Source of the DNA: Salinigranum marinum
GTDB taxonomy: Archaea > Halobacteriota > Halobacteria > Halobacteriales > Haloferacaceae
Length of the DNA stretch: 64,000 bases
Assembly (NCBI RefSeq): GCF_024228675.1
Contig: NZ_CP100461.1
Location: 2,477,398-2,541,397 of the forward strand
Direction: 5' to 3'
Shown: piece by piece, positions 1-64,000 of the stretch
Numbering within the stretch: the stretch's first letter is position 1
How the letters are laid out: every line of letters starts with the position of its first letter
The notes under the pieces: model-generated
Database searches by the model: none
What the model saw: only the letters and a program-made list of their open reading frames with translations
Told to the model about the DNA's origin: nothing
Program-made: the position numbers and the translations under genes

Positions 1-757
1 GGTAGACGAAACAGAACGCGTCGTCGCGGGCGACGGCGACGGTCGGGGGCGGGTCGGCCGAGCCGTGCTCCGGGATCGGATCCGTCTCGACCGGAAACCA
101 GGGCGGCTCGCGCGCCAGTTCGAGCGCCCGGTCGGCGTCGAGACAGTCGGCCGCGGCGGCGAGCGCCGCGTCGTCGGGCGGCGACTCCCGGCCCATGTGG
201 AGCCCGAGGTGACGCTCCGGTATCGACAGGTCGTCGCGCGGGGGCGTCCGGCCGAGATACGCGAGGCCGTCGGGGAGCGCGTCGCGGATGCCCGCCGCGT
301 GTCGTCCGCCGTGGGCGCGTGCGGCCACGACGCCGACGACGTCCACGTCGTGGCCGGACTCGGCGGCGTACGCGCGAAAGCCGAGGGCGGTCGCGGCGAC
401 GCTCTCCATCCCCGCGGCGGCGTCGACGACGAGCACCACGGGGAGCCCGAGGCCCGCGGCGACCGCCGCGGTGGACGTGTCGCCGTCGTACAGCCCCATC
501 ATCCCCTCGACGACGCAGACGTCGCCGTCGCCGCGAGCGTAGTTCCGCCGCGTCCCCGCCTTCCCCTGGAGCCACGGGTCGAGCGTCCGCGACGGTCGGT
601 CGCAGACGACCGCGTGGTGGCTCGGGTCGATGAAGTCCGGGCCGGCTTTCGCCGGCTGAACCGTCCGACCACCGTCGATCAGCGCCCGACAGAGCGCGAG
701 CGTCGTGACGGTCTTGCCGACGCCCGAGGCGGTGCCGGCGACGACGAGCCCCTTCAC
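1..757 (-). CDS. cbiA: Cobyrinate a,c-diamide synthase (partial)
   Basis: ATP- and glutamine-dependent amidation of the a and c side chains of cobyrinate in cobalamin synthesis. The translation opens with GLVVAGTASGVGKT, the dethiobiotin-synthetase-like P-loop of the CbiA/CobQ family, followed by KAGPDFIDPSHH and a VVEGMMGLYDGD block, all typical of CbiA. The GTG start at 757 overlaps the TGA of the upstream cbiZ gene by three bases, so the two are translationally coupled. The gene is last in the minus-strand cob operon as seen here. The C-terminal glutamine amidotransferase half lies beyond the left edge, so intactness cannot be judged. Confidence 0.9.
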   Translation of the reverse strand, partial: MKGLVVAGTASGVGKTVTTLALCRALIDGGRTVQPAKAGPDFIDPSHHAVVCDRPSRTLDPWLQGKAGTRRNYARGDGDVCVVEGMMGLYDGDTSTAAVAAGLGLPVVLVVDAAAGMESVAATALGFRAYAAESGHDVDVVGVVAARAHGGRHAAGIRDALPDGLAYLGRTPPRDDLSIPERHLGLHMGRESPPDDAALAAAADCLDADRALELAREPPWFPVETDPIPEHGSADPPPTVAVARDDAFCFVY

Positions 758-1542
758 AGCCGCGTCACCACCGCCCGAGTGTCGGTGACGACGCCGTACG
801 GGGCGTCCGCGACGGTCGGGATCTCGCCGTCGGCGTACCGCGAGTCGAGGCTGGCGAGCAGGGCGTCGCGGACGCACGCCCGCGCGGCCCGGCCGACGGG
901 CGTGGCGCTCCCCGAAAACCGGGCCCGAGGTCCCGCTGGATCGCAGGCCGCGACGACCGCGTCCGTGGTCGTGCCGGGGACGCCCGTGCGGGCGAGGAGC
1001 GTGGCGGCCTTCGCCTCCGCGGCGACGGTGAGGAGGTTCGCGAGCGCGCCGGGTGCGAGCGCGCGGGTGGTACCGACGACGACGTTGACCGTCCCGGGGT
1101 GTTCGGCGGGGCGATCGGTCGCGGAGTCGGAGCCGGCGTCGGACGCCTCGCCGTCGGTCACCGGCAGCGCCGCCGGGTTCGAGACGCCCGCGGTGACGAC
1201 CGCCTCGACGCCGTCGAGCCGTGCGCGCCGGGCGTGCGCCTGGGAGACGCCGGTCAGGAGCGTCGGTCCCGCGGCATCGAACCCGGCGTCGGTCCGCCGC
1301 GACTCGACGTAAGCGGCGAGGTCGGTCTCGGGCCAGCCGTCGGGGACGGTCACGTTGTACGCCGCCGGCCCGCGAGACTCCCCGCCGTTCCAGCCGGTCG
1401 AGAGCCACCGCGTCCGGGGACGAAGGAACCGGCAGACGCCCGCGTGGACGGTCGTCTCGAACACCTCGACTGGGGCGTCGGTACGGTCGGTCTCGACGGT
1501 CCCATCGGCGTCGGCGGGGGCGTCGGACGGCAGGTCAGACAC
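754..1542 (-). CDS. cbiZ: Adenosylcobinamide amidohydrolase
   Basis: Cleaves the aminopropanol side chain of adenosylcobinamide to return adenosylcobyrate for salvage. The 262-residue product has the CbiZ-type segments VTAGVSNPAAL and NVVVGTTRALAPGALANLL. A longer in-frame start exists, but the GTG at 1542 overlaps the cobD stop by eight bases, as the neighbouring genes do, so it is preferred. An acidic low-complexity stretch interrupts the middle (around residues 140-160), common in haloarchaeal proteins. Its position between cobD and cbiA supports the call. Confidence 0.88.
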   Translation of the reverse strand: MSDLPSDAPADADGTVETDRTDAPVEVFETTVHAGVCRFLRPRTRWLSTGWNGGESRGPAAYNVTVPDGWPETDLAAYVESRRTDAGFDAAGPTLLTGVSQAHARRARLDGVEAVVTAGVSNPAALPVTDGEASDAGSDSATDRPAEHPGTVNVVVGTTRALAPGALANLLTVAAEAKAATLLARTGVPGTTTDAVVAACDPAGPRARFSGSATPVGRAARACVRDALLASLDSRYADGEIPTVADAPYGVVTDTRAVVTRL

Positions 1543-2539
1543 GGGCGAGCGCCTCCAGCAGTCGGTCGTTTTCTTCACGGTGTTTGACCGCGACGCGGAC
1601 GTGTGAGTCGAGCCCGAAGCTCTCGCAGTCGCGGACGGCGATCCCCTGGCTCGCGAGGCCGTCTGTGATCGCCGCGACCGTGCGCGCGCCGACGCCGAGG
1701 AGCAAAAAGGGGGCGTCGGAGGGGTGTGGGTCGTATCCCTCGCTCACGAGGCGATCTCGCATGCGCTCGCGTTCGCTGGCGACCCGTTCTCGCGTGCGCG
1801 AGACGAACGCGTCCTGCCGGAGGCAGTGTGCCCCGACCGCGGCCGCGGGGGCCGAGAGGTTCCACGTGGGGCGGGCGGTCTCGATCCGGTCGAACGCGTC
1901 GCCGGTCGCACACGCGAAACCCATCCGGAGGCCGGGGAGGCCGAACATCTTGGTCAGCGACCGGCAGACGACGACGCCGTCGACCCCGGCGAGCGAGTCG
2001 GCCGGGGTGAAATCGAGGAACGCCTCGTCGACGACGAGGAGCGTTTCTTCGTCCCGGCAGCGGGCGACGAACCGGTCGAGGTCGTCGGGCGCAGGGAGAT
2101 CGCCGGTGGGGTTGTTCGGCGTGCAGACGACCGCGACGGCGTGGTCCGCGACGGGGGCGTCGAGCACCTCGTCGTGTGGGGCGAACGCAGGCGTGGCCCC
2201 CTGCAGACGGACCTCTCGGGCGTACTCGCCGAAGCTCGGCGTCGGGACGAGAACGCTCTCGCCGGGCGAGACGTGCGTGGCGAGCGCCAGGCGGATCGCC
2301 TCCGTCCCGCCCGCCGTCGGCACGACCTCGGACGGGGCACAGTCGACGTAGTCGGCGGCGGCCTCGCGGTAGTCAGCGTAGGAGTCGTCGGGGTAGCGGG
2401 TCGCGGCCGCGAACGCCTCGTCGTAGGCCGCCTCGACGCCCGGGGGACGTTCGGGGTTGGTGTTGGCGCTGAAGTCGAGCGGCGCGGTCGACCCGCCGTG
2501 GACGGCCCGGCCCACCTCGGCGACCGAGTCAGGGTCCAC
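1535..2539 (-). CDS. cobD: Threonine-phosphate decarboxylase (aminotransferase fold I/II)
   Basis: PLP enzyme expected to make (R)-1-amino-2-propanol phosphate from L-threonine phosphate for the cobalamin lower-arm linker. It has LDFSANTNP near the N-terminus, CTPNNPTGDLP, VVDEAFLDF and the PLP-lysine motif CRSLTKMFGLPGLRMGF. It is closely related to HisC, but the operon context decides for CobD. The GTG start at 2539 overlaps the cobT stop; a longer reading frame begins inside cobT and is not needed. About 334 residues, a normal length. Confidence 0.87.
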   Translation of the reverse strand: MDPDSVAEVGRAVHGGSTAPLDFSANTNPERPPGVEAAYDEAFAAATRYPDDSYADYREAAADYVDCAPSEVVPTAGGTEAIRLALATHVSPGESVLVPTPSFGEYAREVRLQGATPAFAPHDEVLDAPVADHAVAVVCTPNNPTGDLPAPDDLDRFVARCRDEETLLVVDEAFLDFTPADSLAGVDGVVVCRSLTKMFGLPGLRMGFACATGDAFDRIETARPTWNLSAPAAAVGAHCLRQDAFVSRTRERVASERERMRDRLVSEGYDPHPSDAPFLLLGVGARTVAAITDGLASQGIAVRDCESFGLDSHVRVAVKHREENDRLLEALARV

Positions 2540-3545
2540 GGGTCCCCTCCCGGTCACCGTCCGTGTCGCCCGAGACGCCGTCCCCAACGAGACTGTCGAG
2601 CAGCGCGAGCGCGCGGCCTTCGACCGCGTCGAGTGCGCCGGCGCGCTGGGCGAGCGCCAGCGCCCCGCCCATCGCCGCCCCCTCGCGCCCGACCGTGGCG
2701 TACTCCGAGAGGCGCTCGTCGGCGAAGCCGGGGTCGGTCACCGTCCGGTCGAGATCGAGGTCGCGCGCGGCGGGCGCGAGGTCGACGTGGTCGGCGACGT
2801 ACGACGTGGTGGCGAGTTCGAGCGGGGCGACCGAGCCCGCGTGGCGGACGAGCGCGCTCGCCGCGACCATCTGGGTGCCCCCGGCGAGCGTGACGCGCGT
2901 TCCCGATTCGAGCGCACCGACGGCGAGGCCGGAAACGACCGCGAGCACCGGATCACCGGCGAACCGGACGGCGAGTTCGGGATGGTGTGCCGACTCGCCG
3001 GGGGCGAGATCTGACGCCGCGAGCGCCGCCTCGGCGAGTTCCTCCTTCCGGGCGAGCGGGTTGTCGGAGAGCGACGACGACACCGGGTACGGCTCGCCGA
3101 GCGCCCGCATCGTGGCCAGCGCGGTCGTCGTCCCGCCGGGGATCGTCTCGCCGACCACGAGGTGGTCCTCGTTCAGCCGCTCGGCGAACGCCTTCGCCGC
3201 GGCGAACGCGCCCGGTGCGGTGGGGACCGGGTCGGGGTCGCGGACGTCGTGGCCGGGCTTCGCGCCGAAGCCGACCGTCGGCGCACCCGTCGGCTTCGCC
3301 AGTCCGCCGTCGCAGACGACGACGTCCAGACCGAGCAGTTCGACGACGGCCCGCGTCACCAGCGCGGGCGTCGGACAGCCGGTCGGACTCACGGGGACGA
3401 ACGAGGAGCGGACGAGGCGGCCGTACCGGACGAGTTCGGCGTCGGCGCTCGGCGTGTGCCAGCGCAGTTCGGGAGTGGCTCCCGCCGCGCTGATGCCGTC
3501 GACGGCCGCCGTGCGGGTCGTCCCCGCGACGAGCATCAGTCGCAT
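2529..3545 (-). CDS. cobT: Archaeal CobT-like nicotinate-nucleotide dimethylbenzimidazole phosphoribosyltransferase
   Basis: Expected to activate the lower-ligand base to its alpha-riboside phosphate. The 338-residue product starts MRLMLVAGTTRTA and contains PTGCPTPALVTRA, VGETIPGGTTTALATM and VTLAGGTQMVAASAL, which match the archaeal CobT-like family more than bacterial CobT. The start at 3545 overlaps the end of cobY by ten bases. The C-terminus is a short acidic tail whose codons carry the cobD start. Confidence 0.85.
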   Translation of the reverse strand: MRLMLVAGTTRTAAVDGISAAGATPELRWHTPSADAELVRYGRLVRSSFVPVSPTGCPTPALVTRAVVELLGLDVVVCDGGLAKPTGAPTVGFGAKPGHDVRDPDPVPTAPGAFAAAKAFAERLNEDHLVVGETIPGGTTTALATMRALGEPYPVSSSLSDNPLARKEELAEAALAASDLAPGESAHHPELAVRFAGDPVLAVVSGLAVGALESGTRVTLAGGTQMVAASALVRHAGSVAPLELATTSYVADHVDLAPAARDLDLDRTVTDPGFADERLSEYATVGREGAAMGGALALAQRAGALDAVEGRALALLDSLVGDGVSGDTDGDREGTRGP

Positions 3546-4198
3546 CGCGACTCGGCCACCTCCAGGTCGGTGGGATGGTTGACGTTCACGGCCAGCCGTT
3601 CGTCGTCGACGACAGACACGCTTTCGATCTCTTCGGTCTCTTCGGCCTCTTCGGCCTCTTCGGCCTCTTCGGCCTCTTCGGCCTCTTCGGCCTCTTCGGC
3701 GTCGACGCCGACGACGTTCAACCCCGTCGGCGCGACCGCGCGGCCGTCGTGGTCGAACTGGGTGTCGACGCTCACACCGAGCGAGCACTTCAGGGCGACG
3801 GGGACACAGACCGTGAGCGACGCCACGCCCTCCGCGCTCCGTGCGTCGGCGAGCGCGCGGTCGACGTGGTCGGGCGCGAGATGCGGGAGGTCGGCGACGA
3901 CGGTGAGCACGGGCGAGCCGACGGCGTCGAGCGCGTGGCGGAGGTCCGCGACGTAGCCGTCGCCGGGCGCGTCGACGACGGCGAGCCCGAGTTCGCGGGC
4001 GCGGGCACGCGTCTCTGGCGTCCGCGGCGAGGGCACGGCGTGGACGGTCGAGACGGCGCTCGCGCGGAGCGCGCGGACGACGCGGTCGAGCATCGGCTCC
4101 CCGCAGACGGTGACGAGCGGTTTCTCTTCTCCTCCCTCCAGCCGCGTCCCCGCCCCACCGCACAGGACGAGCGCCGGGAGGGTTACAGAAGCGCCCAC
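3536..4198 (-). CDS. cobY: Adenosylcobinamide-phosphate guanylyltransferase
   Basis: Archaeal non-orthologous replacement for CobU guanylyltransferase: GTP plus adenosylcobinamide phosphate gives adenosylcobinamide-GDP. The N-terminus PALVLCGGAGTRLEGGEEKP is the nucleotidyltransferase signature, followed by VVADLPHLAPD and a C-terminal NVNHPTDL. Residues about 167-190 are seven AEE triplets and one TEE, encoded by a perfect 9-base tandem repeat, an unusual glutamate linker before the last strand. The gene overlaps cobS upstream and cobT downstream. Confidence 0.9.
   Translation of the reverse strand: MGASVTLPALVLCGGAGTRLEGGEEKPLVTVCGEPMLDRVVRALRASAVSTVHAVPSPRTPETRARARELGLAVVDAPGDGYVADLRHALDAVGSPVLTVVADLPHLAPDHVDRALADARSAEGVASLTVCVPVALKCSLGVSVDTQFDHDGRAVAPTGLNVVGVDAEEAEEAEEAEEAEEAEEAEETEEIESVSVVDDERLAVNVNHPTDLEVAESRCD
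3629..3700 (-). repeat. 9-bp tandem repeat inside cobY (8 units)
   Basis: Eight head-to-tail units of CTCTTCGGC on the + strand, the first ending in T instead of C, spanning 72 bases. Read on the minus strand they encode (AEE)7-TEE. Whole codons are repeated, so copy-number changes keep the frame. Slippage-prone repeats of this purity are rare within enzyme genes. Confidence 0.97.
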
Positions 4199-4944
4199 GC
4201 GACCACCCCCGCGTGGACGCCGACGGCGCGGCCGAGTTCGTTCGCCGCGCCGAAGACGTCACCGCTGACACCGCCCAGTGCCCCCCGTGCCCAGCGCAGC
4301 AGCAAGACCGCGACGACCGGGCCGCCGAGGAGCGCCGCGACGACCGCCGGCGTGCCCAGGGGCGGGGCGAGCGCGAGGACGGGGACGGCGGCGACGAGCG
4401 TGGGAAGAAGCGCCGCGGCGTCCGCCTCGTCGGCGAGGGCGGAGCCGAGTCCCTCGTGGGCGGCGTCGCCGAGACAGACGAGCGTCGCCATCCCCGTCTT
4501 GGCCCCGATCTCGGCCGCGAGCGCGATGGTCGCGGCGACGCGCGGGCCCGATCCGGCCATTCCGAGCGCGCCGAGCGTCAGCGCCGCGAGCGTCAACACG
4601 ACAGCGAGCGTCCCGCCGACGCCGGTGTCAGCGTCCTTCAGGGCCGCCCGGCGACGCTCTCGATCCGTCGAGTCGTCGTGGACGGCGGCGGCGTCGGCGA
4701 CGTCGGCGAGGCCGTCGGCGTGGGTGACGCCCGTCAGCAGGTAGAGCGTCACGAGGTAGAGCGCGGCGGTGGTCGAAAGCGGCAACGGGAGGGCGAGCGG
4801 GAGCGCGGCGAAGCCGCCGACGACGTAGCCCGCGAGGACGAACGCCACCGGCGTCCGCCGAAAGGCGTCCCAGGCCCGCTCGTCGCCGCCGACGGGGAGC
4901 CGCGTCAGGAACGCCAACGCGCCCTGCAGCGCCCTCAGAACCAC
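4183..4944 (-). CDS. cobS: Adenosylcobinamide-GDP ribazoletransferase (cobalamin synthase)
   Basis: Membrane enzyme joining adenosylcobinamide-GDP and alpha-ribazole(-phosphate). The 253-residue protein has the family motif TGVTHADGLADVADA near residues 71-85, ALKDADTGVGGTLAVV and several hydrophobic segments rich in Ala, Leu and Val. The 3' end overlaps cobY by 16 bases and the 5' end overlaps cbiB by ten, consistent with one polycistron. Confidence 0.92.
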   Translation of the reverse strand: MVLRALQGALAFLTRLPVGGDERAWDAFRRTPVAFVLAGYVVGGFAALPLALPLPLSTTAALYLVTLYLLTGVTHADGLADVADAAAVHDDSTDRERRRAALKDADTGVGGTLAVVLTLAALTLGALGMAGSGPRVAATIALAAEIGAKTGMATLVCLGDAAHEGLGSALADEADAAALLPTLVAAVPVLALAPPLGTPAVVAALLGGPVVAVLLLRWARGALGGVSGDVFGAANELGRAVGVHAGVVAWALL

Positions 4945-5837
4945 GCGACCACCCCCGCGAGGGCGAACGCGAGCAGGCCGGCGCGGGTGACCAGCGCGCC
5001 GGCGCGGCGGGCGTCGGCGACGCTCGGGGCCGAGCCGAAGTCGAGGACGTACACACCCGGTTTTTCGAGCGCGACACCCAACACCGCCGCGAGCGTCGCC
5101 ATCGGCCAGCCGGAGTTCGGCGACGGCGGGTTCCGTGCCTGCTTGCGCGCCCGCGAGAGTGCACCGGGGTCAAGCGCGACGGCGGCGATCAGTACGGCCG
5201 TCAGGCGCGCGGGAAGCCACATCGTCAGATCGTCGAGGCGGGCGCTGGCGGTGCCGTGAGGCTTGTGCGGGTAGCCGAGCATGGAGTCGAGGGTGTTGAC
5301 CGCCTTGACCCAGGTCGCGGCGGCCGCGGCACCCGCCAGCGAGAGGGGGGCGACGAGCGCGAACGCCGCGAGCGGGGCGACGAGGCCGTCGGCGAGGTTC
5401 TCCCCGAGGCTCTCGACCGCGGCGCTTCTGACCTCCGACCCCGACAGCGCGCTCGCGTCGCGGCCGGCGAGCGACCGGAGGGCCGTCCGGGCGGCCGGGA
5501 GATCGTCGTTCGAGAGCGTCACCACCCGCCGGGCCTCGTCGGTGAGCAGGCGGAGGCTCGTGGTCGAAAACAGGACGAGTCCCGTCGTGAGGGCTGCGAG
5601 CGCGGTCGAGAAGCCGAGTCCACGGATCAGCGCGAAGACGGCACCGCTGGCGAGAAGCGGGAGGGAAACGGCGACGACGCTTCCGACGAGCGTCGGCGCG
5701 GGCCACGCCCGGTCCGCGGGGGCGACGAGTCGGCCGAACAGCGCCACCGGGTGGACGCTCGCGGGCGGTTCGGCCACCAGCCGGTCGAGGAGCGCGGCGA
5801 GGCCGACCGCGGCGGTCGCCGTCACAGGCATCCACAC
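4935..5837 (-). CDS. cbiB: Adenosylcobinamide-phosphate synthase
   Basis: Membrane protein that attaches aminopropanol (phosphate) to adenosylcobyrate. The N-terminus has LLDRLVAEPPASVHPVALFG, typical of CbiB/CobD. The internal ENLADGLVAPL and LGYPHKPHGTASARLDDL correspond to the conserved loop motifs. Four to five hydrophobic helices are visible across 300 residues. A second ATG two codons in could equally be the start. It overlaps the upstream HAD gene by 16 bases. Confidence 0.9.
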   Translation of the reverse strand: MWMPVTATAAVGLAALLDRLVAEPPASVHPVALFGRLVAPADRAWPAPTLVGSVVAVSLPLLASGAVFALIRGLGFSTALAALTTGLVLFSTTSLRLLTDEARRVVTLSNDDLPAARTALRSLAGRDASALSGSEVRSAAVESLGENLADGLVAPLAAFALVAPLSLAGAAAAATWVKAVNTLDSMLGYPHKPHGTASARLDDLTMWLPARLTAVLIAAVALDPGALSRARKQARNPPSPNSGWPMATLAAVLGVALEKPGVYVLDFGSAPSVADARRAGALVTRAGLLAFALAGVVAWF

Positions 5838-6517
5838 CTCGTGTCCCGCTCACGCGTCTCGCGGCCGCCGTCGGTCCGCGTCCCGTCGCCCTCCGCCGTC
5901 CGGTCGGCGAGCCACGCGGGGAACTCGGCGAGCGGGACCTCGCGGACGTCGACGAAGGTGCCGCCGAGCCGGTCGATCCCGCCGTCGGTCGCCCGAGAGT
6001 CGCCGACGTGGACGAGCGTCTCGACTGAACTGTCGAGCGCGGCGGCGACGGTCTCGAAGGCGGCGGGTGCGGGCTTGCGCCAGCCACAGCCGACGCTCGT
6101 GACGACGCTGTCGAATCGCTTCCGAGAGAGGTCCGAGCGGACGAGCGTCCGCCCGACGAGTTCGGGGACGCTACAGTTCGAGAGCAGGCCGACTGGGCCG
6201 CGGTCGCGGGCGGCGTCGACGGCCGCGACCGCACCCGGGCGCGTTCGAACCTGGGGGTCGAACGCCGAGACGATCGCCCGTCTGACGGCGTTGTCCGACG
6301 CGGTCACGCCCCGCGAGCGAAGAACGCTCCCGACGTGTGCCGGCAGCGGGATCTCGGCGCCGTCGGGGGCGTCGATCTGCGGCTCCCGGTAGGCCTCGCC
6401 GAAGTCGGCGGGGACGGCCACGTCGCGGGCTCGGAGTTCCGCTGCGACGGCGGCCGCGGGGTCGTCCGGTCGGTCGACGTCGACGAGGGTTCCGAAGAGG
6501 TCGAACGAGACTGCCAC
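5822..6517 (-). CDS. HAD-superfamily hydrolase, first gene of the cobalamin operon
   Basis: A 231-residue haloacid-dehalogenase-like phosphatase. Motif I is SFDLFGTLVD at the N-terminus (nucleophile Asp in DxFGT), motif II is LLSNCS, motif III is the Lys in GWRKPAPAAF, and motif IV is HVGDSRATD. It overlaps cbiB and is cotranscribed with the cobamide assembly genes. Archaeal pathways need a phosphatase to remove the 5'-phosphate from alpha-ribazole or cobalamin phosphate, and no other phosphatase is seen in this operon, so that role is a reasonable inference. The C-terminus is a charged Arg/Asp/Glu tail ending in Cys-Gly-Cys-Leu. Confidence 0.85.
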   Translation of the reverse strand: MAVSFDLFGTLVDVDRPDDPAAAVAAELRARDVAVPADFGEAYREPQIDAPDGAEIPLPAHVGSVLRSRGVTASDNAVRRAIVSAFDPQVRTRPGAVAAVDAARDRGPVGLLSNCSVPELVGRTLVRSDLSRKRFDSVVTSVGCGWRKPAPAAFETVAAALDSSVETLVHVGDSRATDGGIDRLGGTFVDVREVPLAEFPAWLADRTAEGDGTRTDGGRETRERDTRCGCL

Positions 6518-6604
6518 TACGCGTGGATCGGTGAAAGTGAACTTGAAGATGACGGGTGTCGCGAGCCACCGCCGGAAGCACCGGGCTGACGGCGTTGGTT
6601 CCGC

Positions 6605-7588
6605 CTACCAGCGGTGGTGGACGTGTTCGCGGACGTGGGCGTCGTAGACGTCGGAGACGATGCCGTGTCGTTCGTGCGAGAGGGGTGGGTGGTCCGCCGC
6701 GGCGACGTTCCCCTCGATGTGCTCGGGCGTGGTCGAGCCGGGAATGACGGTGCTGACCGCGTCGTGGTCGAGGATCCACCGCAGGGTGAACCCCGCGAGC
6801 GTCATCTCCTCGGGGACGGCTCGTTCGAGGTCGTCGACTGCGTCGAGCCCCGCGTCGAGCGGGACGCCCGCGAACGTCTCGCCGACGTCGAACGCCTCGC
6901 CGTCGCGGTTGAAGTTGCGGTGGTCGTTCTCGGGGAACGTCGTCTCGCGGTCGATCGCACCCGTCAGGAGCCCCGACGCGAGCGGGACGCGGACGATGAC
7001 GCCGACGTTCTCTCGATACGCCTCACGGAAGAACAGCTCCGACGGGCGCTGGCGGAACGGGTTGAAGATGATCTGGACCGTCTCGACGCCGGGGTACTCG
7101 ATGGCCTTCAGCGCCTCCTCGCACTTCTCGACGCTGACGCCGTAGGCGTCGATCCGGCCCTCGTCTTTCAGCCGAGACAGGGCGTCGAACGTCTCGGGCT
7201 GGTAGTAGGCGTCGGTCGGGGGACAGTGCAACTGCAGGAGGTCGAGCGAGTCGACGCCGAGGTTCTCCCGGGAGCGGTCGACGAACGACGAGAGGTGGTC
7301 GTAGTCGTAGTCGGCGGCGACGTGGGGATCGAGCCGGCGGCCGGCCTTGGTCGCGACGACCACGTCGTCGGACGCGTCGCGTTCGTCGAGCACTGCTCGG
7401 ATGTGACGTTCGCTTCGGCCGTCGCCGTAGACGTCGGCCGTGTCGAGGAAGTCCACGCCGGCGTCGAGCGCGGTGCGGACCGCCTCGCGCCCCGCCTCGT
7501 CGGACACGTCTCCCCAGTCGGAGCCGATGTTCCACGTGCCGAGACCGATCTCCCCTACCTCGTACGGGCCGAGTTGGCGCGTTTGCAT
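6605..7588 (-). CDS. Aldo/keto reductase
   Basis: NAD(P)H-dependent oxidoreductase of 327 residues with the complete family tetrad: Asp and Tyr in FLDTADVYGDGRSE (near residues 48-55), Lys in VVVATKAGR and His in LLQLHCPP. The C-terminal nucleotide-binding block STVIPGSTTPEHIEGN is also present. It lies 87 bases upstream of the cob operon in the same direction and could share its transcript, but no cobalamin-related role is known. Substrate unknown. Confidence 0.9.
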   Translation of the reverse strand: MQTRQLGPYEVGEIGLGTWNIGSDWGDVSDEAGREAVRTALDAGVDFLDTADVYGDGRSERHIRAVLDERDASDDVVVATKAGRRLDPHVAADYDYDHLSSFVDRSRENLGVDSLDLLQLHCPPTDAYYQPETFDALSRLKDEGRIDAYGVSVEKCEEALKAIEYPGVETVQIIFNPFRQRPSELFFREAYRENVGVIVRVPLASGLLTGAIDRETTFPENDHRNFNRDGEAFDVGETFAGVPLDAGLDAVDDLERAVPEEMTLAGFTLRWILDHDAVSTVIPGSTTPEHIEGNVAAADHPPLSHERHGIVSDVYDAHVREHVHHRW

Positions 7589-7729
7589 ACGTACTCGTAG
7601 CGAGGCCGCGCCCCTAAGTGCGTGTGCGCAGGCAGAGAGTGCCGGCTCGCGTCGGCTGGAAGACAGCCGACGGACAAACGTCCGACACGGTGTAAACGTT
7701 CAAGTACTCCGACGTACATCGGGCAGATG

Positions 7730-8284
7730 ATGAGTAAGATCACTTTCCGTGCCGACGATGACCTCGTCAGACGCCTCGAGGAGTTCGACGCGTCGAAAAG
7801 CGAGGTCATGCGCGAGGCGCTCCGCGCGTACCTCGACGGGACGGGACGTGAGACGTCGCAGACGCCGGGAGACAGCGTCGACGACGCCCTGGCCGCGCGG
7901 GTGGACTCTCTGATCACAGAGCGGCTAGACGAGCGTTTACACGGGCGAGCGGCCCGCAGAGACCCACAGGAGGTCAACGTCAACATCTCCGTCGACGGCG
8001 TCGCGCCCGAACCCCGCGTAAACGGGGAGTCCGACGCGGACGCGAGTGCAGACGATCGTAAGACACCTGGGGTGCGCGCGGACGACGAGTTGCAAACGGA
8101 CGGCGCGCCGTGTAGCCAGTGTGGCGAAACCGTCGCTCCTGACCACGTATACTGCCCGAACTGCGGGGAGAAGACGTCACAGCTCGCGTTCTGTGAGTGC
8201 GGCGACGAGCTCCGATCGGACTGGGCGTTCTGCCCCGGTTGCGGCCGACGAACGCCCGCTGCGGACGTTCTCGACCGACCGTAA
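7730..8284 (+). CDS. cdrL: RHH regulator with double zinc ribbon (CdrL-like)
   Basis: A 184-residue protein with an N-terminal ribbon-helix-helix DNA-binding domain (KITFRADDDLVRRLEEFDAS, then EVMREALRAYLDG). An acidic linker and two C-terminal zinc ribbons follow, with Cys pairs at CSQC/CPNC and CECG/CPGC. The position directly before cdrS-ftsZ2 matches the haloarchaeal cell-division regulator CdrL, reported to control that operon. Two adjacent ATG codons (7727, 7730) are possible. A GTAAGAC heptamer also lies inside the coding region at 8058-8064. Confidence 0.85.
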   Translation: MSKITFRADDDLVRRLEEFDASKSEVMREALRAYLDGTGRETSQTPGDSVDDALAARVDSLITERLDERLHGRAARRDPQEVNVNISVDGVAPEPRVNGESDADASADDRKTPGVRADDELQTDGAPCSQCGETVAPDHVYCPNCGEKTSQLAFCECGDELRSDWAFCPGCGRRTPAADVLDRP

Positions 8285-8320
8285 ACGCCGAAATGCGTAC
8301 TAACAGTCCTCGAAACGTCC

Positions 8321-8492
8321 GACTTACGTTTTTGTCTTACGGTCGCCGGTAGATTTATAATACAAGCGGAATACCATACGATCGCGTAAGACGGTCGTCT
8401 TACAGCGTTCCCGGACGGTGGCACGGTGTGCCGCCGGTGTTCGGTTCGAGCGTGTAAGACGATAACACGGGCCGACATCCGAGCCGTCTTAC
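8321..8492. promoter_or_regulatory. Cluster of GTAAGAC/GTCTTAC sites before cdrS-ftsZ2
   Basis: Five exact copies of one heptamer in either orientation lie between cdrL and cdrS: GTCTTAC at 8334-8340, GTAAGAC at 8386-8392, GTCTTAC at 8397-8403, GTAAGAC at 8454-8460 and GTCTTAC at 8486-8492. A one-mismatch copy, GACTTAC, is at 8321-8327. The pair at 8386-8403 forms an inverted repeat with a four-base spacer. A TATA-like TTTATAA is at 8354-8360. Inverted short boxes are what dimeric RHH proteins bind, so these are probable operators for CdrL and/or CdrS. Confidence 0.8.
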
Positions 8493-8510
8493 CGGGGGAA
8501 TGCAACAACC

Positions 8511-8690
8511 ATGGAGCGTGTGACACTACGGATTCCGAAGCAGCAGATCGAAGAAGTCGAACGAATGGTCGAAACGGGAGAGTTCCCGAACCGGAGCGAG
8601 GCGATCCGGTCGGCCGTTCGCGACATGATTAACGAACAGGGCGACACCCGCGAGTCGACGTCGGGCAAGCGCAGCTGGGCGAGGGTCTAA
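8511..8690 (+). CDS. cdrS: Short RHH cell-division regulator CdrS
   Basis: A 59-residue ribbon-helix-helix protein: the beta strand [10 protein letters not shown] at the N-terminus is followed by helices [11 protein letters not shown] and [15 protein letters not shown]. The ATG at 8511 leaves two bases between its TAA and the ftsZ2 ATG, the diagnostic cdrS-ftsZ2 arrangement. CdrS is known in haloarchaea as a regulator of ftsZ2 and other division genes. The heptamer cluster immediately upstream suggests autoregulation. The C-terminal tail ([16 protein letters not shown]) is basic and probably disordered. Confidence 0.92.
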
Positions 8691-8692
8691 CG

Positions 8693-9901
8693 ATGCAGGA
8701 CATCGTGCAGGAGGCCATGCAGCGCGACGAGGCCGAACGCAAAGCCAAAGCCGAGTCGACCGACGACGACACGTTCGGCGATCCACGGATCGTCATCGTC
8801 GGCTGTGGCGGCGCCGGCAACAACACTATCAACCGCCTGTACAACATCGGCGTCGACGGGGCCGACACCGTCGCCATCAATACCGACAAACAGCACCTGA
8901 AGATGATCGAGGCCGACACCAAGATCCTCGTGGGCAAGTCGCTCACGCAGGGGCTCGGTGCCGGCGGCGACCCCTCGATGGGCGAGCGTGCCACGGAGAT
9001 GGCGCAGGGAACAATCAAGGAGGTACTCGGCAACGCGGACCTGGTGTTCGTGACGGCCGGGATGGGCGGCGGCACCGGGACCGGTGCGGCTCCCGTCGTC
9101 TCGAAGATCGCCAAAGAACAGGGCGCGATCGTCGTTGGCATGGTGTCGACCCCGTTCAACGTCGAGCGTGCGCGGACGGTGAAAGCCGAGGAAGGCCTGG
9201 AGAAACTCCGCAACGAGGCGGACTCCATCATCGTCCTCGACAACAACCGCCTGCTCGACTACGTCCCGAACCTGCCCATCGGCAAGGCCTTCTCCGTGAT
9301 GGACCAGATCATCGCCGAGACGGTCAAGGGCATCTCCGAGACCATCACCCAGCCCTCGCTGATCAACCTGGACTACGCGGACATGTCCACGATCATGAAC
9401 CAGGGCGGCGTCGCGGTGATGCTCGTCGGCGAGACCCAGGACAAGAACAAGACCCAGGAAGTGGTGAACGACGCGATGAATCATCCCCTGCTGGACGTGG
9501 ACTACCGCGGCGCGAGCGGTGGACTGGTCCACATCACAGGCGGCCCCGACCTCACGCTCAAAGAGGCCGAGGGCATCGCGAACAACATCACCGAACGGCT
9601 CGAAGCCAGCGCGAACGTCATCTGGGGCGCTCGCATCCAGGACGAGTACAAGGGCAAGGTCCGCGTCATGGCCATCATGACCGGCGTCCAGTCCGCACAG
9701 GTGCTCGGCCCGACCACGCAGAAGCAGGCCGACCGCTCGCGACAGAGCATCAACGCCCAGTCCGCTGGACAGTCGCAGTCGGGGCAGGCGAACGGCCAGG
9801 GCCAGCAGTTCGACGCCCGACAGAACGCCGAAGCCGGCTGGCAGTCCGACGGCGGTCACAACGAGGTCGAGAAGAACAACGGCCTCGACGTCATCCGCTG
9901 A
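8693..9901 (+). CDS. ftsZ2: Cell division GTPase FtsZ2
   Basis: Tubulin-superfamily GTPase that forms the constricting division ring in haloarchaea with FtsZ1. The 402-residue protein has [14 protein letters not shown] near residues 36-49, the GTP-binding signature [10 protein letters not shown] near 125-134 and the catalytic T7-loop motif NLDYAD. It has an N-terminal extension of about 30 residues and a Gln/Ser/Gly-rich C-terminal tail ending NNGLDVIR, likely a partner-binding tail. It is cotranscribed with cdrS. Confidence 0.97.
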
Positions 9902-9983
9902 GACGCGGGCGTTTTCGCGTCCGTCGTCGTTCTCGGTCCGTCCGCTCTTTCTTTATGTATCCGCGCGCGCATATCTCAATAAA

Positions 9984-10042
9984 ATATATAGACTATAGAG
10001 TAAATGGCGTATGACGAGCATCTGCACTCTATAGAATATATA
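9984..10042. terminator. Long AT-rich imperfect inverted repeat downstream of ftsZ2
   Basis: Arms at 9984-10001 and 10026-10042 pair through CTATAGAGT/ACTCTATAG plus AT-rich flanks, with two mismatches, enclosing a 24-base loop. The surrounding sequence (about 9970-10050) is far more AT-rich than its neighbourhood. It lies between convergent ftsZ2 and ncsA in a 327-base gap that holds no gene. It could serve as a bidirectional terminator or a protein-binding site. Confidence 0.55.
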
Positions 10043-10228
10043 GAATAGTTCGTCGAGGGTCGTCAGCGGTCGAGACACAGATAACACCCGGAAGAACGCT
10101 TCTCTCGTCCGTTTACGGTGTGGAGACGGAGGTTCGACAGGTCGTGGCCGCTCACCCGGAGCGTCCTCCGGTCCGCGGCGTCGACGATCGAAGGAGTGAG
10201 GACCGGGACCGCTCGTGTCCCAGGCGAG

Positions 10229-11194
10229 TCAGGCCTCGTGGACGGCCTCGACGAGGTAACACTTCCGGCAGAGGTCGCGCGCCGTAGGCGCGCCGCACCG
10301 ATCGCACTCCCCGAACTCCTCTCCGTCGTCGTCGCGGTACCGGATCGCCGCGAGTTCGGCGAGTTCCTCGTAGCCCGCGAGGATCGAGTGGCGCGTGCCC
10401 GGATGGGACTCCTCGACGTCGAGGAGTAACCGCTGGATCTCCCCGCGGTAGGCCTCGCTCGCGTGGGGACACTCGGTGATGTGCGCCGGCAGATCGTTCA
10501 GGTGGGCGTACAGCGCGACCTCCTTCTCGGGGACGTCGCGCAGGGGCTTCGCGCGCGGAACGAACCGATCGCTCTCCGCGCGATCGGGGAACGGTCCGAG
10601 CGAGGCGTCGAAGTGTTTGGCCATCTGCTTGAGATCCCCAGAGAAGAAGTTCATCAGCGCAGTCTGGGCCTCGTCGTCGAGGTTGTGGCCCGTGAGGAGT
10701 TTGTCCGCGTCCAGCGCCTCGGCGTAGCGTTCGAGGACGTCTCGGCGGAAGACGCCGCAGTACGCACAGGGGGCCATCCCCTCGGGGTCCGACGCGGCGA
10801 CGTCGTCCATCCGGAGGTCGAACTCCTCGGCGTAGGTGACGATCTCGTGGTCGATGTCGAGTTCGGCGGTGAGTTCCTCGCTCGCGTCAAGAGAGGCGTC
10901 GCGGTAGCCCTCGATCCCCTCGTGGATCGACAGAGCGACCAGCTCGACCCGCGGATCCCGCCCGAAGGTCTCGGCGAGGATATGCGTGAGGACGACGGAG
11001 TCCTTCCCGCCAGAGAGCCCGATCACCCACGTCTCGGGGTCGTCGGGGGTCGCCTCGGGCGAGAGCAGGCCATCCTCGCGGATCCGGCGGCGGACGCGCT
11101 TGTCGACCGAACCGCAAAAGTGGCGCTCACACAGGTGCAGCCCCGAGTACGCCGCGTGCATGACCGCCTCGCGCCCGCACTTGTCGCACTCCAT
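10229..11194 (-). CDS. ncsA: tRNA 2-thiolation protein NcsA
   Basis: Ncs6/TtuA-family enzyme that thiolates U34 of tRNA Lys/Gln/Glu. In haloarchaea it works with UbaA and a SAMP sulfur carrier. The 321-residue protein has an N-terminal zinc-binding segment with CxxC near residue 3, the PP-loop SGGKDS at 61-66, the catalytic Cys pair in CAYCGVFRR and a C-terminal zinc ribbon CDRCGAPTARDLCRKC. The UbaA and SAMP-like genes are also in this window at 40.1 and 44.0 kb. It converges on ftsZ2. Confidence 0.92.
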   Translation of the reverse strand: MECDKCGREAVMHAAYSGLHLCERHFCGSVDKRVRRRIREDGLLSPEATPDDPETWVIGLSGGKDSVVLTHILAETFGRDPRVELVALSIHEGIEGYRDASLDASEELTAELDIDHEIVTYAEEFDLRMDDVAASDPEGMAPCAYCGVFRRDVLERYAEALDADKLLTGHNLDDEAQTALMNFFSGDLKQMAKHFDASLGPFPDRAESDRFVPRAKPLRDVPEKEVALYAHLNDLPAHITECPHASEAYRGEIQRLLLDVEESHPGTRHSILAGYEELAELAAIRYRDDDGEEFGECDRCGAPTARDLCRKCYLVEAVHEA

Positions 11195-11559
11195 CTGCCG
11201 GGGGTTGTCGGGGGGCGGTCATGTGGGTTTCGTCTCGAACCCGTGACGCCGGGGCGAGAGACTGGACGTGTTGGATCGATCGACGTACGCGACGGGGAAC
11301 CCAGAAGACACGACAGAGAACGTCGGGCGCGACCGGGTCGCGCGGTCGGCAGGGCGGGTACAGCCACGTCCTCCCCAGCCGATTCGCTCACTCGTTCACG
11401 CGCTCGCTCATCCCTCGCGCGGCGAGGCGACCGGCGTCGCCAACCTGACGTACCGATTCATCTCCCCCTCGCTCTAGCCCCGAATCGAACGCGATGGCGC
11501 TTCTGGACGAGCTCCGACCCGCACCGTTTTGTCCGCTCGACACCCACACCCGATCGAGA
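11195..11559. other. Intergenic region, no gene seen
   Basis: The divergent gap between ncsA and the next + strand gene. Both strands carry only overlapping high-GC open frames without recognisable content. A TATA-like GTTTTG about 30 bases before 11560 supports that start for the following gene. Confidence 0.6.
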
Positions 11560-12207
11560 ATGGACCGTGCCGTCGCGCTCGCTCACGTGGAACGGATCAT
11601 CGAGACGGTCGACACCGAGGAAATGCCCGTCCCCGTCCGGGAGCTGTGGGTGTACGGTGACGTCGCGCTCGGCCTCGACCCCATCGACCGCCTCGACGTC
11701 TACCTCACGAAGGACATGCTCATGCGCGGCGACCGCTCCCAGGCGGAGGCGTTCGAGGCGGAGTACGGCGTCAAAGGCGTCGGTTCGTCGGTGAGAGCGT
11801 CGTGGGCCGAGACCCACCCCGAGTTCCTCCACACGAACGACAACGGCTACGCCGCCCCCGAGAAGTGCCTCGCCGCCCACCTCTTAGACGAGGTCGACGG
11901 CGAGATCCACCTCGAGGTGTGCAACGCGAGCTTCGACGACAACGTCACCCAGCGGCTGAAGGGCGCGGTCGCCCGCGACGCCTACGAGGAGATTCTCGAC
12001 CCCCGCGGCGTCCAGCTGTGGGTCGACGGCCGCCGCGACGAGGAAGCGCTGGCTCGGGTTCGAGAGGGCGAACTCCCGTTCCCGACGCTCCCGGCGGCGC
12101 TGGAGATGCTCGGACTCGACGCCGACGAGGCCGAGACGGCGAGCGACGCGATGAGCCAGTACCGGGCCGCACAGACCGGGACGAGCGTCCGCGGCGACGT
12201 GGTCTGA
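11560..12207 (+). CDS. Conserved protein of unknown function
   Basis: A 215-residue soluble, acidic protein starting MDRAVALAHVERIIETVD. It shows ELWVYGDVALGLDPIDRLDVYLTKDM, which resembles a nucleotidyltransferase-like or minimal fold strand order, and a C-terminal helix-rich part. There is no clear catalytic motif. An upstream ATG at 11494 would add 22 residues, but the TATA-like element spacing favours 11560. It follows ncsA divergently. I do not assign a function. Confidence 0.75.
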   Translation: MDRAVALAHVERIIETVDTEEMPVPVRELWVYGDVALGLDPIDRLDVYLTKDMLMRGDRSQAEAFEAEYGVKGVGSSVRASWAETHPEFLHTNDNGYAAPEKCLAAHLLDEVDGEIHLEVCNASFDDNVTQRLKGAVARDAYEEILDPRGVQLWVDGRRDEEALARVREGELPFPTLPAALEMLGLDADEAETASDAMSQYRAAQTGTSVRGDVV

Positions 12208-12220
12208 CGGCTCCGGCGTC

Positions 12221-12421
12221 TCACGCGCGGTCGTCGCGGGTGTCCTCCGCCGGCGCGTCGTCGGCGTACCGTTCGGCCGATCGTCGTCGCGCGTACGCCT
12301 CGGCATCGGCGCGCTCCATCGTCTCCGAGCCGCTCGTCTCGCCGTCGATGAGCAAGAAGAGGAGGAGCGTCCCGCCGACGCCGACGAGGAGCACGAGGGC
12401 GAAGAGGGCGGCTTCGGCCAT
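12221..12421 (-). CDS. Small single-pass membrane protein
   Basis: A 66-residue product: an N-terminal transmembrane helix (AALFALVLLVGVGGTLLLFL) followed by an acidic and Arg-rich cytoplasmic or extracytoplasmic tail. It converges on the preceding gene with a 13-base gap. Start chosen at the ATG giving the helix at residue 4; an earlier start would add a non-hydrophobic extension. Function unknown. Confidence 0.6.
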   Translation of the reverse strand: MAEAALFALVLLVGVGGTLLLFLLIDGETSGSETMERADAEAYARRRSAERYADDAPAEDTRDDRA

Positions 12422-12522
12422 GGACGGCAGTCGTCGCGCCGGCGAGATAAGCGTTGGACTCGCCACGGGCGCGTTCGAAGTCAGCGACGGCTTTTTGAGC
12501 CCGTGGACGCGATTTCGGCCCG

Positions 12523-12744
12523 ATGAGCCCTCCATCCGATCACCGCGGCGACGAGTCGGGCTGTCCGAAGTGCGGTCACACCGGCACCGAGATCGACGAC
12601 ATCGCCACGTCCGGCACCGGCCTCTCGAAGATGTTCGATATCCAGAACCGGACCTTTACTGTAGTGACGTGCACCAACTGCGGCTACTCCGAACTCTACC
12701 GAGGCCAGTCCAGCGGCGACCTCGTCGACCTGTTCCTCGGCTGA
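12523..12744 (+). CDS. Small zinc-ribbon protein
   Basis: A 73-residue protein with two CxxC knuckles, CPKCGHTGTE and CTNCGYSELY, about 35 residues apart, matching the predicted nucleic-acid-binding Zn-ribbon family (DUF2082-like). The last residues GDLVDLFLG are typical of that family. A TATA-like CTTTTTGAG about 27 bases upstream suggests a leaderless mRNA. Confidence 0.8.
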   Translation: MSPPSDHRGDESGCPKCGHTGTEIDDIATSGTGLSKMFDIQNRTFTVVTCTNCGYSELYRGQSSGDLVDLFLG

Positions 12745-12832
12745 CGACGGCCGCGCGGGAGCGCCCCGTCGGGCCACGGCCGTCAGCTGCGGTCGTGCCG
12801 CGTCGTGGCCGTGGCCGCGGTCGTGTTCGTGA

Positions 12833-13645
12833 TCACGAGAGCGACGGCCCGACCCGTCCGACGACCACGTCGAACGGCACCACCTCGGCGCGGCGGTACT
12901 CGCGCTCGCGCATCTGCTCGACGACCGTCCGTCCCATCTCGCGCCAGTCGCGCCTGAGGACGTCGTACGTCTCCCCCGAGAGTGCCCGCCGGAGCTCCGT
13001 CTCGTGGGCGGCGAGTCCCTCGCCGGTGGCCTTCCGCTTCGCGTCCTCGAGGTCGGCCTCACTGTAGGGCGGCGCGACGGACTTGTCGTGGTGGTACCGG
13101 CTGGTCCGAACGTCGGACAGGCCGGCCGCCGAAAACAGCGCCGGGAGTCGGTCGCCGAGCGCGACGTCGGTCTCGACGCCGTCGAGGTACGCCTCGCGGA
13201 CGCGCCGTTCGAGCTCGACCTCCGCCTCGACGGTGGAGTCGACGCCGACCGCGGCGTTGTCCGGTTCGACCGCAGCCACCAACTCCGATGAAACACGGCC
13301 GAACTCGCGGAGTACCTGGGCGGGGTCCGGGAGGTTCACCAGGAGCGCCTGACACACCACGAGGTCGAACGCGTCGTCGACGAAAGGGAGTCGCGTGGCG
13401 TCGCCGGCGACAGCCGAAAGGCCGGTGTCGGCCCGGGCGACGGACAGGAGCGAGCGGTCGGCGTCGAGACAGACCACCTCGGCGTCGGACGCCGCCGCCA
13501 GCACGCGGGAGAGTTCGCCCGTCCCGGCGCCGACGTCGAGTATCCGCGTTCGCGTCGAGAGGTCGAGGTCCGCGAGCGCCTCGCGCGAGTCGTCCCACAT
13601 CCCCTCGCGTGTCCGTCGGAGGTACTCGGCGGTGAACCTGCGCAC
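12833..13645 (-). CDS. Class I SAM-dependent methyltransferase
   Basis: A 270-residue protein with SAM-binding motif I RILDVGAGTGELSRVLA near residues 30-46, motif II ending CLDAD, GDATRLPF and the post-motif DDAFDLVVCQALLVNLPDP, as in UbiE/Methyltransf_11 enzymes. The GTG at 13645 is chosen because residues before it lack any relation to the fold. Substrate unknown. Confidence 0.85.
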   Translation of the reverse strand: MRRFTAEYLRRTREGMWDDSREALADLDLSTRTRILDVGAGTGELSRVLAAASDAEVVCLDADRSLLSVARADTGLSAVAGDATRLPFVDDAFDLVVCQALLVNLPDPAQVLREFGRVSSELVAAVEPDNAAVGVDSTVEAEVELERRVREAYLDGVETDVALGDRLPALFSAAGLSDVRTSRYHHDKSVAPPYSEADLEDAKRKATGEGLAAHETELRRALSGETYDVLRRDWREMGRTVVEQMREREYRRAEVVPFDVVVGRVGPSLS

Positions 13646-13695
13646 ACGTCGCGTACTCGGTAGAGGGAAAAAAACCGCTGGATTCCGGTGTGGGA

Positions 13696-14947
13696 TCAGT
13701 CGTCCGCAGCGGTGCCCGCATCCGCGCCGGTCGGCTGCACGTTCTGGTTCACGCTGAAGAGGTTCTCCGGGTCGTACCGGGTTTTCACCTCGACCAGCCG
13801 TGCGAAGTTGTCGCCGTAGGCCAACTTCTCCGCACCGTCGCGTTCGGGGATGAAGTTGACGTAGACGCCACCGGTCGCGTGTGGCGTCATGGCGTCGTAC
13901 AGTTCGCGTGCCCACGCCATGCACGCTTCGTCCTGTGCTGGGTCCTCCCAGCGAGTGTGGAGGTTCATCAGGTACTTGATGTCGCGGTGTGGATACGCCG
14001 TCTCGGTCGACGGGACGTCGTTGATCGCCCCACACAACTGTGCGATGGCGATCTCACTGAGCGGTGTCGGCATCGTCTCGATGTACTCGACGAAATTCTC
14101 GATCATCCCGTCGGTGAACTCGACGAAGTTGTGTGACTTCCAGTAGTTGCGCGCGCCCGGTTCGAGGAGACCGTCAAACGCTTGCTGCCACTCCTCGTAG
14201 ACGTGCGGCGAGACGACGTCGACGATGGGCGAGCCGATGTCGCGGAACGGCTGGAGCGCTTCTTCGCCGTCCTCCATCTCACCGGCGTAGAACGCCGCGA
14301 GGACGATGACCTTCTTACCGTGCCACTCCTCGGGCAGGAACGGAAGTGGCGGGGCGTACCGGAGCACACACCAGACGACGACGTCGTCCGGTGCGTCGTC
14401 CGCGAGCGTCCGGTACTCCCGCAGGACGTCGGCGGCGTCTTCGACCGGGTAGACGAGGAGTCCGGAGAGGATATCCGGGCCGAACTCGTGAAGTTGGAAC
14501 TCGAACGACGTCACGATGCCGAAGTTTCCACCGCCTCCCCTGAGACCCCAGAAGAGGTCCTCGTTCTCCGTCTCGCTCGCGTGGACGAGTTCGCCGTCGG
14601 CCGTGACCACGTCGGCCGACAGGAGGCTGTCCGCCGTGAGGCCGTGCTTCCGCGAGAGCCAGCCGAATCCCCCACCGAGTGTCAGACCGGCGATGCCCGT
14701 CGTCGAGTTGTATCCGACCGGTGTCGCCAGACCGAACGCCTGTGTCTCGTGGTCGAGGTCGGCGAGCGTCACGCCCGGTTCGACACGCGCCGTCTTCGCC
14801 TCCGGATCGACGTGGACAGAGCGCATCGCCGAGAGGTCGTGCTCGACGACGATGCCGTCGTCACAGAGCGCGTTGCCCGCGATGTTGTGACCGGCCCCCT
14901 TGACCGCGAGGTCCATCCCCGTGTCGCGTGCGAAGTTGACGGACCGA
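13696..14947 (-). pseudogene. FAD-linked oxidase (BBE-like), 3' part separated by an IS element
   Basis: This 3' part encodes about 416 residues from VNFARDTGMDLAVKGAGHNI onward: the FAD-binding (PP-loop-like) domain with GHN for the flavin-linked His, TTGIAGLTLGGGFGW and ENEDLFWGLRGGGGNFGIVTSFEF, and a C-terminal berberine-bridge-type end ANLFSVNQN-like (ENLFSVNQN). The 5' part lies at 16783-16958 beyond the IS. Joining the two at the IS borders gives an uninterrupted 475-codon gene, so the product is presumably not made as one chain now. Confidence 0.88.
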
Positions 14948-14956
14948 TTGACCTCC

Positions 14957-14978
14957 TCCCGCGCGTAAAGTCGCGGGA
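14957..14978 (-). repeat. Right-end hairpin of the IS element
   Basis: TCCCGCG pairs perfectly with CGCGGGA across an 8-base loop, nine bases inside the right border. In related elements this region, with the end of tnpB, is transcribed as the TnpB guide (omega) RNA; the bases just outside the border then form the guide. Confidence 0.8.
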
Positions 14979-15019
14979 ATCCCACCATGGGATTTCAGGC
15001 CGAGCGCGGCCCTAAGGTT

Positions 15020-16255
15020 TCAAGACGCATACGTTCCAAGCGTCTCTTGCTGGGTGTCAGCATCGGCTTGGCTGTCTTGTGGGATGGTCAAACGTCCCCC
15101 TTCCTCAGCCGAGTCATCGCCACTCGTGTATTCTCTTGAGTGACTCTCTCCGCTGAGGTAGCGGTCTGCAATATTGAGCGCGGCGTTAACGTCTGCTTGG
15201 TACTCTGAAACCCAACACCCCGAGTTGGAACACTTGAACGTCGCCTGCTTCGGACGGTAGCCCTGTTCTCCGCAGCAGTGGCACGTCTTCGAGGTGTACG
15301 CAGGATTCACCGTCTCCACACGAATGCCTTTCTCAGCCGCTTTATATCGAATCTGAGCGTGCATCTTGGCGAACCCCCACCCGTGAAGCCGCCGGTTCAT
15401 GAACGCGCCGTAGTCCATGTTCTCACGGATGTGCGTCAAGTCTTCCAACACCAGCACGGAATTCTCGAATTGGTCGGCGTAGGCGACGACCTCCGACGTG
15501 ACCGTGTGAAGGATATGGTCGATGTGTCGCCACAACTCGTCACCGTAGGACTCAGCGATTCGTTCACTTCCGCGTTTCTGAAGGCGTCGAGTCGCCGTGA
15601 AGTACGTCTCACGGAGTTGCCTGACTCGCTTGCCTTCTGCGTTCCAGAGGTTGGGAGCAGTCGGGGAGCCGCGCTCGTCACGGTGACACACCGTTAACAA
15701 AGAGGCTTCCCCGATGTCTACCCCAATCGGCGTCTCCGCCGAACTGGTTTCTCGTTCTTCCACGTCTCGCGTAGCGACGATGTGGAAGTACCACTTACCG
15801 TCACGGTCGAACAACCGACACTCACCCATCTCCGCGTCTCCCGCGTGTAACGCTTCCAACCACTCCCGCTGTTCGGGATTCGGTTGCGCGGGCAACCAGA
15901 GGTTGTAGTCGTCGTGGTGCGGGATTTTGACGTACCACTCGATTGCGTTCTGTGGCTTGTGGTCAAGCTTCGGGCCTTCGTTCGTGAATCGGACAGGGTG
16001 ATCGTCGTGAAGTTCTTTCGCGTCGTAGCTTCCGCCACAGAGCTGTGGGACGTACTTCTTGAGCGCGTTCTTCGCGTAGCCGCTCAGGTTGTAGTTGACC
16101 ACTACGTCGTTGGCCGCTGACTGTGTGGTGCAGTTGGCGGTGAACGCGGCTTCGAGCGCGTCTTGGTACGCTCGTTTCGTCTCACAGAGTTTGCGGTGCT
16201 TGTGGGCGTTCGGCTCCGCAAGCTTGAGTTCCAGCGTCTCGGTGAGTTCGGTCAC
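15020..16255 (-). CDS. tnpB: TnpB RNA-guided endonuclease of the IS element
   Basis: A 411-residue TnpB with the RuvC triad visible: Asp180 in GVDIGEASLL, Glu271 in LVLEDLTHIRE and Asp355 in EYQADVNAALN. The zinc finger is CHCCG (C325/C328) with CSNSGC (C342/C347). The N-terminal wedge/REC part has the usual length. The start overlaps the tnpA stop by four bases. The family cleaves DNA guided by RNA from the element right end and promotes element retention. Confidence 0.93.
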   Translation of the reverse strand: MTELTETLELKLAEPNAHKHRKLCETKRAYQDALEAAFTANCTTQSAANDVVVNYNLSGYAKNALKKYVPQLCGGSYDAKELHDDHPVRFTNEGPKLDHKPQNAIEWYVKIPHHDDYNLWLPAQPNPEQREWLEALHAGDAEMGECRLFDRDGKWYFHIVATRDVEERETSSAETPIGVDIGEASLLTVCHRDERGSPTAPNLWNAEGKRVRQLRETYFTATRRLQKRGSERIAESYGDELWRHIDHILHTVTSEVVAYADQFENSVLVLEDLTHIRENMDYGAFMNRRLHGWGFAKMHAQIRYKAAEKGIRVETVNPAYTSKTCHCCGEQGYRPKQATFKCSNSGCWVSEYQADVNAALNIADRYLSGESHSREYTSGDDSAEEGGRLTIPQDSQADADTQQETLGTYAS

Positions 16256-16641
16256 TGTTCGTCCTCCTCGTGGCGCTGGATGTACTTCTCGACAGTCTCA
16301 CTCGAAACGTGACCCGCTGTACCCGCGTAGTAGCCGCGTGCCCACTTGATTTTCTCGCCGTCATGATCGGCGTGGCGGTGGTTGTACTTCCGAGAACTGA
16401 TGCCTTTGAACCAGTTGGCGAGAAGCGAGGGGGCGTGTTTCGGCGGGCTACTGACGAACAGGTGGATGTGGTCGGGTTGGACGGTAAGGTCGATAATCTC
16501 CAACCCTTTCTCGTCGGCTATTTCGTGGAGGATGTCTCGCACACGGGTTGCAACGTCACCGACGAGTACCGATTGGCGGTACTTCGGTACCCACACTATG
16601 TGGTAGTTGAGGTTGTATGTTGCGTGCCGTGTGGTCTTCAT
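16252..16641 (-). CDS. tnpA: Y1 HUH transposase TnpA
   Basis: A 129-residue single-strand transposase with the HUH motif His58-Ile-His60 in QPDHIHLFV and the nucleophile Tyr120 in TVEKYIQRH, preceded by the conserved KWARGYYAGTAG. The N-terminus YNLNYHIVWVPKYR is the family hallmark. It lies upstream of and overlapping tnpB. Full length, so the element is probably still active. Confidence 0.94.
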   Translation of the reverse strand: MKTTRHATYNLNYHIVWVPKYRQSVLVGDVATRVRDILHEIADEKGLEIIDLTVQPDHIHLFVSSPPKHAPSLLANWFKGISSRKYNHRHADHDGEKIKWARGYYAGTAGHVSSETVEKYIQRHEEDEQ

Positions 16642-16743
16642 CCGTACTACACACTATGCCTCTGTGGTGTGTTAGAACTATCGTACACGGTGGGAAATCC
16701 TGCCGTACCATCGTCGGTGGAGATGTACGCTATTGTCCGCTTG

Positions 16744-16765
16744 ACCCGCGCCTGAAGACGCGGGT
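16744..16765 (-). repeat. Left-end hairpin of the IS element
   Basis: ACCCGCG pairs with CGCGGGT around an 8-base loop, 17 bases inside the left border. Size and position match the TnpA-binding hairpins of IS200/IS605 ends, and the stem is nearly the same as the right-end one. Confidence 0.8.
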
Positions 16766-16782
16766 ATGCGCTCGCACTATGT

Positions 16783-16958
16783 ATCACGTCCGCGACGCCC
16801 GCACACTGCGCGATGAGTGCTGGCCGCTTGTCGATCATCGCGTTCCAGATGCTCCGCGCCTCGTCGTACTCCTCCGTTTCCGGTTCGAAGACCTCACCGC
16901 GGAAGCCCGCGGTGAACTCCTCGACTGTTCTCTCCCCTATACCTTGTTGTGTTGACAA
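16783..16958 (-). pseudogene. FAD-linked oxidase, 5' part
   Basis: The first 58 codons ([20 protein letters not shown] ... [22 protein letters not shown]) are the usual start of BBE-like FAD oxidases, ending where the IS begins. Read with 13696-14947 the frame continues ADVI-RSVNFARD, the normal transition in this family. Confidence 0.88.
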
Positions 16959-17091
16959 TTCATGCCACCAACTGTGTACTGCATCATGTGGGGAGTTAAC
17001 TGCTCACACACATGCCTCGGAACGGGACAGAGCCGAACCATGAACAGTCTTGAGGGCTGTCCTCGGGAATCACCGGCGGTTCAGGCCATAG

Positions 17092-17961
17092 CTACTCGGC
17101 GGCGAGTTCGCGCACGCGGGCGATGTTCCACGCGAAGCCGCGGCCGTCTTCCGTGGGAGTCTCCAGAACGAGCGGGACGTCTTCGAGCGCGGGGTGGCTG
17201 ACGATCCGGCGCATCCCCTCGACGCCGATGTGGCCCTCGCCGATGTGGGCGTGTTCGTCCTTGTTCGTCCCGCAGGCGTGTTTGGAGTCGTTGAGGTGGA
17301 TGCACTTGAGATGCTCTAAGCCCACGATGTCGTCGAACTCGGCCACGACGGAGTCGACCGCCGCTGCCGTGGAGAGGTCGTACCCCGCGGCGAACGCGTG
17401 GGCGGTGTCGACACAGACGTCAAGGTCCTGTTCGGACCCCTCGACCACGGTGGCGAGGTGCTCGAAGTCGCCACCGAGTTTCGTCCCCGACCCCGCGTCG
17501 CTCTCGATGAGGACGGTCACCGCCTCGGGGATCGAGAGGTCGTCGAGGACGGAGATGGCGTTGTCGAGGCCCCGGTCGACGCCTGCCCCGGTGTGGGCGC
17601 CGAGGTGGACGTTGACGTACTCGATGCCTAACTGGGACGCGGCGTCGATCTCCTTCTGCATCGAGTCGAGCGACTTCTCGCGGAGGCCGTCCTTGGGGGT
17701 GCAGAGGTTCACGAGGTACGACGAGTGGATGACCCAGGGGCCGTCGAGTCGTTCGGCCGACGCCGACCGGAACTTCTCGGCCTCGTCACTGTCGATGCCG
17801 GGGTCCTGCCAGACCTGTGGGGAGTGGGTGAAGATCTGCCCGCAGTTGCCACCGAAGGTGACCTGCCGGTGGACCGCATTTCGGAGGTCGCCGTACGGAG
17901 GCTTCTCGTCGTCGTTCGGATGTGAGCCTTTGGAGATAGAGACGTGTGCGCCTACTCGCAT
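17092..17961 (-). CDS. nfo: Endonuclease IV
   Basis: AP endonuclease and 3'-repair diesterase in base excision repair. The 289-residue TIM barrel starts [12 protein letters not shown] and carries metal-ligand motifs [70 protein letters not shown] and LETPTED (listed in order). The longer reading frame upstream is rejected because family members begin at this Met. Confidence 0.93.
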
Positions 17962-18092
17962 GTTCGATGGCAGGGAACGCCGGGAGAAAGGCGCTTCGGA
18001 GCGTCGCCGTCGCGGTCGCGTAACCGGCTCGGGAATCAACAATGATAGTCGAGCTGTAAGGTTATTACCCCCGGGAAGCGACCCGTCGAACG

Positions 18093-18665
18093 ATGGCCGG
18101 AGGACACCAGTCCGGGGAGGAGTCACGCGCGACGAGCGTCGGAGACGAGCCGCTTGCGGTCGGGGCGCGGCCGCCCGCGGTGCGCGCCGACTTGGTCGAT
18201 ACCGACGGTTCGGTCTCGTCGGTCGCGCTGTCGGAGCTCACCGACGACCGACCCGTCCTCCTCTGTTTCTACACGATGGACTTCAGTCCCGACTGTGTCA
18301 AGCAGTGGTGTTCCTTCCGGGACTTCGACTGGTTCGCGAGCGGAGATCACGTCCAGGTCGTCGGCGTCAGTCGGTCCGGCGTCCGACTTCACCGCGAGTT
18401 CATCAGCCGGTTCGAGATCGGCTTCCCGCTCTACGCCGACACCGACCTCGCGCTTTCCGACGCGTTCGGCGTCACCTACCGCACGTTCGGGCTGACGAAG
18501 CGCTCGCGGCGGTCGTGTTTCCTCGTCGACTCCGCCGGGACGGTCCGCTACCGCTGGCTCTCCGATCACTGGCTCGATCCGACCCGTGACCTCCCGCCCG
18601 TTTCGGAGATCCACGAGACGATCGTCGAGGAGTTCGGCCCCGAGGTCGACGACTTCGGTTTCTGA
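18093..18665 (+). CDS. Peroxiredoxin-like redoxin
   Basis: A 190-residue AhpC/TSA-fold protein. The segment [20 protein letters not shown] holds Cys residues at the peroxidatic position (normally PxxxTxxC; here SPDC), followed by [15 protein letters not shown] and [17 protein letters not shown], the thioredoxin-fold core of bacterioferritin-comigratory-type enzymes. The N-terminal 20 residues are variable. A TATA-like GTTATTA lies about 27 bases before the ATG. Confidence 0.82.
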
Positions 18666-18672
18666 AGTCAGC

Positions 18673-19488
18673 TCACGAGCGGGCACGCGGGCGGCGGTGG
18701 ACCCACTCGTCGGACGCGTATTTTTCGTTCACGCGCTCGCGTGCGCGCGAGATCTCGTCGTCGGTCCACTCCCCCTCGTCCGCGTCACACCACGCCGCGA
18801 GCGCGTCCTCGAACGCCGCGACGACCGCGTCCCGATCGGCGTCGGTGTGTTCGTCGAGGCCGGTGACGCGGTCGGCGAACTCGGCGGCCGAGCGCCCTGG
18901 ATCGGCGAACGCCGACAGGTGGCGGTCGGCCAGGGCCGAGTACGTGATCGAGCCGTGTTGGACGACCGCATCGCGTTGGCGGTACTGGGCATTGCCGCTC
19001 ACCTTTCGGCCGTCGCCGGCGACGACGAGGTCGTGGGCGGGGTTCAGTGCGCGGAGGTAACACGCCGGTTCGTACAGAGCGGGGGCCTCGCTGGAGACGA
19101 ACTCGACCGGGACGCCGACGCGGGAGAAGCCGTCGAGCACCGGGTCGAGGAGCGCGTGGTAACAGTCCATGAGCCCCCCAGGAAGTTCCTCGCGCGGGGC
19201 GGTGATCGAGTACGAGAGGTCGCCGACCGAATCGTGGTAGATGCCGCCGCCGCCGGTGGGGCGGCGGGTGACGTCGACCCCCTCGCGCGCACACCACTCC
19301 CAGTCGACGGTGTCGGGCGCTTGGTGGTAGCCGAGCGAGAGACACGACGGCTCCCAGCGGTAGAGCCGAACGGTCCGGGGACCGCCCGCGGCGGCCGTCT
19401 CGGCGGCGACCTCGTCGAGCGCCATCTGCATCGGTCCCGGGCGCGACTCCTCTCGAATCACGCGCCACTCGCGGTCGGCGGTATCCAT
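18673..19488 (-). CDS. lplA: Lipoate-protein ligase A family
   Basis: BPL/LplA fold, 271 residues: RRPTGGGGIYHD is the lipoyl-AMP-binding loop, GRKVSGNAQYRQ carries the conserved Lys, and LGYHQAPD is the N-terminal motif. It likely loads lipoate onto E2 or glycine-cleavage H proteins. It could also be an octanoyltransferase-type paralogue. It converges on the redoxin gene seven bases apart. Confidence 0.87.
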   Translation of the reverse strand: MDTADREWRVIREESRPGPMQMALDEVAAETAAAGGPRTVRLYRWEPSCLSLGYHQAPDTVDWEWCAREGVDVTRRPTGGGGIYHDSVGDLSYSITAPREELPGGLMDCYHALLDPVLDGFSRVGVPVEFVSSEAPALYEPACYLRALNPAHDLVVAGDGRKVSGNAQYRQRDAVVQHGSITYSALADRHLSAFADPGRSAAEFADRVTGLDEHTDADRDAVVAAFEDALAAWCDADEGEWTDDEISRARERVNEKYASDEWVHRRPRARS

Positions 19489-19657
19489 GTCGGAGCGATA
19501 GCGCGTCCCGGTCAAATGGGTTCCGGCCAGGGGCCGACCGATCGGTCGTGACAGCGTCCGAGAGATATGTGGGAAGGTAACAGTCAGCAGTACTGTATTA
19601 TATTCCTGCGGAGAGAGAAGCAACCGAGCTACCGCGGGTGGCTCGGAGAATCAACCA

Positions 19658-20320
19658 ATGGATCTCGATCAATTCGTCAGCGAGAACGCACCGCAGGAGG
19701 GTGGAGACGGTTTCCAGCTCGAAAACTCGAAACTGCTCGACGTCGCCCTCGACGGGAGCGTCATGGCCAAGGCCGGCTCGATGGTGTCGTACACGGGCGA
19801 CATCTCGTTCGAGCGGAAGACCGAAGGCGGCGTGACCGGCATGCTCAAGAAGAAAGTGACCGGCGAGGGAGCCGTGATGATGCAGGCGTCGGGGACGGGC
19901 CACCTCTACCTCGCCGACCAGGGCAAGGACGTCCAGATCATCGAACTGGACCCGGGCGAACAGATCAGCGTCAACGGCAACGACATCCTGGCGTTCGAGA
20001 GCAGCGTCAACTGGGACATCAAGATGATGGACAGCATCGCCGGATCGTCCTCAGGCGGGATGTTCAACGTCTATCTCGAAGGGCCGGGCTACATCGCCAT
20101 CACGACCCACGGCAAACCGCTCGTCGTTCCGACGCCCGTCCGGACGGATCCGCAGGCGACCGTCGCCTGGAGCGGTAACGTCTCCCCCAGCACGAAGCGC
20201 GACCTCAACCTCAAGAGCTTCATCGGGAAATCCTCGGGCGAGACGTTCCAACTGGACTTCTCCCAGGACGGCGGGTTCGTCATCGTCCAGCCGTTCGAAG
20301 AACGAACGCCCGCCCAGTGA
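19658..20320 (+). CDS. AIM24-family protein
   Basis: A 220-residue beta-rich protein of the AIM24/TerB-associated (COG2013) family: LLDVALDGSVMAKAGSMVSY, GEGAVMMQASGTGHLYLAD and GPGYIAITTHG are the repeated beta-roll segments. There is no enzyme motif. The molecular role is unclear in archaea. A TATATT-like element lies about 60 bases upstream. Confidence 0.85.
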   Translation: MDLDQFVSENAPQEGGDGFQLENSKLLDVALDGSVMAKAGSMVSYTGDISFERKTEGGVTGMLKKKVTGEGAVMMQASGTGHLYLADQGKDVQIIELDPGEQISVNGNDILAFESSVNWDIKMMDSIAGSSSGGMFNVYLEGPGYIAITTHGKPLVVPTPVRTDPQATVAWSGNVSPSTKRDLNLKSFIGKSSGETFQLDFSQDGGFVIVQPFEERTPAQ

Positions 20321-20533
20321 ACGACTGAATCCGCTTTTTTCGAGACGGACGGCCTCGCGTCACGGAGTCACGTCGCTGAGGACGACGGTCGGGCGAGGGC
20401 TGACTGGGCGGGGACCGACTCGACAGGTGAGAACGAACCTGCTCGTCGCGTCTTCTCGTCTCCACCGCCCACCGGCCGCTCGACACGGCTCGCACGCGAT
20501 GGGTGTCTCATACGTCGGCGTGTACCGCTCGTT

Positions 20534-21091
20534 ATGCCCTCGGAGAAAGAGAAGATGCTCGACGGCGAACTGTACGACGCGGGCGACCCCGAACTCGTCG
20601 CCGAGCGCGAGTGGGCGAACGACCTCACCCGGCGGTACAACGAGACGCGGGCGGGCGACCGCGAGCGACGGCGGGAACTGCTCGAAGCGCTGTTCGGGTC
20701 GCTCGGCGACGACTGCGTCGTCGAGCCGCCGTTTCGGTGCGACTACGGCTCCAACGTCCACGTCGGCGAGAACTTCTACGCGAACTTCGACTGCGTCGTG
20801 CTGGACGTCTGCCCGGTGGAGATCGGGCGGAACTGTCTGGTCGGTCCGGGCGTGCATATCTACGCCGCGTCACACCCACTCCGACGGGAGGAGGGGGCCA
20901 AGGATCCGGAGTACGGCAAACCGGTGACGATCGGTGACGACGTCTGGATCGGGGGGCGTGCCGTGATCAACCCGGGGGTGACCGTCGGCGACGAGGCCGT
21001 CGTCGGATCGGGGGCCGTCGTCACCGACGACGTGCCGGCCGGCGTCGTCGTCCAAGGGAACCCGGCAACAGTAGTAAGAGAGATCGAATAA
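20534..21091 (+). CDS. maa: Maltose/galactoside O-acetyltransferase-like protein
   Basis: A left-handed beta-helix acetyltransferase of 185 residues. The N-terminal MPSEKEKMLDGELYDAGDPEL is the Maa domain, hexapeptide repeats follow (IGRNCLVGPGVHIYAASHPL, with the catalytic His), and the end is VTIGDDVWIGGRAVINPGVTVGDEAVVGSGAVV. The acceptor sugar cannot be told. Confidence 0.9.
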   Translation: MPSEKEKMLDGELYDAGDPELVAEREWANDLTRRYNETRAGDRERRRELLEALFGSLGDDCVVEPPFRCDYGSNVHVGENFYANFDCVVLDVCPVEIGRNCLVGPGVHIYAASHPLRREEGAKDPEYGKPVTIGDDVWIGGRAVINPGVTVGDEAVVGSGAVVTDDVPAGVVVQGNPATVVREIE

Positions 21092-21310
21092 CGCTCCCAA
21101 CCCGTCCGATCCGTGAGCTCCGTTCGGCGAGCCGAGTCGCTCGCGTCCACAGATTCTGTATAGCGGTATGAGGTTTGCCGCCCGAAACGACGCACGGGAC
21201 GCGCGTCGAGGCCACCCGTCTCGAGTCGTCCGATTCGACGGCACGGTGCTGAGTGAACTCCCGACGGCCGACACGCGGGGCTTTTACCGCGTCGTCGCCC
21301 AGGCTCGCAC

Positions 21311-22216
21311 ATGGTGCGGAACGTCGCTGGGCTGATCGCCGAACTCGAACCCGAGGACTTCTATCTCCTCTCGGGCGTCGAGCAGGGGATGCGGTTTTCC
21401 GAGTGGGTCGACCGCGGGAAGCTCCCGGAGTACGCGAACCTGACGCCCGAGAACGTCGATTACCGGCTCGACCGGTGTATGAGTCGCGATCTCGTCCAGC
21501 GAAAGACGATCCAGTACGAGGGGTACCAGCTCACCTTCGAGGGGTACGACGCCCTGGCGCTGCGGACGTTCGCCCAGCGCGACACCATCCAGGGGGTCGG
21601 CGCTCCGCTGGGAGTGGGCAAGGAGAGCGACGTGCTCGAGGTACAGTCGTACAAACCCCTCGCGTTGAAGTTCCACCGGGAGGGGTACACGAACTTCCGG
21701 GAGGTCAACAAGGAGCGGGAGTACACGGCCGACCACCACCACGTCTCGTGGCTCTACACCGCCCGTAAGGCCGCCGAGCGCGAACACGAGGTCCTCACCG
21801 AACTGTACCCCGACGTCAGGGTGCCGCGCCCGGTCGACCACAACCGTCACGCCATCGTGATGGAGAAGTTCGCCGGCGTCGAACTCGGGCGCGCGAAGCT
21901 CGAGTCGTCCCAGGCCGTCGGCGTGCTCGATCTCGTCTTGAGTGAGTTGGCGACGGCGTACGAGGCGGGCTACGTCCACGCCGACATGTCGGAGTACAAC
22001 GTCGCCGTCTCCTCGGAGGGGATCACCGTGTTCGACTGGCCGCAGGCCGTCCCGACCGACCACGACAACGCACGGGAGCTGCTCGCGCGCGACGTGCGCA
22101 ACGTGGTCGGCTTCTTCCGCCGCAAATACCCGGGAACGGTCCCCGAGATCGACGCCGCGAGTGTGACCGACCGGATCGCACGCGGCGCGTTCGAATCCGT
22201 CCGGACGGACGCCTGA
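21311..22216 (+). CDS. rio2: Rio2 serine/threonine protein kinase
   Basis: Atypical kinase in late 30S maturation. A winged-helix N-terminal domain (residues about 1-90, FYLLSGVEQGMRFSEWV) precedes the kinase: ATP-loop GVGKESDVL, Lys in ALKFHREG, catalytic loop YVHADMSEYNV and metal motif VFDWPQA. Length 301 is normal. CTTTTACC at about 25-30 bases before the ATG suggests a leaderless mRNA. Confidence 0.95.
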   Translation: MVRNVAGLIAELEPEDFYLLSGVEQGMRFSEWVDRGKLPEYANLTPENVDYRLDRCMSRDLVQRKTIQYEGYQLTFEGYDALALRTFAQRDTIQGVGAPLGVGKESDVLEVQSYKPLALKFHREGYTNFREVNKEREYTADHHHVSWLYTARKAAEREHEVLTELYPDVRVPRPVDHNRHAIVMEKFAGVELGRAKLESSQAVGVLDLVLSELATAYEAGYVHADMSEYNVAVSSEGITVFDWPQAVPTDHDNARELLARDVRNVVGFFRRKYPGTVPEIDAASVTDRIARGAFESVRTDA

Positions 22217-22350
22217 ACAGGTCTTTCGTGCGTCGTGCTCGACGAGCGGTTCCCAGACACGGTCGATAAACCGAATGCCGCGATACGAAATCTACCGAGC
22301 TGAGGTCCCAGGCCGAACAGCGCGGTGTCGCGGGCTCCGCCGCTGTCCCA

Positions 22351-22378
22351 AGGTATATGTTTACTCGAAGGCGAGTAA
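22351..22378 (+). promoter_or_regulatory. TATA box and perfect inverted repeat before ldh
   Basis: GTATAT sits at 22353-22358 and is followed at once by TTACTCG-AAGG-CGAGTAA (22361-22378), 7-base perfect arms. The repeat ends four bases before the ATG, over the expected transcription start, where a bound repressor would block initiation. Confidence 0.65.
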
Positions 22379-22382
22379 CAGT

Positions 22383-23345
22383 ATGTCGACCAGACGGACG
22401 CGCGGAAAAGTCGCAGTAGTGGGCGTCGGAAGCGTCGGCGCGGCGACCGCGTTCTCGCTGATGAGCAGCGGCGTCGCGAGCGAACTCGTGCTCGTCGACA
22501 TCGACGAGGAGAAGGCCGAAGGCGAGCGGATGGACCTCAGCCACGGGGCGTACTTCACTCCCCCGGTGGACATCACGACCGGGGACTACGACGACTGCCG
22601 GGATGCCGACGTGGTGGTCGTCACGGCAGGGACGAACCAGCGCCCGGGCGAGAGTCGCCTCGACCTGCTGGAGCGCAACGCGGGCATCTTCGAGGAGATG
22701 ATCCCGCAGATCACGGCGGAACTCGCCGACGACAGTATCCTCCTGATCGTGACGAACCCCGTCGACGTGCTGTCGTACGTCTCGTGGACCGTGTCGGACC
22801 TGCCGACGGAACGCGTCATCGGGTCGGGGACGGTCCTCGACACGTCGCGGTTCAGACACGTCATGAGCAGGGTGTGTGACGTCGATCCGAAGAACGTCCA
22901 CGGCTACGTCGTCGGGGAGCACGGCGACAGCGAAGTGATGCTCTGGGACTCGACGAACGTGGCGGGCGTGCCGTTCGAGACGTACGCCGAGGCCCACTGT
23001 GGGGGCCTCTCGGAGGTCGACAAAGCGGAGATGGAGCGAGAGGTCAGGGAGGCCGCGTACGAGATCATCGAGCGGAAGGGGGCGACGAACTACGCCATCG
23101 CGCTGGCCACGACCGAGATCGTCGAGGCGATCCTCCGCGACGAGAACTCGATCCTGACCGTCTCGACCCACCTCGACGGGGAGTACGGTGTCGACGACGT
23201 GTACGCGAGCGTCCCCTGTGTGGTCAACCGCGACGGTGTCCGGAACGTCGTCGAGCACGACCTCTCGGCGGACGAACGGGCGGCGTTCGTGGAGTCGGCG
23301 GGCGTCCTCGCGGAGAACCTGGACGAACTCGGTCACCGCCAGTAG
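22383..23345 (+). CDS. ldh: L-lactate dehydrogenase
   Basis: NAD-dependent LDH/MDH-family enzyme, 320 residues: VGVGSVGAATAFSL dinucleotide loop, VTAGTNQRPGESRLDLL with Gln at the specificity position (lactate rather than malate) and the Arg pair, DTSRF and the catalytic His in GEHGDSE. The ATG at 22383 is chosen because upstream residues are not family-like and the TATA spacing fits. Confidence 0.9.
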   Translation: MSTRRTRGKVAVVGVGSVGAATAFSLMSSGVASELVLVDIDEEKAEGERMDLSHGAYFTPPVDITTGDYDDCRDADVVVVTAGTNQRPGESRLDLLERNAGIFEEMIPQITAELADDSILLIVTNPVDVLSYVSWTVSDLPTERVIGSGTVLDTSRFRHVMSRVCDVDPKNVHGYVVGEHGDSEVMLWDSTNVAGVPFETYAEAHCGGLSEVDKAEMEREVREAAYEIIERKGATNYAIALATTEIVEAILRDENSILTVSTHLDGEYGVDDVYASVPCVVNRDGVRNVVEHDLSADERAAFVESAGVLAENLDELGHRQ

Positions 23346-23362
23346 CCGCGGCCACCGAGGGG

Positions 23363-24298
23363 TTACTCCTCGCGGAGGACGAGGACGTGCTGGTGGACCA
23401 TCGACGGGACGAACGCGAACGGGTAGCCGTAGACGTGGAGCGACTTGGCGGGATCGTACCAGATCAGGTCGGCCTTCAGCGTGAGCCCCGTCGATTCGAG
23501 TTCCCGCGCGAGATCGGCGGCGAGGAAGTGAAATGAGGAGTCGCGGTACATGTCACCGATGAAGACGAGCACGTACGCGCCCTCGCGGAGCACTCGCCGA
23601 AACGTTTCGAACTTCGAGGCCATATCCGCGAGCCACTCGTCCTTCGACGTGGGGTCGGCGGCAGCGTCGGCGTCGAACTGTCCGAGTTTGCTCTCTCTCG
23701 TCCGGTCGGGGTTGCGCGTCTGTTCGACCGTGTCCATCGACCAGTACGGAACGTCGGTCAGCAGGAGGTCGACGCTGTCGGCGTCGAGGTAATCGACGAG
23801 TTCGGCACAGTCCCCGTGGCGCAACTCCTGGGTGGCGAGCGTCCCCTTCCCGGCGCCGCGGCGCTCGCGGTTCTCGCGGTCCAGCACGTCGTGGTAGAGG
23901 TCGACCCATCGGCCCACGCGCTCGAAGCCGATCGCTTCCCGGCGGCCGGTGCTCTCGTAGGCGGCGAGGCTCGCCCCGAGCAGCGTCCCGCCGACGCCGG
24001 CGAAGGGGTCTAGGACGCGGTCGCCCGCCTTGCTGAACCGCTCGATGAGATCCATACAGAGCCTGGGCGGCTTCTGTCCGCCGTGTTCGCTTCGGAGGTC
24101 GTGTTGCACGTCGGGCGGATACGACTCGGCGATGACGGATTTGGTCGCGTACTTCCACTCCCGGCCGGTGAGGTCGTTGACGCGGTTGCGCTCGTCGTAG
24201 ACCCCGCGGCCGTCGACGCGCCGTTGGTGGGGTTTCAGGTCGTCGGACGCGTCGTCCGCGGGCGCACCGTCGGACGGACTATCTGTCATCCGACTCAC
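23363..24298 (-). CDS. DNA (amino)methyltransferase
   Basis: A 311-residue solitary methyltransferase with no restriction partner nearby. SAM motif I is VLDPFAGVGGTLLGA near residue 95, the catalytic motif IV is LLTDVPYWSM (a D/T-PPY variant), and the C-terminal part has ADLIWYDPAKS. N4-cytosine and N6-adenine enzymes share this pattern. Haloarchaea carry a conserved orphan CTAG methylase; whether this is it cannot be decided from sequence alone. Confidence 0.82.
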   Translation of the reverse strand: MSRMTDSPSDGAPADDASDDLKPHQRRVDGRGVYDERNRVNDLTGREWKYATKSVIAESYPPDVQHDLRSEHGGQKPPRLCMDLIERFSKAGDRVLDPFAGVGGTLLGASLAAYESTGRREAIGFERVGRWVDLYHDVLDRENRERRGAGKGTLATQELRHGDCAELVDYLDADSVDLLLTDVPYWSMDTVEQTRNPDRTRESKLGQFDADAAADPTSKDEWLADMASKFETFRRVLREGAYVLVFIGDMYRDSSFHFLAADLARELESTGLTLKADLIWYDPAKSLHVYGYPFAFVPSMVHQHVLVLREE

Positions 24299-24381
24299 TA
24301 CCGCGGCGAGCCGAATAAGCGCCCCGACCGACCTCGTTCCTTCGAGGGAACACTTAGGTCGCGTCGGTTCACCACGCTAGT

Positions 24382-26922
24382 ATGGACGGCGACAGCGCCA
24401 CTGAGGCGGCCCTCCAGTGTCTCCGTGCGAGCCGTGGCGAACCGATGACCGCGAGCGAAGTCGCCGAGACGGTCGGCTGCGTGCGGCGAACCGCCCACAA
24501 ACACCTCACGTCGTTGGCCGAGTCCGGCGCCGTGGAGACGAAGAAGGTCGGCGCGCGTGCCAGGATCTGGTGGGCTCCGAAAGCGAGCGAGGAGGTGTAC
24601 CAGCGGATCACGGACGCGTTCTTCGCCGTCGACACCGACTGGCAGTTCACCTACCTCAACGAACAGGCCGAACAGCTCCTCGGGCGGGCGGCGAACGAGC
24701 TCGTCGGCGAGTCGGTGTGGGAGCAGTTCCCCGAGGCGGTCGACTCCACCTTCGAGGGGGAGTACCGTCGCGCGATGCGGACGCAGACGTCCGTGTCGTT
24801 CGAGGAGCACTACCCCCCGCTGGACACCAGTTTCGCCGTCGAAGCGTACCCCTCCGAGACGGGGCTCTCCGTGTACTTCCGAGACGTCACGGAGCGGATC
24901 CGTCGCGAACGGGAGCTCCGCGACCGGATCCACCAGCAACGGGTCGTGGCGCAACTCGGCCAGCGCGCATTAGCCACCACCGACGTCGACGGGTTCATGT
25001 GCCACGTCTGCGAGACGGTCGCCGACACCCTCGACACCGCCTACTCCAAGGTGCTCGACCTCGATCCGACGGCGGACCGACTCCACCTGCGGGCGGGCGT
25101 CGGCTGGGACGACGGCGTCGTCGGCACGGCGACCGTCCCGTCGGACACGAACTCGCAGGCGGGGTACACACTGCAACGACGCGAACCGGTCCGCGTCGCG
25201 GAGCTGTCGACCGAGACGCGCTTCACCGGGCCCGCCCTGCTCACGGACCACGGCGTCGAAAGCGGGATCAGCGTGATCATCGGCTCGCCGGCAGAGCCGT
25301 GGGGGATTCTGGGGGCGCACGACACGGTCGCGCGGGAGTTCACCGAGCGGGACGCCGACTTCGTCCGCAGCGTCGCCGCGCTGCTGGCGAGCGCTGTCGA
25401 CCGACGCGAGCGCGAACGCGAGCTGGAACGGTACGAGACGGTGTTCGAGACGCTCAGCGACGGCGTCTACGCAGTCGACCCCGACGGGGAGCTGACCCTC
25501 GTGAACGAGGCGTACGTCCGGATGACGGGCGTTCCCCGCGCGGAACTGCTCGGCTCGCACGTCTCTCGCCTCGTCGACGACGACGTCCGGACGGCCGCGA
25601 AGGAACTCGAGAGGGCGCTCGTGAGCGGCGAGTGCGACCAGGCCACGCTGGAGGCGGAGTTGACGGGCGGCGACGGGGACGCGTTCCCGGCGGAGGCGAC
25701 GTTCGCCCTGCTGGAGGCCGACGACGAGTACGAACGCGTCGCGGTCGTCCGCGACGTCACCGAGCGGAAGCGACACGAGGCGATCCTACAGGAGCAACGC
25801 GACCGGTTCGAACGCTTCACCCGGAGCGCGCTCCGGGTGTTCGACGCCCTCCGCGGCGTCATCCGCGCAGAGACGCGTGACGGCATCGAACGGGCGGTCT
25901 GCGACCGGCTCAGCGACGGCGAGCCGTACCGGACGGCCGCGCTCGGGCCGGTGCGCTGGGACGCCGACGCGGTCACGACGCCCGACGGCGACACGTGGAC
26001 GGCCGGCGGCTGGCGCGCGGGCGTCCCGGAACTCGTGGCCGAGGCGACGAGCGGCGAGCGGAGCGTCGCCGTCGAGGGGGCCACGGCGGCCGTCGAACTG
26101 GTCTACGACGAGCGGAGCTTTGGCGCGCTCGTCCTCCGGACCGACCGCGAAGACGGGTTCGAGGGGCGCGAACAGTCGCTGCTCGTCGAGTTCGGGAACG
26201 CGGTCGGACTCGCGGTCAGCGCCGTCGAGCGAAAGGACGTCCTCGTCAACGACAGCGTGGCGACGCTCGAGTTCGGCTCGGGGGCGCTCGCCGAGCCGTT
26301 CACGCGCGCCGTCGGTCCCGACGCGTCGTTCGAGTTCGTCGCCGACAACGTCGTGCCCGTCGGCGACGACACGTACGTCAGCCACTACAGCGTCGAGGGA
26401 GTCCCGTCGGAGGCGTTCGTCGAGGCGGCGGAGTCGTTCCCGGCCGTCGAGCGCGCCCGGGTGCTCGACAGCCACAGCGACGGCTACCGCGTGGAGCTAC
26501 AGACCACGGAGTCGGCGCTCGGGCCGCAGTTCAGGCGGTTCGACGGGCGGGTTCGATCGCTCTCGCTCGACGGCGGTGAGTTGCGCTGTACGGTCGACCT
26601 GCCGCCGGGGAACGTCCGCGAGGCCGTCGGGGCGGTCACGACGACCCATCCCGACCTCGATCTGCGTGCCCAGCGGACGACGAACCGCGACACGCGATCC
26701 CCGGCGACGTTCGGCTCGACGGTCCAAGAGCGCCTCACCGAACGGCAACGGACCGCGCTCGAACTCGCGTACTTCGGCGGCTACTTCGAGTGGCCCCGGA
26801 CGACCGACGGCGAGGCGCTGTCGTCGACGATGGACATCACGCCGCCGACGTTCCACAAACACCTCGGTCTCGCGGAACGACAGGTGCTCGACGTGCTGTA
26901 CGGGACGGGAAAGGCTAACTAG
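24382..26922 (+). CDS. Large Bat-type sensor-regulator (HTH-PAS-GAF-PAS-GAF-HTH_10)
   Basis: An 846-residue soluble protein. In order: an N-terminal winged HTH (about 1-70, ASEVAETVGCVRRTAHKHL), a PAS domain (about 72-175), a GAF domain (about 185-350), a second PAS (about 355-480), a GAF-like/BAT segment, and a C-terminal HTH_10 with LTERQRTALELAYFGGYFEWPR (about 780-840). The architecture is that of bacterio-opsin-activator-like regulators that sense light or oxygen. No heme, retinal or ligand site can be named. Two DNA-binding domains at opposite ends is notable. Confidence 0.87.
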   Translation: MDGDSATEAALQCLRASRGEPMTASEVAETVGCVRRTAHKHLTSLAESGAVETKKVGARARIWWAPKASEEVYQRITDAFFAVDTDWQFTYLNEQAEQLLGRAANELVGESVWEQFPEAVDSTFEGEYRRAMRTQTSVSFEEHYPPLDTSFAVEAYPSETGLSVYFRDVTERIRRERELRDRIHQQRVVAQLGQRALATTDVDGFMCHVCETVADTLDTAYSKVLDLDPTADRLHLRAGVGWDDGVVGTATVPSDTNSQAGYTLQRREPVRVAELSTETRFTGPALLTDHGVESGISVIIGSPAEPWGILGAHDTVAREFTERDADFVRSVAALLASAVDRRERERELERYETVFETLSDGVYAVDPDGELTLVNEAYVRMTGVPRAELLGSHVSRLVDDDVRTAAKELERALVSGECDQATLEAELTGGDGDAFPAEATFALLEADDEYERVAVVRDVTERKRHEAILQEQRDRFERFTRSALRVFDALRGVIRAETRDGIERAVCDRLSDGEPYRTAALGPVRWDADAVTTPDGDTWTAGGWRAGVPELVAEATSGERSVAVEGATAAVELVYDERSFGALVLRTDREDGFEGREQSLLVEFGNAVGLAVSAVERKDVLVNDSVATLEFGSGALAEPFTRAVGPDASFEFVADNVVPVGDDTYVSHYSVEGVPSEAFVEAAESFPAVERARVLDSHSDGYRVELQTTESALGPQFRRFDGRVRSLSLDGGELRCTVDLPPGNVREAVGAVTTTHPDLDLRAQRTTNRDTRSPATFGSTVQERLTERQRTALELAYFGGYFEWPRTTDGEALSSTMDITPPTFHKHLGLAERQVLDVLYGTGKAN

Positions 26923-26975
26923 TTTACCCGTTCGTTCATGCTGATCCGGACCGTACCGATCGAGTGAGAGTCACT

Positions 26976-27311
26976 ATGTCCTCCAATGCCCCGCCGTCAC
27001 ACACGCCGCTTCCGACAGCCGAGACGGGCCTGACGCCCGGCGAACTGTTCGGCGTGCTCACGGAGCGTCAGCGCCGCCGCGTGCTCCACGCGCTCCACGG
27101 ACGGGACGGAGCGACCGATTGCGAGTCGCTCGCGGCGACGATCACCGACGACGACGAGAGCGAGCGCCGAACCGCGGTCGAGTTGCACCACCTGGTGCTC
27201 CCGAGGCTCGACCAGGCTGACCTCGTTCGTCTCTCCGATGGCGGTGGCGTCACCCTCACGGACGGCGGCCGGTCGGTCACCGAGTGGCTCGAGTCCGTCG
27301 CACCCCGCTGA
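26976..27311 (+). CDS. Small winged-helix regulator (DUF7344-like)
   Basis: A 111-residue protein with LTPGELFGVLTERQRRRVLHALH, a haloarchaeal winged-helix motif, and a C-terminal helix. It begins 54 bases after the Bat-like gene on the same strand. A GTG four codons earlier is also possible. It resembles the product at 56747-57070. Confidence 0.7.
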   Translation: MSSNAPPSHTPLPTAETGLTPGELFGVLTERQRRRVLHALHGRDGATDCESLAATITDDDESERRTAVELHHLVLPRLDQADLVRLSDGGGVTLTDGGRSVTEWLESVAPR

Positions 27312-27632
27312 CGCGTCTGCCCGACGACACGCCGCGGGCCCGCTGACGCCTCCCCCCTCCGTGCCGGGTCGTGCAGTGTCTCCCTTTGCCGCGGTCGCGA
27401 CGAGAGTGACGCGGCCGTGGTCCCGAGAGACACGGTAGCAAGCGCGCCGAGCGGCGGTTTCGAAGTTCTTAACACCGTCACCACGGAACTCACGGTAACT
27501 CGCTGGTCTGCGGGACGCCAGTGGGCACCCGCGACCGCCCGAACGCGGCACGGGACGAAATGTGACGGGGGAGACACCACGTCTCCGGGAGGCGAGAGCC
27601 GACGTCGAATCGCAAGCGCCCGCGGTGACAAC
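27312..27632. other. Upstream region of rpl15e
   Basis: No gene seen. The second half is probably promoter and 5' leader of the ribosomal-protein gene: a T-rich GTTCTTAACACC near 27463-27475 would put transcription about 140 bases before the ATG, a longer leader than its neighbours have. I saw no riboswitch fold. Confidence 0.4.
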
Positions 27633-28223
27633 ATGGCACGAAGCTTCTACTCACACATCAAGGAAGCCTGGCGGACCCCGAAGGAGGGGAAACTCGCCGA
27701 GCTACAGTGGCAGCGAAAACAGGAGTGGCGCGACCAGGGTGCGATCGTCCGCATCGACCGCCCTACCAGACTGGACAAAGCGCGCGAACTCGGCTACAAG
27801 GCCAAGCAGGGCATCACAGTCGTACGCGTCGCCGTCCGCAAAGGGAACGCCCGCAAACAGCGACACAAGGCCGGCCGCCGCTCGAAGCGCCAGGGCGTCA
27901 ACCGCATCGGCCGCCGCAAGAACATCCAGCGGATCGCCGAGGAGCGCGCCGCGCGCAAACACCCCAACATGCGCGTGCTCAACTCCTACTGGGTCGGTGA
28001 GGACGGCTCACAGAAGTGGCACGAGATCATCCTCGTGGATCCCGAACACCCCGCGATCGAGAACGACGCGGACCTCAACTGGATCTGCGACGACAGCCAC
28101 CGAGGCCGCGCCTTCCGCGGACTGACCAACGCCGGCAAAGCCAACCGCGGGCTCACCAACCGCGGGAAAGGCACGGAGCACGTGCGCCCGAGCCAGGGCG
28201 CGAGCCGACGCCGCGGCAAGTAA
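27633..28223 (+). CDS. rpl15e: 50S ribosomal protein L15e
   Basis: A 196-residue basic protein starting ARSFYSHIKEAWRTPKEG. It has the L15e blocks QWQRKQEWRDQGAIVRIDRP, GVNRIGRRKNIQRIAEER and HPNMRVLNSYWVGEDGSQKW, and a Gly/Arg-rich tail. Start at the ATG giving the normal N-terminus; no upstream extension is plausible. Confidence 0.97.
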   Translation: MARSFYSHIKEAWRTPKEGKLAELQWQRKQEWRDQGAIVRIDRPTRLDKARELGYKAKQGITVVRVAVRKGNARKQRHKAGRRSKRQGVNRIGRRKNIQRIAEERAARKHPNMRVLNSYWVGEDGSQKWHEIILVDPEHPAIENDADLNWICDDSHRGRAFRGLTNAGKANRGLTNRGKGTEHVRPSQGASRRRGK

Positions 28224-28793
28224 CCCCACGAACCCACGCCGCGGCACCCAACGGCCGTCAATTACTGTTTTGATCGAAGTCAGGACGGACTCACTTTCCC
28301 GTCGTGAGCGGGTGCACCGCCGGTGCAGCAGGGATGCGCCTCGAACCGGACTCGAAAGAACCATTTCGACATAATCAGTTACACTATTCGATGATGACAA
28401 CAGTGGATGATTGAAGTCGCATAACCAGAACGATATCGGTCGTCAAAAAGAGAAATTTTTAATCCGTTTTTATGTCTTTGTTTATTTGACTGTGCCGTTT
28501 CCGTAGCGAAGAAAAATAGTTCGAACGAGCAGCTCGGTTCAGTAGAGAGCGACAATATGTCGACTCTCGGCGGGTTGAGCGTCGGAATTCGAACACAGCG
28601 ATCGACGGCACCACGGGAACGAGTTGTCTAATTACTTTAGTTCGGACTACGGAATCAGAGGCTCGCAACCGACTCACTCGGCCCGTCACACGTCGCCGAC
28701 GATCGGGAGCACTACTGCTGACGGTGGAGCCTCTAGCCTCGGGTGAGGGCGGACCGAGACGAGACCAGGGCCGTGTACGGTCGAATCGACCGC
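28224..28793. other. 570-base intergenic region, AT-richer than its neighbours
   Basis: Between convergent rpl15e and the fumarylacetoacetase-family gene. It contains T-runs near 28445-28490 (AAATTTTTAATCC and TTTTTATG) that could end transcription. No open frame looks like a protein. An ATGATGA near 28391 recalls a box C, but no matching box D was found. Confidence 0.5.
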
Positions 28794-29525
28794 TCAGACG
28801 ACACGGATGTCGTGTTCGAGCGTGCCGACACCCTCGACCTCGATCTCGACGTGGTCGCCGTCGGAGAGCGGCCCGACACCTTCCGGGGTGCCCGTCGAAA
28901 CGACGTCGCCCGGTTCGAGCGTCACGTACGAGGTGATCTCCGCGACGAGTTCGGGGATCGAGAAGATCAGGTGTTCGATCGACGAGTCCTGCCGCGTCTC
29001 GCCGTTGACTCGTGAGGTGACGCGTGCATCGTCAGGCACGTGCTCCGGCGTTGCCATGACGGGCCCCATGGGTGCGGAGTTGTCGAACGCCTTGCCGCGG
29101 ACCCAGTTCTGCTCGACGTTCTGGTCGTCGCGGTTCGAGATGTCGTTCACACAGGTGAACCCTCTGATGACGTCCATCGCGTCCTCCTCGGCGACGTTCC
29201 GGCAGTGTCGGTCGATGATCACACCCAGTTCCGCCTCGTACTCGACGAGGTCCTTGCCGGAGGGAAGGGTTACCGTGTCGCCGTGAGCGGCGAGGGCGTT
29301 CGGCGGTTTCAGAAACAGCGACGGTCTATCGGGGAGTTCAACGTCTTTCTCCGCGGCGTGTTCGAGGTAGTTCCATCCCACGCAGACGATCTTGCTCGGC
29401 TCGGTCGGGGGCAGATACGTCACGTCCTCGGGGTTGTACAGTTGGCCACCGAACTCGATTCCGTCTTCGGTCAGTGTTCCAACCCGATTTGAGCCAGCCT
29501 CGTCTCTGAATCTCACGCGTCGCAT
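28794..29525 (-). CDS. Fumarylacetoacetase-family hydrolase
   Basis: A 243-residue FAH-fold enzyme, probably acting on a 2-keto acid. Divalent-metal ligands are visible in LVEYEAELGVII (Glu-x-Glu) and CVNDISNRDDQ (Asp). KAFDNSAPMGPVMAT and STGTPEGVGPL are the standard loop motifs. A TATA box TTTATATA (minus strand, 29555-29548) lies 23 bases before the ATG, so the mRNA is leaderless. The enzyme starts the accessory catabolic region and points away from the ABC transporter operon. Confidence 0.88.
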   Translation of the reverse strand: MRRVRFRDEAGSNRVGTLTEDGIEFGGQLYNPEDVTYLPPTEPSKIVCVGWNYLEHAAEKDVELPDRPSLFLKPPNALAAHGDTVTLPSGKDLVEYEAELGVIIDRHCRNVAEEDAMDVIRGFTCVNDISNRDDQNVEQNWVRGKAFDNSAPMGPVMATPEHVPDDARVTSRVNGETRQDSSIEHLIFSIPELVAEITSYVTLEPGDVVSTGTPEGVGPLSDGDHVEIEVEGVGTLEHDIRVV

Positions 29526-29547
29526 ACCACTCTCGATTCGTTTACAG

Positions 29548-29555
29548 TATATAAA
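29548..29555 (-). promoter_or_regulatory. TATA box of the FAH-family gene
   Basis: TTTATATA read on the minus strand, 23 bases before the ATG at 29525, the archaeal distance for a leaderless transcript. Confidence 0.7.
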
Positions 29556-29765
29556 TGCGGTGTATTCAGAAACGGTTGCTGGTTTCACAGCACCGGGCCA
29601 GTCCGGGCTCGATCGGCGCCGTGACCTGCCGGACCGGCACCCGGTTGCGAAGGATCGATCCGCGGACCACAACTATTAATCAACGGAGTCGCCAGATGAG
29701 GGTATGCGGGCCGAAACACACAGAACGGACGCATCACCGGTGCGCGAGCGACATCGAAACGGCCG

Positions 29766-29951
29766 ATGCCGATGAACGACCGACTCTCCTCGGGCCGGTT
29801 CCTCGTGACGACCGTCTTCCTCGACCTCCTCATCCTCGCGGGGGCCTACAGCGAGGCGCTCCCGTTCGGGGTTTCCGAGCCGCTGGTAGCGTTCGGACTA
29901 TTCGTCGTCTCGCCGGCCATCGCGTACGTCGTCGCGAGAACGACCGAGTGA
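29766..29951 (+). CDS. Small two-helix membrane protein
   Basis: A 61-residue hydrophobic protein: helices FLVTTVFLDLLILAGAY and PLVAFGLFVVSPAIAYVVA. It converges on a second small membrane protein 11 bases away. Function unknown. Confidence 0.6.
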   Translation: MPMNDRLSSGRFLVTTVFLDLLILAGAYSEALPFGVSEPLVAFGLFVVSPAIAYVVARTTE

Positions 29952-29961
29952 AAGTGACCGA

Positions 29962-30159
29962 TCAGTTCGGCAGCGCCGCCGACGGCCCCGAGAAGCGCTC
30001 CCAGAGGTCGTCGAGGAGTTCGTACAGTCTGAGCGTGAGCAGGAAGTAGCCGAACGCGATGATCTTCGCGGTGTTCGGCGTGTACGCCTGCTGGAAGGCG
30101 ACGAACAACACGACGCCGACGAGTAGGATGATGCCGAGGTTGAGCACTGTGCGTAGCAT
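29962..30159 (-). CDS. Small membrane protein
   Basis: A 65-residue protein beginning MLRTVLNLGIILLVGVVLFVAF with one or two helices and an amphipathic YELLDDLWERF. An ATG five codons upstream is an alternative start. Convergent with the preceding gene. Function unknown. Confidence 0.6.
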   Translation of the reverse strand: MLRTVLNLGIILLVGVVLFVAFQQAYTPNTAKIIAFGYFLLTLRLYELLDDLWERFSGPSAALPN

Positions 30160-30342
30160 GATGGCGTGTGGCAATGCTACGTACGACCGTTGATAAATGT
30201 TCCGCTCACGCCGGCAGTGTCGGACCCGACACGCCCGCTCGCGACCGGGTGGCGAGAGTAGTTACTCGGGAGCGAGTCAGAGTTACGCGTAGCGGGTTCC
30301 AGCGGCCCGATTGGGGCAGAACAGGGCGTACATTATACCAAG

Positions 30343-30350
30343 TTTTATGT
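30343..30350 (+). promoter_or_regulatory. TATA-like element of the ABC transporter operon
   Basis: TTTTATGT lies 26-33 bases before the ATG at 30376 and supports that start over the in-frame ATG at 30352. Confidence 0.5.
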
Positions 30351-30375
30351 AATGATAGTGAGTGTGAGTCCTTGT

Positions 30376-31671
30376 ATGGCAGATAGTGACAGCCCACGCG
30401 GCAGTGAGGCCTCTCTGACCGAATCGAACGAGACAGTCGACGGCGACGCGAACGAGAGCTGGAAGCGACGGAAGCTGATGAAGGCGGGCGCGGTGGCCAG
30501 TGCAGGGGTTCTCGGGGCGGCGGCCGGATGTACGAGCAGCCCCGACAGCGGTGGCGACGGCGGGAGCGGTGACGGCGGCAGCGGCGGTGACGGCGGCAGC
30601 GGCGGTGACGGCGGGAACGGTGGCGACTCCAGTGGGAGCCAGGAGTCACGGACGACGGTCCGGTTGCTGCTCGCGCCGACCGGCTTCCAGGGGATCATCA
30701 TGGACTACCTGGCGAACGACACCGAGATCCTCAGCGACTACTTCTCCGACGAGGACCTCGAGGTAGAGGTCTCCCGGAGCTGGGAGGGTGCGGCCATCTT
30801 CACCTCCGGCGGGGCGGACTTCGAGACGTTCGGGTCGCTGGAGGCCGCGAAGCTTGCCGGCGAGCGGGACATCCCGCTTGCGGTCAACGCGAACCTCGCG
30901 CCCCAGATCATGCAGGTGGTCGGCGAGAAGGGCGGGCCGTACGACCCGGCGAACTCCGGGAGCCCGCAGGCGTCGATGGATCGGCTGGCCGAACAACAGG
31001 ACGTCTTCGCGCTCGGTGGCTGGGGTGGCGGCACCGGAATCATGATGCCGATGGTCGTCCAGGAGGCGTTCGGCTACACGTTCACCGACGACGAGTCGAG
31101 CGACTTCGAGAACATCAGAACGGCCGAGTACTCGGCCGTTCCCCCGCTCGTCGAGAACGGCGACGTGGCCATGGGGACGAGTTCCCCGATCCACGGCGCG
31201 TCGCCGTTCATGGCACCGGCGGAGTACAACGACGAGGAGCCGACGGTGACCAGTCTCTACGGCTGCGGGAGCATCGTCGCGGATCTCGAAGGGTTCAACG
31301 CGCCACAGCTCAACTCCTGGACCTGCTCGCAGGACTACGCCTCGCAGTACCCCGGCTCGCCGCGGGGGATCGTCCGAGCGTTCAGCGACGGACTCACGTG
31401 GCTGTACGAGGACCCGATCGGACGGATCGAGGGCGACGACGAACACCTCAACCAGCTGGGCCTCGAGAACATGGATCAGGCCCAGTACGTCCTCGACTGG
31501 GGGATCAACCTCTCGCTGGACAACGAACTCCCGGTCGTCTACGAGGACATCGAGCTCACGGATCAGTTCGTCGAGGAGGACAAGAACTTCCTCCGCACGG
31601 CCCAGGACGTCGGGTTCCTGACGGAGGGCTGGGAGGAGAACCTCGAGTACCGCCAGATCACAGCCGAGTAG
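30376..31671 (+). CDS. ABC transporter substrate-binding lipoprotein (SsuA/TauA type)
   Basis: A 431-residue extracytoplasmic protein. The Tat-type signal is WKRRKLMKAGAVASAGVLGA with lipobox Cys in AAAGC near residue 52. A Gly/Asp/Ser-rich tether with repeated GGDGGS follows (about 58-90), then a periplasmic-binding fold with RLLLAPTGFQGIIMDYLA and QDYASQYPGSPRGIVRAF. This fold imports sulfonates, nitrate or aromatic or heterocyclic acids; the ligand cannot be told. It is first in an operon with two permeases and an ATPase, followed by a single base before the first permease ATG. Confidence 0.88.
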   Translation: MADSDSPRGSEASLTESNETVDGDANESWKRRKLMKAGAVASAGVLGAAAGCTSSPDSGGDGGSGDGGSGGDGGSGGDGGNGGDSSGSQESRTTVRLLLAPTGFQGIIMDYLANDTEILSDYFSDEDLEVEVSRSWEGAAIFTSGGADFETFGSLEAAKLAGERDIPLAVNANLAPQIMQVVGEKGGPYDPANSGSPQASMDRLAEQQDVFALGGWGGGTGIMMPMVVQEAFGYTFTDDESSDFENIRTAEYSAVPPLVENGDVAMGTSSPIHGASPFMAPAEYNDEEPTVTSLYGCGSIVADLEGFNAPQLNSWTCSQDYASQYPGSPRGIVRAFSDGLTWLYEDPIGRIEGDDEHLNQLGLENMDQAQYVLDWGINLSLDNELPVVYEDIELTDQFVEEDKNFLRTAQDVGFLTEGWEENLEYRQITAE

Positions 31672-31672
31672 C

Positions 31673-32494
31673 ATGAGTACACAGACACCGAATCGCGTCG
31701 TCAACGTCGTGCCAGACGTGCTGCTGGAACATCGAGGGGTGGTATTCCTCGAGTCCATCTTCGTGCTCGTGTTGGTCTGGCAACTGCTGTACGCCGCGCT
31801 CCCGACGTTCGCCGAGGCGTTCGTCTCCCCCGGCGAGGTCGTCGCTGCGACGTACGAACTGCTCGTGAGCATGGTGTGGGTCGAACACTGGATCGCCAGC
31901 CTCACCCACGTCGCCTACGGCTTCGGGATCGCGCTCGTCGCCGGGACGGTGCTCGGCATCGTCGTCGGCTGGTGGGACTTCTGGGAGAAGGCGTTCCAGG
32001 ACTACCTCACGATCGGGATCGCCATCCCCTCGCTGTTCGTGGCGATCTTCTCGGCGATGTGGTTCGGGCTGGGGTCGACGACGCCCGCGGCAGCGGCCGC
32101 GATCGTTGCGACGCCCTATCTCGCGATGAACGTGTACGGCGGCATCAACAACATCGACAATGACCTGCTGGCGATGTCCAGTGCCTTTGGCGTGTCGCGG
32201 TTGCGCGTGATCCGCCGTGTCATCGTCCAGTCGGTGCTTCCCGACTGGTTCGCCGGCATTCGGTACGCGCTGGCGCTGAGCTGGAAGATCGCCAGCCTCG
32301 CCGAGTACATTGCCGCGGAGGAGGGGATCGGCTTTATGATCCGGTTCGAGATGCGGGTGCTCGACCTCGCCGGCGTCATGTCGTGGGTCGTCTTCTTCAC
32401 CATCTTCCTGCTCTTCTTGGAGTACGGGGTACTCGCACAGATCGAGAAACGCGTCTTCGCCTGGCGGCAGGACAACTCCATCGGGTGGTCCTAA
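31673..32494 (+). CDS. ABC transporter permease (first)
   Basis: A BPD_transp_1 permease of 273 residues, about six helices. The EAA loop is around GGINNIDNDLLAMSSAFGVSR (short form). The C-terminal ALSWKIASLAEYIAAEEGIGFM is typical of SsuC/TauC permeases. It overlaps no gene; its stop is one base before the ATPase ATG. Confidence 0.9.
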   Translation: MSTQTPNRVVNVVPDVLLEHRGVVFLESIFVLVLVWQLLYAALPTFAEAFVSPGEVVAATYELLVSMVWVEHWIASLTHVAYGFGIALVAGTVLGIVVGWWDFWEKAFQDYLTIGIAIPSLFVAIFSAMWFGLGSTTPAAAAAIVATPYLAMNVYGGINNIDNDLLAMSSAFGVSRLRVIRRVIVQSVLPDWFAGIRYALALSWKIASLAEYIAAEEGIGFMIRFEMRVLDLAGVMSWVVFFTIFLLFLEYGVLAQIEKRVFAWRQDNSIGWS

Positions 32495-32495
32495 C

Positions 32496-33287
32496 ATGAG
32501 TTCAGAAACGATCGATACGACGGTCGACGGCACAATCACATCGGAGACAGCAGGCTCGATTCACATCGAGGGCCTGACCAAGGAGTTCGACACCTCGGAG
32601 GGCCGCGAGCTGGTCTTCGAGGACATCAACGTCGACATCGAACCGAGCAGTTTCGTCTGCCTCCTCGGGAAGTCGGGGAGCGGGAAGTCGACGATGCTGA
32701 ACATCGTCAGCGGGATCCTCGAACCCACGGCCGGACAGGTCCGGTTCGAGACGGCCGACGGCACCGGAGACGTCACGCTCGGTCACGTCTTCCAGTCGCC
32801 GCGGCTGATGCCGTGGGACACGAACCTCCAGAACATCGAGTTCGTCAACGAGGGGAACCCCGACTACGACGACGACGCCGGGCGGAAGTACCTCGACCTC
32901 GTCGGGCTGTCGGGCCACTACAACAAGTTCCCGGGGCAGCTCTCCGGCGGCCAGCAGCAACGGGTCGGTATCGCGCGGGCGCTGAGCGTGGACCCCGAGG
33001 TGCTGCTGATGGACGAGCCGTTCAGCAACCTCGACGAGATCACCGCCGAGGAGCTCCGGACGGAGCTCATCAGCATCTGGTCGGAGCTCAACAAGACGGT
33101 CTTCTTCGTCACCCACGACATGACGGAGGCGATCCAGCTCGCCGACCGGCTGTTGATGCTCGGCGAGGGGCGGATCTACGGCGACCTCGAAGTACCGCTC
33201 GAACGGCCGCGGCGTGTCGACACCGACGAGTTCCTCCGGTTCCGCCAGAAGGCGATCGACACGTTCCACTCGATCGACGAGGAGTAA
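32496..33287 (+). CDS. ABC transporter ATP-binding protein
   Basis: A 263-residue ATPase: Walker A GKSGSGKST (58-66), Q-loop VFQSPRLMPWDTN, signature LSGGQQQRVGIARAL, Walker B VLLMDEPFSNLD and the H-loop His in FFVTHDMTEAI. It belongs to the SsuB/TauB group. It is the only ATPase in the cluster and presumably drives both permeases as a heterodimeric channel. Confidence 0.95.
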   Translation: MSSETIDTTVDGTITSETAGSIHIEGLTKEFDTSEGRELVFEDINVDIEPSSFVCLLGKSGSGKSTMLNIVSGILEPTAGQVRFETADGTGDVTLGHVFQSPRLMPWDTNLQNIEFVNEGNPDYDDDAGRKYLDLVGLSGHYNKFPGQLSGGQQQRVGIARALSVDPEVLLMDEPFSNLDEITAEELRTELISIWSELNKTVFFVTHDMTEAIQLADRLLMLGEGRIYGDLEVPLERPRRVDTDEFLRFRQKAIDTFHSIDEE

Positions 33288-33288
33288 G

Positions 33289-34146
33289 ATGGCGAGCAAG
33301 TCGAAACTCGGCCGGTTCAACGTTCAGATCCTCTCCGGCGACCTCGAGTCGCTGCTGACCGGCGGCTTCGCGCGAGTGATCGGCATTGCGGTCGGGTTCG
33401 CGCTCTGGTCCGTGCTCGCGATGCAGTTCCCGCGCGAGCTACTGCCGACGCCCTCGGAGACGCTGCTTCTGGCGTGGGGACTGGTCGCCGACGGGACCGG
33501 GTGGATACACATCGCCACGACGTTCCAGTCGCTGTTCTGGGCGTTCACCTTCGCGATGCTCCTCGGCGGGACGCTCGGGATCCTGATGGGCATCAATAGC
33601 TACAGTCAGAACTTCTTCACCCCGTACGTCAACATCGGGCTGTCGATCCCCGGGCTTGCGTGGGCGGCGACCACGTTCTTGGTGTTCACCTACTCCGCGA
33701 CGGCGCTCGGGACCCTGCGCTTTACGCCCGTGCTCGCGGCGACGTTGACCGTGTTCCCCTACATCGCGATCAACATCTGGAAGGGCGTCGAGAACATCGA
33801 CCACGACCTCCTCCGGATGGCCGACGCGTTCTCGATCTCGCGTCCACGGATGCTCTGGCGGATCATCCTCCCGAACATCGCGCCGCAGATCTTCTCTGCG
33901 ATCCGGTTCGGGCTCGCGATCGGCTGGAAGGTCACCATCATCGCCGAACTGTTCGCCGGGTCGGCCGGCATCGGATTCAAGCTCGAACACGCCTACCAGG
34001 TCTACCAGTACGAGGAGGCCTGGGCGTGGGCGGCGCTGTTCCTCATCATCATCGTGCTCATCGAGTACGGCGTGTTCAAGCCGATCGAACGGCGCGCGTT
34101 CGCGTGGCGGACCGACGTCGAACTCAGCAACATCGGAGGGCGGTGA
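33289..34146 (+). CDS. ABC transporter permease (second)
   Basis: A 285-residue permease paralogous to the first, with KGVENIDHDLLRMADAFSISR at the EAA position and GWKVTIIAELFAGSAGIGFKL near the C-terminus. The ATG is one base after the ATPase stop. The pair implies a heterodimeric membrane part, less common in this family, which often uses a homodimer. Confidence 0.9.
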   Translation: MASKSKLGRFNVQILSGDLESLLTGGFARVIGIAVGFALWSVLAMQFPRELLPTPSETLLLAWGLVADGTGWIHIATTFQSLFWAFTFAMLLGGTLGILMGINSYSQNFFTPYVNIGLSIPGLAWAATTFLVFTYSATALGTLRFTPVLAATLTVFPYIAINIWKGVENIDHDLLRMADAFSISRPRMLWRIILPNIAPQIFSAIRFGLAIGWKVTIIAELFAGSAGIGFKLEHAYQVYQYEEAWAWAALFLIIIVLIEYGVFKPIERRAFAWRTDVELSNIGGR

Positions 34147-34229
34147 GGCGGCGAGCCCGCCCGCTGCGCACCGACCCGTTCCGACACTCGAAACATACCC
34201 TTATTTGCGATCCGCTCCCACTCGAAGCC

Positions 34230-35810
34230 ATGTCCAGCGACTCATCCACCCGATCCCCGGTTGAATCGATCCTCAACGAGGAGGTCACCGCGCGGTTCGA
34301 CGATCGCGCCAGGAGCCGCGTGTTCCGGAGCGTCCAGGACGTCGTCGACGTCGTCGGGACGACTATCGGTCCGTACGGCCGAGACAAGCTCATCGTCAAC
34401 AACGGCGGGAACGTCTCCGTGACCAACGACGCGGCGACGATCCTCCGGAACCTCCACCTAACCGATCCCGTCGCGCGCGTGATCGGCGACCTGGCGAACA
34501 GCCAGATCTTCAACGCCGGCGACGGGACGACGACGACGATCCTGTTTGCCGGCGCGCTCCTCGACCGCGCGGCTGACCTCGGCGAGCGTGGCCTCCACCC
34601 CACGACGATCATCCGAGGGTACGAACACGCGAGCGACGTCGCGCTCGACCGACTGCGGGCGGTCGCGACGACGCACGACATCGCCGACCGTTCGGTGGCG
34701 CTCGACGTCGCCGAGACGACGCTCCGCGGGACGAACGCCACCCAACTGCACGGACCGCTCGCCGAACTCGCCGTCGACGCCGTCGAGCGAGTCACCGACG
34801 GCTACGACGTAGACCTCGACGCGATCCGGCTCCGGACGGCGCTCGGCCGGGACCTGGCCGACTCGCACCTCGTCGAGGGTGGGACCATCGAGGGGGCCCC
34901 GGCGGGCGAGCCTGCCGACCACCCGACCGGGGCGGTCACGCTGGCGCTGCTCGACGACGAGGTGACACCGAACGAGGCCAGCCGCGACGTCTCGATCGCC
35001 GCCGAGGACGCCGAGACTCTCTCGGCGTTCGTCGACGCCGAGCGGAGCCGGACGGCCGGGCTGGCCGACGCGATCAGCGCGCTGGGAGTCGATCTCCTCG
35101 TCTGCACCGGCGGCGTCGACGACGCGGTCCGGTCGCGACTCGCGAAGCGCGAGACAACCTGCCTCTCGACCGTGAGCGGCCCGGATATGCGGTTCCTCTC
35201 GCGGGCGCTCGGACTCCCCCCGCGGACGAGCGTCGACGACCTCGACCCCGACGCCGTCAGCGAGGCCGTCGTCGCGTACGACCGCGCGAACGGCCGAACG
35301 ACGCTGACGACGACCGATCCCGGGGCCGTGACCGTCCAGCTGTTCGGGCAGACCGAGGCGTACCTCGACGAGATCGACAACACCGTCTCAGACGCGATCG
35401 AGGTCGTCGCCCGGGTTGCGAGCGACGGCCGGATACTGGCCGGCGGCGGTGCGCCCGAGATGGCGATGGCGACCCGCGTGCGGTCGGACGCGACCGGCGT
35501 CGACGGGCGCGAACAGCTCGCCGCGTTGGCGTTCGCCGACGCGCTCGAAACCGTCCCGCGGTCGATCGCGACCAACGCCGGGTTCGACGCCACGGACGTC
35601 CTCCTGTCGCTCCGATCGGCACACGCCACGGGTCAGGAGACGGCGGGCGTCGACGTAGAGACGGGAGCCGTCGGGGACACGGCCGCGGCCGGCGTGCGGG
35701 AGCCGTTCGTCGTCAAGCGGTACGCGGTGACCCACGCCGTCGAGGCGGTGCGGACGCTGCTGCGTATCGACGGCATCGTCGAGGCGAAAGAGATCGAGCC
35801 GACGACGTAA
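34230..35810 (+). CDS. Divergent thermosome-like (group II chaperonin) protein
   Basis: A 526-residue chaperonin. The ATP-binding loops IGPYGRDKLIVNNGGN, SVTNDAATIL and GDGTTTTILFAGALL, the catalytic-type Asp in VSDAIEVVARV and GGGAPEMAMATR are retained. It departs from housekeeping thermosomes: NDG reads NDA, the apical domain is shortened with long acidic stretches, and the Gly-Gly-Met tail is missing (ends EIEPTT). It is more likely an accessory specialist than the main thermosome. It starts 83 bases after the ABC operon; a TATA-like CTTATTTG precedes the ATG. Confidence 0.85.
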   Translation: MSSDSSTRSPVESILNEEVTARFDDRARSRVFRSVQDVVDVVGTTIGPYGRDKLIVNNGGNVSVTNDAATILRNLHLTDPVARVIGDLANSQIFNAGDGTTTTILFAGALLDRAADLGERGLHPTTIIRGYEHASDVALDRLRAVATTHDIADRSVALDVAETTLRGTNATQLHGPLAELAVDAVERVTDGYDVDLDAIRLRTALGRDLADSHLVEGGTIEGAPAGEPADHPTGAVTLALLDDEVTPNEASRDVSIAAEDAETLSAFVDAERSRTAGLADAISALGVDLLVCTGGVDDAVRSRLAKRETTCLSTVSGPDMRFLSRALGLPPRTSVDDLDPDAVSEAVVAYDRANGRTTLTTTDPGAVTVQLFGQTEAYLDEIDNTVSDAIEVVARVASDGRILAGGGAPEMAMATRVRSDATGVDGREQLAALAFADALETVPRSIATNAGFDATDVLLSLRSAHATGQETAGVDVETGAVGDTAAAGVREPFVVKRYAVTHAVEAVRTLLRIDGIVEAKEIEPTT

Positions 35811-35827
35811 CGGCGGTCGGCCGGCGG

Positions 35828-36505
35828 TTAGAGTTTGGTGAAGTAGTAGTCGAGCGTCTTGACGATCTGTGACTCGCTGAGCATGTTGTCGACGTTCCGT
35901 TCGACGAGGTGTTCGGGCAGATACCACGGCTCGCCGACCGTCGCCTGCTTGTAGAGCAGTTCCGCGTTGTACTCCGCCTTGAGACATTTCGCGACGACCT
36001 CGGAGACGCTCTCGCCGACGACGACCGCGCCGTGGCCGCGGAGCAACACGACGTCGTCGTCGCCGAGCGCGTCGGCGAGATCCTGGGCCTCGGCTTCGGT
36101 CGTGACCAGCATGCCGCCCTCATCGTGATAGTCCTCGAAGACCGAGAACGCGTCGGCCTGCACCACCCCGTTCGGGTGGACGGGGCGCTGTGGGATCCCG
36201 AGGCTGGAGAGGAGCGTCATGTATGGCGCGTGGTGGTGACAGACGGCCTCGACGTCGGGCCGATTCCGGAACGCTTGTGTGTGGATCGGCGTCTCTCCGG
36301 GCGCGCTCTCGGGGTAGTCGGTGGACGTCAGGTCGACCTCGATGTAGTCGCGCATCGTCGTCGTCCCCGGGCTGGCGAACGCGTTGATCCAGACCCGGTC
36401 GGGGTCGTCACGCCGCGCGCTCAGGTGACCGTGTTCGTCGAAGAGACCGGCCTTGTCGAGTAGTCGGCAACCGAGAACGAGCTCCTGCTTGGTTTGGACA
36501 ACCAT
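35828..36505 (-). CDS. Class II aldolase/adducin-family protein
   Basis: A 225-residue zinc aldolase fold (fuculose-phosphate aldolase/ribulose-phosphate epimerase group). Zinc ligands are present: Glu in GETPIHTQAF, His residues in AVCHHHAPYMT and His in LLRGHGAVVVG. HGHLSARR near the N-terminus is the substrate-phosphate loop. It follows the IclR regulator and the dehydratase on the same strand. Substrate unknown. Confidence 0.86.
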   Translation of the reverse strand: MVVQTKQELVLGCRLLDKAGLFDEHGHLSARRDDPDRVWINAFASPGTTTMRDYIEVDLTSTDYPESAPGETPIHTQAFRNRPDVEAVCHHHAPYMTLLSSLGIPQRPVHPNGVVQADAFSVFEDYHDEGGMLVTTEAEAQDLADALGDDDVVLLRGHGAVVVGESVSEVVAKCLKAEYNAELLYKQATVGEPWYLPEHLVERNVDNMLSESQIVKTLDYYFTKL

Positions 36506-36937
36506 CGATCGTTGTATTCGTACCCCGTCGAATAAACTTTGCCGTCCCGGTCGCCACCGACAATCGAGGCGAGCGAACCCGGGGCGTGAAAAGGCTCAGG
36601 TCACGTCGGAGACATCGACTGCACGGAACCAGGGCTGGATCGCTGTGGGTCGGTCGTGTCCGAGGTTCCGCAGATATTTGATATCGTGAAACGATATCGG
36701 GAGGAGACGGTCGCAGGTGCCGGAACGTCGAGTCGATTCCGCGACCGCGTCCGGAACGGGGGGACGAACGGTTCGGGGTCACGAAAGCGAGCGAACGTAT
36801 GACATTTTCGTCCATTATATTGAAAGATCGTAGAGGAAGGTCGCCGATCGGCTGACGTTCGAAGACGACACGACTCCGTCGTGTCGCGTCGGGACCGATC
36901 CTCTCCGAGTAGCGTTTGGAAATGTCAAAACACGGCG
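36506..36937. other. 432-base region between the aldolase and IclR genes
   Basis: No gene seen. It must hold the aldolase promoter. The only structure noted is a 19-base palindrome at 36680-36698, described separately. Base composition varies and includes AT-rich stretches near 36525-36540 and 36800-36830. Confidence 0.5.
36680..36698. promoter_or_regulatory. Perfect palindrome, candidate operator
   Basis: GATATCGT-GAA-ACGATATC: 8-base perfect arms around three bases, 175 bases before the aldolase start and beyond the end of the IclR gene. IclR-family proteins bind palindromes of about this size, so it may be the site of the adjacent regulator. Confidence 0.5.
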
Positions 36938-37690
36938 TCAGAGCTCGTGACGGACCCGCTTGGCGGCGCTGACGATCAGTCCGGCGACGTCCTGTTGGAG
37001 CCCCTTCCCGCCGATCCGCTCCTTCGGCCCCGACACCGTGAGGGAGGCCACGAGTCGGTCGTCGGCCGTGATGGGGGCCGCCACGCCGTAGTGGTCCGGG
37101 TGGTGCTCGCCACGGGTGAACGCGAGCCCCTGCTGTCGGATCATCCTGAGTTCGTCGCCGAGGGCGTCCCGGTCGGTGATGGTCTTCTCGGTGAACGACT
37201 CCGTCCCGTACGCCCGGTAGATCGACTCGACGCTGTCGGCGTCGAGTTGGGCGAAGATCGCCTTACCCGCGGCGGTGGTGTGAAGCGGGAGCCGGTCGCC
37301 CGGGGAGAGGTCATCGTGGGCCGGACGGTCGCCGGTGGCGGTGTAGAGAACGACGGCGTAGCCACACTCGAAGGCAGCAACGGTGACCCGTTCACCCGTC
37401 GTCGCCGCCAGTTCGTCGACGATATCGACGGCCGAGTCGTCCAGCCCGATCCGACGGCGTGCAGCCCCCGCGAGGGCGAGAAACCGTGAGCCGACGTGGT
37501 ACTTGTCGTCCCATCGAACGACGTAGCCCATCTCTTCGAGGGTCGTGAGGTGGTGATGCGTCGTCGCCTTCGAGAGCGAGAGCGCGTCGGCGACCTCCGA
37601 GACACCCGCGCCGTCCAGTTCCACGAGCAGTTCGAGAACCCGGAAGCTCTTCTTCGTCGTTCCGACTGGGTTCTTCGCAGTTGGCATCAT
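36938..37690 (-). CDS. IclR-family transcription regulator
   Basis: A 250-residue regulator: N-terminal winged HTH (VSEVADALSLSKATTHHHLTTL, about 28-52) and a C-terminal IclR effector domain with DRLPLHTTAAGKAIFAQL, IRQQGLAFTRGEHHPDHYGVAAPI and a ligand pocket. It sits between the dehydratase and aldolase genes and probably controls this sugar-acid type locus in response to a small acid. Confidence 0.9.
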   Translation of the reverse strand: MMPTAKNPVGTTKKSFRVLELLVELDGAGVSEVADALSLSKATTHHHLTTLEEMGYVVRWDDKYHVGSRFLALAGAARRRIGLDDSAVDIVDELAATTGERVTVAAFECGYAVVLYTATGDRPAHDDLSPGDRLPLHTTAAGKAIFAQLDADSVESIYRAYGTESFTEKTITDRDALGDELRMIRQQGLAFTRGEHHPDHYGVAAPITADDRLVASLTVSGPKERIGGKGLQQDVAGLIVSAAKRVRHEL

Positions 37691-37765
37691 GTGACACTCG
37701 GGGCGACGTGCGCCCGGCTCATAAATCTGTTTGATCTTTCCAAATAGTTTGTGCCGGGTTCCCGA

Positions 37766-38917
37766 CTACCAGTGCGCGACGCTTCCGTCCTCGTGGTGCC
37801 AGAGCGGGCTGTGCCACGAGAGGTCCTCCGTGGCCTCCGCACGGACGGTCGCTTCGTCCACCTCGATCCCCAGCCCGGGGGTGTCCGAGACGGTCAGGTA
37901 CCCGTCGGCGAGTTCGAAGTAGTCGGGGTTCGAGAGGTAGCGGTAGAAGCTGTTGTCCGCCCTGTTCTGGAGTTCGTTGTGCAGTTCCTGCGAGACGAGG
38001 TTCTGTGAGGCCATGTGGAGGTGGAGTGCGGCGGCGAAAGCGACCGGGCCGACGGAGCACTTCGGCATGACCGGGACATCGAACGCCTCGGCCATGTCCG
38101 CGATCTTCCGGATCTCCGTGATCCCGCCCGCGTGAGTGATCGCCGGCTGGACGATGTCGGCGACGCCGGCCGTGAGGACCTGTTTGAAGTCCCAGCGTGA
38201 GTACCGCCGCTGGCCGGTCGCGATCGAGGTTCGCGTCTGGTGACGGAGTTGGCCGAGCGCGTCGTCGTACTCCGGGAGGAGTGGCTCCTCGATGAACATC
38301 AGATCGTGGTCGTCCAGCACCGCCGCGAGTTGGCGAGCGACAGGTTTGCTGACGCGCCCACGGAAGTCGACGGCGATGTCGATGTCGTCCCCCACTGCCT
38401 CGCGAACGCGGCGGAGGCGTTCGTCGGCCGACTTGCGGACGTGGCGGGTCTCGATCCGCGCCGGTCGAACGTTGATCATCAGCTCGACAACGCTAAAGCC
38501 CAGTTCGGCCGCCTCGGCCGCCGAATCCGCGAGTTCGGCGGGGCGGTCGCCGCTGAGCCACTTGTACGCGTGGATCTTCTCGCGGACGGGGCCACCGAGC
38601 AGCTCGTAAACCGGGACGCCCTCGTACCGCCCGTTGATGTCCCACAGCGCCTGGTCGATACAGGCGATCGCCCCCATCAGGATCGGCCCGCCACGGGAGT
38701 GTTCGCCGTGGTACATCCGCTGCCAGAGGCGCTCGATCCGGCGCGGATCCTCGCCCAGGACGTACGTGTCGAGCAGGTCGCCGACCGCCGCACAGACGGT
38801 CTGTTCCCGCCCCTCGGTGGCTGGTTCACCCCACCCGACTACACCCTCGTCCGTTTCGAGTCTGAGGAACAGCCACCGCGGCGGAACCCGGAACAGTTCG
38901 TACCCAGTTACCTTCAT
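37766..38917 (-). CDS. Enolase-superfamily (mandelate racemase/galactonate dehydratase-like) protein with altered active site
   Basis: A 383-residue TIM-barrel enzyme with the N-terminal capping domain MKVTGYELFRVPPRW and GWGEPATEGREQTV, as in D-galactonate dehydratases. Two key positions differ. The first metal loop reads IAVDFRGRV, so the His that acts as base in galactonate dehydratase (DFH) is Arg. The third metal ligand (GER) is GQR in TGQRRYSRWDF. Asp in VDF, Glu in FIEEPLL and His in ITHAGGITE are kept. The substrate, or even catalysis, is therefore uncertain. A TATA-like CTTATAC lies 24-30 bases before the ATG. Confidence 0.85.
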   Translation of the reverse strand: MKVTGYELFRVPPRWLFLRLETDEGVVGWGEPATEGREQTVCAAVGDLLDTYVLGEDPRRIERLWQRMYHGEHSRGGPILMGAIACIDQALWDINGRYEGVPVYELLGGPVREKIHAYKWLSGDRPAELADSAAEAAELGFSVVELMINVRPARIETRHVRKSADERLRRVREAVGDDIDIAVDFRGRVSKPVARQLAAVLDDHDLMFIEEPLLPEYDDALGQLRHQTRTSIATGQRRYSRWDFKQVLTAGVADIVQPAITHAGGITEIRKIADMAEAFDVPVMPKCSVGPVAFAAALHLHMASQNLVSQELHNELQNRADNSFYRYLSNPDYFELADGYLTVSDTPGLGIEVDEATVRAEATEDLSWHSPLWHHEDGSVAHW

Positions 38918-39340
38918 ACTCCGACGATGCCGAACCAACAGTATAAGCCTTGGGAGCGACCGCGATCGACCACAAAAGGCGTTACATGTGTACTTCTGTA
39001 ATATGATGCGATCGAGCTTCTGGACGAGCGAGAAAGAATCCAATATTAATTGTGCCTATTTTTTTGCTACTCGTTTATTTTTGTTTATAATTTATGTATT
39101 TTTCTTTATTCTCACTATAATAGCTTTTTTTTGTTCTATTATCGCCTCAATACTAATTTTGCCATCTTTCTCTTATAGAAAGGAAACCTATTTTACGTAT
39201 TTAATTGTAATAGCGCTCGGTGGTGAGCGGGTGGGTTTCGCCGGGGCGTGACAATATCTCTCCCGGGACGATGACAGACGTCGACGCCGCACGGCGTCGC
39301 ACGTGAGAGGCTTTTTAGGCACCCTCACATGAATCCCGGT
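38918..39340. other. Intergenic region with an AT-rich island (about 39030-39215)
   Basis: The interval has T-runs (TTTTTTTG and similar) and about twice the A+T of the surroundings. An open frame at 39003-39251 would give an 82-residue Phe/Ile-rich peptide, but such frames arise by chance in T-rich DNA. A TATA box for the dehydratase is at 38941-38947, and CTTTTTAGG near 39311 serves the next + strand gene. Confidence 0.6.
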
Positions 39341-40078
39341 ATGGCGTTAGAGCCGGGTCTCGTCGAACCGCGCCGGGCCGGGCCGCCGTTCGCCGTCGGG
39401 GTGTTGGCCGTGCTCGGGGCGTTGCCGGCCGTCACGGCGCTGGAGCCGCTCGCGGCTGCACCGCGGTGGCTGGTCGTAGTAGTCGTCATCACCGTCGGGG
39501 TCGTCGGTGTCGGCGTCGCGGCCGCGGTCGGCTCCGTCCTCGCGCGCGACATCGGCTTCCGAGCGCTCGGGACCGACCGCCTCCCCGGGACGGGCCTGCG
39601 CGCGTACCGACTGCCGGCGGTCGTCGGCGTCGCGGTTGCCGTCGTCACGCTCGGCATCCACGCCGTCGCGGTCGCCGTCGGTGTCGATCCGGGTCCGCCG
39701 AGCCGGTGGGTCGGAGACGGCTCGTTCGCCGTCGTCGCGAGCGTCGCCGGCGGGACCGTCGCCGAACTCGTCCTCCGGTTCGGCGTCATGACGTTCGTGG
39801 TCTGGACCGCGTGGACGTACCGGCCGGCGATCGATCGGAGCGTGACACCGACGAGCGCCTGGGCGGGGGTGCTGGTCGCGGCCGCCCTGGGCGGCTGTGC
39901 GGCGGTCCCCGTGGCGATCGCCGACGGAGTCGGCCCGGCCGGCGTCGCCATCGCCGCCGCCGTGCCGTTCGTCGGCGGCGTGGTGTTCGGGCTGCTCTAC
40001 TGGCGGTACGACCTCGCCGCAGCCGTGGTCGCCCACGCGGTCGCGAGCCTCCTGTGGGCGCTCGCCGCGACGATCTGA
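39341..40078 (+). CDS. CPBP-like multi-pass membrane protein
   Basis: A 245-residue protein with seven or eight hydrophobic helices. The segment VAELVLRFGVM resembles the CPBP (CAAX protease) motif but has one Glu instead of two, and AAAVVAHAVASLLW resembles the final His motif. It may be an inactive relative. ATG at 39341 is preferred over 39329 because of TATA spacing. No role assigned. Confidence 0.65.
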   Translation: MALEPGLVEPRRAGPPFAVGVLAVLGALPAVTALEPLAAAPRWLVVVVVITVGVVGVGVAAAVGSVLARDIGFRALGTDRLPGTGLRAYRLPAVVGVAVAVVTLGIHAVAVAVGVDPGPPSRWVGDGSFAVVASVAGGTVAELVLRFGVMTFVVWTAWTYRPAIDRSVTPTSAWAGVLVAAALGGCAAVPVAIADGVGPAGVAIAAAVPFVGGVVFGLLYWRYDLAAAVVAHAVASLLWALAATI

Positions 40079-40093
40079 CCCGGCCGCCGGAGA

Positions 40094-40100
40094 CTTATAT
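40094..40100 (+). promoter_or_regulatory. TATA box of ubaA
   Basis: CTTATAT ends 24 bases before the ATG at 40124, consistent with a leaderless transcript. Confidence 0.65.
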
Positions 40101-40123
40101 CCGCCCGCGACGAACCGTCCTGC

Positions 40124-40933
40124 ATGAGCCTCTCTCTCGACGCGACACAGTTGGACCGCTACTCGCGACACATCATCATGGACGAGGTGGGGCCGGAGGG
40201 ACAGAAACGGCTCCTCGACGGGAGCGTCCTGGTCGTCGGAGCGGGCGGGCTCGGTGCGCCGGTCATTCAGTATCTCGCGGCCGCCGGCGTCGGCCGACTG
40301 GGCGTCGTCGACGACGACGTCGTCGAGCGGTCGAACCTCCAGCGGCAGGTCATCCACGCCGACGCCGACGTGGGCGTCCCGAAAGTCGAGAGCGCGCGGC
40401 GGTTCATCGAACGGCTCAACCCCGACGTCACGGTCGAGACGTACGAGACGCGGCTCGACAGCGCGAACGTGGAAGTCGTCGACGAGTACGACCTCGTCGT
40501 CGACGCCTCCGACAACTTCCCGACGCGCTACCTGGTGAACGACTACTGTCAACTCACGGAGACGCCGCTCGTCCACGGCTCGATCTACAAGTTCGAGGGC
40601 CAGGCGACCACGATCCTCCCGGGCGGGCCGTGTTATCGCTGTCTGTTCCCGGAGGCACCCGAACCGGGGACGGTGCCCGACTGCGCGACGACCGGCGTCC
40701 TCGGCGTCCTCCCGGGGACGGTCGGCTGTATCCAGGCGACCGAAACGGTCAAACTCCTCCTCGAAGCGGGCGAGACGCTCGACGGTCGACTGCTGTTTTA
40801 CGACGCGATGGACATGACGTTCGAGACGGTCCCGTACCGAAGAAACCCCGACTGCCCCGTCTGCGGGGACGACCCCATCGAGAGCGTCGCGGACGTCGAG
40901 TACACCGGTGGGTGTACCGTGGGCGGCCACTGA
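40124..40933 (+). CDS. ubaA: SAMP-activating E1-like enzyme UbaA
   Basis: ThiF/MoeB/E1-like adenylyltransferase, 269 residues: RYSRHIIMDEVGPEGQKRL, the ATP loop VVGAGGLGAPV, DDDVVERSNLQRQVIH, the active-site Cys in VPDCATTGVLG and zinc Cys pairs CYRC and CPVC. In haloarchaea this protein activates SAMP ubiquitin-like proteins for conjugation and for sulfur transfer to tRNA (with NcsA) and molybdopterin. The SAMP-like gene at 43969 and ncsA at 10229 complete the set in this window. Confidence 0.9.
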   Translation: MSLSLDATQLDRYSRHIIMDEVGPEGQKRLLDGSVLVVGAGGLGAPVIQYLAAAGVGRLGVVDDDVVERSNLQRQVIHADADVGVPKVESARRFIERLNPDVTVETYETRLDSANVEVVDEYDLVVDASDNFPTRYLVNDYCQLTETPLVHGSIYKFEGQATTILPGGPCYRCLFPEAPEPGTVPDCATTGVLGVLPGTVGCIQATETVKLLLEAGETLDGRLLFYDAMDMTFETVPYRRNPDCPVCGDDPIESVADVEYTGGCTVGGH

Positions 40934-40970
40934 CGCGGCGGAGCGTGCGCCAAGACGACGAGCGCGGCCC

Positions 40971-42560
40971 TCAGCGTCCGAACGGCCCACCGTCCGCGCG
41001 CGCAGTCGCACCCGCTGTCTCGCCGGCCGCGTCCTCCCGTCCACGGAGTCGGTCGACTTTCGCCTGCAGGTCCTCGATGGCGACCGTCTGGTGACTGGTC
41101 GCGTCGGTGATCCGCGTCGAGGCGGCCTCCGTCTCGTCGGCCCGCTCGCGGACCGTCTGGATCGTCGTCGTCACCTCCTCGATGTTCGTCGCCTGCCCGT
41201 CGGTCGCACGGGCGACCTCCTGTACGCCGTTGGCGGCGGCGTCGGCCGCCTCGCCGATCTCGGTCAGCGACCCGAGGACCTCGCTTATCTCCCCCGAGGC
41301 GACCTCGATCTGGTCGTGGGAGGCCTCGCTCGCCGCGACCGTCTCGTCGGCCTGTGCCTGGATCTCCTCGATGCTCGAGGCGATCTCCTCCGTGTGTTCG
41401 TGCGTCTGGTTCGCCAGCTGTTTCACCTCGTCGGCGACGACCGAGAAGCCGTCGCCGGCCTCGCCCGCGCGGGCGGCCTCGATGTTGGCGTTGAGCGCGA
41501 GGAGGTTCGTTCGGTCTGCGACCTCCGCGATCACCTCGACGACCTCCTCGATCGCCCCCATCCGATCTTGGAGTTCGACGACGCTTTCGAGCAGGTCGTC
41601 GGAGATGTCGATGACGGCGTCGGTCGCTTCGCGCACGCTCTCGCCCGCAGCCTGCCCCTCGTCGGCGGCGGTGCGTGCCTGCTCGGCCGCCGAGGCGACC
41701 TCGTCGGAGGTGGCGGCGATCTCCTCCATCGACGCCGAGAGGTCCTGCATCTCCTCGGCCCCGCGCGCGAGGAGGTCGTTCTGGTCGTGGACCTGTGATT
41801 CGATCTCGCCGGCCGCGTCGGCGGCGTGATCGATCGCGTCGCTCAGCGTGCCGGCGGTCTGGTCCACCTCGGCAGTGAGCGTCTCGAACCGTGCGGTCAT
41901 CTCGTTGAACTCGTCGAGGATGTCCAGAAGTTCGTCCGGGAGCACGTCGTGTTCGTCATCGAACCGCGCGCGGTCGCCGAGGTTGCCGGCGGCGACCGAG
42001 CGGATGGTCCGGCCGAGTTCGTCGACGAGTGCCTGCGTCTGTTGGCTCTTCTGGACCGCGTCGGTCCGGTCGTGAACCACCTCGACGACGCCCACGAGTT
42101 CGTCGCCGTCGAACAGCGGCATGGCGTTGAACGTGATGTGTCGGTCGACGCCGTGGCGGTCCGTCATGACGCTGCTGTCGACGTAGAGCCGCGAGTCGCC
42201 ATCCATGCGGTCGAGGCCGAACTCGCGGTCGGCGTCGTCGGGGTGGGCGAGCTTGTCGGCGAGCGTCTCCGCCCGCCGGCCGTCGGGGTAAAACGCCTCG
42301 CTGACGTGTTCGGTCCCGAGTGCGTCCGCCGCCTGGACGCCCGTGAGCCGCTCGATCGCGGCGTTCCACACGACGACGCGACCGTCGGCGTCGAGCGCGA
42401 AGAGGGGCGTGCCGACCCCGTCGAGCAGTTGGGCGACGTCGAACGCACGTATCCCGGCCGCGACCGTCGCCCGGTCGTCGGTCTGGACGCCGCCGTCGGG
42501 TACGGCGTCGGAGTCCCCCAACCAGGGCAGTCTGAGCCGTTCCAGGAGTGCGTCGAGCAT
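40971..42560 (-). CDS. Soluble methyl-accepting taxis transducer
   Basis: A 529-residue cytoplasmic transducer without transmembrane helices. A PAS domain (about 35-160: LLDGVGTPLFALDADGRVVVWN) and a HAMP-like linker precede the coiled-coil signalling domain with the invariant hairpin IAEVADRTNLLALNANIEAA and GFSVVADEVKQLANQT. It probably senses an internal signal and feeds CheA. An upstream ATG at 42587 exists, but the TATA-like CTTATGT lies at the right distance for 42560. Confidence 0.9.
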   Translation of the reverse strand: MLDALLERLRLPWLGDSDAVPDGGVQTDDRATVAAGIRAFDVAQLLDGVGTPLFALDADGRVVVWNAAIERLTGVQAADALGTEHVSEAFYPDGRRAETLADKLAHPDDADREFGLDRMDGDSRLYVDSSVMTDRHGVDRHITFNAMPLFDGDELVGVVEVVHDRTDAVQKSQQTQALVDELGRTIRSVAAGNLGDRARFDDEHDVLPDELLDILDEFNEMTARFETLTAEVDQTAGTLSDAIDHAADAAGEIESQVHDQNDLLARGAEEMQDLSASMEEIAATSDEVASAAEQARTAADEGQAAGESVREATDAVIDISDDLLESVVELQDRMGAIEEVVEVIAEVADRTNLLALNANIEAARAGEAGDGFSVVADEVKQLANQTHEHTEEIASSIEEIQAQADETVAASEASHDQIEVASGEISEVLGSLTEIGEAADAAANGVQEVARATDGQATNIEEVTTTIQTVRERADETEAASTRITDATSHQTVAIEDLQAKVDRLRGREDAAGETAGATARADGGPFGR

Positions 42561-42700
42561 ACCGAGGCGGACACGGATAGGTAACATAAGTCCTCGCCGC
42601 CCGTACTCAACTCTGAGAATCGAGTCGGGTCGAGACGCCCGACAGGCCCTCACGACAGGCGCTCGATCGGCGATCGTGAGTGCGGGCCCGATGTCAACAG

Positions 42701-42708
42701 ATATATAT
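42701..42708 (+). promoter_or_regulatory. TATA box of the IMPDH-family gene
   Basis: ATATATAT, 33 bases before the ATG at 42741, in a local AT-rich patch. Confidence 0.65.
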
Positions 42709-42740
42709 TCCACGATCGCCTCGCTTGTCGAGGTCACACA

Positions 42741-43883
42741 ATGGAACTCAGAGAGGGACTCTCGTACGGCGACGTGCTCGTCGTTCCACAGCGCTCGCCG
42801 GTCGACAGTCGGAGCGACGTCGATCTGACGACGAACCTCACGCCGGATATCGAACTGGCAGCCCCGGTGCTGTCCGCACCGATGGACACCGTCACCGAGA
42901 CCGAGACGGCGGTCGCCCTCGACGCCGTCGGCGGCTTCGGGACGATCCACCGCTTCGTGAGCGTCGACGAACAGGCCGCGATGGTTCGGGGGGCGACCGA
43001 GGCCGGCGCGCGGGTCGGCGCGGCCGTCGGTATCGACGAGGACTACCTGACGCGCGCGGCGGCCGTCCTCGACGCCGGCGCGGACTGCGTGGTCGTCGAC
43101 GTCGCACACGGCCACATGGAACGCTGTCTCGACGCGGTCGAGCGGATCGACGACGAGTTCGACGCGGAGATCGTCGCGGGCAACGTCGTCACGCCCGCGG
43201 GCGTCGAAGACCTCGCCGCCGCCGGCGCCGATGGCGTCAAAGTCGGCGTCGGCCCCGGATCGCACTGCACCACGCGGACGGTCACGGGCGCCGGGATGCC
43301 GCAGTTGACCGCCGTGGACGACTGCGCCGAGGCGGCCGCGGATCTCGACGTCTGTATCGTCGCCGACGGCGGGATCCGGACGTCCGGCGACGCGGTGAAG
43401 GCGCTCGTCGCCGGTGCCGACACGGTGATGCTGGGGAGTTTCTTCGCCGGCACCGACGAGGCTCCGGGGGAGGCGGTCGTCGTCGACGGCCAGCGGTACA
43501 AACGATCCCGCGGGATGTCGACCACCGCGGCCAACGAGGCCCGGACGGACAAACGGGAGAACAGCCCGGGCGCGGACGAGGGCGTCGAGGCGCTGACGCC
43601 CCACACCGGACCGCTCGAACCGCGGACGACCGAGTTCCTGTGGGGGATCCGCTCGGGGCTGTCGTACTGCGGCGGCCACAGCATCGCGGAGGCGCGCGCG
43701 GACGCGGTGTTCGTCCGTGTCTCCCCCAGCGCCGTCGAGCGCGAGGGGGCCCACGGCGTCCGGGTCGACGAGAGCCGGGGACGCGAACACGACGGCGTGA
43801 CCGGACCGGCGGAGAACACCGCGAGCGACGACTCCGACGGCGAGCCCCAGCGAACCAACGGCAGGCTGGCGGCGAACCGGTGA
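42741..43883 (+). CDS. IMP dehydrogenase/GMP reductase-family protein without CBS domains
   Basis: A 380-residue TIM barrel: [20 protein letters not shown], the catalytic loop [18 protein letters not shown] with Cys176 and [31 protein letters not shown] domains are absent. The absence of CBS and the VTGAG loop fit a GMP reductase or a second GuaB-like protein equally well. The last 45 residues are a disordered acidic tail. Confidence 0.85.
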
Positions 43884-43968
43884 CCGACGCCGTCGTGCCG
43901 ACTCGGGCGCAGTCTGCGCTCGCCGACGACCACCAACGGTCAAGAGCGTCCCTGCCGCACACACCGTT

Positions 43969-44280
43969 ATGGACGTACGCGTGACGCTCTACGGACCGCT
44001 CCGGGGAGTGACGGGGACGAAAACCGTCGACCTGGCGGTCGAGGCCGGCGAGCGTGAGGCCGGCGACACGAAGACCGGCGACGGGGACGCGACCCCGCCG
44101 ACCGTCGACGACGTGGTCCGGGCGTTCGTGGAGCGGTACCCGCGATCGCGGGGACAACTCCTCACCGACGACGGGCCGGTCCGGCCGAGCGTCCGGGTGT
44201 TGTGCGACGGCGAACGGCGGCCGCTCACGGCGCGCGTGACGGGTGAGGTCTCGCTGTTCCCCGCGATGCGCGGCGGCTGA
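43969..44280 (+). CDS. SAMP/MoaD-like ubiquitin-fold protein
   Basis: A 103-residue beta-grasp protein with MDVRVTLYGPLRGVTG at the start and the C-terminal Gly-Gly (AMRGG) required for adenylation by an E1. Compared with MoaD there is an acidic insertion of about 20 residues. It could be a ubiquitin-like modifier (SAMP), a sulfur carrier or MoaD itself. UbaA at 40124 is the expected activator. Confidence 0.8.
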   Translation: MDVRVTLYGPLRGVTGTKTVDLAVEAGEREAGDTKTGDGDATPPTVDDVVRAFVERYPRSRGQLLTDDGPVRPSVRVLCDGERRPLTARVTGEVSLFPAMRGG

Positions 44281-44340
44281 GGGTGGGGAGAGGTAACGAA
44301 CCGCCACCAGTTACCACCCACGGCGCCAACCGGCGGCCGA

Positions 44341-45353
44341 ATGGCGACGCGCCTGGACGACGCGCGGTTCGAGTTCGCCGTCGAGTGGTACGCCCTGAAG
44401 TACCGACCGAGCGAGTGGTTCCTCCTCAGCGGCAGCCGACTCGCCGTCACCGGCCTCGGCCTGCTCGTCGTCTCCGCGACGGTCTGGACCGCCGTCGCGA
44501 CGGGGCTCTCACCGCTCGAACGACAGACGCCGATCCTCTACCTCCTGTTCGCGTTGATCAGTGGGAACTTCACGCTCATCACCATCGTCATCTCGATCAG
44601 TCAGTTCGTCCTCGCGCGCCACCTCGAATCGCCGGGCGAGATCCGCGAGAAGATGGACGAGATGGTGCAGTACCGACGGGAGGTGGGCGCGACGACCACC
44701 AGCGCGTCGTCCCGATCGCCCCCTCGGAGTTCGTGCTCCTGCTGTTCCGCAGCATCGACCCGAAAGGTGAGGCGCTTTCGGCGGAACTGGCCGCAGACGA
44801 GGCGGCGTCGCCCGAGTCGGAGCGACTCGTGGCCGAGGTCGACGCGCTCGTCGCGGGACTCGACGAACACGTCGAGTACGTGATCGCGCACCTCACCCGA
44901 CCGAACACTGGACTCAACTACGCGCTGTTCGCCACGCTGAACGCGGAGTACGAGCGGTACATCTACGGCGCGTGGCGGCTCCGAACCGAACACGCCGACG
45001 CCCTGCCCGAGGCGGTCGTCGACGCGCTCGACGGCCTCGTCGAGGGCCTCGAACAGGTCGACGTCGCCAGGCGGATGTTCAAGACCGCCTTCATCCAGTC
45101 CGAACTCGCCGCGCTCTCGCGCACCCTCCTCTACATCGGGATCCCGGTCCAGGTCGGCACCGTCGTCCTGATGCTCCTGTTCACCGCGCCGGCGGGCACC
45201 GCCGTCGCGCCCGCGACGCACCGGCTCCTCATCCCGACGGTCGTGACCGTCGGCTTCGCCCCGATCATCCTGCTCGCGGCGTACATCCTCCGGCTCGCGA
45301 CGATCGCAAAGCGCACCGCCTCGATGTACCCGTTCACGAACCAGCTCGACTGA
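44341..45353 (+). pseudogene. Membrane protein of unknown function with a frameshift near 44690
   Basis: Frame 1 (44341 on) gives a normal N-terminus with two helices (GLGLLVVSATVWTAVATGL and LFALISGNFTLITIVISISQF) up to MVQYRREVG, then turns to Ser/Arg-rich noise. Another frame continues at once with HQRVVPIAPSEFVLLLF, an alpha-helical domain and two C-terminal helices (LIPTVVTVGFAPIILLAAYIL). The switch lies at GGGCGCGAC (about 44685-44692), where removing one CG restores REVGDDHQRVV. Either a two-base insertion inactivated the gene or the sequence has an error. Function unknown. Confidence 0.8.
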
Positions 45354-45392
45354 GGCGGCGGACGGCAGCGAGTAGTCGGCTCGGCCGGGCCG

Positions 45393-46700
45393 TCAGCGTC
45401 CGTACTGATCGCGGACCAGGTGGCCGAGACCGCGTGCGTCCAGTCGGTCCATCGGCGCGAGCATCGTGAGCTGGACGACCCCCGGCAGACGGCCGATCTC
45501 GACGCCACCAGTGAACGTACACCGGGCGCGGATCTCCCCCTCGGACATGTCCAAGAGCGCCCCGGCGCGCTCGAAGGCGTTGTCGGTCGCGTCGTTGATC
45601 GTCGCGCCGCTGCCGATCACCTGGATCGGCCCCACGTCCTCGACGAGGTCGACGTCGTACTCCGCGGCGAGCGCCCGGCCCGCCGCCAGTTCGTCGTCGC
45701 TGTACGGCTGGGCGATCTGCGGGAGGTCCTCCCGGTTCGGCAGGAGGAGCGGGCCGTCGATGCCCAACCCCTTGATGACCTCGACGTCGATCGTCGCCCG
45801 GCCGCTGACGTCGGTCGTGTGCAAGGAGAGTTCACCGTCGCCCTGGTTGGCGTGCATGTCGCCGACGTAGACGCCGCCGCCGTCGACCTTCACCGGACAG
45901 ACGAGGATGGCTCCGTCGCGGACCGCGTTGATGTCCATGTGGCCGTCCGTCCTGTCTTCGAGTTCCGCCTCGCTCGAAAGCCCCCAGTCGTGCTCGGCCC
46001 CGATCAGGAACTGGCCGAAGTCGCCGGCGTTGTGCGAGTCGGGGAGTTCGATCGGGGGAGTGGTGCCGATGTTGCCGATGAAGGGCCGGAGGTGGCCGAG
46101 CGTACCCGGCATCTCCGAGGGCTTGTAGAGGAGGATGGGGTGCTGACGGGAGTTCTCGGGTAGCGCCATCGCCTCGTCGGCCCGCTCGGCGAGGTCGTCT
46201 GCGCCCTCCGGGCCGACGGTCAGCCCCACGGTCCGGTCGTCGTCGAAGACGACGGTGTAGCCGTACTCGAAGCCGAACGAGGAGGCGTTCGCCCCGCATT
46301 CGGCGCACCTGATGGCCTCCTCACCCGTCCCCTCGACGACGCTCTCGGGCCACGCCGTGCCGCACTCGGGGCACTTGTGGTCGACGAACGGGTCGGAGCC
46401 GAACGCCCCCTCGTGTTCGGCCATGCTGCCCGTCGACGTCGCGATCGACGTGACCTCGACGTCGCGGATGTGGAGCGCGACGGCGTCGCCCACCTCGGCA
46501 CCCTCGACGCGGATCGGGTTCGTCACCTCGTGGCCGCCGCGGAACGAGGGAGTGATCATCGGCCCCCAGCACGCCGGCGGTGTGTGTGTCCGGATCGTCC
46601 CGCCGTCGGCGACCGTCCCCGCCCACTCCTGGTCGGGGCCGACGAGACCGAGCGTGTACTGGTCGACGTCGAGTTCCTGTTGGACCTCTCGTTGTGCCAT
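45393..46700 (-). CDS. Acetamidase/formamidase with a zinc-ribbon insertion
   Basis: A 435-residue FmdA/AmdA-family amidase: WGPMITPSFRGGHEVTNPI, GDAVALHIRDV, the family signature HNAGDFGQFLIGAEHDWG-like segment (DSHNAGDFGQFL), VCPVKVDGGGVYVGDMHANQGDGE and EGEIRARCTFTGGVEIGRLPGV-like C-terminus. Residues about 110-135 contain two CxxC pairs (CPECG, CAECG), an extra knuckle I do not associate with bacterial formamidases. It probably releases ammonia from formamide or acetamide. The ATG at 46700 is chosen by the conserved N-terminus. Confidence 0.88.
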   Translation of the reverse strand: MAQREVQQELDVDQYTLGLVGPDQEWAGTVADGGTIRTHTPPACWGPMITPSFRGGHEVTNPIRVEGAEVGDAVALHIRDVEVTSIATSTGSMAEHEGAFGSDPFVDHKCPECGTAWPESVVEGTGEEAIRCAECGANASSFGFEYGYTVVFDDDRTVGLTVGPEGADDLAERADEAMALPENSRQHPILLYKPSEMPGTLGHLRPFIGNIGTTPPIELPDSHNAGDFGQFLIGAEHDWGLSSEAELEDRTDGHMDINAVRDGAILVCPVKVDGGGVYVGDMHANQGDGELSLHTTDVSGRATIDVEVIKGLGIDGPLLLPNREDLPQIAQPYSDDELAAGRALAAEYDVDLVEDVGPIQVIGSGATINDATDNAFERAGALLDMSEGEIRARCTFTGGVEIGRLPGVVQLTMLAPMDRLDARGLGHLVRDQYGR

Positions 46701-47359
46701 GTGTTGTGTAGGGCCGTGTGTGGTATTAACTATCTGGCCACGCGGTGTCGCGTCTCCGGCCCGTCCCGCCGCCTGCGCCGCGGCCGCGCTCCGAGGGGAT
46801 AGCGCGTATCCGTGGCGGACGGGAGACGGCACGCGAGCGGCACGCGGTGTGCGACAAGCGGCCGCACACCTCCCCGACCAGTGGCACGGCCGGTGGCGCG
46901 TGGCGTCGCCGCTCCGTCCGGCGATCCGCCCAAGGGACGACCGGGCGAGTGAGTGGAACGAACGAGCGAAGGAGTCAGCTGGGGAGGTCTTCGTGAGCAG
47001 CGCGGCACGTTCCGTGTCCTGTTGGCCGTACGGGGTGGGCTCGGCCGCCCCGTAGAGGAGTCTCCGAGCGAACGAACGGCTCGGAGCGACGCAGTCGCTC
47101 CGGTGGTGTGGCGTCATCGCCCTGGCGACCGCACCACGCTGCGCCCCTCGGCACGTTTCCGTTCCACCGCGCCGACCGCTCCACGTTGCGTCGCCCGACA
47201 CGCACGTTTCGTTCCGCCGTAGCGACCGCTTCGCACCGCGCCGCTCGGCGGCGTGAACCGCATCCACCTGCCACCCGGGGTCCCCGACGTTGGGGTCTCG
47301 TGATCCCGTGTCCTCGCCAGCCCCCACACCTAATACTTCTCCCCAGCCAACCCGGCCAC
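46701..47359. other. 659-base intergenic region
   Basis: No gene with family content on either strand. It contains runs of the kind common between haloarchaeal genes (GAGTGAGTGGAACGAACGAG) and a perfect 9-base hairpin at 47082-47102 (CGGAGCGAC-GCA-GTCGCTCCG). TAATACTT near 47331 fits the promoter of the next + gene. Confidence 0.5.
47082..47102. repeat. Perfect short hairpin
   Basis: CGGAGCGAC and GTCGCTCCG flank GCA. It is GC-rich with no T-run after it. Possibly a terminator relic or a repeat of a type scattered in haloarchaea. Confidence 0.5.
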
Positions 47360-48166
47360 GTGCACACGAACACGAGGTTCGAGGGGGCGCTGGTCGACAT
47401 GGATGGCACGCTCTACCGCGGCGACCGGCCGATTCCCGGGGCGCGCGAGGCGATCACGACCCTCCGCGAAGCGGGCGTCGCGGTCCAGTTCCTGACGAAC
47501 AACGCGACGAACTCTCCCGAAAAGTACGTCGAGAAACTGGCGGGAATGGGCATCGACGCGACGGCCGACGACGTCGTCACCGCCGGCGTCGTCACCGCCG
47601 ACTACCTCGCCCGCGAACACCGCGACGACCGCGCGTTCGTCGTCGGCGAGGCGGCGCTGTTCGAGGCGCTGGCCGACGCGGGCGTCGCCGTGACCGAGGA
47701 TCCGGCCGAAACCGACGTGATCGTCCTCTCGCTCGACACCGGCCTCAACTACGACTGCTTCACCCGGGTGCTCCGGGCCACCAGTCCGGAGACGCCCATC
47801 GTCGCCACGAACCCCGACCGCACCAAACCCGGCACCGACGGCATCCTCCCGAGCGCGGGGCTGGTCATCGGGGCCGTCGAAGGCATGACCGGGCGCGCGC
47901 CCGACACGGTCGCGGGCAAACCCTCCGAGATCGCCGCCCGGTTCGCGCTCGACCGCCTCGGCGTCGACGCCGCCTCGTGTCTCCTCGTCGGGGACCGTCT
48001 CGACACGGACATCGAGATGGGCGCGGCGGTCGGCACGACGACGGTCCTCGTCCGGACCGGCGTGACGGACGACGCTGCGCTCGAACGTTCGGCGATCGAA
48101 CCGGACGTCGTCCTCGACTCGATCGCCGAGATCGAGCGCGTCCTCGACGGGGCGGATGAGCGGTAA
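47360..48166 (+). CDS. NagD-type HAD phosphatase
   Basis: A 268-residue HAD-IIA phosphatase. Nucleophile motif DMDGTLYRGD, LTNNATNSPEKY (motif II), TVAGKPSEIAA (motif III Lys) and LLVGDRLDTDIEMGAAVG (motif IV). Substrates of relatives include nucleotides, phosphoglycolate and glycerol phosphate. A GTG start at 47360 with a TATA-like CTAATACT 23-30 bases before it is preferred over upstream starts. It lies immediately before the type III RuBisCO gene. Confidence 0.87.
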   Translation: MHTNTRFEGALVDMDGTLYRGDRPIPGAREAITTLREAGVAVQFLTNNATNSPEKYVEKLAGMGIDATADDVVTAGVVTADYLAREHRDDRAFVVGEAALFEALADAGVAVTEDPAETDVIVLSLDTGLNYDCFTRVLRATSPETPIVATNPDRTKPGTDGILPSAGLVIGAVEGMTGRAPDTVAGKPSEIAARFALDRLGVDAASCLLVGDRLDTDIEMGAAVGTTTVLVRTGVTDDAALERSAIEPDVVLDSIAEIERVLDGADER

Positions 48167-48234
48167 GCGGGCGACTCGCGCTCCCGACGAGGACCACCGG
48201 TGGCTATTTGCGCCGCCGTGGTGCATAGTATCAC

Positions 48235-49479
48235 ATGACAGGCATCGCGTACGAAGACTTCCTCGACACCTCGTACGAGCCGGCGGACACCGACCTCGTC
48301 TGCGAGTTTTACCTCGAGCCGGCGGCCGGGATGGACATCGAGGCCGCGGCCTCGCGGGTGGCATCCGAGAGCTCGAACGGGACGTGGGCCGAACTCCAAG
48401 TCGACGAGTTCGTCGATCTGAGCGCCACCGCCTGCGGGATCGACGGCAACCGGGTGACCGTCGCCTACCCCGACGCGCTGTTCGAACCGGGCAACATGCC
48501 GCAGGTGCTCTCCTGTATCGCCGGCAACATCATGGGGATGAAAGCCGTCGAGCGGATTCGACTGCTCGACTGTCTGTGGCCCGCGCCGCTCGCGACCTCG
48601 TTCCCGGGCCCGCAGTTCGGGAGCCGGGTTCGAGACGAACTCTTCGACGCGGGCGACCGCCCGATTCTCGCGACCGTCCCCAAACCGAAAGTGGGTCTCC
48701 CGACCGAGGAACACGCCCGCATCGGCTACGAGGCGTGGACGGGCGGGATCGACCTCCTGAAGGACGACGAGAACCTCACCGATCAGTCGTTCAACCCCTT
48801 CGACGACCGCCTGACCGCGTCGCTGGCGGAGCGGGACCGTGCCGTCGAGGAGACCGGCGAGCCGAAGTCGTACCTCGTCAACATCACGGACGAGACGGCG
48901 GCGATGCTCGAACGGGTGGACAGAGCGGCCGCGGAGGGCTGTGAGTACGTGATGGTCGACGTCGTCACGGCAGGGTGGGGCGCGGTCCAGACCGTCCGCG
49001 ACGCCTGCGAGGACCACGGCATCGCCATCCACGCCCACCGGGCGATGCACGCCGCGTTCGACCGGATCGAGAACCACGGCGTGTCGATGCGCGTCATCGC
49101 CCAGATCGCCCGGCTCTGCGGGGTGGACCAGATCCACACGGGGACCGCCGACCTGGGGAAACTCGAAAACGAGGACACCGTCGGCATCAACGAGTGGCTC
49201 TCCTCCGACCTCCACGGTCTCGCCGACGTGCTCCCCGTGGCCTCGGGCGGGCTGCATCCGGGGCTCGTCCCCGAACTGATCGAGCGCGTGGGAACGAACG
49301 TCTGCATCCAAGCCGGCGGCGGCATCCACGGCCACCCCGACGGGACACACGCGGGCGCGACGGCGCTCCGACAGGCCGTCGACGCGACCGTCGCCGGCAT
49401 CGACATAGCGGAGTACGCCGCCGACCGTCCCGAGCTCGCCGCCGCGATCGACCGGTGGGGCACCGAGACGCCGCGGTGA
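48235..49479 (+). CDS. rbcL: Type III ribulose-bisphosphate carboxylase large chain
   Basis: A 414-residue archaeal RuBisCO. The catalytic Lys150 (ATVPKPKVGL), carbamylation/metal cluster Lys176-Asp178-Glu179 (GGIDLLKDDENL), HAHRAMHAAF, loop-6 TADLGKLENE and CIQAGGGIHGHPDG are all present. Type III enzymes work in the AMP/nucleoside pathway, turning ribulose bisphosphate and CO2 to 3-phosphoglycerate, rather than in the Calvin cycle. The AMP phosphorylase and isomerase partners are not in this window. A TATA-like CTATTTGC precedes the ATG. Confidence 0.94.
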   Translation: MTGIAYEDFLDTSYEPADTDLVCEFYLEPAAGMDIEAAASRVASESSNGTWAELQVDEFVDLSATACGIDGNRVTVAYPDALFEPGNMPQVLSCIAGNIMGMKAVERIRLLDCLWPAPLATSFPGPQFGSRVRDELFDAGDRPILATVPKPKVGLPTEEHARIGYEAWTGGIDLLKDDENLTDQSFNPFDDRLTASLAERDRAVEETGEPKSYLVNITDETAAMLERVDRAAAEGCEYVMVDVVTAGWGAVQTVRDACEDHGIAIHAHRAMHAAFDRIENHGVSMRVIAQIARLCGVDQIHTGTADLGKLENEDTVGINEWLSSDLHGLADVLPVASGGLHPGLVPELIERVGTNVCIQAGGGIHGHPDGTHAGATALRQAVDATVAGIDIAEYAADRPELAAAIDRWGTETPR

Positions 49480-49501
49480 CTGCGCGTCGATCGTCGCTCG
49501 A

Positions 49502-50134
49502 CTACGTGCCTTCGACCAGCCGTTCGATGTGCTCCGGCGGGACGGCCCCGCGAGCGGCGTAGCCGTCGTACGCGAACGTCGGGACGCCCGTGACCCCCGC
49601 CTGCTGTGCCTCGGTGAACCGCGCACGGACCGTCTCGGCGAGCGAGTCGTCGGCGAGCGCCGCGCGGATCTCCTCGCCGTCGACGCCCGCGTCGGTGGCG
49701 AGTTCGACGAGCAGGTCCTCTTCGCCGATGTCTCTCCCCTCCTGCCACAGTGCTTCGAAGATCGAGGTATCGAAGTCGAGCCACGTCTCGTACGGGTACT
49801 GTTCTTTCACGTAGTAGGAGGCGATCTGGGCGGGCAGGGAGTCGACATCGGTCGCGATCTCGAGCGTCATCTCGACGTCGTACTGCGCTTGGAGGCGACG
49901 GACGTTCTGTTTGGCCTGCTCGTAGTAGTCGTCTCCCTTGCCGTCGTCGACCGAGTGGTCGAGACTGCCGTCAGGGTTCCGCTTCCCGCTCCGGAGGTCG
50001 AACGGGTGCCAGTCGATCTCGAGGTCGCTTTCGCGCGTGTCTTGATATCGGCCGAGGGACTCGCGACCCAGATAACAGAAGGGGCACACGTAGTCCGAGT
50101 AGACGGTGATTCGCTCCGAGTCTGTTTCGTTCAC
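49502..50134 (-). CDS. DsbA-family oxidoreductase (FrnE-like)
   Basis: A 210-residue thioredoxin-fold protein with the CPFC redox motif in YSDYVCPFCYLGRES and GVTGVPTFAYDGYAARGAVPPEHIERL (cis-Pro loop). No signal peptide, so it is probably cytoplasmic like FrnE and HCCA isomerase relatives. The GTG at 50134 gives the normal start; an upstream extension is not family-like. Confidence 0.86.
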   Translation of the reverse strand: MNETDSERITVYSDYVCPFCYLGRESLGRYQDTRESDLEIDWHPFDLRSGKRNPDGSLDHSVDDGKGDDYYEQAKQNVRRLQAQYDVEMTLEIATDVDSLPAQIASYYVKEQYPYETWLDFDTSIFEALWQEGRDIGEEDLLVELATDAGVDGEEIRAALADDSLAETVRARFTEAQQAGVTGVPTFAYDGYAARGAVPPEHIERLVEGT

Positions 50135-50313
50135 ACAAGATATGGGCTGACGGACCGCAAAAGGCCTTCGTGGTCGTGGCTGCGGTACGCTGTCCGAGCG
50201 ACGCCACCGACTGCGAGCGACGCGAGGTAACGGGAGCCAGCGCCCGTGAGCAGTCCCGGAAAGAAGTGGATGGTATACCAACGTTTAGTATATCTCGAGA
50301 GACTTTCCGTTCA

Positions 50314-50829
50314 ATGGATAATTGTTCGATGACTACTCGTCGTCGTGTCATGCGTGCTGTCGGAGTGTGCTCGGGGGTGGGGATAGCCGGTTGTAGTAGC
50401 GGTAGTGGTGGCTGTAGCGTCCCGGACAGCGATGCGGCACCAACAGACCTCCTTCCCGAGGGCGGAGGCGAGTTCGGCTCGACGGAGACGATGGAACCCC
50501 AGGGCTTCGATTCGCGCAGTGGGGTAGACAGTGCGATCAGAGGGATTTACACTGCCGACACCGGGCAGTTCGCGGTAAACGTCGCACGGTTCGTGTCCGA
50601 AGAGCGGGCGAGCGACTACCTCGAAAACGTACTGAGACCGAACGTCCCACAGTACGGCACCGACAGCATCTTCGTCATCCTCCAGACCGGGAACTTTCAC
50701 TTCTACACCCTGGCAGAGGGTAGTGCCACCGACGAGCGCAAGTTGACCGACTCCGAGAAACTGACCGGCGAGTCACCGGTCCTGACCGAACAGTGTGTGA
50801 AAAACGGGAACGTTCTTCGCTCGGACTGA
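50314..50829 (+). CDS. Predicted Tat-exported lipoprotein of unknown function
   Basis: A 171-residue protein with a twin-Arg signal TTRRRVMRAVGVCSGVGIAGC and lipobox Cys about residue 27, then a Ser/Gly tether. The mature part, FAVNVARFVSEERASDYLEN, resembles small haloarchaeal surface proteins. No function can be assigned. A second in-frame ATG at 50329 would also keep the signal. Confidence 0.65.
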   Translation: MDNCSMTTRRRVMRAVGVCSGVGIAGCSSGSGGCSVPDSDAAPTDLLPEGGGEFGSTETMEPQGFDSRSGVDSAIRGIYTADTGQFAVNVARFVSEERASDYLENVLRPNVPQYGTDSIFVILQTGNFHFYTLAEGSATDERKLTDSEKLTGESPVLTEQCVKNGNVLRSD

Positions 50830-51125
50830 CGTCGCGAACCGGAGTTGGTCGGCGTGACCGCCGACCGTGGATCCGAATCGCCGTCTAGTCCTGAACACCG
50901 TCGATCGAACGACTCACGCGGATGACCTCCCGAACGCAGCAGACCATCGTCGGTTTCGTGAGTCTGTCTCGTCGAATGCAACGGGTCGGCGACAGAAACG
51001 TGGCCCGAATAGACGTCGTACTCTCTGGTGGAGCACGGTTCGAGCGAGGCCGACGGGATCGACGACCCCCCGTGTTCGAGACGATGTTCTTATTTCACCG
51101 CCCGGGAATCGCACACCCGTCCCCG

Positions 51126-52547
51126 ATGAGCGTCGCCAGATCGAGTTCGAAGCTCTTCGTCGTGAGCGTGCTGAACTCGGGGATCGGGTTCCTCGCGGTC
51201 GCGGTGTTCGCGCGCGAACTCGGCCCGGCGGGCATCGGCGCGTTCTTCCTCTTCCAGGCGCTGTTTCGTGTCCTCGAGTCGGGGATCGACCTCGGGCTGA
51301 ACACGGCCATCGAAAAGCGGCTCAGCGAGGGGGCCTCGCGGGAGACGGTCCTCGGGAGCGGCATCGCGCTCAAGTTCGTGGGCTTTTGCGGTGTGGCGGC
51401 GCTCATCCTGGCGGTCCGGGGGCCGGTGAACGCGTTCGTGGGTGTGCCCGTCGCCGGCCTGCTCGTGGTCACGGTCGGTTCCTCACAGCTGGCGACGATC
51501 GCGACGACGACCCTGCGAGGGGAGCTCCGCGTCGGCGAGACCGCCGTGTTGTTCCTCGCGAACCAGGTGGTGTACGTCGCGCTCGGGGCGGTGTTCGTCT
51601 TCGGGTTCGGCCTCGGCCCGGTCGGACTCGTCTACGGCGTCGTCGGCGGGAGCCTCGTCTCCTTCCTGTGGGGCGTGAGCAAACTCGACACGCGGCCGGT
51701 GCTGCCCTCTGCGGCGTCGGTCCGGTCGCTCCTGTCGTACACGAAGTACAACGTCGTTCCGGCGCTCGGCGTGCAGATACACAACTGGACGGACGTCCTC
51801 ATCGTTGGGTTCATCCTCACACAGGCGGACGTCGGCGCGTACGAGGTTGCCTGGCGGGTCGCCGCTGTCACCCTGTTGTTCCCCAGCGCGCTCGGCGTCT
51901 CGTTGCTCCCCCAGGCCAGCGCGCTCAGCGCTCGGGGCGACCGCGACCGGGTCGGCGACCTCGTCAGCGGCGCGCTCTTCCCGGCGGTGGCGCTCGTGAT
52001 CCCGGCGGCGTTCGGGACGCTCGTCCTGAGCGAGGAACTCCTCCGTGTCCTGTTCGGTCCCGAGTACGTCACCGCGGGCCTCGCCCTGATCGTCCTCGTG
52101 GCGGGGAAGGTGCCCGAGGCGGTCCAGATCGTCGTCGGCCGGGTGCTGCTCGGCATCGACCGCCCGGATCTGGTCGCGCGGGCGACGATCGTCGCGACGG
52201 TGCTCAACGTCGGCCTCAACCTCGCGTTCATCCCCCGGTACGGGCTCGTCGGGGCGGCCGTGGCGACGACGCTCGCCTTTACCGTCGGGATGGCGCTTCG
52301 GGCGTGGTACCTCCGCGGCGAGGTCACCTACCGGGTGCCGACCGGCGACCTCCTCCGCGTGACCGCCGTCTCGACGGTCATGGTCGGGGTGTTGGTCGTC
52401 GCCCGCTCCGCGCTCGGCGTCACGGGCGTCGTGGAGTTGGCCGCGGTGGTCCTACTCGGGATCGGAACGTTCGGGGCGGGCGTCGCGGTCGTGCCGCGCC
52501 TCCGGTCGCAGGCGGTCGCGTACGGCCGCGAACTCCGGAGCGGGTGA
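51126..52547 (+). CDS. Polysaccharide flippase (Wzx/MATE-like)
   Basis: A 473-residue protein with 12-14 hydrophobic helices. The N-terminus KLFVVSVLNSGIGFLAVAVFARELGPAGIG is the RfbX/Wzx signature. It probably flips lipid-linked glycans for S-layer glycosylation or an exopolysaccharide. The ATG at 51126 gives the family N-terminus; a longer reading frame starts 200 bases earlier. No glycosyltransferases are adjacent. Confidence 0.88.
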   Translation: MSVARSSSKLFVVSVLNSGIGFLAVAVFARELGPAGIGAFFLFQALFRVLESGIDLGLNTAIEKRLSEGASRETVLGSGIALKFVGFCGVAALILAVRGPVNAFVGVPVAGLLVVTVGSSQLATIATTTLRGELRVGETAVLFLANQVVYVALGAVFVFGFGLGPVGLVYGVVGGSLVSFLWGVSKLDTRPVLPSAASVRSLLSYTKYNVVPALGVQIHNWTDVLIVGFILTQADVGAYEVAWRVAAVTLLFPSALGVSLLPQASALSARGDRDRVGDLVSGALFPAVALVIPAAFGTLVLSEELLRVLFGPEYVTAGLALIVLVAGKVPEAVQIVVGRVLLGIDRPDLVARATIVATVLNVGLNLAFIPRYGLVGAAVATTLAFTVGMALRAWYLRGEVTYRVPTGDLLRVTAVSTVMVGVLVVARSALGVTGVVELAAVVLLGIGTFGAGVAVVPRLRSQAVAYGRELRSG

Positions 52548-52701
52548 GCGTGTCGTCGGTGGAGGACGGGTCGGACCGCTCGGTGAACGAGCGACGCGAG
52601 TGAGCGAACGCCCCGAGGCGACGCGGTCGCTTCCTCGCCCGCGGTCGGAGCGTCTCCCGGCCTCGATTCACGCGACGTCGTGTGGCTGTCGACCCACAGC
52701 G

Positions 52702-52708
52702 TTTTACC
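52702..52708 (+). promoter_or_regulatory. TATA-like element of mutS
   Basis: TTTTACC ends 32 bases before the ATG at 52740. Confidence 0.45.
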
Positions 52709-52739
52709 ACCCCAGCGCCGGACGTAGTGACGTACACGT

Positions 52740-55403
52740 ATGCCGCAAGGGATCGTCGGCGAGTTTCTCTCGCTCAAGGAGGAGACGGACGCGGATCTGT
52801 TGGCGATGCAGTGTGGCGATTTCTACGAGTTCTTCGCCGACGACGCCGAGACCGTCGGTCGGGAGCTGGATCTGAAAGTCTCGAAGAAGTCCTCCCACGG
52901 CTCGTCGTACCCGATGGCCGGCGTCCCCTTGGACGACCTCACGCCGTACCTGAAAGCGCTCGTCGAGCGCGGGTACCGAGTGGCCGTCGCCGACCAGTAC
53001 GAGACGGCGGGGGGCCACGCCCGCGAGGTGACGCGGGTGGTCACGCCCGGCACGATGCTGGAGACCTCCCGCGAGGACGCCCAGTACCTCGCGAGCGTCG
53101 TCCGCGAGGGCGACCGCTACGGGCTGGCGTTCGCGGACGTTACTACCGGGCAGTTCCTTGTCACGACGGTCGACGACCCCGACGCCGCCGGCTCGGAGGT
53201 GTACCGGCTCGACCCGGTGGAGCTCCTGCCGGGCCCCGACGTCAGGAACGACGACGCCTTCCTCCGGCGCGTCCGCGACCGCGAGGTGAAGCTCACGGCG
53301 TTCGAGACGGCGGCGTTCGCCCCCGGCCGGGCGCGACACGCCCTCCGCGAGCAGTTCGGCGACGTCGCGACGAGCGCCGGCCTCGACGACGAGGTCGCGA
53401 TCCGGGCGGCCGGAGCCGTCCTCGCCTACGTCACGGAGACGAACACCGGCGTGGCCGCATCGATGACGCGCCTGCGGACGTACGAGCCGAGCGACCACCT
53501 GACGCTCGACGCCACCACCCAGCGGAACCTCGAACTCACCGAGACGATGCACGGCGACCGAACCGGGTCGCTCGTCGACGTCATCGACCACACGGTGACG
53601 AGCGCCGGCGGCCGGCTGCTCAGAGAGTGGGTGACGCGCCCCCGCCGGGACCGCGCCGAGATCGGCCGCCGGTTGGACTGCGTCGAGGCCCTCGCGACCG
53701 AGGCGCTGGCCCGCGAACGGCTCCGCGACGCGCTCGACGGCGCGTACGACCTCGAACGGCTGGCGTCGCGGGCCGCCGGCGAGCGTGCCGACGCGTCGGA
53801 TCTGCTGTCGATCCGCGACACCCTCGCCCTCGTCCCGACGCTCGCGGAAGCGGTCGAGGGGAGCGCGCTCGCGGACTCCCCGCTCGCCGCGGTCGTCGCC
53901 CGTCCCGACCGCGACGGCGCGGCCGCCCTGCACGCCGAACTGGACGGGGCACTGGCGGACGATCCGCCGAAGACAGTGACGCAGGGCGGGCTGCTCCGGC
54001 GGGGATACGACGACGACCTCGACGACCTCATCGAACGACACACCGCGGTCGAGTCCTGGCTCGACGACCTCGCGGCGAGGGAGAAACGCGAGCACGGCCT
54101 CAGCCACGTGACGGTCGATCGGAACCGGACCGACGGCTACTACATCCAGGTCGGGAAGTCGGTCGCCGACGAGGTCCCCGAGGGCTACCGCGAAATCAAG
54201 ACGCTGAAGAACTCGAAACGGTTCGTCACCGACGAACTCGAGGAGCGAGAACGCGAGATCCTCCGGATCGAGGAGGCCCGCGCGGAGCTCGAATACGAGC
54301 TGTTCTGCGACCTGCGCGAGCGGGTCGGCGCGCGTGCGGAACTGTTGCAGGACGTGGGACGGACGCTCGCGGAGGTGGACGCGCTCGCCTCGCTCGCGAC
54401 GCACGCTGCGGGGAACGACTGGACGCGGCCGACCCTGACCGAGCCGGGCGGGCTCGACATCGAGGCGGGTCGGCACCCGGTCGTCGAGCGGACGACCGAG
54501 TTCGTCCCGAACGATCTCTCGATGGGCGCCGACCGGCGCTTTCTGATCGTGACCGGGCCGAACATGTCGGGCAAGTCGACGTACATGCGGCAGGCGGCGC
54601 TCATCACCCTCCTGGCACAGATCGGGAGCTTCGTCCCGGCGCGTCGGGCCGAGGTAGGCGTCGTCGACGGGATCTACACGAGAGTTGGCGCGCTCGACGA
54701 ACTCGCTCAGGGCCGCTCGACGTTCATGGTGGAGATGCAGGAGCTGTCGAACATCCTGCACTCGGCCACGGAGGAGTCGCTGGTCGTCCTCGACGAGGTG
54801 GGGAGGGGGACGGCGACGTACGACGGCATCTCCATCGCGTGGGCCGCCACGGAGTATCTGCACCAAGGCGACAATGTACTTGTAGATGGGAGCGGCGGTG
54901 GTCCAAAAACGCTGTTCGCAACCCACTACCACGAGCTAACGGAGCTCGGCGAACGCCTCCCGCGGGCTGCAAACGTCCATATGGCCGGCGAGGAGAACGA
55001 CGGCGAAGTGACGTTCCTGCGGACCGTCGAGGAAGGGCCTGCAGATCGGTCCTACGGGATTTACGTCGCGGAGTTGGCGGGCGTCCCAGAGCCGGTCACG
55101 AGACGGGCACGTGAGGTCCTCGAACTGCTGCAACAGGAGAAAGCAATCGACGTGAGAGGTGGATCTAAGGGAACCGAGCAGGTCGTCTTCGACCTCGGAA
55201 GCGGGCAGTTCGCGACAGGCGGCGGTTCGGAGGCGGTGATGGAAACAGTGGCGACGGAGGAAGCCGCCAGCGACGGCGGCGGACTCGACCCCGAACTCGA
55301 AGCCGTGCTCGACGAGTTACGCGGGATCGACGTCAACGACACCTCGCCGCTGGAGCTCATGGGGAAAGTACAGGAGTGGCAACGGCGGCTCGATACCGAG
55401 TAA
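52740..55403 (+). CDS. mutS: DNA mismatch repair protein MutS with a probably imported C-terminal end
   Basis: An 887-residue MutS1: mismatch-reading Phe-x-Glu in MQCGDFYEFF (about 22-31), connector and lever domains, Walker A GPNMSGKST (near 606-614), FVPARRAEVGVVDGIYTRVGA, Walker B VVLDEVGRGT and TLFATHYHELTEL. From about 54870 the base composition drops and codon use changes (for example AATGTACTTGTAGATGGG). A diverged, GC-richer version of this same tail lies at 56262-56711. The protein stays full length, so function is presumably kept. Confidence 0.95.
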   Translation: MPQGIVGEFLSLKEETDADLLAMQCGDFYEFFADDAETVGRELDLKVSKKSSHGSSYPMAGVPLDDLTPYLKALVERGYRVAVADQYETAGGHAREVTRVVTPGTMLETSREDAQYLASVVREGDRYGLAFADVTTGQFLVTTVDDPDAAGSEVYRLDPVELLPGPDVRNDDAFLRRVRDREVKLTAFETAAFAPGRARHALREQFGDVATSAGLDDEVAIRAAGAVLAYVTETNTGVAASMTRLRTYEPSDHLTLDATTQRNLELTETMHGDRTGSLVDVIDHTVTSAGGRLLREWVTRPRRDRAEIGRRLDCVEALATEALARERLRDALDGAYDLERLASRAAGERADASDLLSIRDTLALVPTLAEAVEGSALADSPLAAVVARPDRDGAAALHAELDGALADDPPKTVTQGGLLRRGYDDDLDDLIERHTAVESWLDDLAAREKREHGLSHVTVDRNRTDGYYIQVGKSVADEVPEGYREIKTLKNSKRFVTDELEEREREILRIEEARAELEYELFCDLRERVGARAELLQDVGRTLAEVDALASLATHAAGNDWTRPTLTEPGGLDIEAGRHPVVERTTEFVPNDLSMGADRRFLIVTGPNMSGKSTYMRQAALITLLAQIGSFVPARRAEVGVVDGIYTRVGALDELAQGRSTFMVEMQELSNILHSATEESLVVLDEVGRGTATYDGISIAWAATEYLHQGDNVLVDGSGGGPKTLFATHYHELTELGERLPRAANVHMAGEENDGEVTFLRTVEEGPADRSYGIYVAELAGVPEPVTRRAREVLELLQQEKAIDVRGGSKGTEQVVFDLGSGQFATGGGSEAVMETVATEEAASDGGGLDPELEAVLDELRGIDVNDTSPLELMGKVQEWQRRLDTE

Positions 55404-55593
55404 CGTCGTTCGTGTTGCGCGACGAACTGTCGATACGGGCGCGCGCTGACGCGTACAGCGGGAGTACTCGGCGGCGACGGCTATCGGCTGGGTTCCCGAG
55501 TCCCAGGGGAACTTGGCACCCCGGGTCTAGCGTCCAGCCGTCTCACAGCCGATGCCGTCACCTCGCTGTTGCTGGGGGACTCGATGGACCGCC
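55404..55593. other. Gap between mutS and the c-di-AMP synthase gene
   Basis: 190 bases between convergent genes. No gene or clear terminator hairpin was seen. Confidence 0.5.
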
Positions 55594-56166
55594 CTACTCC
55601 TCGGGTCGCCACCGGCCCCCGATCTCCTCGCGTGGATAGTCCTGATACGTACCGTCGAGGAACGTCGTGACGCGCCCGTCCTCTTCGCTGAGCGTGATCA
55701 CCCAGAGGACTTCCTCACGGATCGATGTCTCCAGCGCGCTCATGTGTTTGGCCCCCATCCACTCGGCGTATTCGAGTTTGTCAAACTTCTCGATGTACTC
55801 CCGGCTGGGGCTACGGACTCGGACCATCTGCTCTTGAACCGTCCCGTCCCCAGTCACGACGATCGCGCCGTCCCGGCTGAACGCGACGTCTCGGGCGACC
55901 CGCGTGAACGCCTCGGGCGAATCGGTGACGACCTGGCACCGCTCGACCGGCCACCGGTTCCCTCCCATCGGGTCGGTGTACTCGTCGAAACTGATCTCGG
56001 CGACGATCAGCAAGTACAGGCTCGGGCCACTCACGTACTGTTCGCCCCACTGGTCGAACCCCATACTCAGCGACTCGGCGCTGTACCTGATCTGATCCAT
56101 GAGCTCCTGACTGGTCGCATACCTCCCCAAGACGCGGTCGAGTTCCTCCATGCTGGTACACCTCAT
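55594..56166 (-). CDS. dacZ: DisA_N-domain diadenylate cyclase (DacZ-like)
   Basis: A 190-residue single-domain protein with the diadenylate cyclase fold. FSRDGAIVV holds the DGA motif (Asp99-Gly-Ala101), and VITLSEEDGRV holds the SEE element. The second nucleotide-binding motif, RHR in DisA, reads KHM (GAKHMSALETS, 140-142). Haloarchaeal DacZ makes c-di-AMP and is single-domain like this. An ATG at 56151 is an alternative start. It lies opposite to mutS inside a duplicated mutS tail and is AT-richer than its neighbours. Confidence 0.78.
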   Translation of the reverse strand: MRCTSMEELDRVLGRYATSQELMDQIRYSAESLSMGFDQWGEQYVSGPSLYLLIVAEISFDEYTDPMGGNRWPVERCQVVTDSPEAFTRVARDVAFSRDGAIVVTGDGTVQEQMVRVRSPSREYIEKFDKLEYAEWMGAKHMSALETSIREEVLWVITLSEEDGRVTTFLDGTYQDYPREEIGGRWRPEE

Positions 56167-56261
56167 GATCCGTCTCGTGTCTGTTTAACTACTGTCCCTC
56201 ACCGAGGCGCCATCGCGTGACTCGTCGGCCAGTTGGCCCCGTCTCGTTCTACCGGGGTTCC

Positions 56262-56711
56262 GTCGTGGCGAACGTCCACGTCGCTGCCGAAGAACGCGAC
56301 GGTGACGTGGCCTTCCTCCGGACGGTCGAGGAGGGCGCGACCGACGGCTCCTACGGGATTCACGTCGCCGACCTCGCGGGTGTGCCCGGGCCGGTCGTAT
56401 CGAGAGCGTCGGAGGTGCTCGACCGCCTCCGCGAGGAGAACTCCATCGAGGCGGAGGGGAGTTCGGGCGAGCAGTCGGAGTCGGTCCAGGCAGTGTTCGA
56501 CCTCGAGGGTGGCCAGTTCGCGGCAAGCGGTGGACCGGAGACGGCGACCGAGACGGCGACGACGGCGGAAGCCGCCAGCGACGGCGGCGAACTCGACCCC
56601 GGAATCGAGTCGGTCCTCGACGAACTGCGTGCGACCAGCGTCAACGACACCTCGCCGCTGGAGCTCATGGGGAAAGTGCAGGAGTGGCAGCGACGACTCG
56701 ATACCGATTGA
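56262..56711 (+). pseudogene. Displaced mutS C-terminal fragment
   Basis: Encodes [20 protein letters not shown] through [12 protein letters not shown], the same segment as the MutS end (about two-thirds identical by eye). The final 70 bases, coding [21 protein letters not shown], are almost identical to those at 55335-55403. No upstream MutS domain is joined. It is probably the original 3' end of mutS. Confidence 0.82.
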
Positions 56712-56746
56712 CGCCGGCCCTCGGGCCGGTGCCCGCAGGGAGCGGC

Positions 56747-57070
56747 CTACTCGGGGCCGTCGAACTCCGGGAGGTCGTCGGCGTGCTCCCGCAGGAGCGC
56801 GAGCAGAGGGCGGATCTCCGCGAACCGAGGCCCCTTCGTCACCTGGTGTGCCTCCCTGTCCCAGGAGACGTATCCGTACGCGTCCAACTTTGGGAGGTGG
56901 ACGTGCCGCAGGAGCAACTGCTCGCGTTCGAGTGCGCTCCGAGACAGCCCACGGTCGTGGGGCGGGCTGTCCGGTCGCGGGTTCCGTTCCTCGAGAGCGA
57001 ACAACAGCCGTCGTCGTCGGACGTCGGCCAGCGCGTCGAACTGACGGTCGAGCGTAGAAAAGTCCCCCAT
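56747..57070 (-). CDS. Winged-helix regulator (DUF7344-like)
   Basis: A 107-residue protein, FSTLDRQFDALADVRRRRLLFAL, with HTH and wing (LPKLDAYGYVSWDREAHQVTKG). Start at the ATG at 57070; a short upstream extension is unlikely. It resembles the product at 26976. No partner gene is known. Confidence 0.72.
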   Translation of the reverse strand: MGDFSTLDRQFDALADVRRRRLLFALEERNPRPDSPPHDRGLSRSALEREQLLLRHVHLPKLDAYGYVSWDREAHQVTKGPRFAEIRPLLALLREHADDLPEFDGPE

Positions 57071-57448
57071 CCCCTTCCCCCCGTCTAGCCCCTCACCCCC
57101 AGAGTAGTAAATCCATCTACATTTTCCGAGGAAAATAACGTGTGAGGAAGTGAGTGACAAACCGGCGTCGACGGCCGTTACGGACGGTCGCGTCGGGTTC
57201 GAGCACCGCGTCGGTCACGCGGTGGCGGAGGGACGTCGGCGGGCACTGGATTGATACGTGTCTACCACATCGGTTGGCCCAATGAGCCGACATCGGCGGC
57301 CATCTCGGCCGTCAACACGTCGACTGCGGCCCCGGTCGTCCGCAGTCGTCCCCGACCCGTCTCCGTGGAGTCCCGTTCGACGCGAGCGCGAACCGCCAGC
57401 GACTCACACCGGCCGTCGGAGACGGGAGGGACAGTAGTGGGAACGAAC
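57071..57448. other. 378-base intergenic region
   Basis: Between divergent genes. Promoters for both must be here. TACATTTTCCGAGGAAAATAA near 57118-57138 contains TTTTCC-GA-GGAAAA, a short perfect inverted repeat just upstream of the regulator gene. Confidence 0.45.
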
Positions 57449-57928
57449 ATGTGGGCGAAAGTCGTCCAGCGCGGGATCCTCCTCCGGCAGACCGACGAGG
57501 TGGTCGAGGCGCTTCTCCTCCGGAATCACGACGGGACGTGGGAACTCCCCGGCGGCAAGGTCGAGTACGGGGAGACGGCGGGCGAAAGCCTCGAACGCGA
57601 GGTGCGCGAGGAGACGGGGCTGGTCGTCACGGGTGCCGAACCGGTGGAGACGACCGTCCGCTCGCTCAAGACGAAGAAGAAACGCGGGAAGTTCGGCGTC
57701 GTCTACCGGTGTGAGTTCGCGGGCGACACCGTCGAACTCAGCGACGAGCACGTCGACTTCGCGTGGCGGGACCGCGCGGGAGTGGTCGAGACGAACCTCA
57801 AGCAGGTCGACGAGTACCGGAGCCTCCTGCGCGTGCTCGGCGCGGGTCGCGAGGGCTCCGAAGCGCCTGGCCTCGCACGTGTCGCGGGAACCCGGGAGTC
57901 GACGAACGCGGAGGCGACCGACCGATGA
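57449..57928 (+). CDS. NUDIX hydrolase
   Basis: A 159-residue NUDIX protein: the box is [14 protein letters not shown] followed by [13 protein letters not shown], complete with the catalytic Glu residues. The C-terminal [17 protein letters not shown] fits nucleotide diphosphate hydrolases such as MutT/ADP-ribose types. It overlaps mutL by four bases (ATGA), so they are coupled; a MutT-like role in sanitising oxidised nucleotides would fit mutL but is inference. Start at the ATG at 57449. Confidence 0.88.
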
Positions 57929-60198
57929 GCGATTCGAGCGGGAGCGAGGGGCCACGGGACGCGCCCACCGACGGCGTCGAACCCGATCCGGACCACGGCA
58001 TCCGGGCGCTCGACACGGCGACGGTCCAGCGCATCGCCGCCGGGGAGGTGGTGGAGCGGCCGGCCTCGGTCGTGAAAGAACTCGTCGAGAACAGCCTCGA
58101 CGCCGACGCCTCACGGGTGTCGGTCGCCGTCGAGGGCGACGGCACGAGCGAACTCCGGGTCAGGGACGACGGCGTCGGCATGACCGAGGCGGCGCTCGAA
58201 GCCGCGGTCGAAGAGCACACCACGTCGAAGATCAGCGACATCGCGGACCTCGAATCGGGGGTTGGGACGCTCGGCTTCCGGGGCGAGGCGCTCCACACGA
58301 TCGGGGCCGTCTCCCGGACGACGATCCGGTCGAAACCCCGCGGCGGTGCCCGCGGGACCGAACTCGTCTACGAGGGCGGCGAGGTCAGCGAGATCCGGCC
58401 GGCCGGTTGTCCGGAGGGGACCGTCGTCGAGGTGCGTGACCTCTTCTACAACACGCCGGCGCGTCGAAAGTTCCTGAAGACCGAGGCGACCGAGTTCGAT
58501 CACGTCAACACGGTCGTCACGCAGTACGCGCTCGCCAACCCCGACGTGGCCGTCGCGCTCGAACACGACGACCGCGAGGTGTTCGCCACCGAGGGACGCG
58601 GGAGCCTAGAGTCGGCCGTCCTCTCGGTCTATGGGAGAGCAGTCGCCGAGTCGATGATCCGGGTCGACGACGCCGAGGGCGTGGCGGTCGAGGGGCTCGT
58701 CTCCGATCCCGAGACGACACGGAGCACCCGAGAGTACCTCTCGACGTTCGTCAACGGGCGGTACGTCACGAGTCCCCTCCTCAGAGAGGCCGTCCTCGAC
58801 GCCTACGGCGGCCAGCTCGCGCCCGACCGCTACCCCTTTACCGTGCTGTTCGTCTCGGTCGATCCCGAGACGGTCGACGTGAACGTCCACCCCCGGAAGA
58901 TGGAGGTGCGGTTCGACGACGAGTCGGCGGTCCGTCGGGCGGTCAGCGAGAGCGTCGAGTCGGCCCTCCTCGACCACGGGCTGATCCGCTCGACGGCCCC
59001 GCGCGGCCGGTCGAGAGCCGACGAGACGGAGATCAGGCCCGACTCACCCACCGACGAGACGGTCGCCGAACCGGAGCGCCGCGGGGGACGAACGGACGGA
59101 CGACGAACGAGCCGCGAGAGCCCCGAGGAGGGGAGCGGCGAGCACACGGCGGCCACGGTCGAGGACGAAACGGCGACGGCCGCCGGCGGGAGCGGCGGGG
59201 AGCAACCGGGCGGCGTCGTGGACGCCGACCCCGATGGCACGGGCGAGGCAGACCCCGATGGCGCAGGCGATGCGGGAGCGACGCCGACTTCCGAGACGGA
59301 CGGGAGCCAGCCCGAGGGGTCGACGGCCCGGCGGCCGAGCGAGCGTGGAGACGAACGCCGACCGGAGCCGTCGACGGCGTTGGACCGCCGGAGTGAGGAA
59401 TGGGGACGCGATCGAGACGCACTCGGAGACGCGGTCGACCGCGTGGTCGCGGACGACGAGGGCCACGCGTCGGCCGCCGGACCGGGGCGTCCGGAGACGA
59501 GTGACTCGTCGGGCGTCGTCGGCCCCACGACACAACGGACGCTTGCGGGAGAGGCAGTCGACCGTGACCGGACGTTCGACCGCCTGCCCCGACTGCGGGT
59601 CCTCGGCCAGTTACACGAGACGTACGTCGTCGCCGCGACCGAGGAGGGGCTGGTGCTCGTCGACCAGCACGCGGCGGACGAGCGAGTGAACTACGAGCGA
59701 CTGAAACGGGAACTCGAGGGTGAGACGCCGACACAGGCGCTCGCCGACCCGGTCGAACTCGAACTCACCGCGCGGGAGGCGGCGCTGTTCGACGACTACC
59801 GCGAGGCGCTCGCGCAGGTCGGCTTTCACGCCGGCCGCGTCGACGACCGCCGTGTCGAGGTGCGGACGGTCCCGGCGGTGTTCGACGCGACGCTCGACCC
59901 CGAGGGACTCCGTGACGCGCTGTCGGGCTTCGTGGCCGACGAGCACGACGGCGGCCGCGAGACGATCGACGCCGCGGCCGAGGAACTCGTCGCCGACCTC
60001 GCCTGTTACCCGTCGGTGACCGGGAACACCTCGCTCACCGAGGGGCGCGTCGTCGACCTGCTGGAGGCGCTCGACGCGTGTGACAACCCCTACGCCTGCC
60101 CGCACGGCCGGCCGACGATCGTCCGGATCGACCGCGAGGAGATCGAAGACCGGTTCGAGCGGGACTATCCGGGTCACGCGGGGCGGCGCGAGGAGTAG
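57925..60198 (+). CDS. mutL: DNA mismatch repair protein MutL
   Basis: A 757-residue MutL. GHKL ATPase motifs are [20 protein letters not shown] with [16 protein letters not shown] and [30 protein letters not shown] is the endonuclease motif of nicking MutL proteins, in the C-terminal third after a long acidic linker (about 360-540). The ATG overlaps the NUDIX stop. It works with the MutS encoded upstream. Confidence 0.95.
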
Positions 60199-60215
60199 AC
60201 CGGACGGCGCTCCCG

Positions 60216-61367
60216 CTACAGGAACCGGTTCAGAAGCCGGCCGCTCGACCCCGCCGTCTCACGCGACCGTCTCCGAACGCGTCCGTTGCCGACGAGCGCG
60301 ACGCCGAGCAGGTAAAAGGAGCCACCGAGGAGCGCGTCGATGGCGACGATCGGGAGCCAGGGATGGACGCCGTACAGGGACGCGATCGTCGGCTGGGGGA
60401 GCACGGCGAGGTAGCGGTGCTCGACGAGGAACCGTCGGTAGTAGCCGGTCTCGGGGGGCGCAGACAGCGTGACCGTGGCGTTCACCCGGTCGCGTCCCGC
60501 GACACGGAACTCCCGCGGTGAGACGTCGATTCCCTCCGAAGCGGGGTCGAGGAAGACGACGACCGGGACGAACCCGCCGTTGGGCACGACGTACGTCGCG
60601 TTCTCCGTCGAGTCCCGTTCGATGACCCCCGGGCCGGGCGAGTCGACCGACGAACTCACCACGTCGAACGCGAACGGACCTGCGGGAACGACCATCGCGG
60701 CCGTCGCGATGAGGATGACGACCGCCGCCATCGCGCCGACGACGAGCCGTGTGCTGGTGCCGGCGTCACGCGACCGGTCGCGCGACCGGCGCTCGCCCCG
60801 GGCCGGCTCGCGGAGGGAGTCGACCGCGTAGGCGACGAGCGAGAGGGCGAACAGGAGGTACGCAAAGCCCTGCGCACCGAGAACCGCGTCGGTCCCGAGC
60901 AGCGCGGCGAGGCGGCGCTGGACGGTTTCGACGGCCGCCTGCATCCCCTCGACGACCGTCCCGACGTTCGGAACGACGACGACGCTTCCGCCGACCTGGA
61001 CCGCTTTCGCCACGAGCTGTGGCTCCTGGACCGGTGGCTCGTCGGCCGCCTGATCCGTCGAGGGGTTGGCGTCGCCCTGCGTGAGGTAGCCGTCGGGGGT
61101 TTCACCGACGACGCGGTGAGTCGTGAGCCCGCCGCCGCCGACGCGCTCGGCTCGGAAGACGACGACGTCGCCCTCCTCGACGGGGCCCGAGAGCTCCATC
61201 GGCACCGCGACGAAGCCGTCGCCGGGGTCAAGCGTCGGCTGCATGCTTCCCGTGGTGACGTAGCTCAGGAGGATCGGCTGGCCGAGGAGTTGGCCGGCGA
61301 TGAGAGCGGCGACGGCGATGAGCGCGAGGAGTTCGACTAGCTGAACAGCACGTGTGCGCGCGCTCAT
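60216..61367 (-). CDS. Signal peptidase I (archaeal/SipW-like)
   Basis: A 383-residue membrane protease: N-terminal helix, catalytic Ser41 in VTTGSMQPTL, His84 in LTTHRVVGE and Asp99 in TQGDANPS. Archaeal peptidases use His where bacteria have Lys, so this is of the SipW/ER type. After residue 180 come two or three extra helices (AMAAVVILIATAAMVV and LLGGSFYLLGVALVG) with a beta domain, longer than Sec11-like proteins. It lies downstream of three secreted paralogues, possibly its substrates. Confidence 0.85.
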   Translation of the reverse strand: MSARTRAVQLVELLALIAVAALIAGQLLGQPILLSYVTTGSMQPTLDPGDGFVAVPMELSGPVEEGDVVVFRAERVGGGGLTTHRVVGETPDGYLTQGDANPSTDQAADEPPVQEPQLVAKAVQVGGSVVVVPNVGTVVEGMQAAVETVQRRLAALLGTDAVLGAQGFAYLLFALSLVAYAVDSLREPARGERRSRDRSRDAGTSTRLVVGAMAAVVILIATAAMVVPAGPFAFDVVSSSVDSPGPGVIERDSTENATYVVPNGGFVPVVVFLDPASEGIDVSPREFRVAGRDRVNATVTLSAPPETGYYRRFLVEHRYLAVLPQPTIASLYGVHPWLPIVAIDALLGGSFYLLGVALVGNGRVRRRSRETAGSSGRLLNRFL

Positions 61368-61810
61368 GTGAGTCCGGAGTCAGACGGCGGTCCGGTGCCG
61401 ATCTCTCTCTGCTTGGCGTGATGTCCCGTCGGTACCAATTCGTCCACACCTCCGAGCCTCACCGTTTATTTCTTCGCCGCCGCCTCTCGCTTTTGAAAAT
61501 CACCGTCGGCTCGTGAGAGCGGCGAGAGCAGGAGACACCGGGCCGAAGCGTAGGATACTCATCCGGTGGATCCATCGACGACGAGTAGCCACCTCGCGTT
61601 CTCTGCGCTATCGCCCACAGCGGAGGTTCGAGTCGAAACGGTGCCCGTGTGATTCGATTCGGTCGTCGTCGGACCGTTCGTGGGAAAGGGATCAATGGCC
61701 TACCCGGCCCGTCACCCGTATCCATCATCTTCTCGAAACCGGTGATAGACCTCCGGGGCATCCGTTCGACGGCCACGCGATCCGCACTCGACTAGTGAGT
61801 CGTGACGTAG
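61368..61810. other. 443-base intergenic region
   Basis: Between the signal peptidase gene and the secreted paralogues, all on the minus strand. Open frames on both strands look like shadows. No hairpin or promoter was identified with confidence. Confidence 0.45.
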
Positions 61811-62401
61811 TCAGTCGCTACTGACCGTCAGCGTCCCCGAGAGGTCGTCTGTGGTCACCCCGTCGGTGCTGTCGACGATGATCTGGACGTTGATCACCTT
61901 CCCCGGAGGCAGTTCGTACGTCGCGGTGCCGGTCTGGCCGTTACTCGCCTTGCCGCCGCCGACCTGGATCACCTTCGTGTTCTTCTGGTTCGGGAACTTG
62001 TTCTGGTTCATCCGGAACTGCAGTGTCGAGCCGGTGCTCTGTCCGGCCGTGTCGGCCTCGTAGCTGATCGACACGGTTCGAGTGACCGTGTCGTGGTTGT
62101 GGATCTCGAAGGCCGGGTCCTGATGGGGCTGCCCCTCGCCCACCCGGTACACCGAGTCGACGTTGGTGCCGCCGGCGTTCCCGTCCGCGGTGAAGTCGAT
62201 CAGGAGTTCACCGTTCTCCTCGCGGACGACGGCACCGTCGGTCGTATCGACCAGACCGAGCAGACCGTTCGCGTCGTTGACCACGTTGACGTTCGCGTCG
62301 CGATCCATCGTCGAGCTGATCGAAGCGCCCGTGCCGAGCGCCGCGCCCGAGCCAGCCACCAGTGCACCGAGTCCGATTACGAATTTGCGTCGTTTGACCA
62401 T
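61811..62401 (-). CDS. Secreted DUF1102-type protein (paralogue 1)
   Basis: A 196-residue exported protein: VKRRKFVIGLGALVAGSGA signal, then GASISSTMDRDANVNVVND. The mature part is beta-rich (EIHNHDTVTRTVSISYEAD) and ends in LSGTLTVSSD. The leader has twin Arg (KRRKF) and could go through Tat. The family is found only in archaea as far as I know; function unknown. Its coding region starts 26 bases after paralogue 2. Confidence 0.85.
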   Translation of the reverse strand: MVKRRKFVIGLGALVAGSGAALGTGASISSTMDRDANVNVVNDANGLLGLVDTTDGAVVREENGELLIDFTADGNAGGTNVDSVYRVGEGQPHQDPAFEIHNHDTVTRTVSISYEADTAGQSTGSTLQFRMNQNKFPNQKNTKVIQVGGGKASNGQTGTATYELPPGKVINVQIIVDSTDGVTTDDLSGTLTVSSD

Positions 62402-62427
62402 CGTTGAAATTAACGTGGGTAATATCG

Positions 62428-63096
62428 TTATTCGCTGCTGACGGTCAGGGTACCCGAGAGGTCCTCGGACGTGGAGCCGTCGGTGACGGTACCGAAGCCG
62501 GGGTTCCCGTCGCCGGTGTCGACCTGGAACGATACGCCGACCTTCTCGCCCGAGTCGAGCGTGACGGTCGCCGTGTTGTCCCGCCCGGCCACGTTCGGGA
62601 TCAGAATCTCGTCCGTCACGTCGTTGCTGGCGTCGTCGTCCTCGTCCTGGAGCTGGAAGTAGATCTGTGAGCCGTTGAGGTTGCCGGTGACTGTGTACGT
62701 GAGCGTCACGTCGCGCGACACCGTGTCGTTGTTGACGACGTAGAACGCCGCGTCGTCGTACGGGTCGTCCCAGCCACCGTACGTTTCGTCCTGCAGCGCA
62801 TCGACTTCACCCGGCGGGAAATGGCTGAACTGCCCGACCTGATATCTGGAACCGACGTTGACACCGTCGGCGTTGCCGCCCGCGGTGAAGTCGATCAGCA
62901 GTTCGCCGTTCTGTTCGCGGACGACATCGCTCTGTGTGTCGCTGACGATCGCGAGCAGCCCGTTGCTGTCGTTGACCACGTTGACGTTCGCGTCGCGATC
63001 CATCGTCGAGCTGATCGAAGCGCCCGTGCCGAGCGCCGCGCCTGAGCCAGCCACCAGTGCACCGAGTCCGATTACGAATTTGCGTCGTTTGACCAT
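62428..63096 (-). CDS. Secreted DUF1102-type protein (paralogue 2)
   Basis: A 222-residue member with the same leader, differing from paralogue 1 in DNA at very few positions over the first 130 bases. The mature region diverges (FYVVNNDTVSRDVTLTYTVTG) with the same NNDTV/LSGTLTVSS frame. Its stop is 26 bases before paralogue 1, and it is preceded by paralogue 3 at 21 bases, so the three form one operon. Confidence 0.85.
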   Translation of the reverse strand: MVKRRKFVIGLGALVAGSGAALGTGASISSTMDRDANVNVVNDSNGLLAIVSDTQSDVVREQNGELLIDFTAGGNADGVNVGSRYQVGQFSHFPPGEVDALQDETYGGWDDPYDDAAFYVVNNDTVSRDVTLTYTVTGNLNGSQIYFQLQDEDDDASNDVTDEILIPNVAGRDNTATVTLDSGEKVGVSFQVDTGDGNPGFGTVTDGSTSEDLSGTLTVSSE

Positions 63097-63117
63097 TGGT
63101 AGAGAGAGTTGAATGGA

Positions 63118-63789
63118 TCAGTTGCTGCTGATCGTCAGCGTCCCGCCCAGATCCTCTTGCTTGGTCGCTCCGCTCCCGGTCGTGTCCACGAGGATGGAGA
63201 AGCCGATCGCGCCGGCGGATTGGAGCCGGTCGTCGCGGTTCCCCCCGGCAGCGCCGGTCGTGAACGTCGCAGACGGGTTCGTCGAGCCGCTCTCGACGAC
63301 GAGGTTCTTCGTCGGCTCGCCGTTCCCGACGAGGTTGTTCGGGGCCGGGCGTGCCTGAATGATCATCTTCGAGCCGTTCGAGTTCAGCGAACCCGTGTGC
63401 TGGTATTCGACTGTGACACTGCGCGGAACCGTGTCGTTGTTGACGACCTGGAACGCGGGGTTCACGGTCGGGCTGTTCCCGTCCGTGTTCATCGGAGCGC
63501 CCACGTCGAAGAGCGAGCCGATCTGGTACTGGGAGTTCACGTTGACACCGTCAGCGTTGCCGTTGGCGGTGAAATCGATCGTGAACTCACCGTCGCCCGT
63601 CTCTCGGAGGACGTCGCTCTCGACGTCCTCGGAGACGACGATCGCGAGCAGCCCGTTGCTGTCGTTGACCACGTTGACGTTCGCGTCACGATCCATCGTC
63701 GAGCTGACCGAAGCGCCCGTTCCGAGGGCAGCACCCGAGCCAGCCACCAGTGCACCGAGTCCGATTACGAATTTGCGTCGTTTGACCAT
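63118..63789 (-). CDS. Secreted DUF1102-type protein (paralogue 3)
   Basis: A 223-residue first gene of the three-gene set, same leader and VVNNDTVPRSVTVEYQHTG and LGGTLTISSN. The Met of the conserved VKRRKF leader (63789) is taken as start; a longer frame adds 30 non-leader residues. The upstream promoter must lie in 63790-63900. Confidence 0.85.
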   Translation of the reverse strand: MVKRRKFVIGLGALVAGSGAALGTGASVSSTMDRDANVNVVNDSNGLLAIVVSEDVESDVLRETGDGEFTIDFTANGNADGVNVNSQYQIGSLFDVGAPMNTDGNSPTVNPAFQVVNNDTVPRSVTVEYQHTGSLNSNGSKMIIQARPAPNNLVGNGEPTKNLVVESGSTNPSATFTTGAAGGNRDDRLQSAGAIGFSILVDTTGSGATKQEDLGGTLTISSN

Positions 63790-64000
63790 GTTGGAGTTCA
63801 CCGTTGTTGTCCGCGCGCCCCGGACGCCCGCTCGGGCCGTCCCGAGCCGTCGTCCACCGGACGCGCTTACCCAACCCATGGACTGATACCCCCGTTTACA
63901 TGAGGAGACTGAGCGGAGCGCTGGAACCGCTTGTATCGCCGCTGACAGCGGTTGTGGAGCCGGCAGGCCGAGCGTACCACCGGCTTAATCGGTCGCTACA
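63790..64000. other. Window-end region upstream of the DUF1102 operon
   Basis: Contains the divergent promoter region of paralogue 3. A short open frame from ATG 63900 reaches the end of the window (ATGAGGAGACTGAGC...) but lacks recognisable content. Confidence 0.4.

Follow-up and report, generated by a model that had tools for sequence, protein, structure and literature searches.

The closest described counterpart of this locus is the CdrL-controlled region of Halobacterium salinarum, which is the same locus with the same gene order as here. ChIP-seq of CdrL in that organism returned a single reproducible site, upstream of cdrS-ftsZ2 (PMC7439475). The text of that study contains neither 'motif' nor 'palindrom'; the heptamer code, the uniqueness of its pair in the genome, the leader fold and the copy within cdrL described below are additions of the present work. 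CdrL was placed in all sequenced Halobacteria (PMC7439475), whereas our HMM census detected no cdrL in 7 of the 145 haloarchaeal genomes sampled here. The CdrS regulon has been mapped in Haloferax volcanii by ChIP-seq of overexpressed FLAG-CdrS, with 18 sites, none of them at cdrS-ftsZ2 (PMC8406309). Its targets include ftsZ1 and dacZ, with a symmetric motif near -50 and -47, places that match the GTCNGAC positions found here, as well as a PRC-domain gene. In contrast to these CdrS targets, the cdrS promoter carries a different heptamer, GTAAGAC, at the predicted transcription start and not before the TATA box. GTAAGAC is not given as a motif in the text of either PMC7439475 or PMC8406309. No paper reporting these heptamers in haloarchaea turned up in a literature search.

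In operators of the Arc/MetJ type, two ribbon-helix-helix (RHH) dimers bind in tandem about one helical turn apart within one operator, an arrangement to which we liken the central pair of boxes before cdrS. We know of nothing among Arc/MetJ-type operators that corresponds to the extra distant boxes or to the folding of these copies as RNA. A further likeness is offered by omega (ParB) of plasmid pSM19035, whose RHH dimers bind cooperatively, one dimer to each non-palindromic 7-bp box, at sites that overlap promoters and are mixed in orientation (PMC9499535). Omega heptads are however contiguous 7-bp repeats with a role in partition, whereas the boxes described here lie either 11–12 bp or roughly 50–70 bp apart.

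A conserved heptamer array precedes cdrS-ftsZ2

Within the 64-kb stretch of Salinigranum marinum DNA analysed here (the window), five exact copies of GTAAGAC or its complement GTCTTAC alternate in strand between positions 8334 and 8492 (Table 1). A first-pass annotation of the DNA had placed them there, with a 4-bp spacer between the boxes at 8386 and 8397 and a sixth exact copy at 8058–8064(+) within cdrL, and all of these positions were reproduced. The window total of six copies is not unusual (3.3 expected; at least six in 15 of 100 shuffles), and the signal therefore lies in the clustering. The same annotation had judged five exact 7-mers unlikely by chance and had proposed counting the heptamer genome-wide and in related cdrS promoters. 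The genome holds 93 copies in 4,906,407 bp and no second such cluster; at this density, at least five copies in 159 bp have a probability of about 2e-15 per position and about 1e-8 genome-wide, which bears out the judgement. The sole other GTAAGAC pair closer than 100 bp in the genome lies on one strand with its copies 47 bp apart (G000:C1:2789484 and 2789531). Stronger evidence still comes from related cdrS promoters, with 486 exact copies in the 200 bp upstream of cdrS in 110 haloarchaeal loci, against 2.2 after shuffling; the annotation had named a lack of such enrichment as grounds for refutation, and the opposite was found.

Table 1. Features of the cdrL-cdrS-ftsZ2 region in window coordinates.
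Feature	Position	Strand	Remarks
GTCCGAC, CdrS-type box (GTCNGAC)	7680..7686	+	50 nt before cdrL start codon
cdrL	7730..8284	+	184 aa; RHH domain (RHH_1), CdrL_M region (PF24252), double zinc ribbon (DZR); Pfam
Intragenic GTAAGAC box in cdrL	8058..8064	+	Arg-Lys-Thr codons
Upstream box	8334..8340	-	Precedes TATA box
TATA box TTTATAAT of cdrS-ftsZ2	8354..8361	+	Position conserved among loci
Left box, central pair	8386..8392	+	At inferred transcription start
RNA helix H1, 5' arm	8386..8394	+	Left box x last box flank covariation
RNA helix H2, 5' arm	8396..8404	+	Right box x third box flank covariation; continues inward past a bulge in this species
Right box, central pair	8397..8403	-	Spacer from left box conserved
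RNA helix H2, 3' arm	8453..8461	+	Fold and covariation
Third transcribed box	8454..8460	+	Leader; exact in 70/104 perfect-pair loci
RNA helix H1, 3' arm	8484..8492	+	Fold and covariation
Last box	8486..8492	-	Just before cdrS start codon; exact in 102/110 loci
cdrS	8511..8690	+	59-aa RHH protein; Pfam RHH_1
ftsZ2	8693..9901	+	Pfam Tubulin and FtsZ_C

The array is a class-wide feature. cdrS is present in all 145 haloarchaeal genomes, and every one of the 110 upstream regions read carries a GTAAGAC array. The central pair, with a spacer of 3–5 bp, has exactly one occurrence in each of 139 of the 145 genomes, a count to be read with the genomes as samples drawn from the class and related sequences as not independent; the remaining six have the array with an altered spacer (2 or 6) or one changed box. 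In a separate set of 80 named loci the pair was found once in 78, and in 163 genomes of the phylum outside the class it was found in none. It is retained in two loci where both partner boxes have been lost (L096 and L108). In L004, L024, L072 and loci of the same family, a near-invariant stretch, GCGTCTGACAGGGGCGC, lies between the third and last boxes and includes a CdrS-type GTCTGAC.

The layout of the boxes relative to the promoter is equally constrained. With P denoting the base at which the left box begins, the TATA box lies 30–34 bp before that box in 95 of 104 loci, and P-32 is a T in 78 of 79 aligned loci; in the window, 32 bp separate the first T of TTTATAAT from the central pair. From the position of the TATA box we infer that transcription starts at the central pair, which would put four of the five boxes into the mRNA leader. 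The upstream box lies 5' of the TATA box and therefore outside the leader; it is exact in 84 of the 104 loci with a perfect pair, either reversed at about P-52 or forward at about P-65. The spacer of the central pair is 4 bp in 79 of 110 loci, 5 bp in 24 and 3 bp in one, and spacers of 2 and 6 bp also occur. The two heptamers are thus set 11 bp (79/110) or 12 bp (24/110) apart, about one helical turn, as in an RHH tandem operator. Among the 79 loci with a 4-bp spacer, both boxes, the preceding C and the TATA position are almost invariant (the left heptamer with its C in 79/79), and the inter-box positions are mostly near random. The last box lies 19–32 nt before the cdrS ATG across loci. The earlier proposal that the cluster acts as an operator stands in part; it had overlooked the predicted position of the pair at the transcription start, the placing of four boxes in the leader and the match between their alternating orientation and an RNA fold.

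Two heptamer codes and an ancestral array

Promoters of CdrS targets carry another heptamer. GTCWGAC is found in 27 of 30 ftsZ1 and 16 of 30 dacZ promoters, where GTAAGAC occurs in 1 and 0. The ftsZ1 promoters (L168–L197) usually have two GTCNGAC copies 11 bp apart, some 60–80 bp before ftsZ1 and directly before the TATA region. Counted as copies, cdrS promoters hold 486 GTAAGAC against 34 GTCWGAC, and the ftsZ1 and dacZ promoters together hold 1 against 53. Two codes one base apart therefore split the promoters, the CdrS-type GTCNGAC on one side and GTAAGAC, at cdrS only, on the other. The CdrS-type heptamer is also enriched upstream of cdrL, where 63 of 103 loci together contain 92 copies (5.7 expected), mostly 50–70 nt before the ATG.

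Across the S. marinum genome, GTCNGAC-N4-GTCNGAC occurs nine times (G000:C1:287469, 884234, 887980, 905081, 906581, 1080286, 2933834, 2950919 and 3332190), against one for the reversed control. One of the nine pairs precedes a PRC-domain gene, a gene type among the published CdrS targets (PMC8406309). Several others appear promoter-proximal and may be further CdrS targets.

Outside the haloarchaea, the CdrS-type heptamer occupies the cdrS leader itself. GTCAGAC or GTCTGAC (GTCWGAC) is present in 19 of 20 non-haloarchaeal cdrS-ftsZ2 loci; neighbouring exact boxes are spaced by multiples of 11 bp in all 22 cases, and degenerate units keep the same register. In these loci (L111–L130), the stretch from the TATA box to the start codon holds 2–8 units resembling GTCNGAC, set in an exact 11-bp register. 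This arrangement suggests that RHH dimers line up along the DNA, with one at every helical turn. In none of the 20 loci does a CdrL adjoin cdrS, and whole-genome searches of 17 non-haloarchaeal genomes gave only weak partial matches to cdrL. As GTCNGAC is found at the CdrS targets ftsZ1 and dacZ, in the cdrL promoter and in the outgroup leaders, we take GTAAGAC to be derived and to form a code of its own.

CdrL is the likeliest reader of GTAAGAC

The first-pass annotation had predicted control by CdrL, CdrS or both. Published data favour CdrL as the likeliest candidate reader of GTAAGAC, because its ChIP-seq site lies at cdrS-ftsZ2 (PMC7439475) and CdrS has none there (PMC8406309); the CdrL part of the prediction thus gains support, and CdrS as a reader of this heptamer does not. 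The array coincides with the sole CdrL-bound region (PMC7439475), and in 139 of 145 genomes the pair is found only there. The array and the known CdrS targets do not share their heptamer: ftsZ1 and dacZ carry GTCNGAC, not GTAAGAC.

A reading with CdrL as sole reader is too simple, because seven genomes without a detectable cdrL keep the pair. cdrL adjoins cdrS in 138 of 145 genomes by HMM census and is missing from G001, G002, G007, G026, G093, G136 and G138, three of which are single-contig assemblies. Outside the class the pair and CdrL are absent together (none of 163 genomes has the pair), yet within it the two do not always go together: all seven genomes retain the exact central pair, and a promoter comparison covering six of them shows the last box retained as well. 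Outside the boxes, these six promoters are 0.57–0.74 identical to the nearest cdrL-bearing locus. G001 and G007 are nearly identical at the locus and hence uninformative on the persistence of the operator after cdrL loss. We rejected a tie between loss of the upstream box and loss of cdrL as confounded by kinship, since cdrL-bearing sister species also lack this box. The losses of cdrL may be recent; alternatively, a further factor, which might be CdrS or the RNA, may also maintain the boxes.

The GTAAGAC copy inside cdrL is no accident and is itself under selection. It is present in 50 of 103 cdrL reading frames (54 copies against 1.9 expected), at a median of 320 bp before the left box. The Arg-Lys-Thr at this place is encoded by CGTAAGAC[A/G], that is CGT-AAG-AC[A/G], in 51 of 58 RKT motifs, while in the rest of cdrL CGT accounts for only about 16% of the Arg codons. 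Just upstream of cdrL, about 75 of 103 loci share 7-mers resembling tRNA gene sequence, and in a small-genome lineage (G021; L108 / L208) an additional RHH-like reading frame lies directly 5' of cdrL.

CdrS itself could instead read GTAAGAC at its own promoter, as a weakened, one-base-changed site of autoregulation that CdrL only modulates. Several points speak for this reading: CdrS occurs universally, the ancestral array in this position consists of CdrS-type heptamers, one GAC half-site is retained in GTAAGAC, and the pair survives in the seven cdrL-less genomes. We nevertheless consider it unlikely. None of the 18 CdrS sites falls at cdrS-ftsZ2 (PMC8406309), and the two codes separate cleanly between cdrS (486 vs 34) and ftsZ1 plus dacZ (1 vs 53). 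Moreover, the proposed contact-strand residues of CdrS (R3, T5 and R7, an invariant R-T-R; an equally invariant K-T-R in CdrL) are identical in haloarchaea and outgroups, which leaves no visible reason for a shifted specificity. The AlphaFold model of CdrL has a mean pLDDT of 66 with the RHH strand unresolved and was left unused.

The transcribed boxes are predicted to fold the leader

The alternating orientation of the boxes matches a nested fold of the leader RNA that is supported by covariation. In the window, the leader has a folding energy of -58.7 kcal/mol (z -3.2). The predicted pairing joins left and last box, at a mean probability of 0.93 over the loci folded, and right and third box. 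Since the heptamers never vary, the flanking bases were tested: in within-family shuffles, covariation reached z 4.1 for left–last and z 5.6 for right–third, and only these two stood out among all forward x reverse combinations. The same two box pairings were supported with one locus per genus and a sliding register. For the nested structure as a whole, covariation in 33 genus representatives was 0.108, against 0.057 ± 0.008 in shuffles, none of 500 reaching it; H2 shows compensatory changes in 5 of 12 pairs. These results support two predicted nested helices, H1 and H2, in the leader, the evidence for pairing as RNA lying in the flanking positions only.

Two other folds were discarded. The default RNAalifold consensus of the same alignment gives two simple hairpins, which lack covariation, unlike the flanks of the nested fold. 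A stem between the third and last boxes fails because 31 loci retain the last box although they lack the third, and because the flanks of the two boxes do not pair. Searched to E 1, the leader matches no family described in Rfam.

RNA-seq and Ribo-seq in Halobacterium suggest post-transcriptional control of the cdrS-ftsZ2 operon (PMC8303175), an observation consistent with, though no proof of, a role for the putative leader RNA. The transcribed boxes might even be purely an RNA element, with translation or processing of cdrS-ftsZ2 controlled by the folded leader or by a leader-binding protein. Such a reading would account for the strong fold, the flank covariation specific to the left–last and right–third pairs, the published post-transcriptional signal (PMC8303175) and the retention of the left and last boxes in genomes without cdrL. 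It is decidedly unlikely as a full explanation, however: 84 of 104 loci have an identical box ahead of the TATA box, another is conserved inside cdrL, the last box persists in the 31 loci without the third, compensatory change was never seen within the heptamers, and in L096 and L108 the central pair has outlasted both partner boxes.

A proposed composite control element of cdrS-ftsZ2

On balance, we lean towards reading the array as a composite control element of cdrS-ftsZ2, in which putative RHH operator DNA, transcribed copies that fold the leader and descent from a CdrS array are combined. Each heptamer would be the site of one RHH dimer, most likely of CdrL, a choice of reader that draws on the published ChIP-seq. 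Since the central pair (8386–8403) lies at the transcription start, its occupation should block or gate RNA polymerase, and the boxes before the TATA box and in cdrL could provide cooperative or looping contacts. Once transcribed, the four leader copies would form the two nested helices and so bring the 5' end into pairing with sequence that precedes the cdrS start codon, a fold that may affect translation.

Of the weaker readings, a CdrS-CdrL heterodimer might sit on the asymmetric heptamer with CdrS on the GAC half and CdrL on the GTA half. GTAAGAC and the symmetric CdrS-type box do differ in one half-site only, and the invariant contact strands differ at one of three positions. We consider this highly improbable, given that the pair is kept without cdrL, that ChIP-seq did not find CdrS at the cdrS promoter (PMC8406309) and that an RHH homodimer can bind heptads that are asymmetric, as omega does (PMC9499535). 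An artefact of chance or base composition, for which the unremarkable heptamer total in the window is the one argument, can be dismissed on the genome-wide clustering (P about 1e-8) and is refuted by the conservation of the array across the class.

For the composite element, the ancestor would be a self-regulation array of CdrS, with GTCNGAC in 11-bp register, persisting in the non-halophilic relatives, where CdrS presumably binds it. Haloarchaeal CdrS keeps GTCNGAC at ftsZ1, dacZ and cdrL, and a loop is therefore predicted in which CdrS would act on cdrL and CdrL on cdrS-ftsZ2. We hypothesise further, as a possibility that falls a little short of probable, that the heptamer is read twice, as an RHH operator in double-stranded DNA and as nested helices in the mRNA, and that this double reading replaced the older CdrS self-regulation array at the origin of the haloarchaea.

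The regulation of archaeal cell division is barely understood. The published network, with CdrL acting on cdrS-ftsZ2 and CdrS on ftsZ1 and others, had no sequence code for CdrL. Added here are two codes, one base apart, by which sites of CdrL type can be told from those of CdrS type, together with signs of an ancestral array phased at 11 bp and of leader folding. The pair, as a single address in the genome, offers a clean mutational target. If the double reading is true, transcription and translation of the division operon would be coupled.

Follow-up and report, generated by a model that had tools for sequence, protein, structure and literature searches.

A partly foreign mutS 3' end and a displaced native tail in Salinigranum marinum point to mutS as a probable recurrent integration site in haloarchaea

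The window analysed here, a 64,000-nucleotide stretch of Salinigranum marinum DNA, contains a mutS gene (52740..55403, plus strand) with an intact reading frame of 887 codons and all five Pfam MutS domains, whose product is 82-86% identical to the MutS proteins of genus-mates. Beyond its stop codon lie a minus-strand gene for a 190-aa DAC-domain (diadenylate-cyclase-like) protein (55597..56166), a junction region (56167..56267) without similarity to the element terminus described below, and, again on the plus strand, a second mutS 3' end (56268..56711) that matches MutS residues 743-887 (E 4e-52). The frame of this orphan is open, with ~26 codons missing at its 5' side as counted from the start of the foreign tail described below. 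A DUF7344 gene (56750-57064, minus strand) comes next, followed by a NUDIX gene and mutL, both intact. The two tails, spaced 865 bp apart, repeat each other directly in two blocks, one of 129 nt (74% DNA identity) and one of 230 nt (81%); over their last 70-180 bp they are 82-91% identical. A sequence-only reading had already picked out the second tail beyond the one in frame to 55403, the near-identity of the last 70 bases (91% by our measurement) and the single opposite-strand gene between the tails (one credible gene, with a weak PF02457 DAC match), and these observations hold. Elsewhere in the window (61811-63879, minus strand), three tandem paralogues encode a secreted protein of ~200-250 aa, 46-51% identical to one another.

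A background scan of 1.2 Mb of haloarchaeal DNA (1164 ORFs, with tandem paralogues and one small ORF excluded) found downstream same-strand C-terminal copies at three places only: mutS in the window, and mutS and thpR in a species of another genus (G035 in our survey of 519 haloarchaeal genomes, designated G000-G518). The tail duplication in the window is not due to chance. A small duplicated ORF at the DAC locus of G062, where mobile genes are abundant, was set aside as a paralogue.

Sliding comparison distinguishes three segments within mutS. Up to ~54830 the gene is mostly 0.7-0.94 identical to three genus-mates; from ~54855 to ~55225 identity to these falls to 0.56-0.81 and that to G035 rises to 0.77-0.87; and from ~55225 to the stop codon the sequence is native-like again, reaching 0.94 to both the genus-mate G003 and the orphan. 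The middle segment (54855..55225, plus strand, its ends accurate to some tens of bases) begins right after the EYLH codons and is also marked by its base composition, GC3 being 0.685 in 54855-55226 vs 0.89-0.97 in all windows across the head, in agreement with the AT-richer 3' part noticed earlier. It further includes a linker, HQG(D/N)N(V/L)LVDG(S)GGGPK, common to the in-frame tails of the window (HQGDNVLVDGSGGGPK) and G035 (HQGNNLLVDGGGGPK) and absent from the window's genus-mates, which read NEI[RG][CA]K. The remaining native-like end (55226..55403, plus strand) is 0.80-0.94 identical to G003 and 0.71-0.94 to the orphan.

Phylogenetic analysis assigns different partners to the two tails. 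The in-frame tail pairs with that of G035 (support 98/97), the orphan groups with G001 (86/86), a member of the window's genus to whose MutS tail it is 84% identical, and the MutS head falls within its own genus (100/100). As judged from these comparisons, the orphan is the native tail and the in-frame tail is foreign in part, over ~370 bp. The proposal that incoming DNA had replaced the tail of MutS thus stands as to the frame and must be narrowed as to extent, the last ~180 bp being native-like; this accounts for the near-identity of the tails at their 3' ends. The trees also agree with the further proposal that the native tail had stayed behind, beyond the cargo gene. Pairwise dN/dS of orphan tails (0.13-0.39) matches or slightly exceeds the values of intact tails, which would mean either that the displacements are young or that constraint on the orphans persists. 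The DNA separating mutS from NUDIX-mutL varies in the genus, amounting to ~7 kb in G001 (L074), filled with unrelated genes, to 3.3 kb in G003 (L076) and to almost nothing in G002; orphan tails are absent downstream of mutS in all three.

The mutS gene of G035 has the same foreign tail type and the same entry point as that of the window, with other cargo: one long gene between the tails, encoding an 885-aa STAND-type P-loop/TPR protein, which gave no convincing match to defence families. The displaced native tail of G035 picks up at NEVRAKTLFATHYHEL, where the foreign tail had started, with no detectable loss. The right junctions of G035 and the window are not alike, and a shared right end was rejected, as the similarity is not significant. 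On contig 8 of G035 (L082, 5311-7501), downstream of thpR (RNA 2',3'-cyclic phosphodiesterase-like) come a DAC gene, a zinc-ribbon gene and then a second thpR, frameshifted and without its first ~20 codons, a layout like that at mutS with a different target gene. This thpR duplication is real, with foreign and native copies indistinguishable. DAC cargo has therefore been involved in such tail-duplication events more than once, at mutS in the window and at thpR in G035.

The cargo protein itself scores 21 bits against PF02457, under the cut-off of 27, and the same profile matches all 16 of its homologues (best E 9.5e-9). Its predicted fold (AlphaFold2 and Foldseek) is that of a DAC domain, with a CdaA match at E 2.4e-7, and a DGA motif is invariant among the homologues, nearly all of which carry KHM or KHL where RHR is usual. 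Profile, predicted fold and motif together place it in the DAC (DisA_N) family PF02457, and we regard it as an accessory DAC-domain protein and putative diadenylate cyclase. Haloferax volcanii has just one dacZ, which shares an operon with mscS2 (PMC6741144), unlike the cargo gene; the dacZ product resembles the cargo protein in having a DAC domain with the DGA motif. The cargo differs from it in its length of 190 aa, its patchy distribution (111 of 170 family genomes), its frequent occurrence in several copies and the KHM/KHL that replaces RHR, and the earlier naming of the gene as dacZ is at most tentative. Homologues lie in many contexts without conserved flanks, including haloarchaeal plasmids, among them one of Halorientalis marina (88% identical). 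None adjoins an intact mutS in the genomes searched. A cassette with conserved ends was ruled out, homology being limited to the gene and its promoter. Tandemly paired DAC-domain genes, some containing stop codons, are found in several family genomes (L251-L255).

Insertion into mutS recurs in other haloarchaea with different cargo; a tail swap delivering a c-di-AMP synthase gene had appeared unfamiliar in the sequence-only reading. In G281, of another family, 39.5 kb of DNA interrupts mutS at the same codons as in the window; a tyrosine integrase gene (PF00589) adjoins the new mutS tail, and the orphan tail is the native one. The interior of this element encodes a TFB, a complete type I restriction-modification system, an ArdC-like protein and a HerA/TraC-like ATPase, the domain of the latter having been tested on the copy in G461, 77% identical to that of G281. 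Two further members of this genus carry inserts in mutS: one of 54 kb with MCM, methylase and nuclease genes (G461), and one of 3.6 kb with an orphan stub of 18 residues (G459). The in-frame tails of all three group with G458/G462 (100/99) and the heads with G358/G460. In a third family, G400 bears the C-terminal remnant of an integrase directly after the mutS stop codon, 64% identical to the G281 integrase and the closest relative of it that was found. A distant relative (39%) of the G281 integrase lies ~15 kb downstream of mutS in G289 (contig 6, 732086-733171), where no orphan tail was detected.

The inserts of G281, G461 and G459 share a conserved right terminus, ~150 bp before the displaced tail (homologous, with 0/500 shuffles), which ends at mutS and is present in one copy per genome; it was not found in the uninterrupted relatives G358, G460, G458 and G462. 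The same terminus occurs away from mutS at one place in G361 and at two in G267, where it likewise continues into mutS-like sequence (around LFATHYHE.T.L), clearly so in two of the three places; the element itself therefore carries mutS sequence. In G361 the terminus adjoins an element ATPase 74.5% identical to that of G281, an arrangement expected for joined element ends and at most an indirect sign of an excised circular form, and these copies in G361 and G267 would look like attP sites carrying a now-decayed mutS tail. A weaker, inverted copy of the first ~60 bp of the terminus lies 300-1400 bp away at five loci (L122, L300, L314, L315 and L316), resembling subterminal inverted repeats. The terminus profile gave no match to the window or to G035, and no integrase gene lies between the two mutS tails of either, the DAC gene being alone there in the window. 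As to the crossover, several placements fit between EYLH and THYHEL and no single att core is fixed; the putative core lies in conserved mutS codons, the right junction of the window is deleted, and the foreign linker places the crossover in the window upstream of KTLFATHYHEL. In the attB region, for example in G127 (L125), the AKTLFA codons of mutS are spanned by CGCGAA-GACGCTG-TTCGCG, whose inverted arms flank 7 bp of spacer and which is a possible recombinase-type core site.

Across the survey, a displaced mutS tail or stub was found in five of the 519 genomes (the window's, G035, G281, G461 and G459), a lower bound, since stubs as short as the one in G459 go undetected by the searches; one more genome, G400, has the integrase remnant. 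A second mutS tail in G127 was discounted because it sits at a contig edge. Searches for free haloarchaeal MutS tails gave no close match on plasmids, phages and viral contigs, and matches to bacterial MutS only on genome contigs.

Site-specific, tail-restoring integration at mutS is well supported for the elements of G281, G459 and G461, and mutS is probably a recurrent integration site of this kind in haloarchaea. For the window, the sequence comparisons support the entry of outside DNA into mutS by recombination, with the reading frame preserved and the native tail remaining past the cargo. The question is by which route, and one alternative is a one-sided homologous recombination in which a donor fragment from another haloarchaeon, consisting of a mutS tail and a DAC gene, entered by a left crossover in the conserved part of mutS while its right side was end-joined to the broken gene, no integrase being involved. 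Several points would be in keeping with such an event: chromosomal DNA is readily exchanged among haloarchaea, the in-frame tail combines foreign and native stretches, and neither the window nor G035 has an integrase or a shared terminus. However, the native tail of G035 resumes at the start of the foreign tail without detectable loss, unrelated inserts in other genera hit the same mutS codons, and the donor arrangement of a DAC gene beside an intact mutS occurs in no genome searched; we consider this route a serious alternative, though the less likely one. Far less can be said for a within-lineage duplication of the 3' end of mutS whose copies later diverged and received a DAC gene between them. 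The 82-91% identity of the last 70-180 bp is the observation in its favor, yet the two tails, far from being equally diverged from all homologues, have different closest relatives (G035, 98/97; G001, 86/86), their GC3 values are sharply different and genus-mates lack the foreign linker. Trees and identity profile already contradict a duplication of this sort, which we regard as highly improbable.

We also weigh a broader reading, to which we give a probability of roughly 0.55: mutS would be a dedicated attachment site whose elements carry and swap in their own MutS C-terminal part, up to ~180 residues including the end of the ATPase domain, delivering defence or signalling cargo, with the window as one such event. 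That the window holds a tail-restoring insertion, degenerate or non-autonomous, is the explanation we favour as more likely than not: the inserted DNA restored the mutS frame (887 codons with the foreign tract), and the native 3' end, which groups with the genus, stands on the far side. Because the window copy has neither integrase nor shared terminus, its own route can only be inferred, as it is for G035, from the site and the foreign tail that both have in common and from the displacement of the native tail; lacking an integrase or matching terminus, the two are not counted as members of the integrase-element class. The comparisons show that DNA entered mutS within or just upstream of the codons EYLH|NE, bringing an in-frame foreign MutS segment and one DAC-domain gene and pushing the native tail downstream. 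The event probably began as an integration of the G281-family kind, by an element related to that of G035, which later lost its integrase or never had one. The orphan is short of ~26 codons, and therefore the original right junction is gone; the right terminus of the element would have been lost together with this part of the old tail. The two 3' ends could then have grown alike by gene conversion, or through a donor of the same genus, either of which may explain native-type sequence in both.

Integration that restores a gene end has a precedent in E. coli, where e14 and phage 21 integrate in icd and displace its end. As there, a protein-coding gene is entered, a new in-frame 3' end is supplied and the native end stands at the far side; the icd end, however, is short and nearly identical, whereas that of mutS extends up to ~180 codons and is strongly diverged, the target differs, and the window copy has no integrase. 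Integrated elements of archaea occur in 3'-distal parts of protein-coding genes (PMC6563490), and reviewed targets include HMG-CoA reductase for the virus BJ1 (PMC8371274). The mutS insertions share with these the use of coding genes as attB for archaeal integrases and the restoration of the frame by element sequence, but restored ends are reported there as short, with 8 nt in one worked example, and mutS is absent as a target from both papers (PMC6563490; PMC8371274). The streptococcal SpyCI islands likewise land in a mismatch-repair locus, entering the 5' end of mutL and toggling its expression off and on (PMC4129442); in the window, unlike in SpyCI, the insertion lies in the 3' third of mutS, mutL is intact, the mutS frame is kept and a new C-terminus is gained. 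No report of mutS as an integration target was found in the open-access literature. Restoration of gene ends by integrating DNA is already known, in most cases with ends that are short and nearly identical; in the mutS insertions it is a long and diverged part of a mismatch-repair enzyme that moves together with inserted DNA, in at least three haloarchaeal families.

The mutS insertions account for orphan MutS tails and provide candidates for attB, attP and integrase. In well-studied bacteria, MutS keeps diverged sequences from recombining freely, so that an element altering the MutS C-terminus could change the mutation rate of its host or its gene exchange. If mutS is indeed a dedicated site, mobile DNA would be repeatedly rewriting a mismatch-repair protein of haloarchaea.
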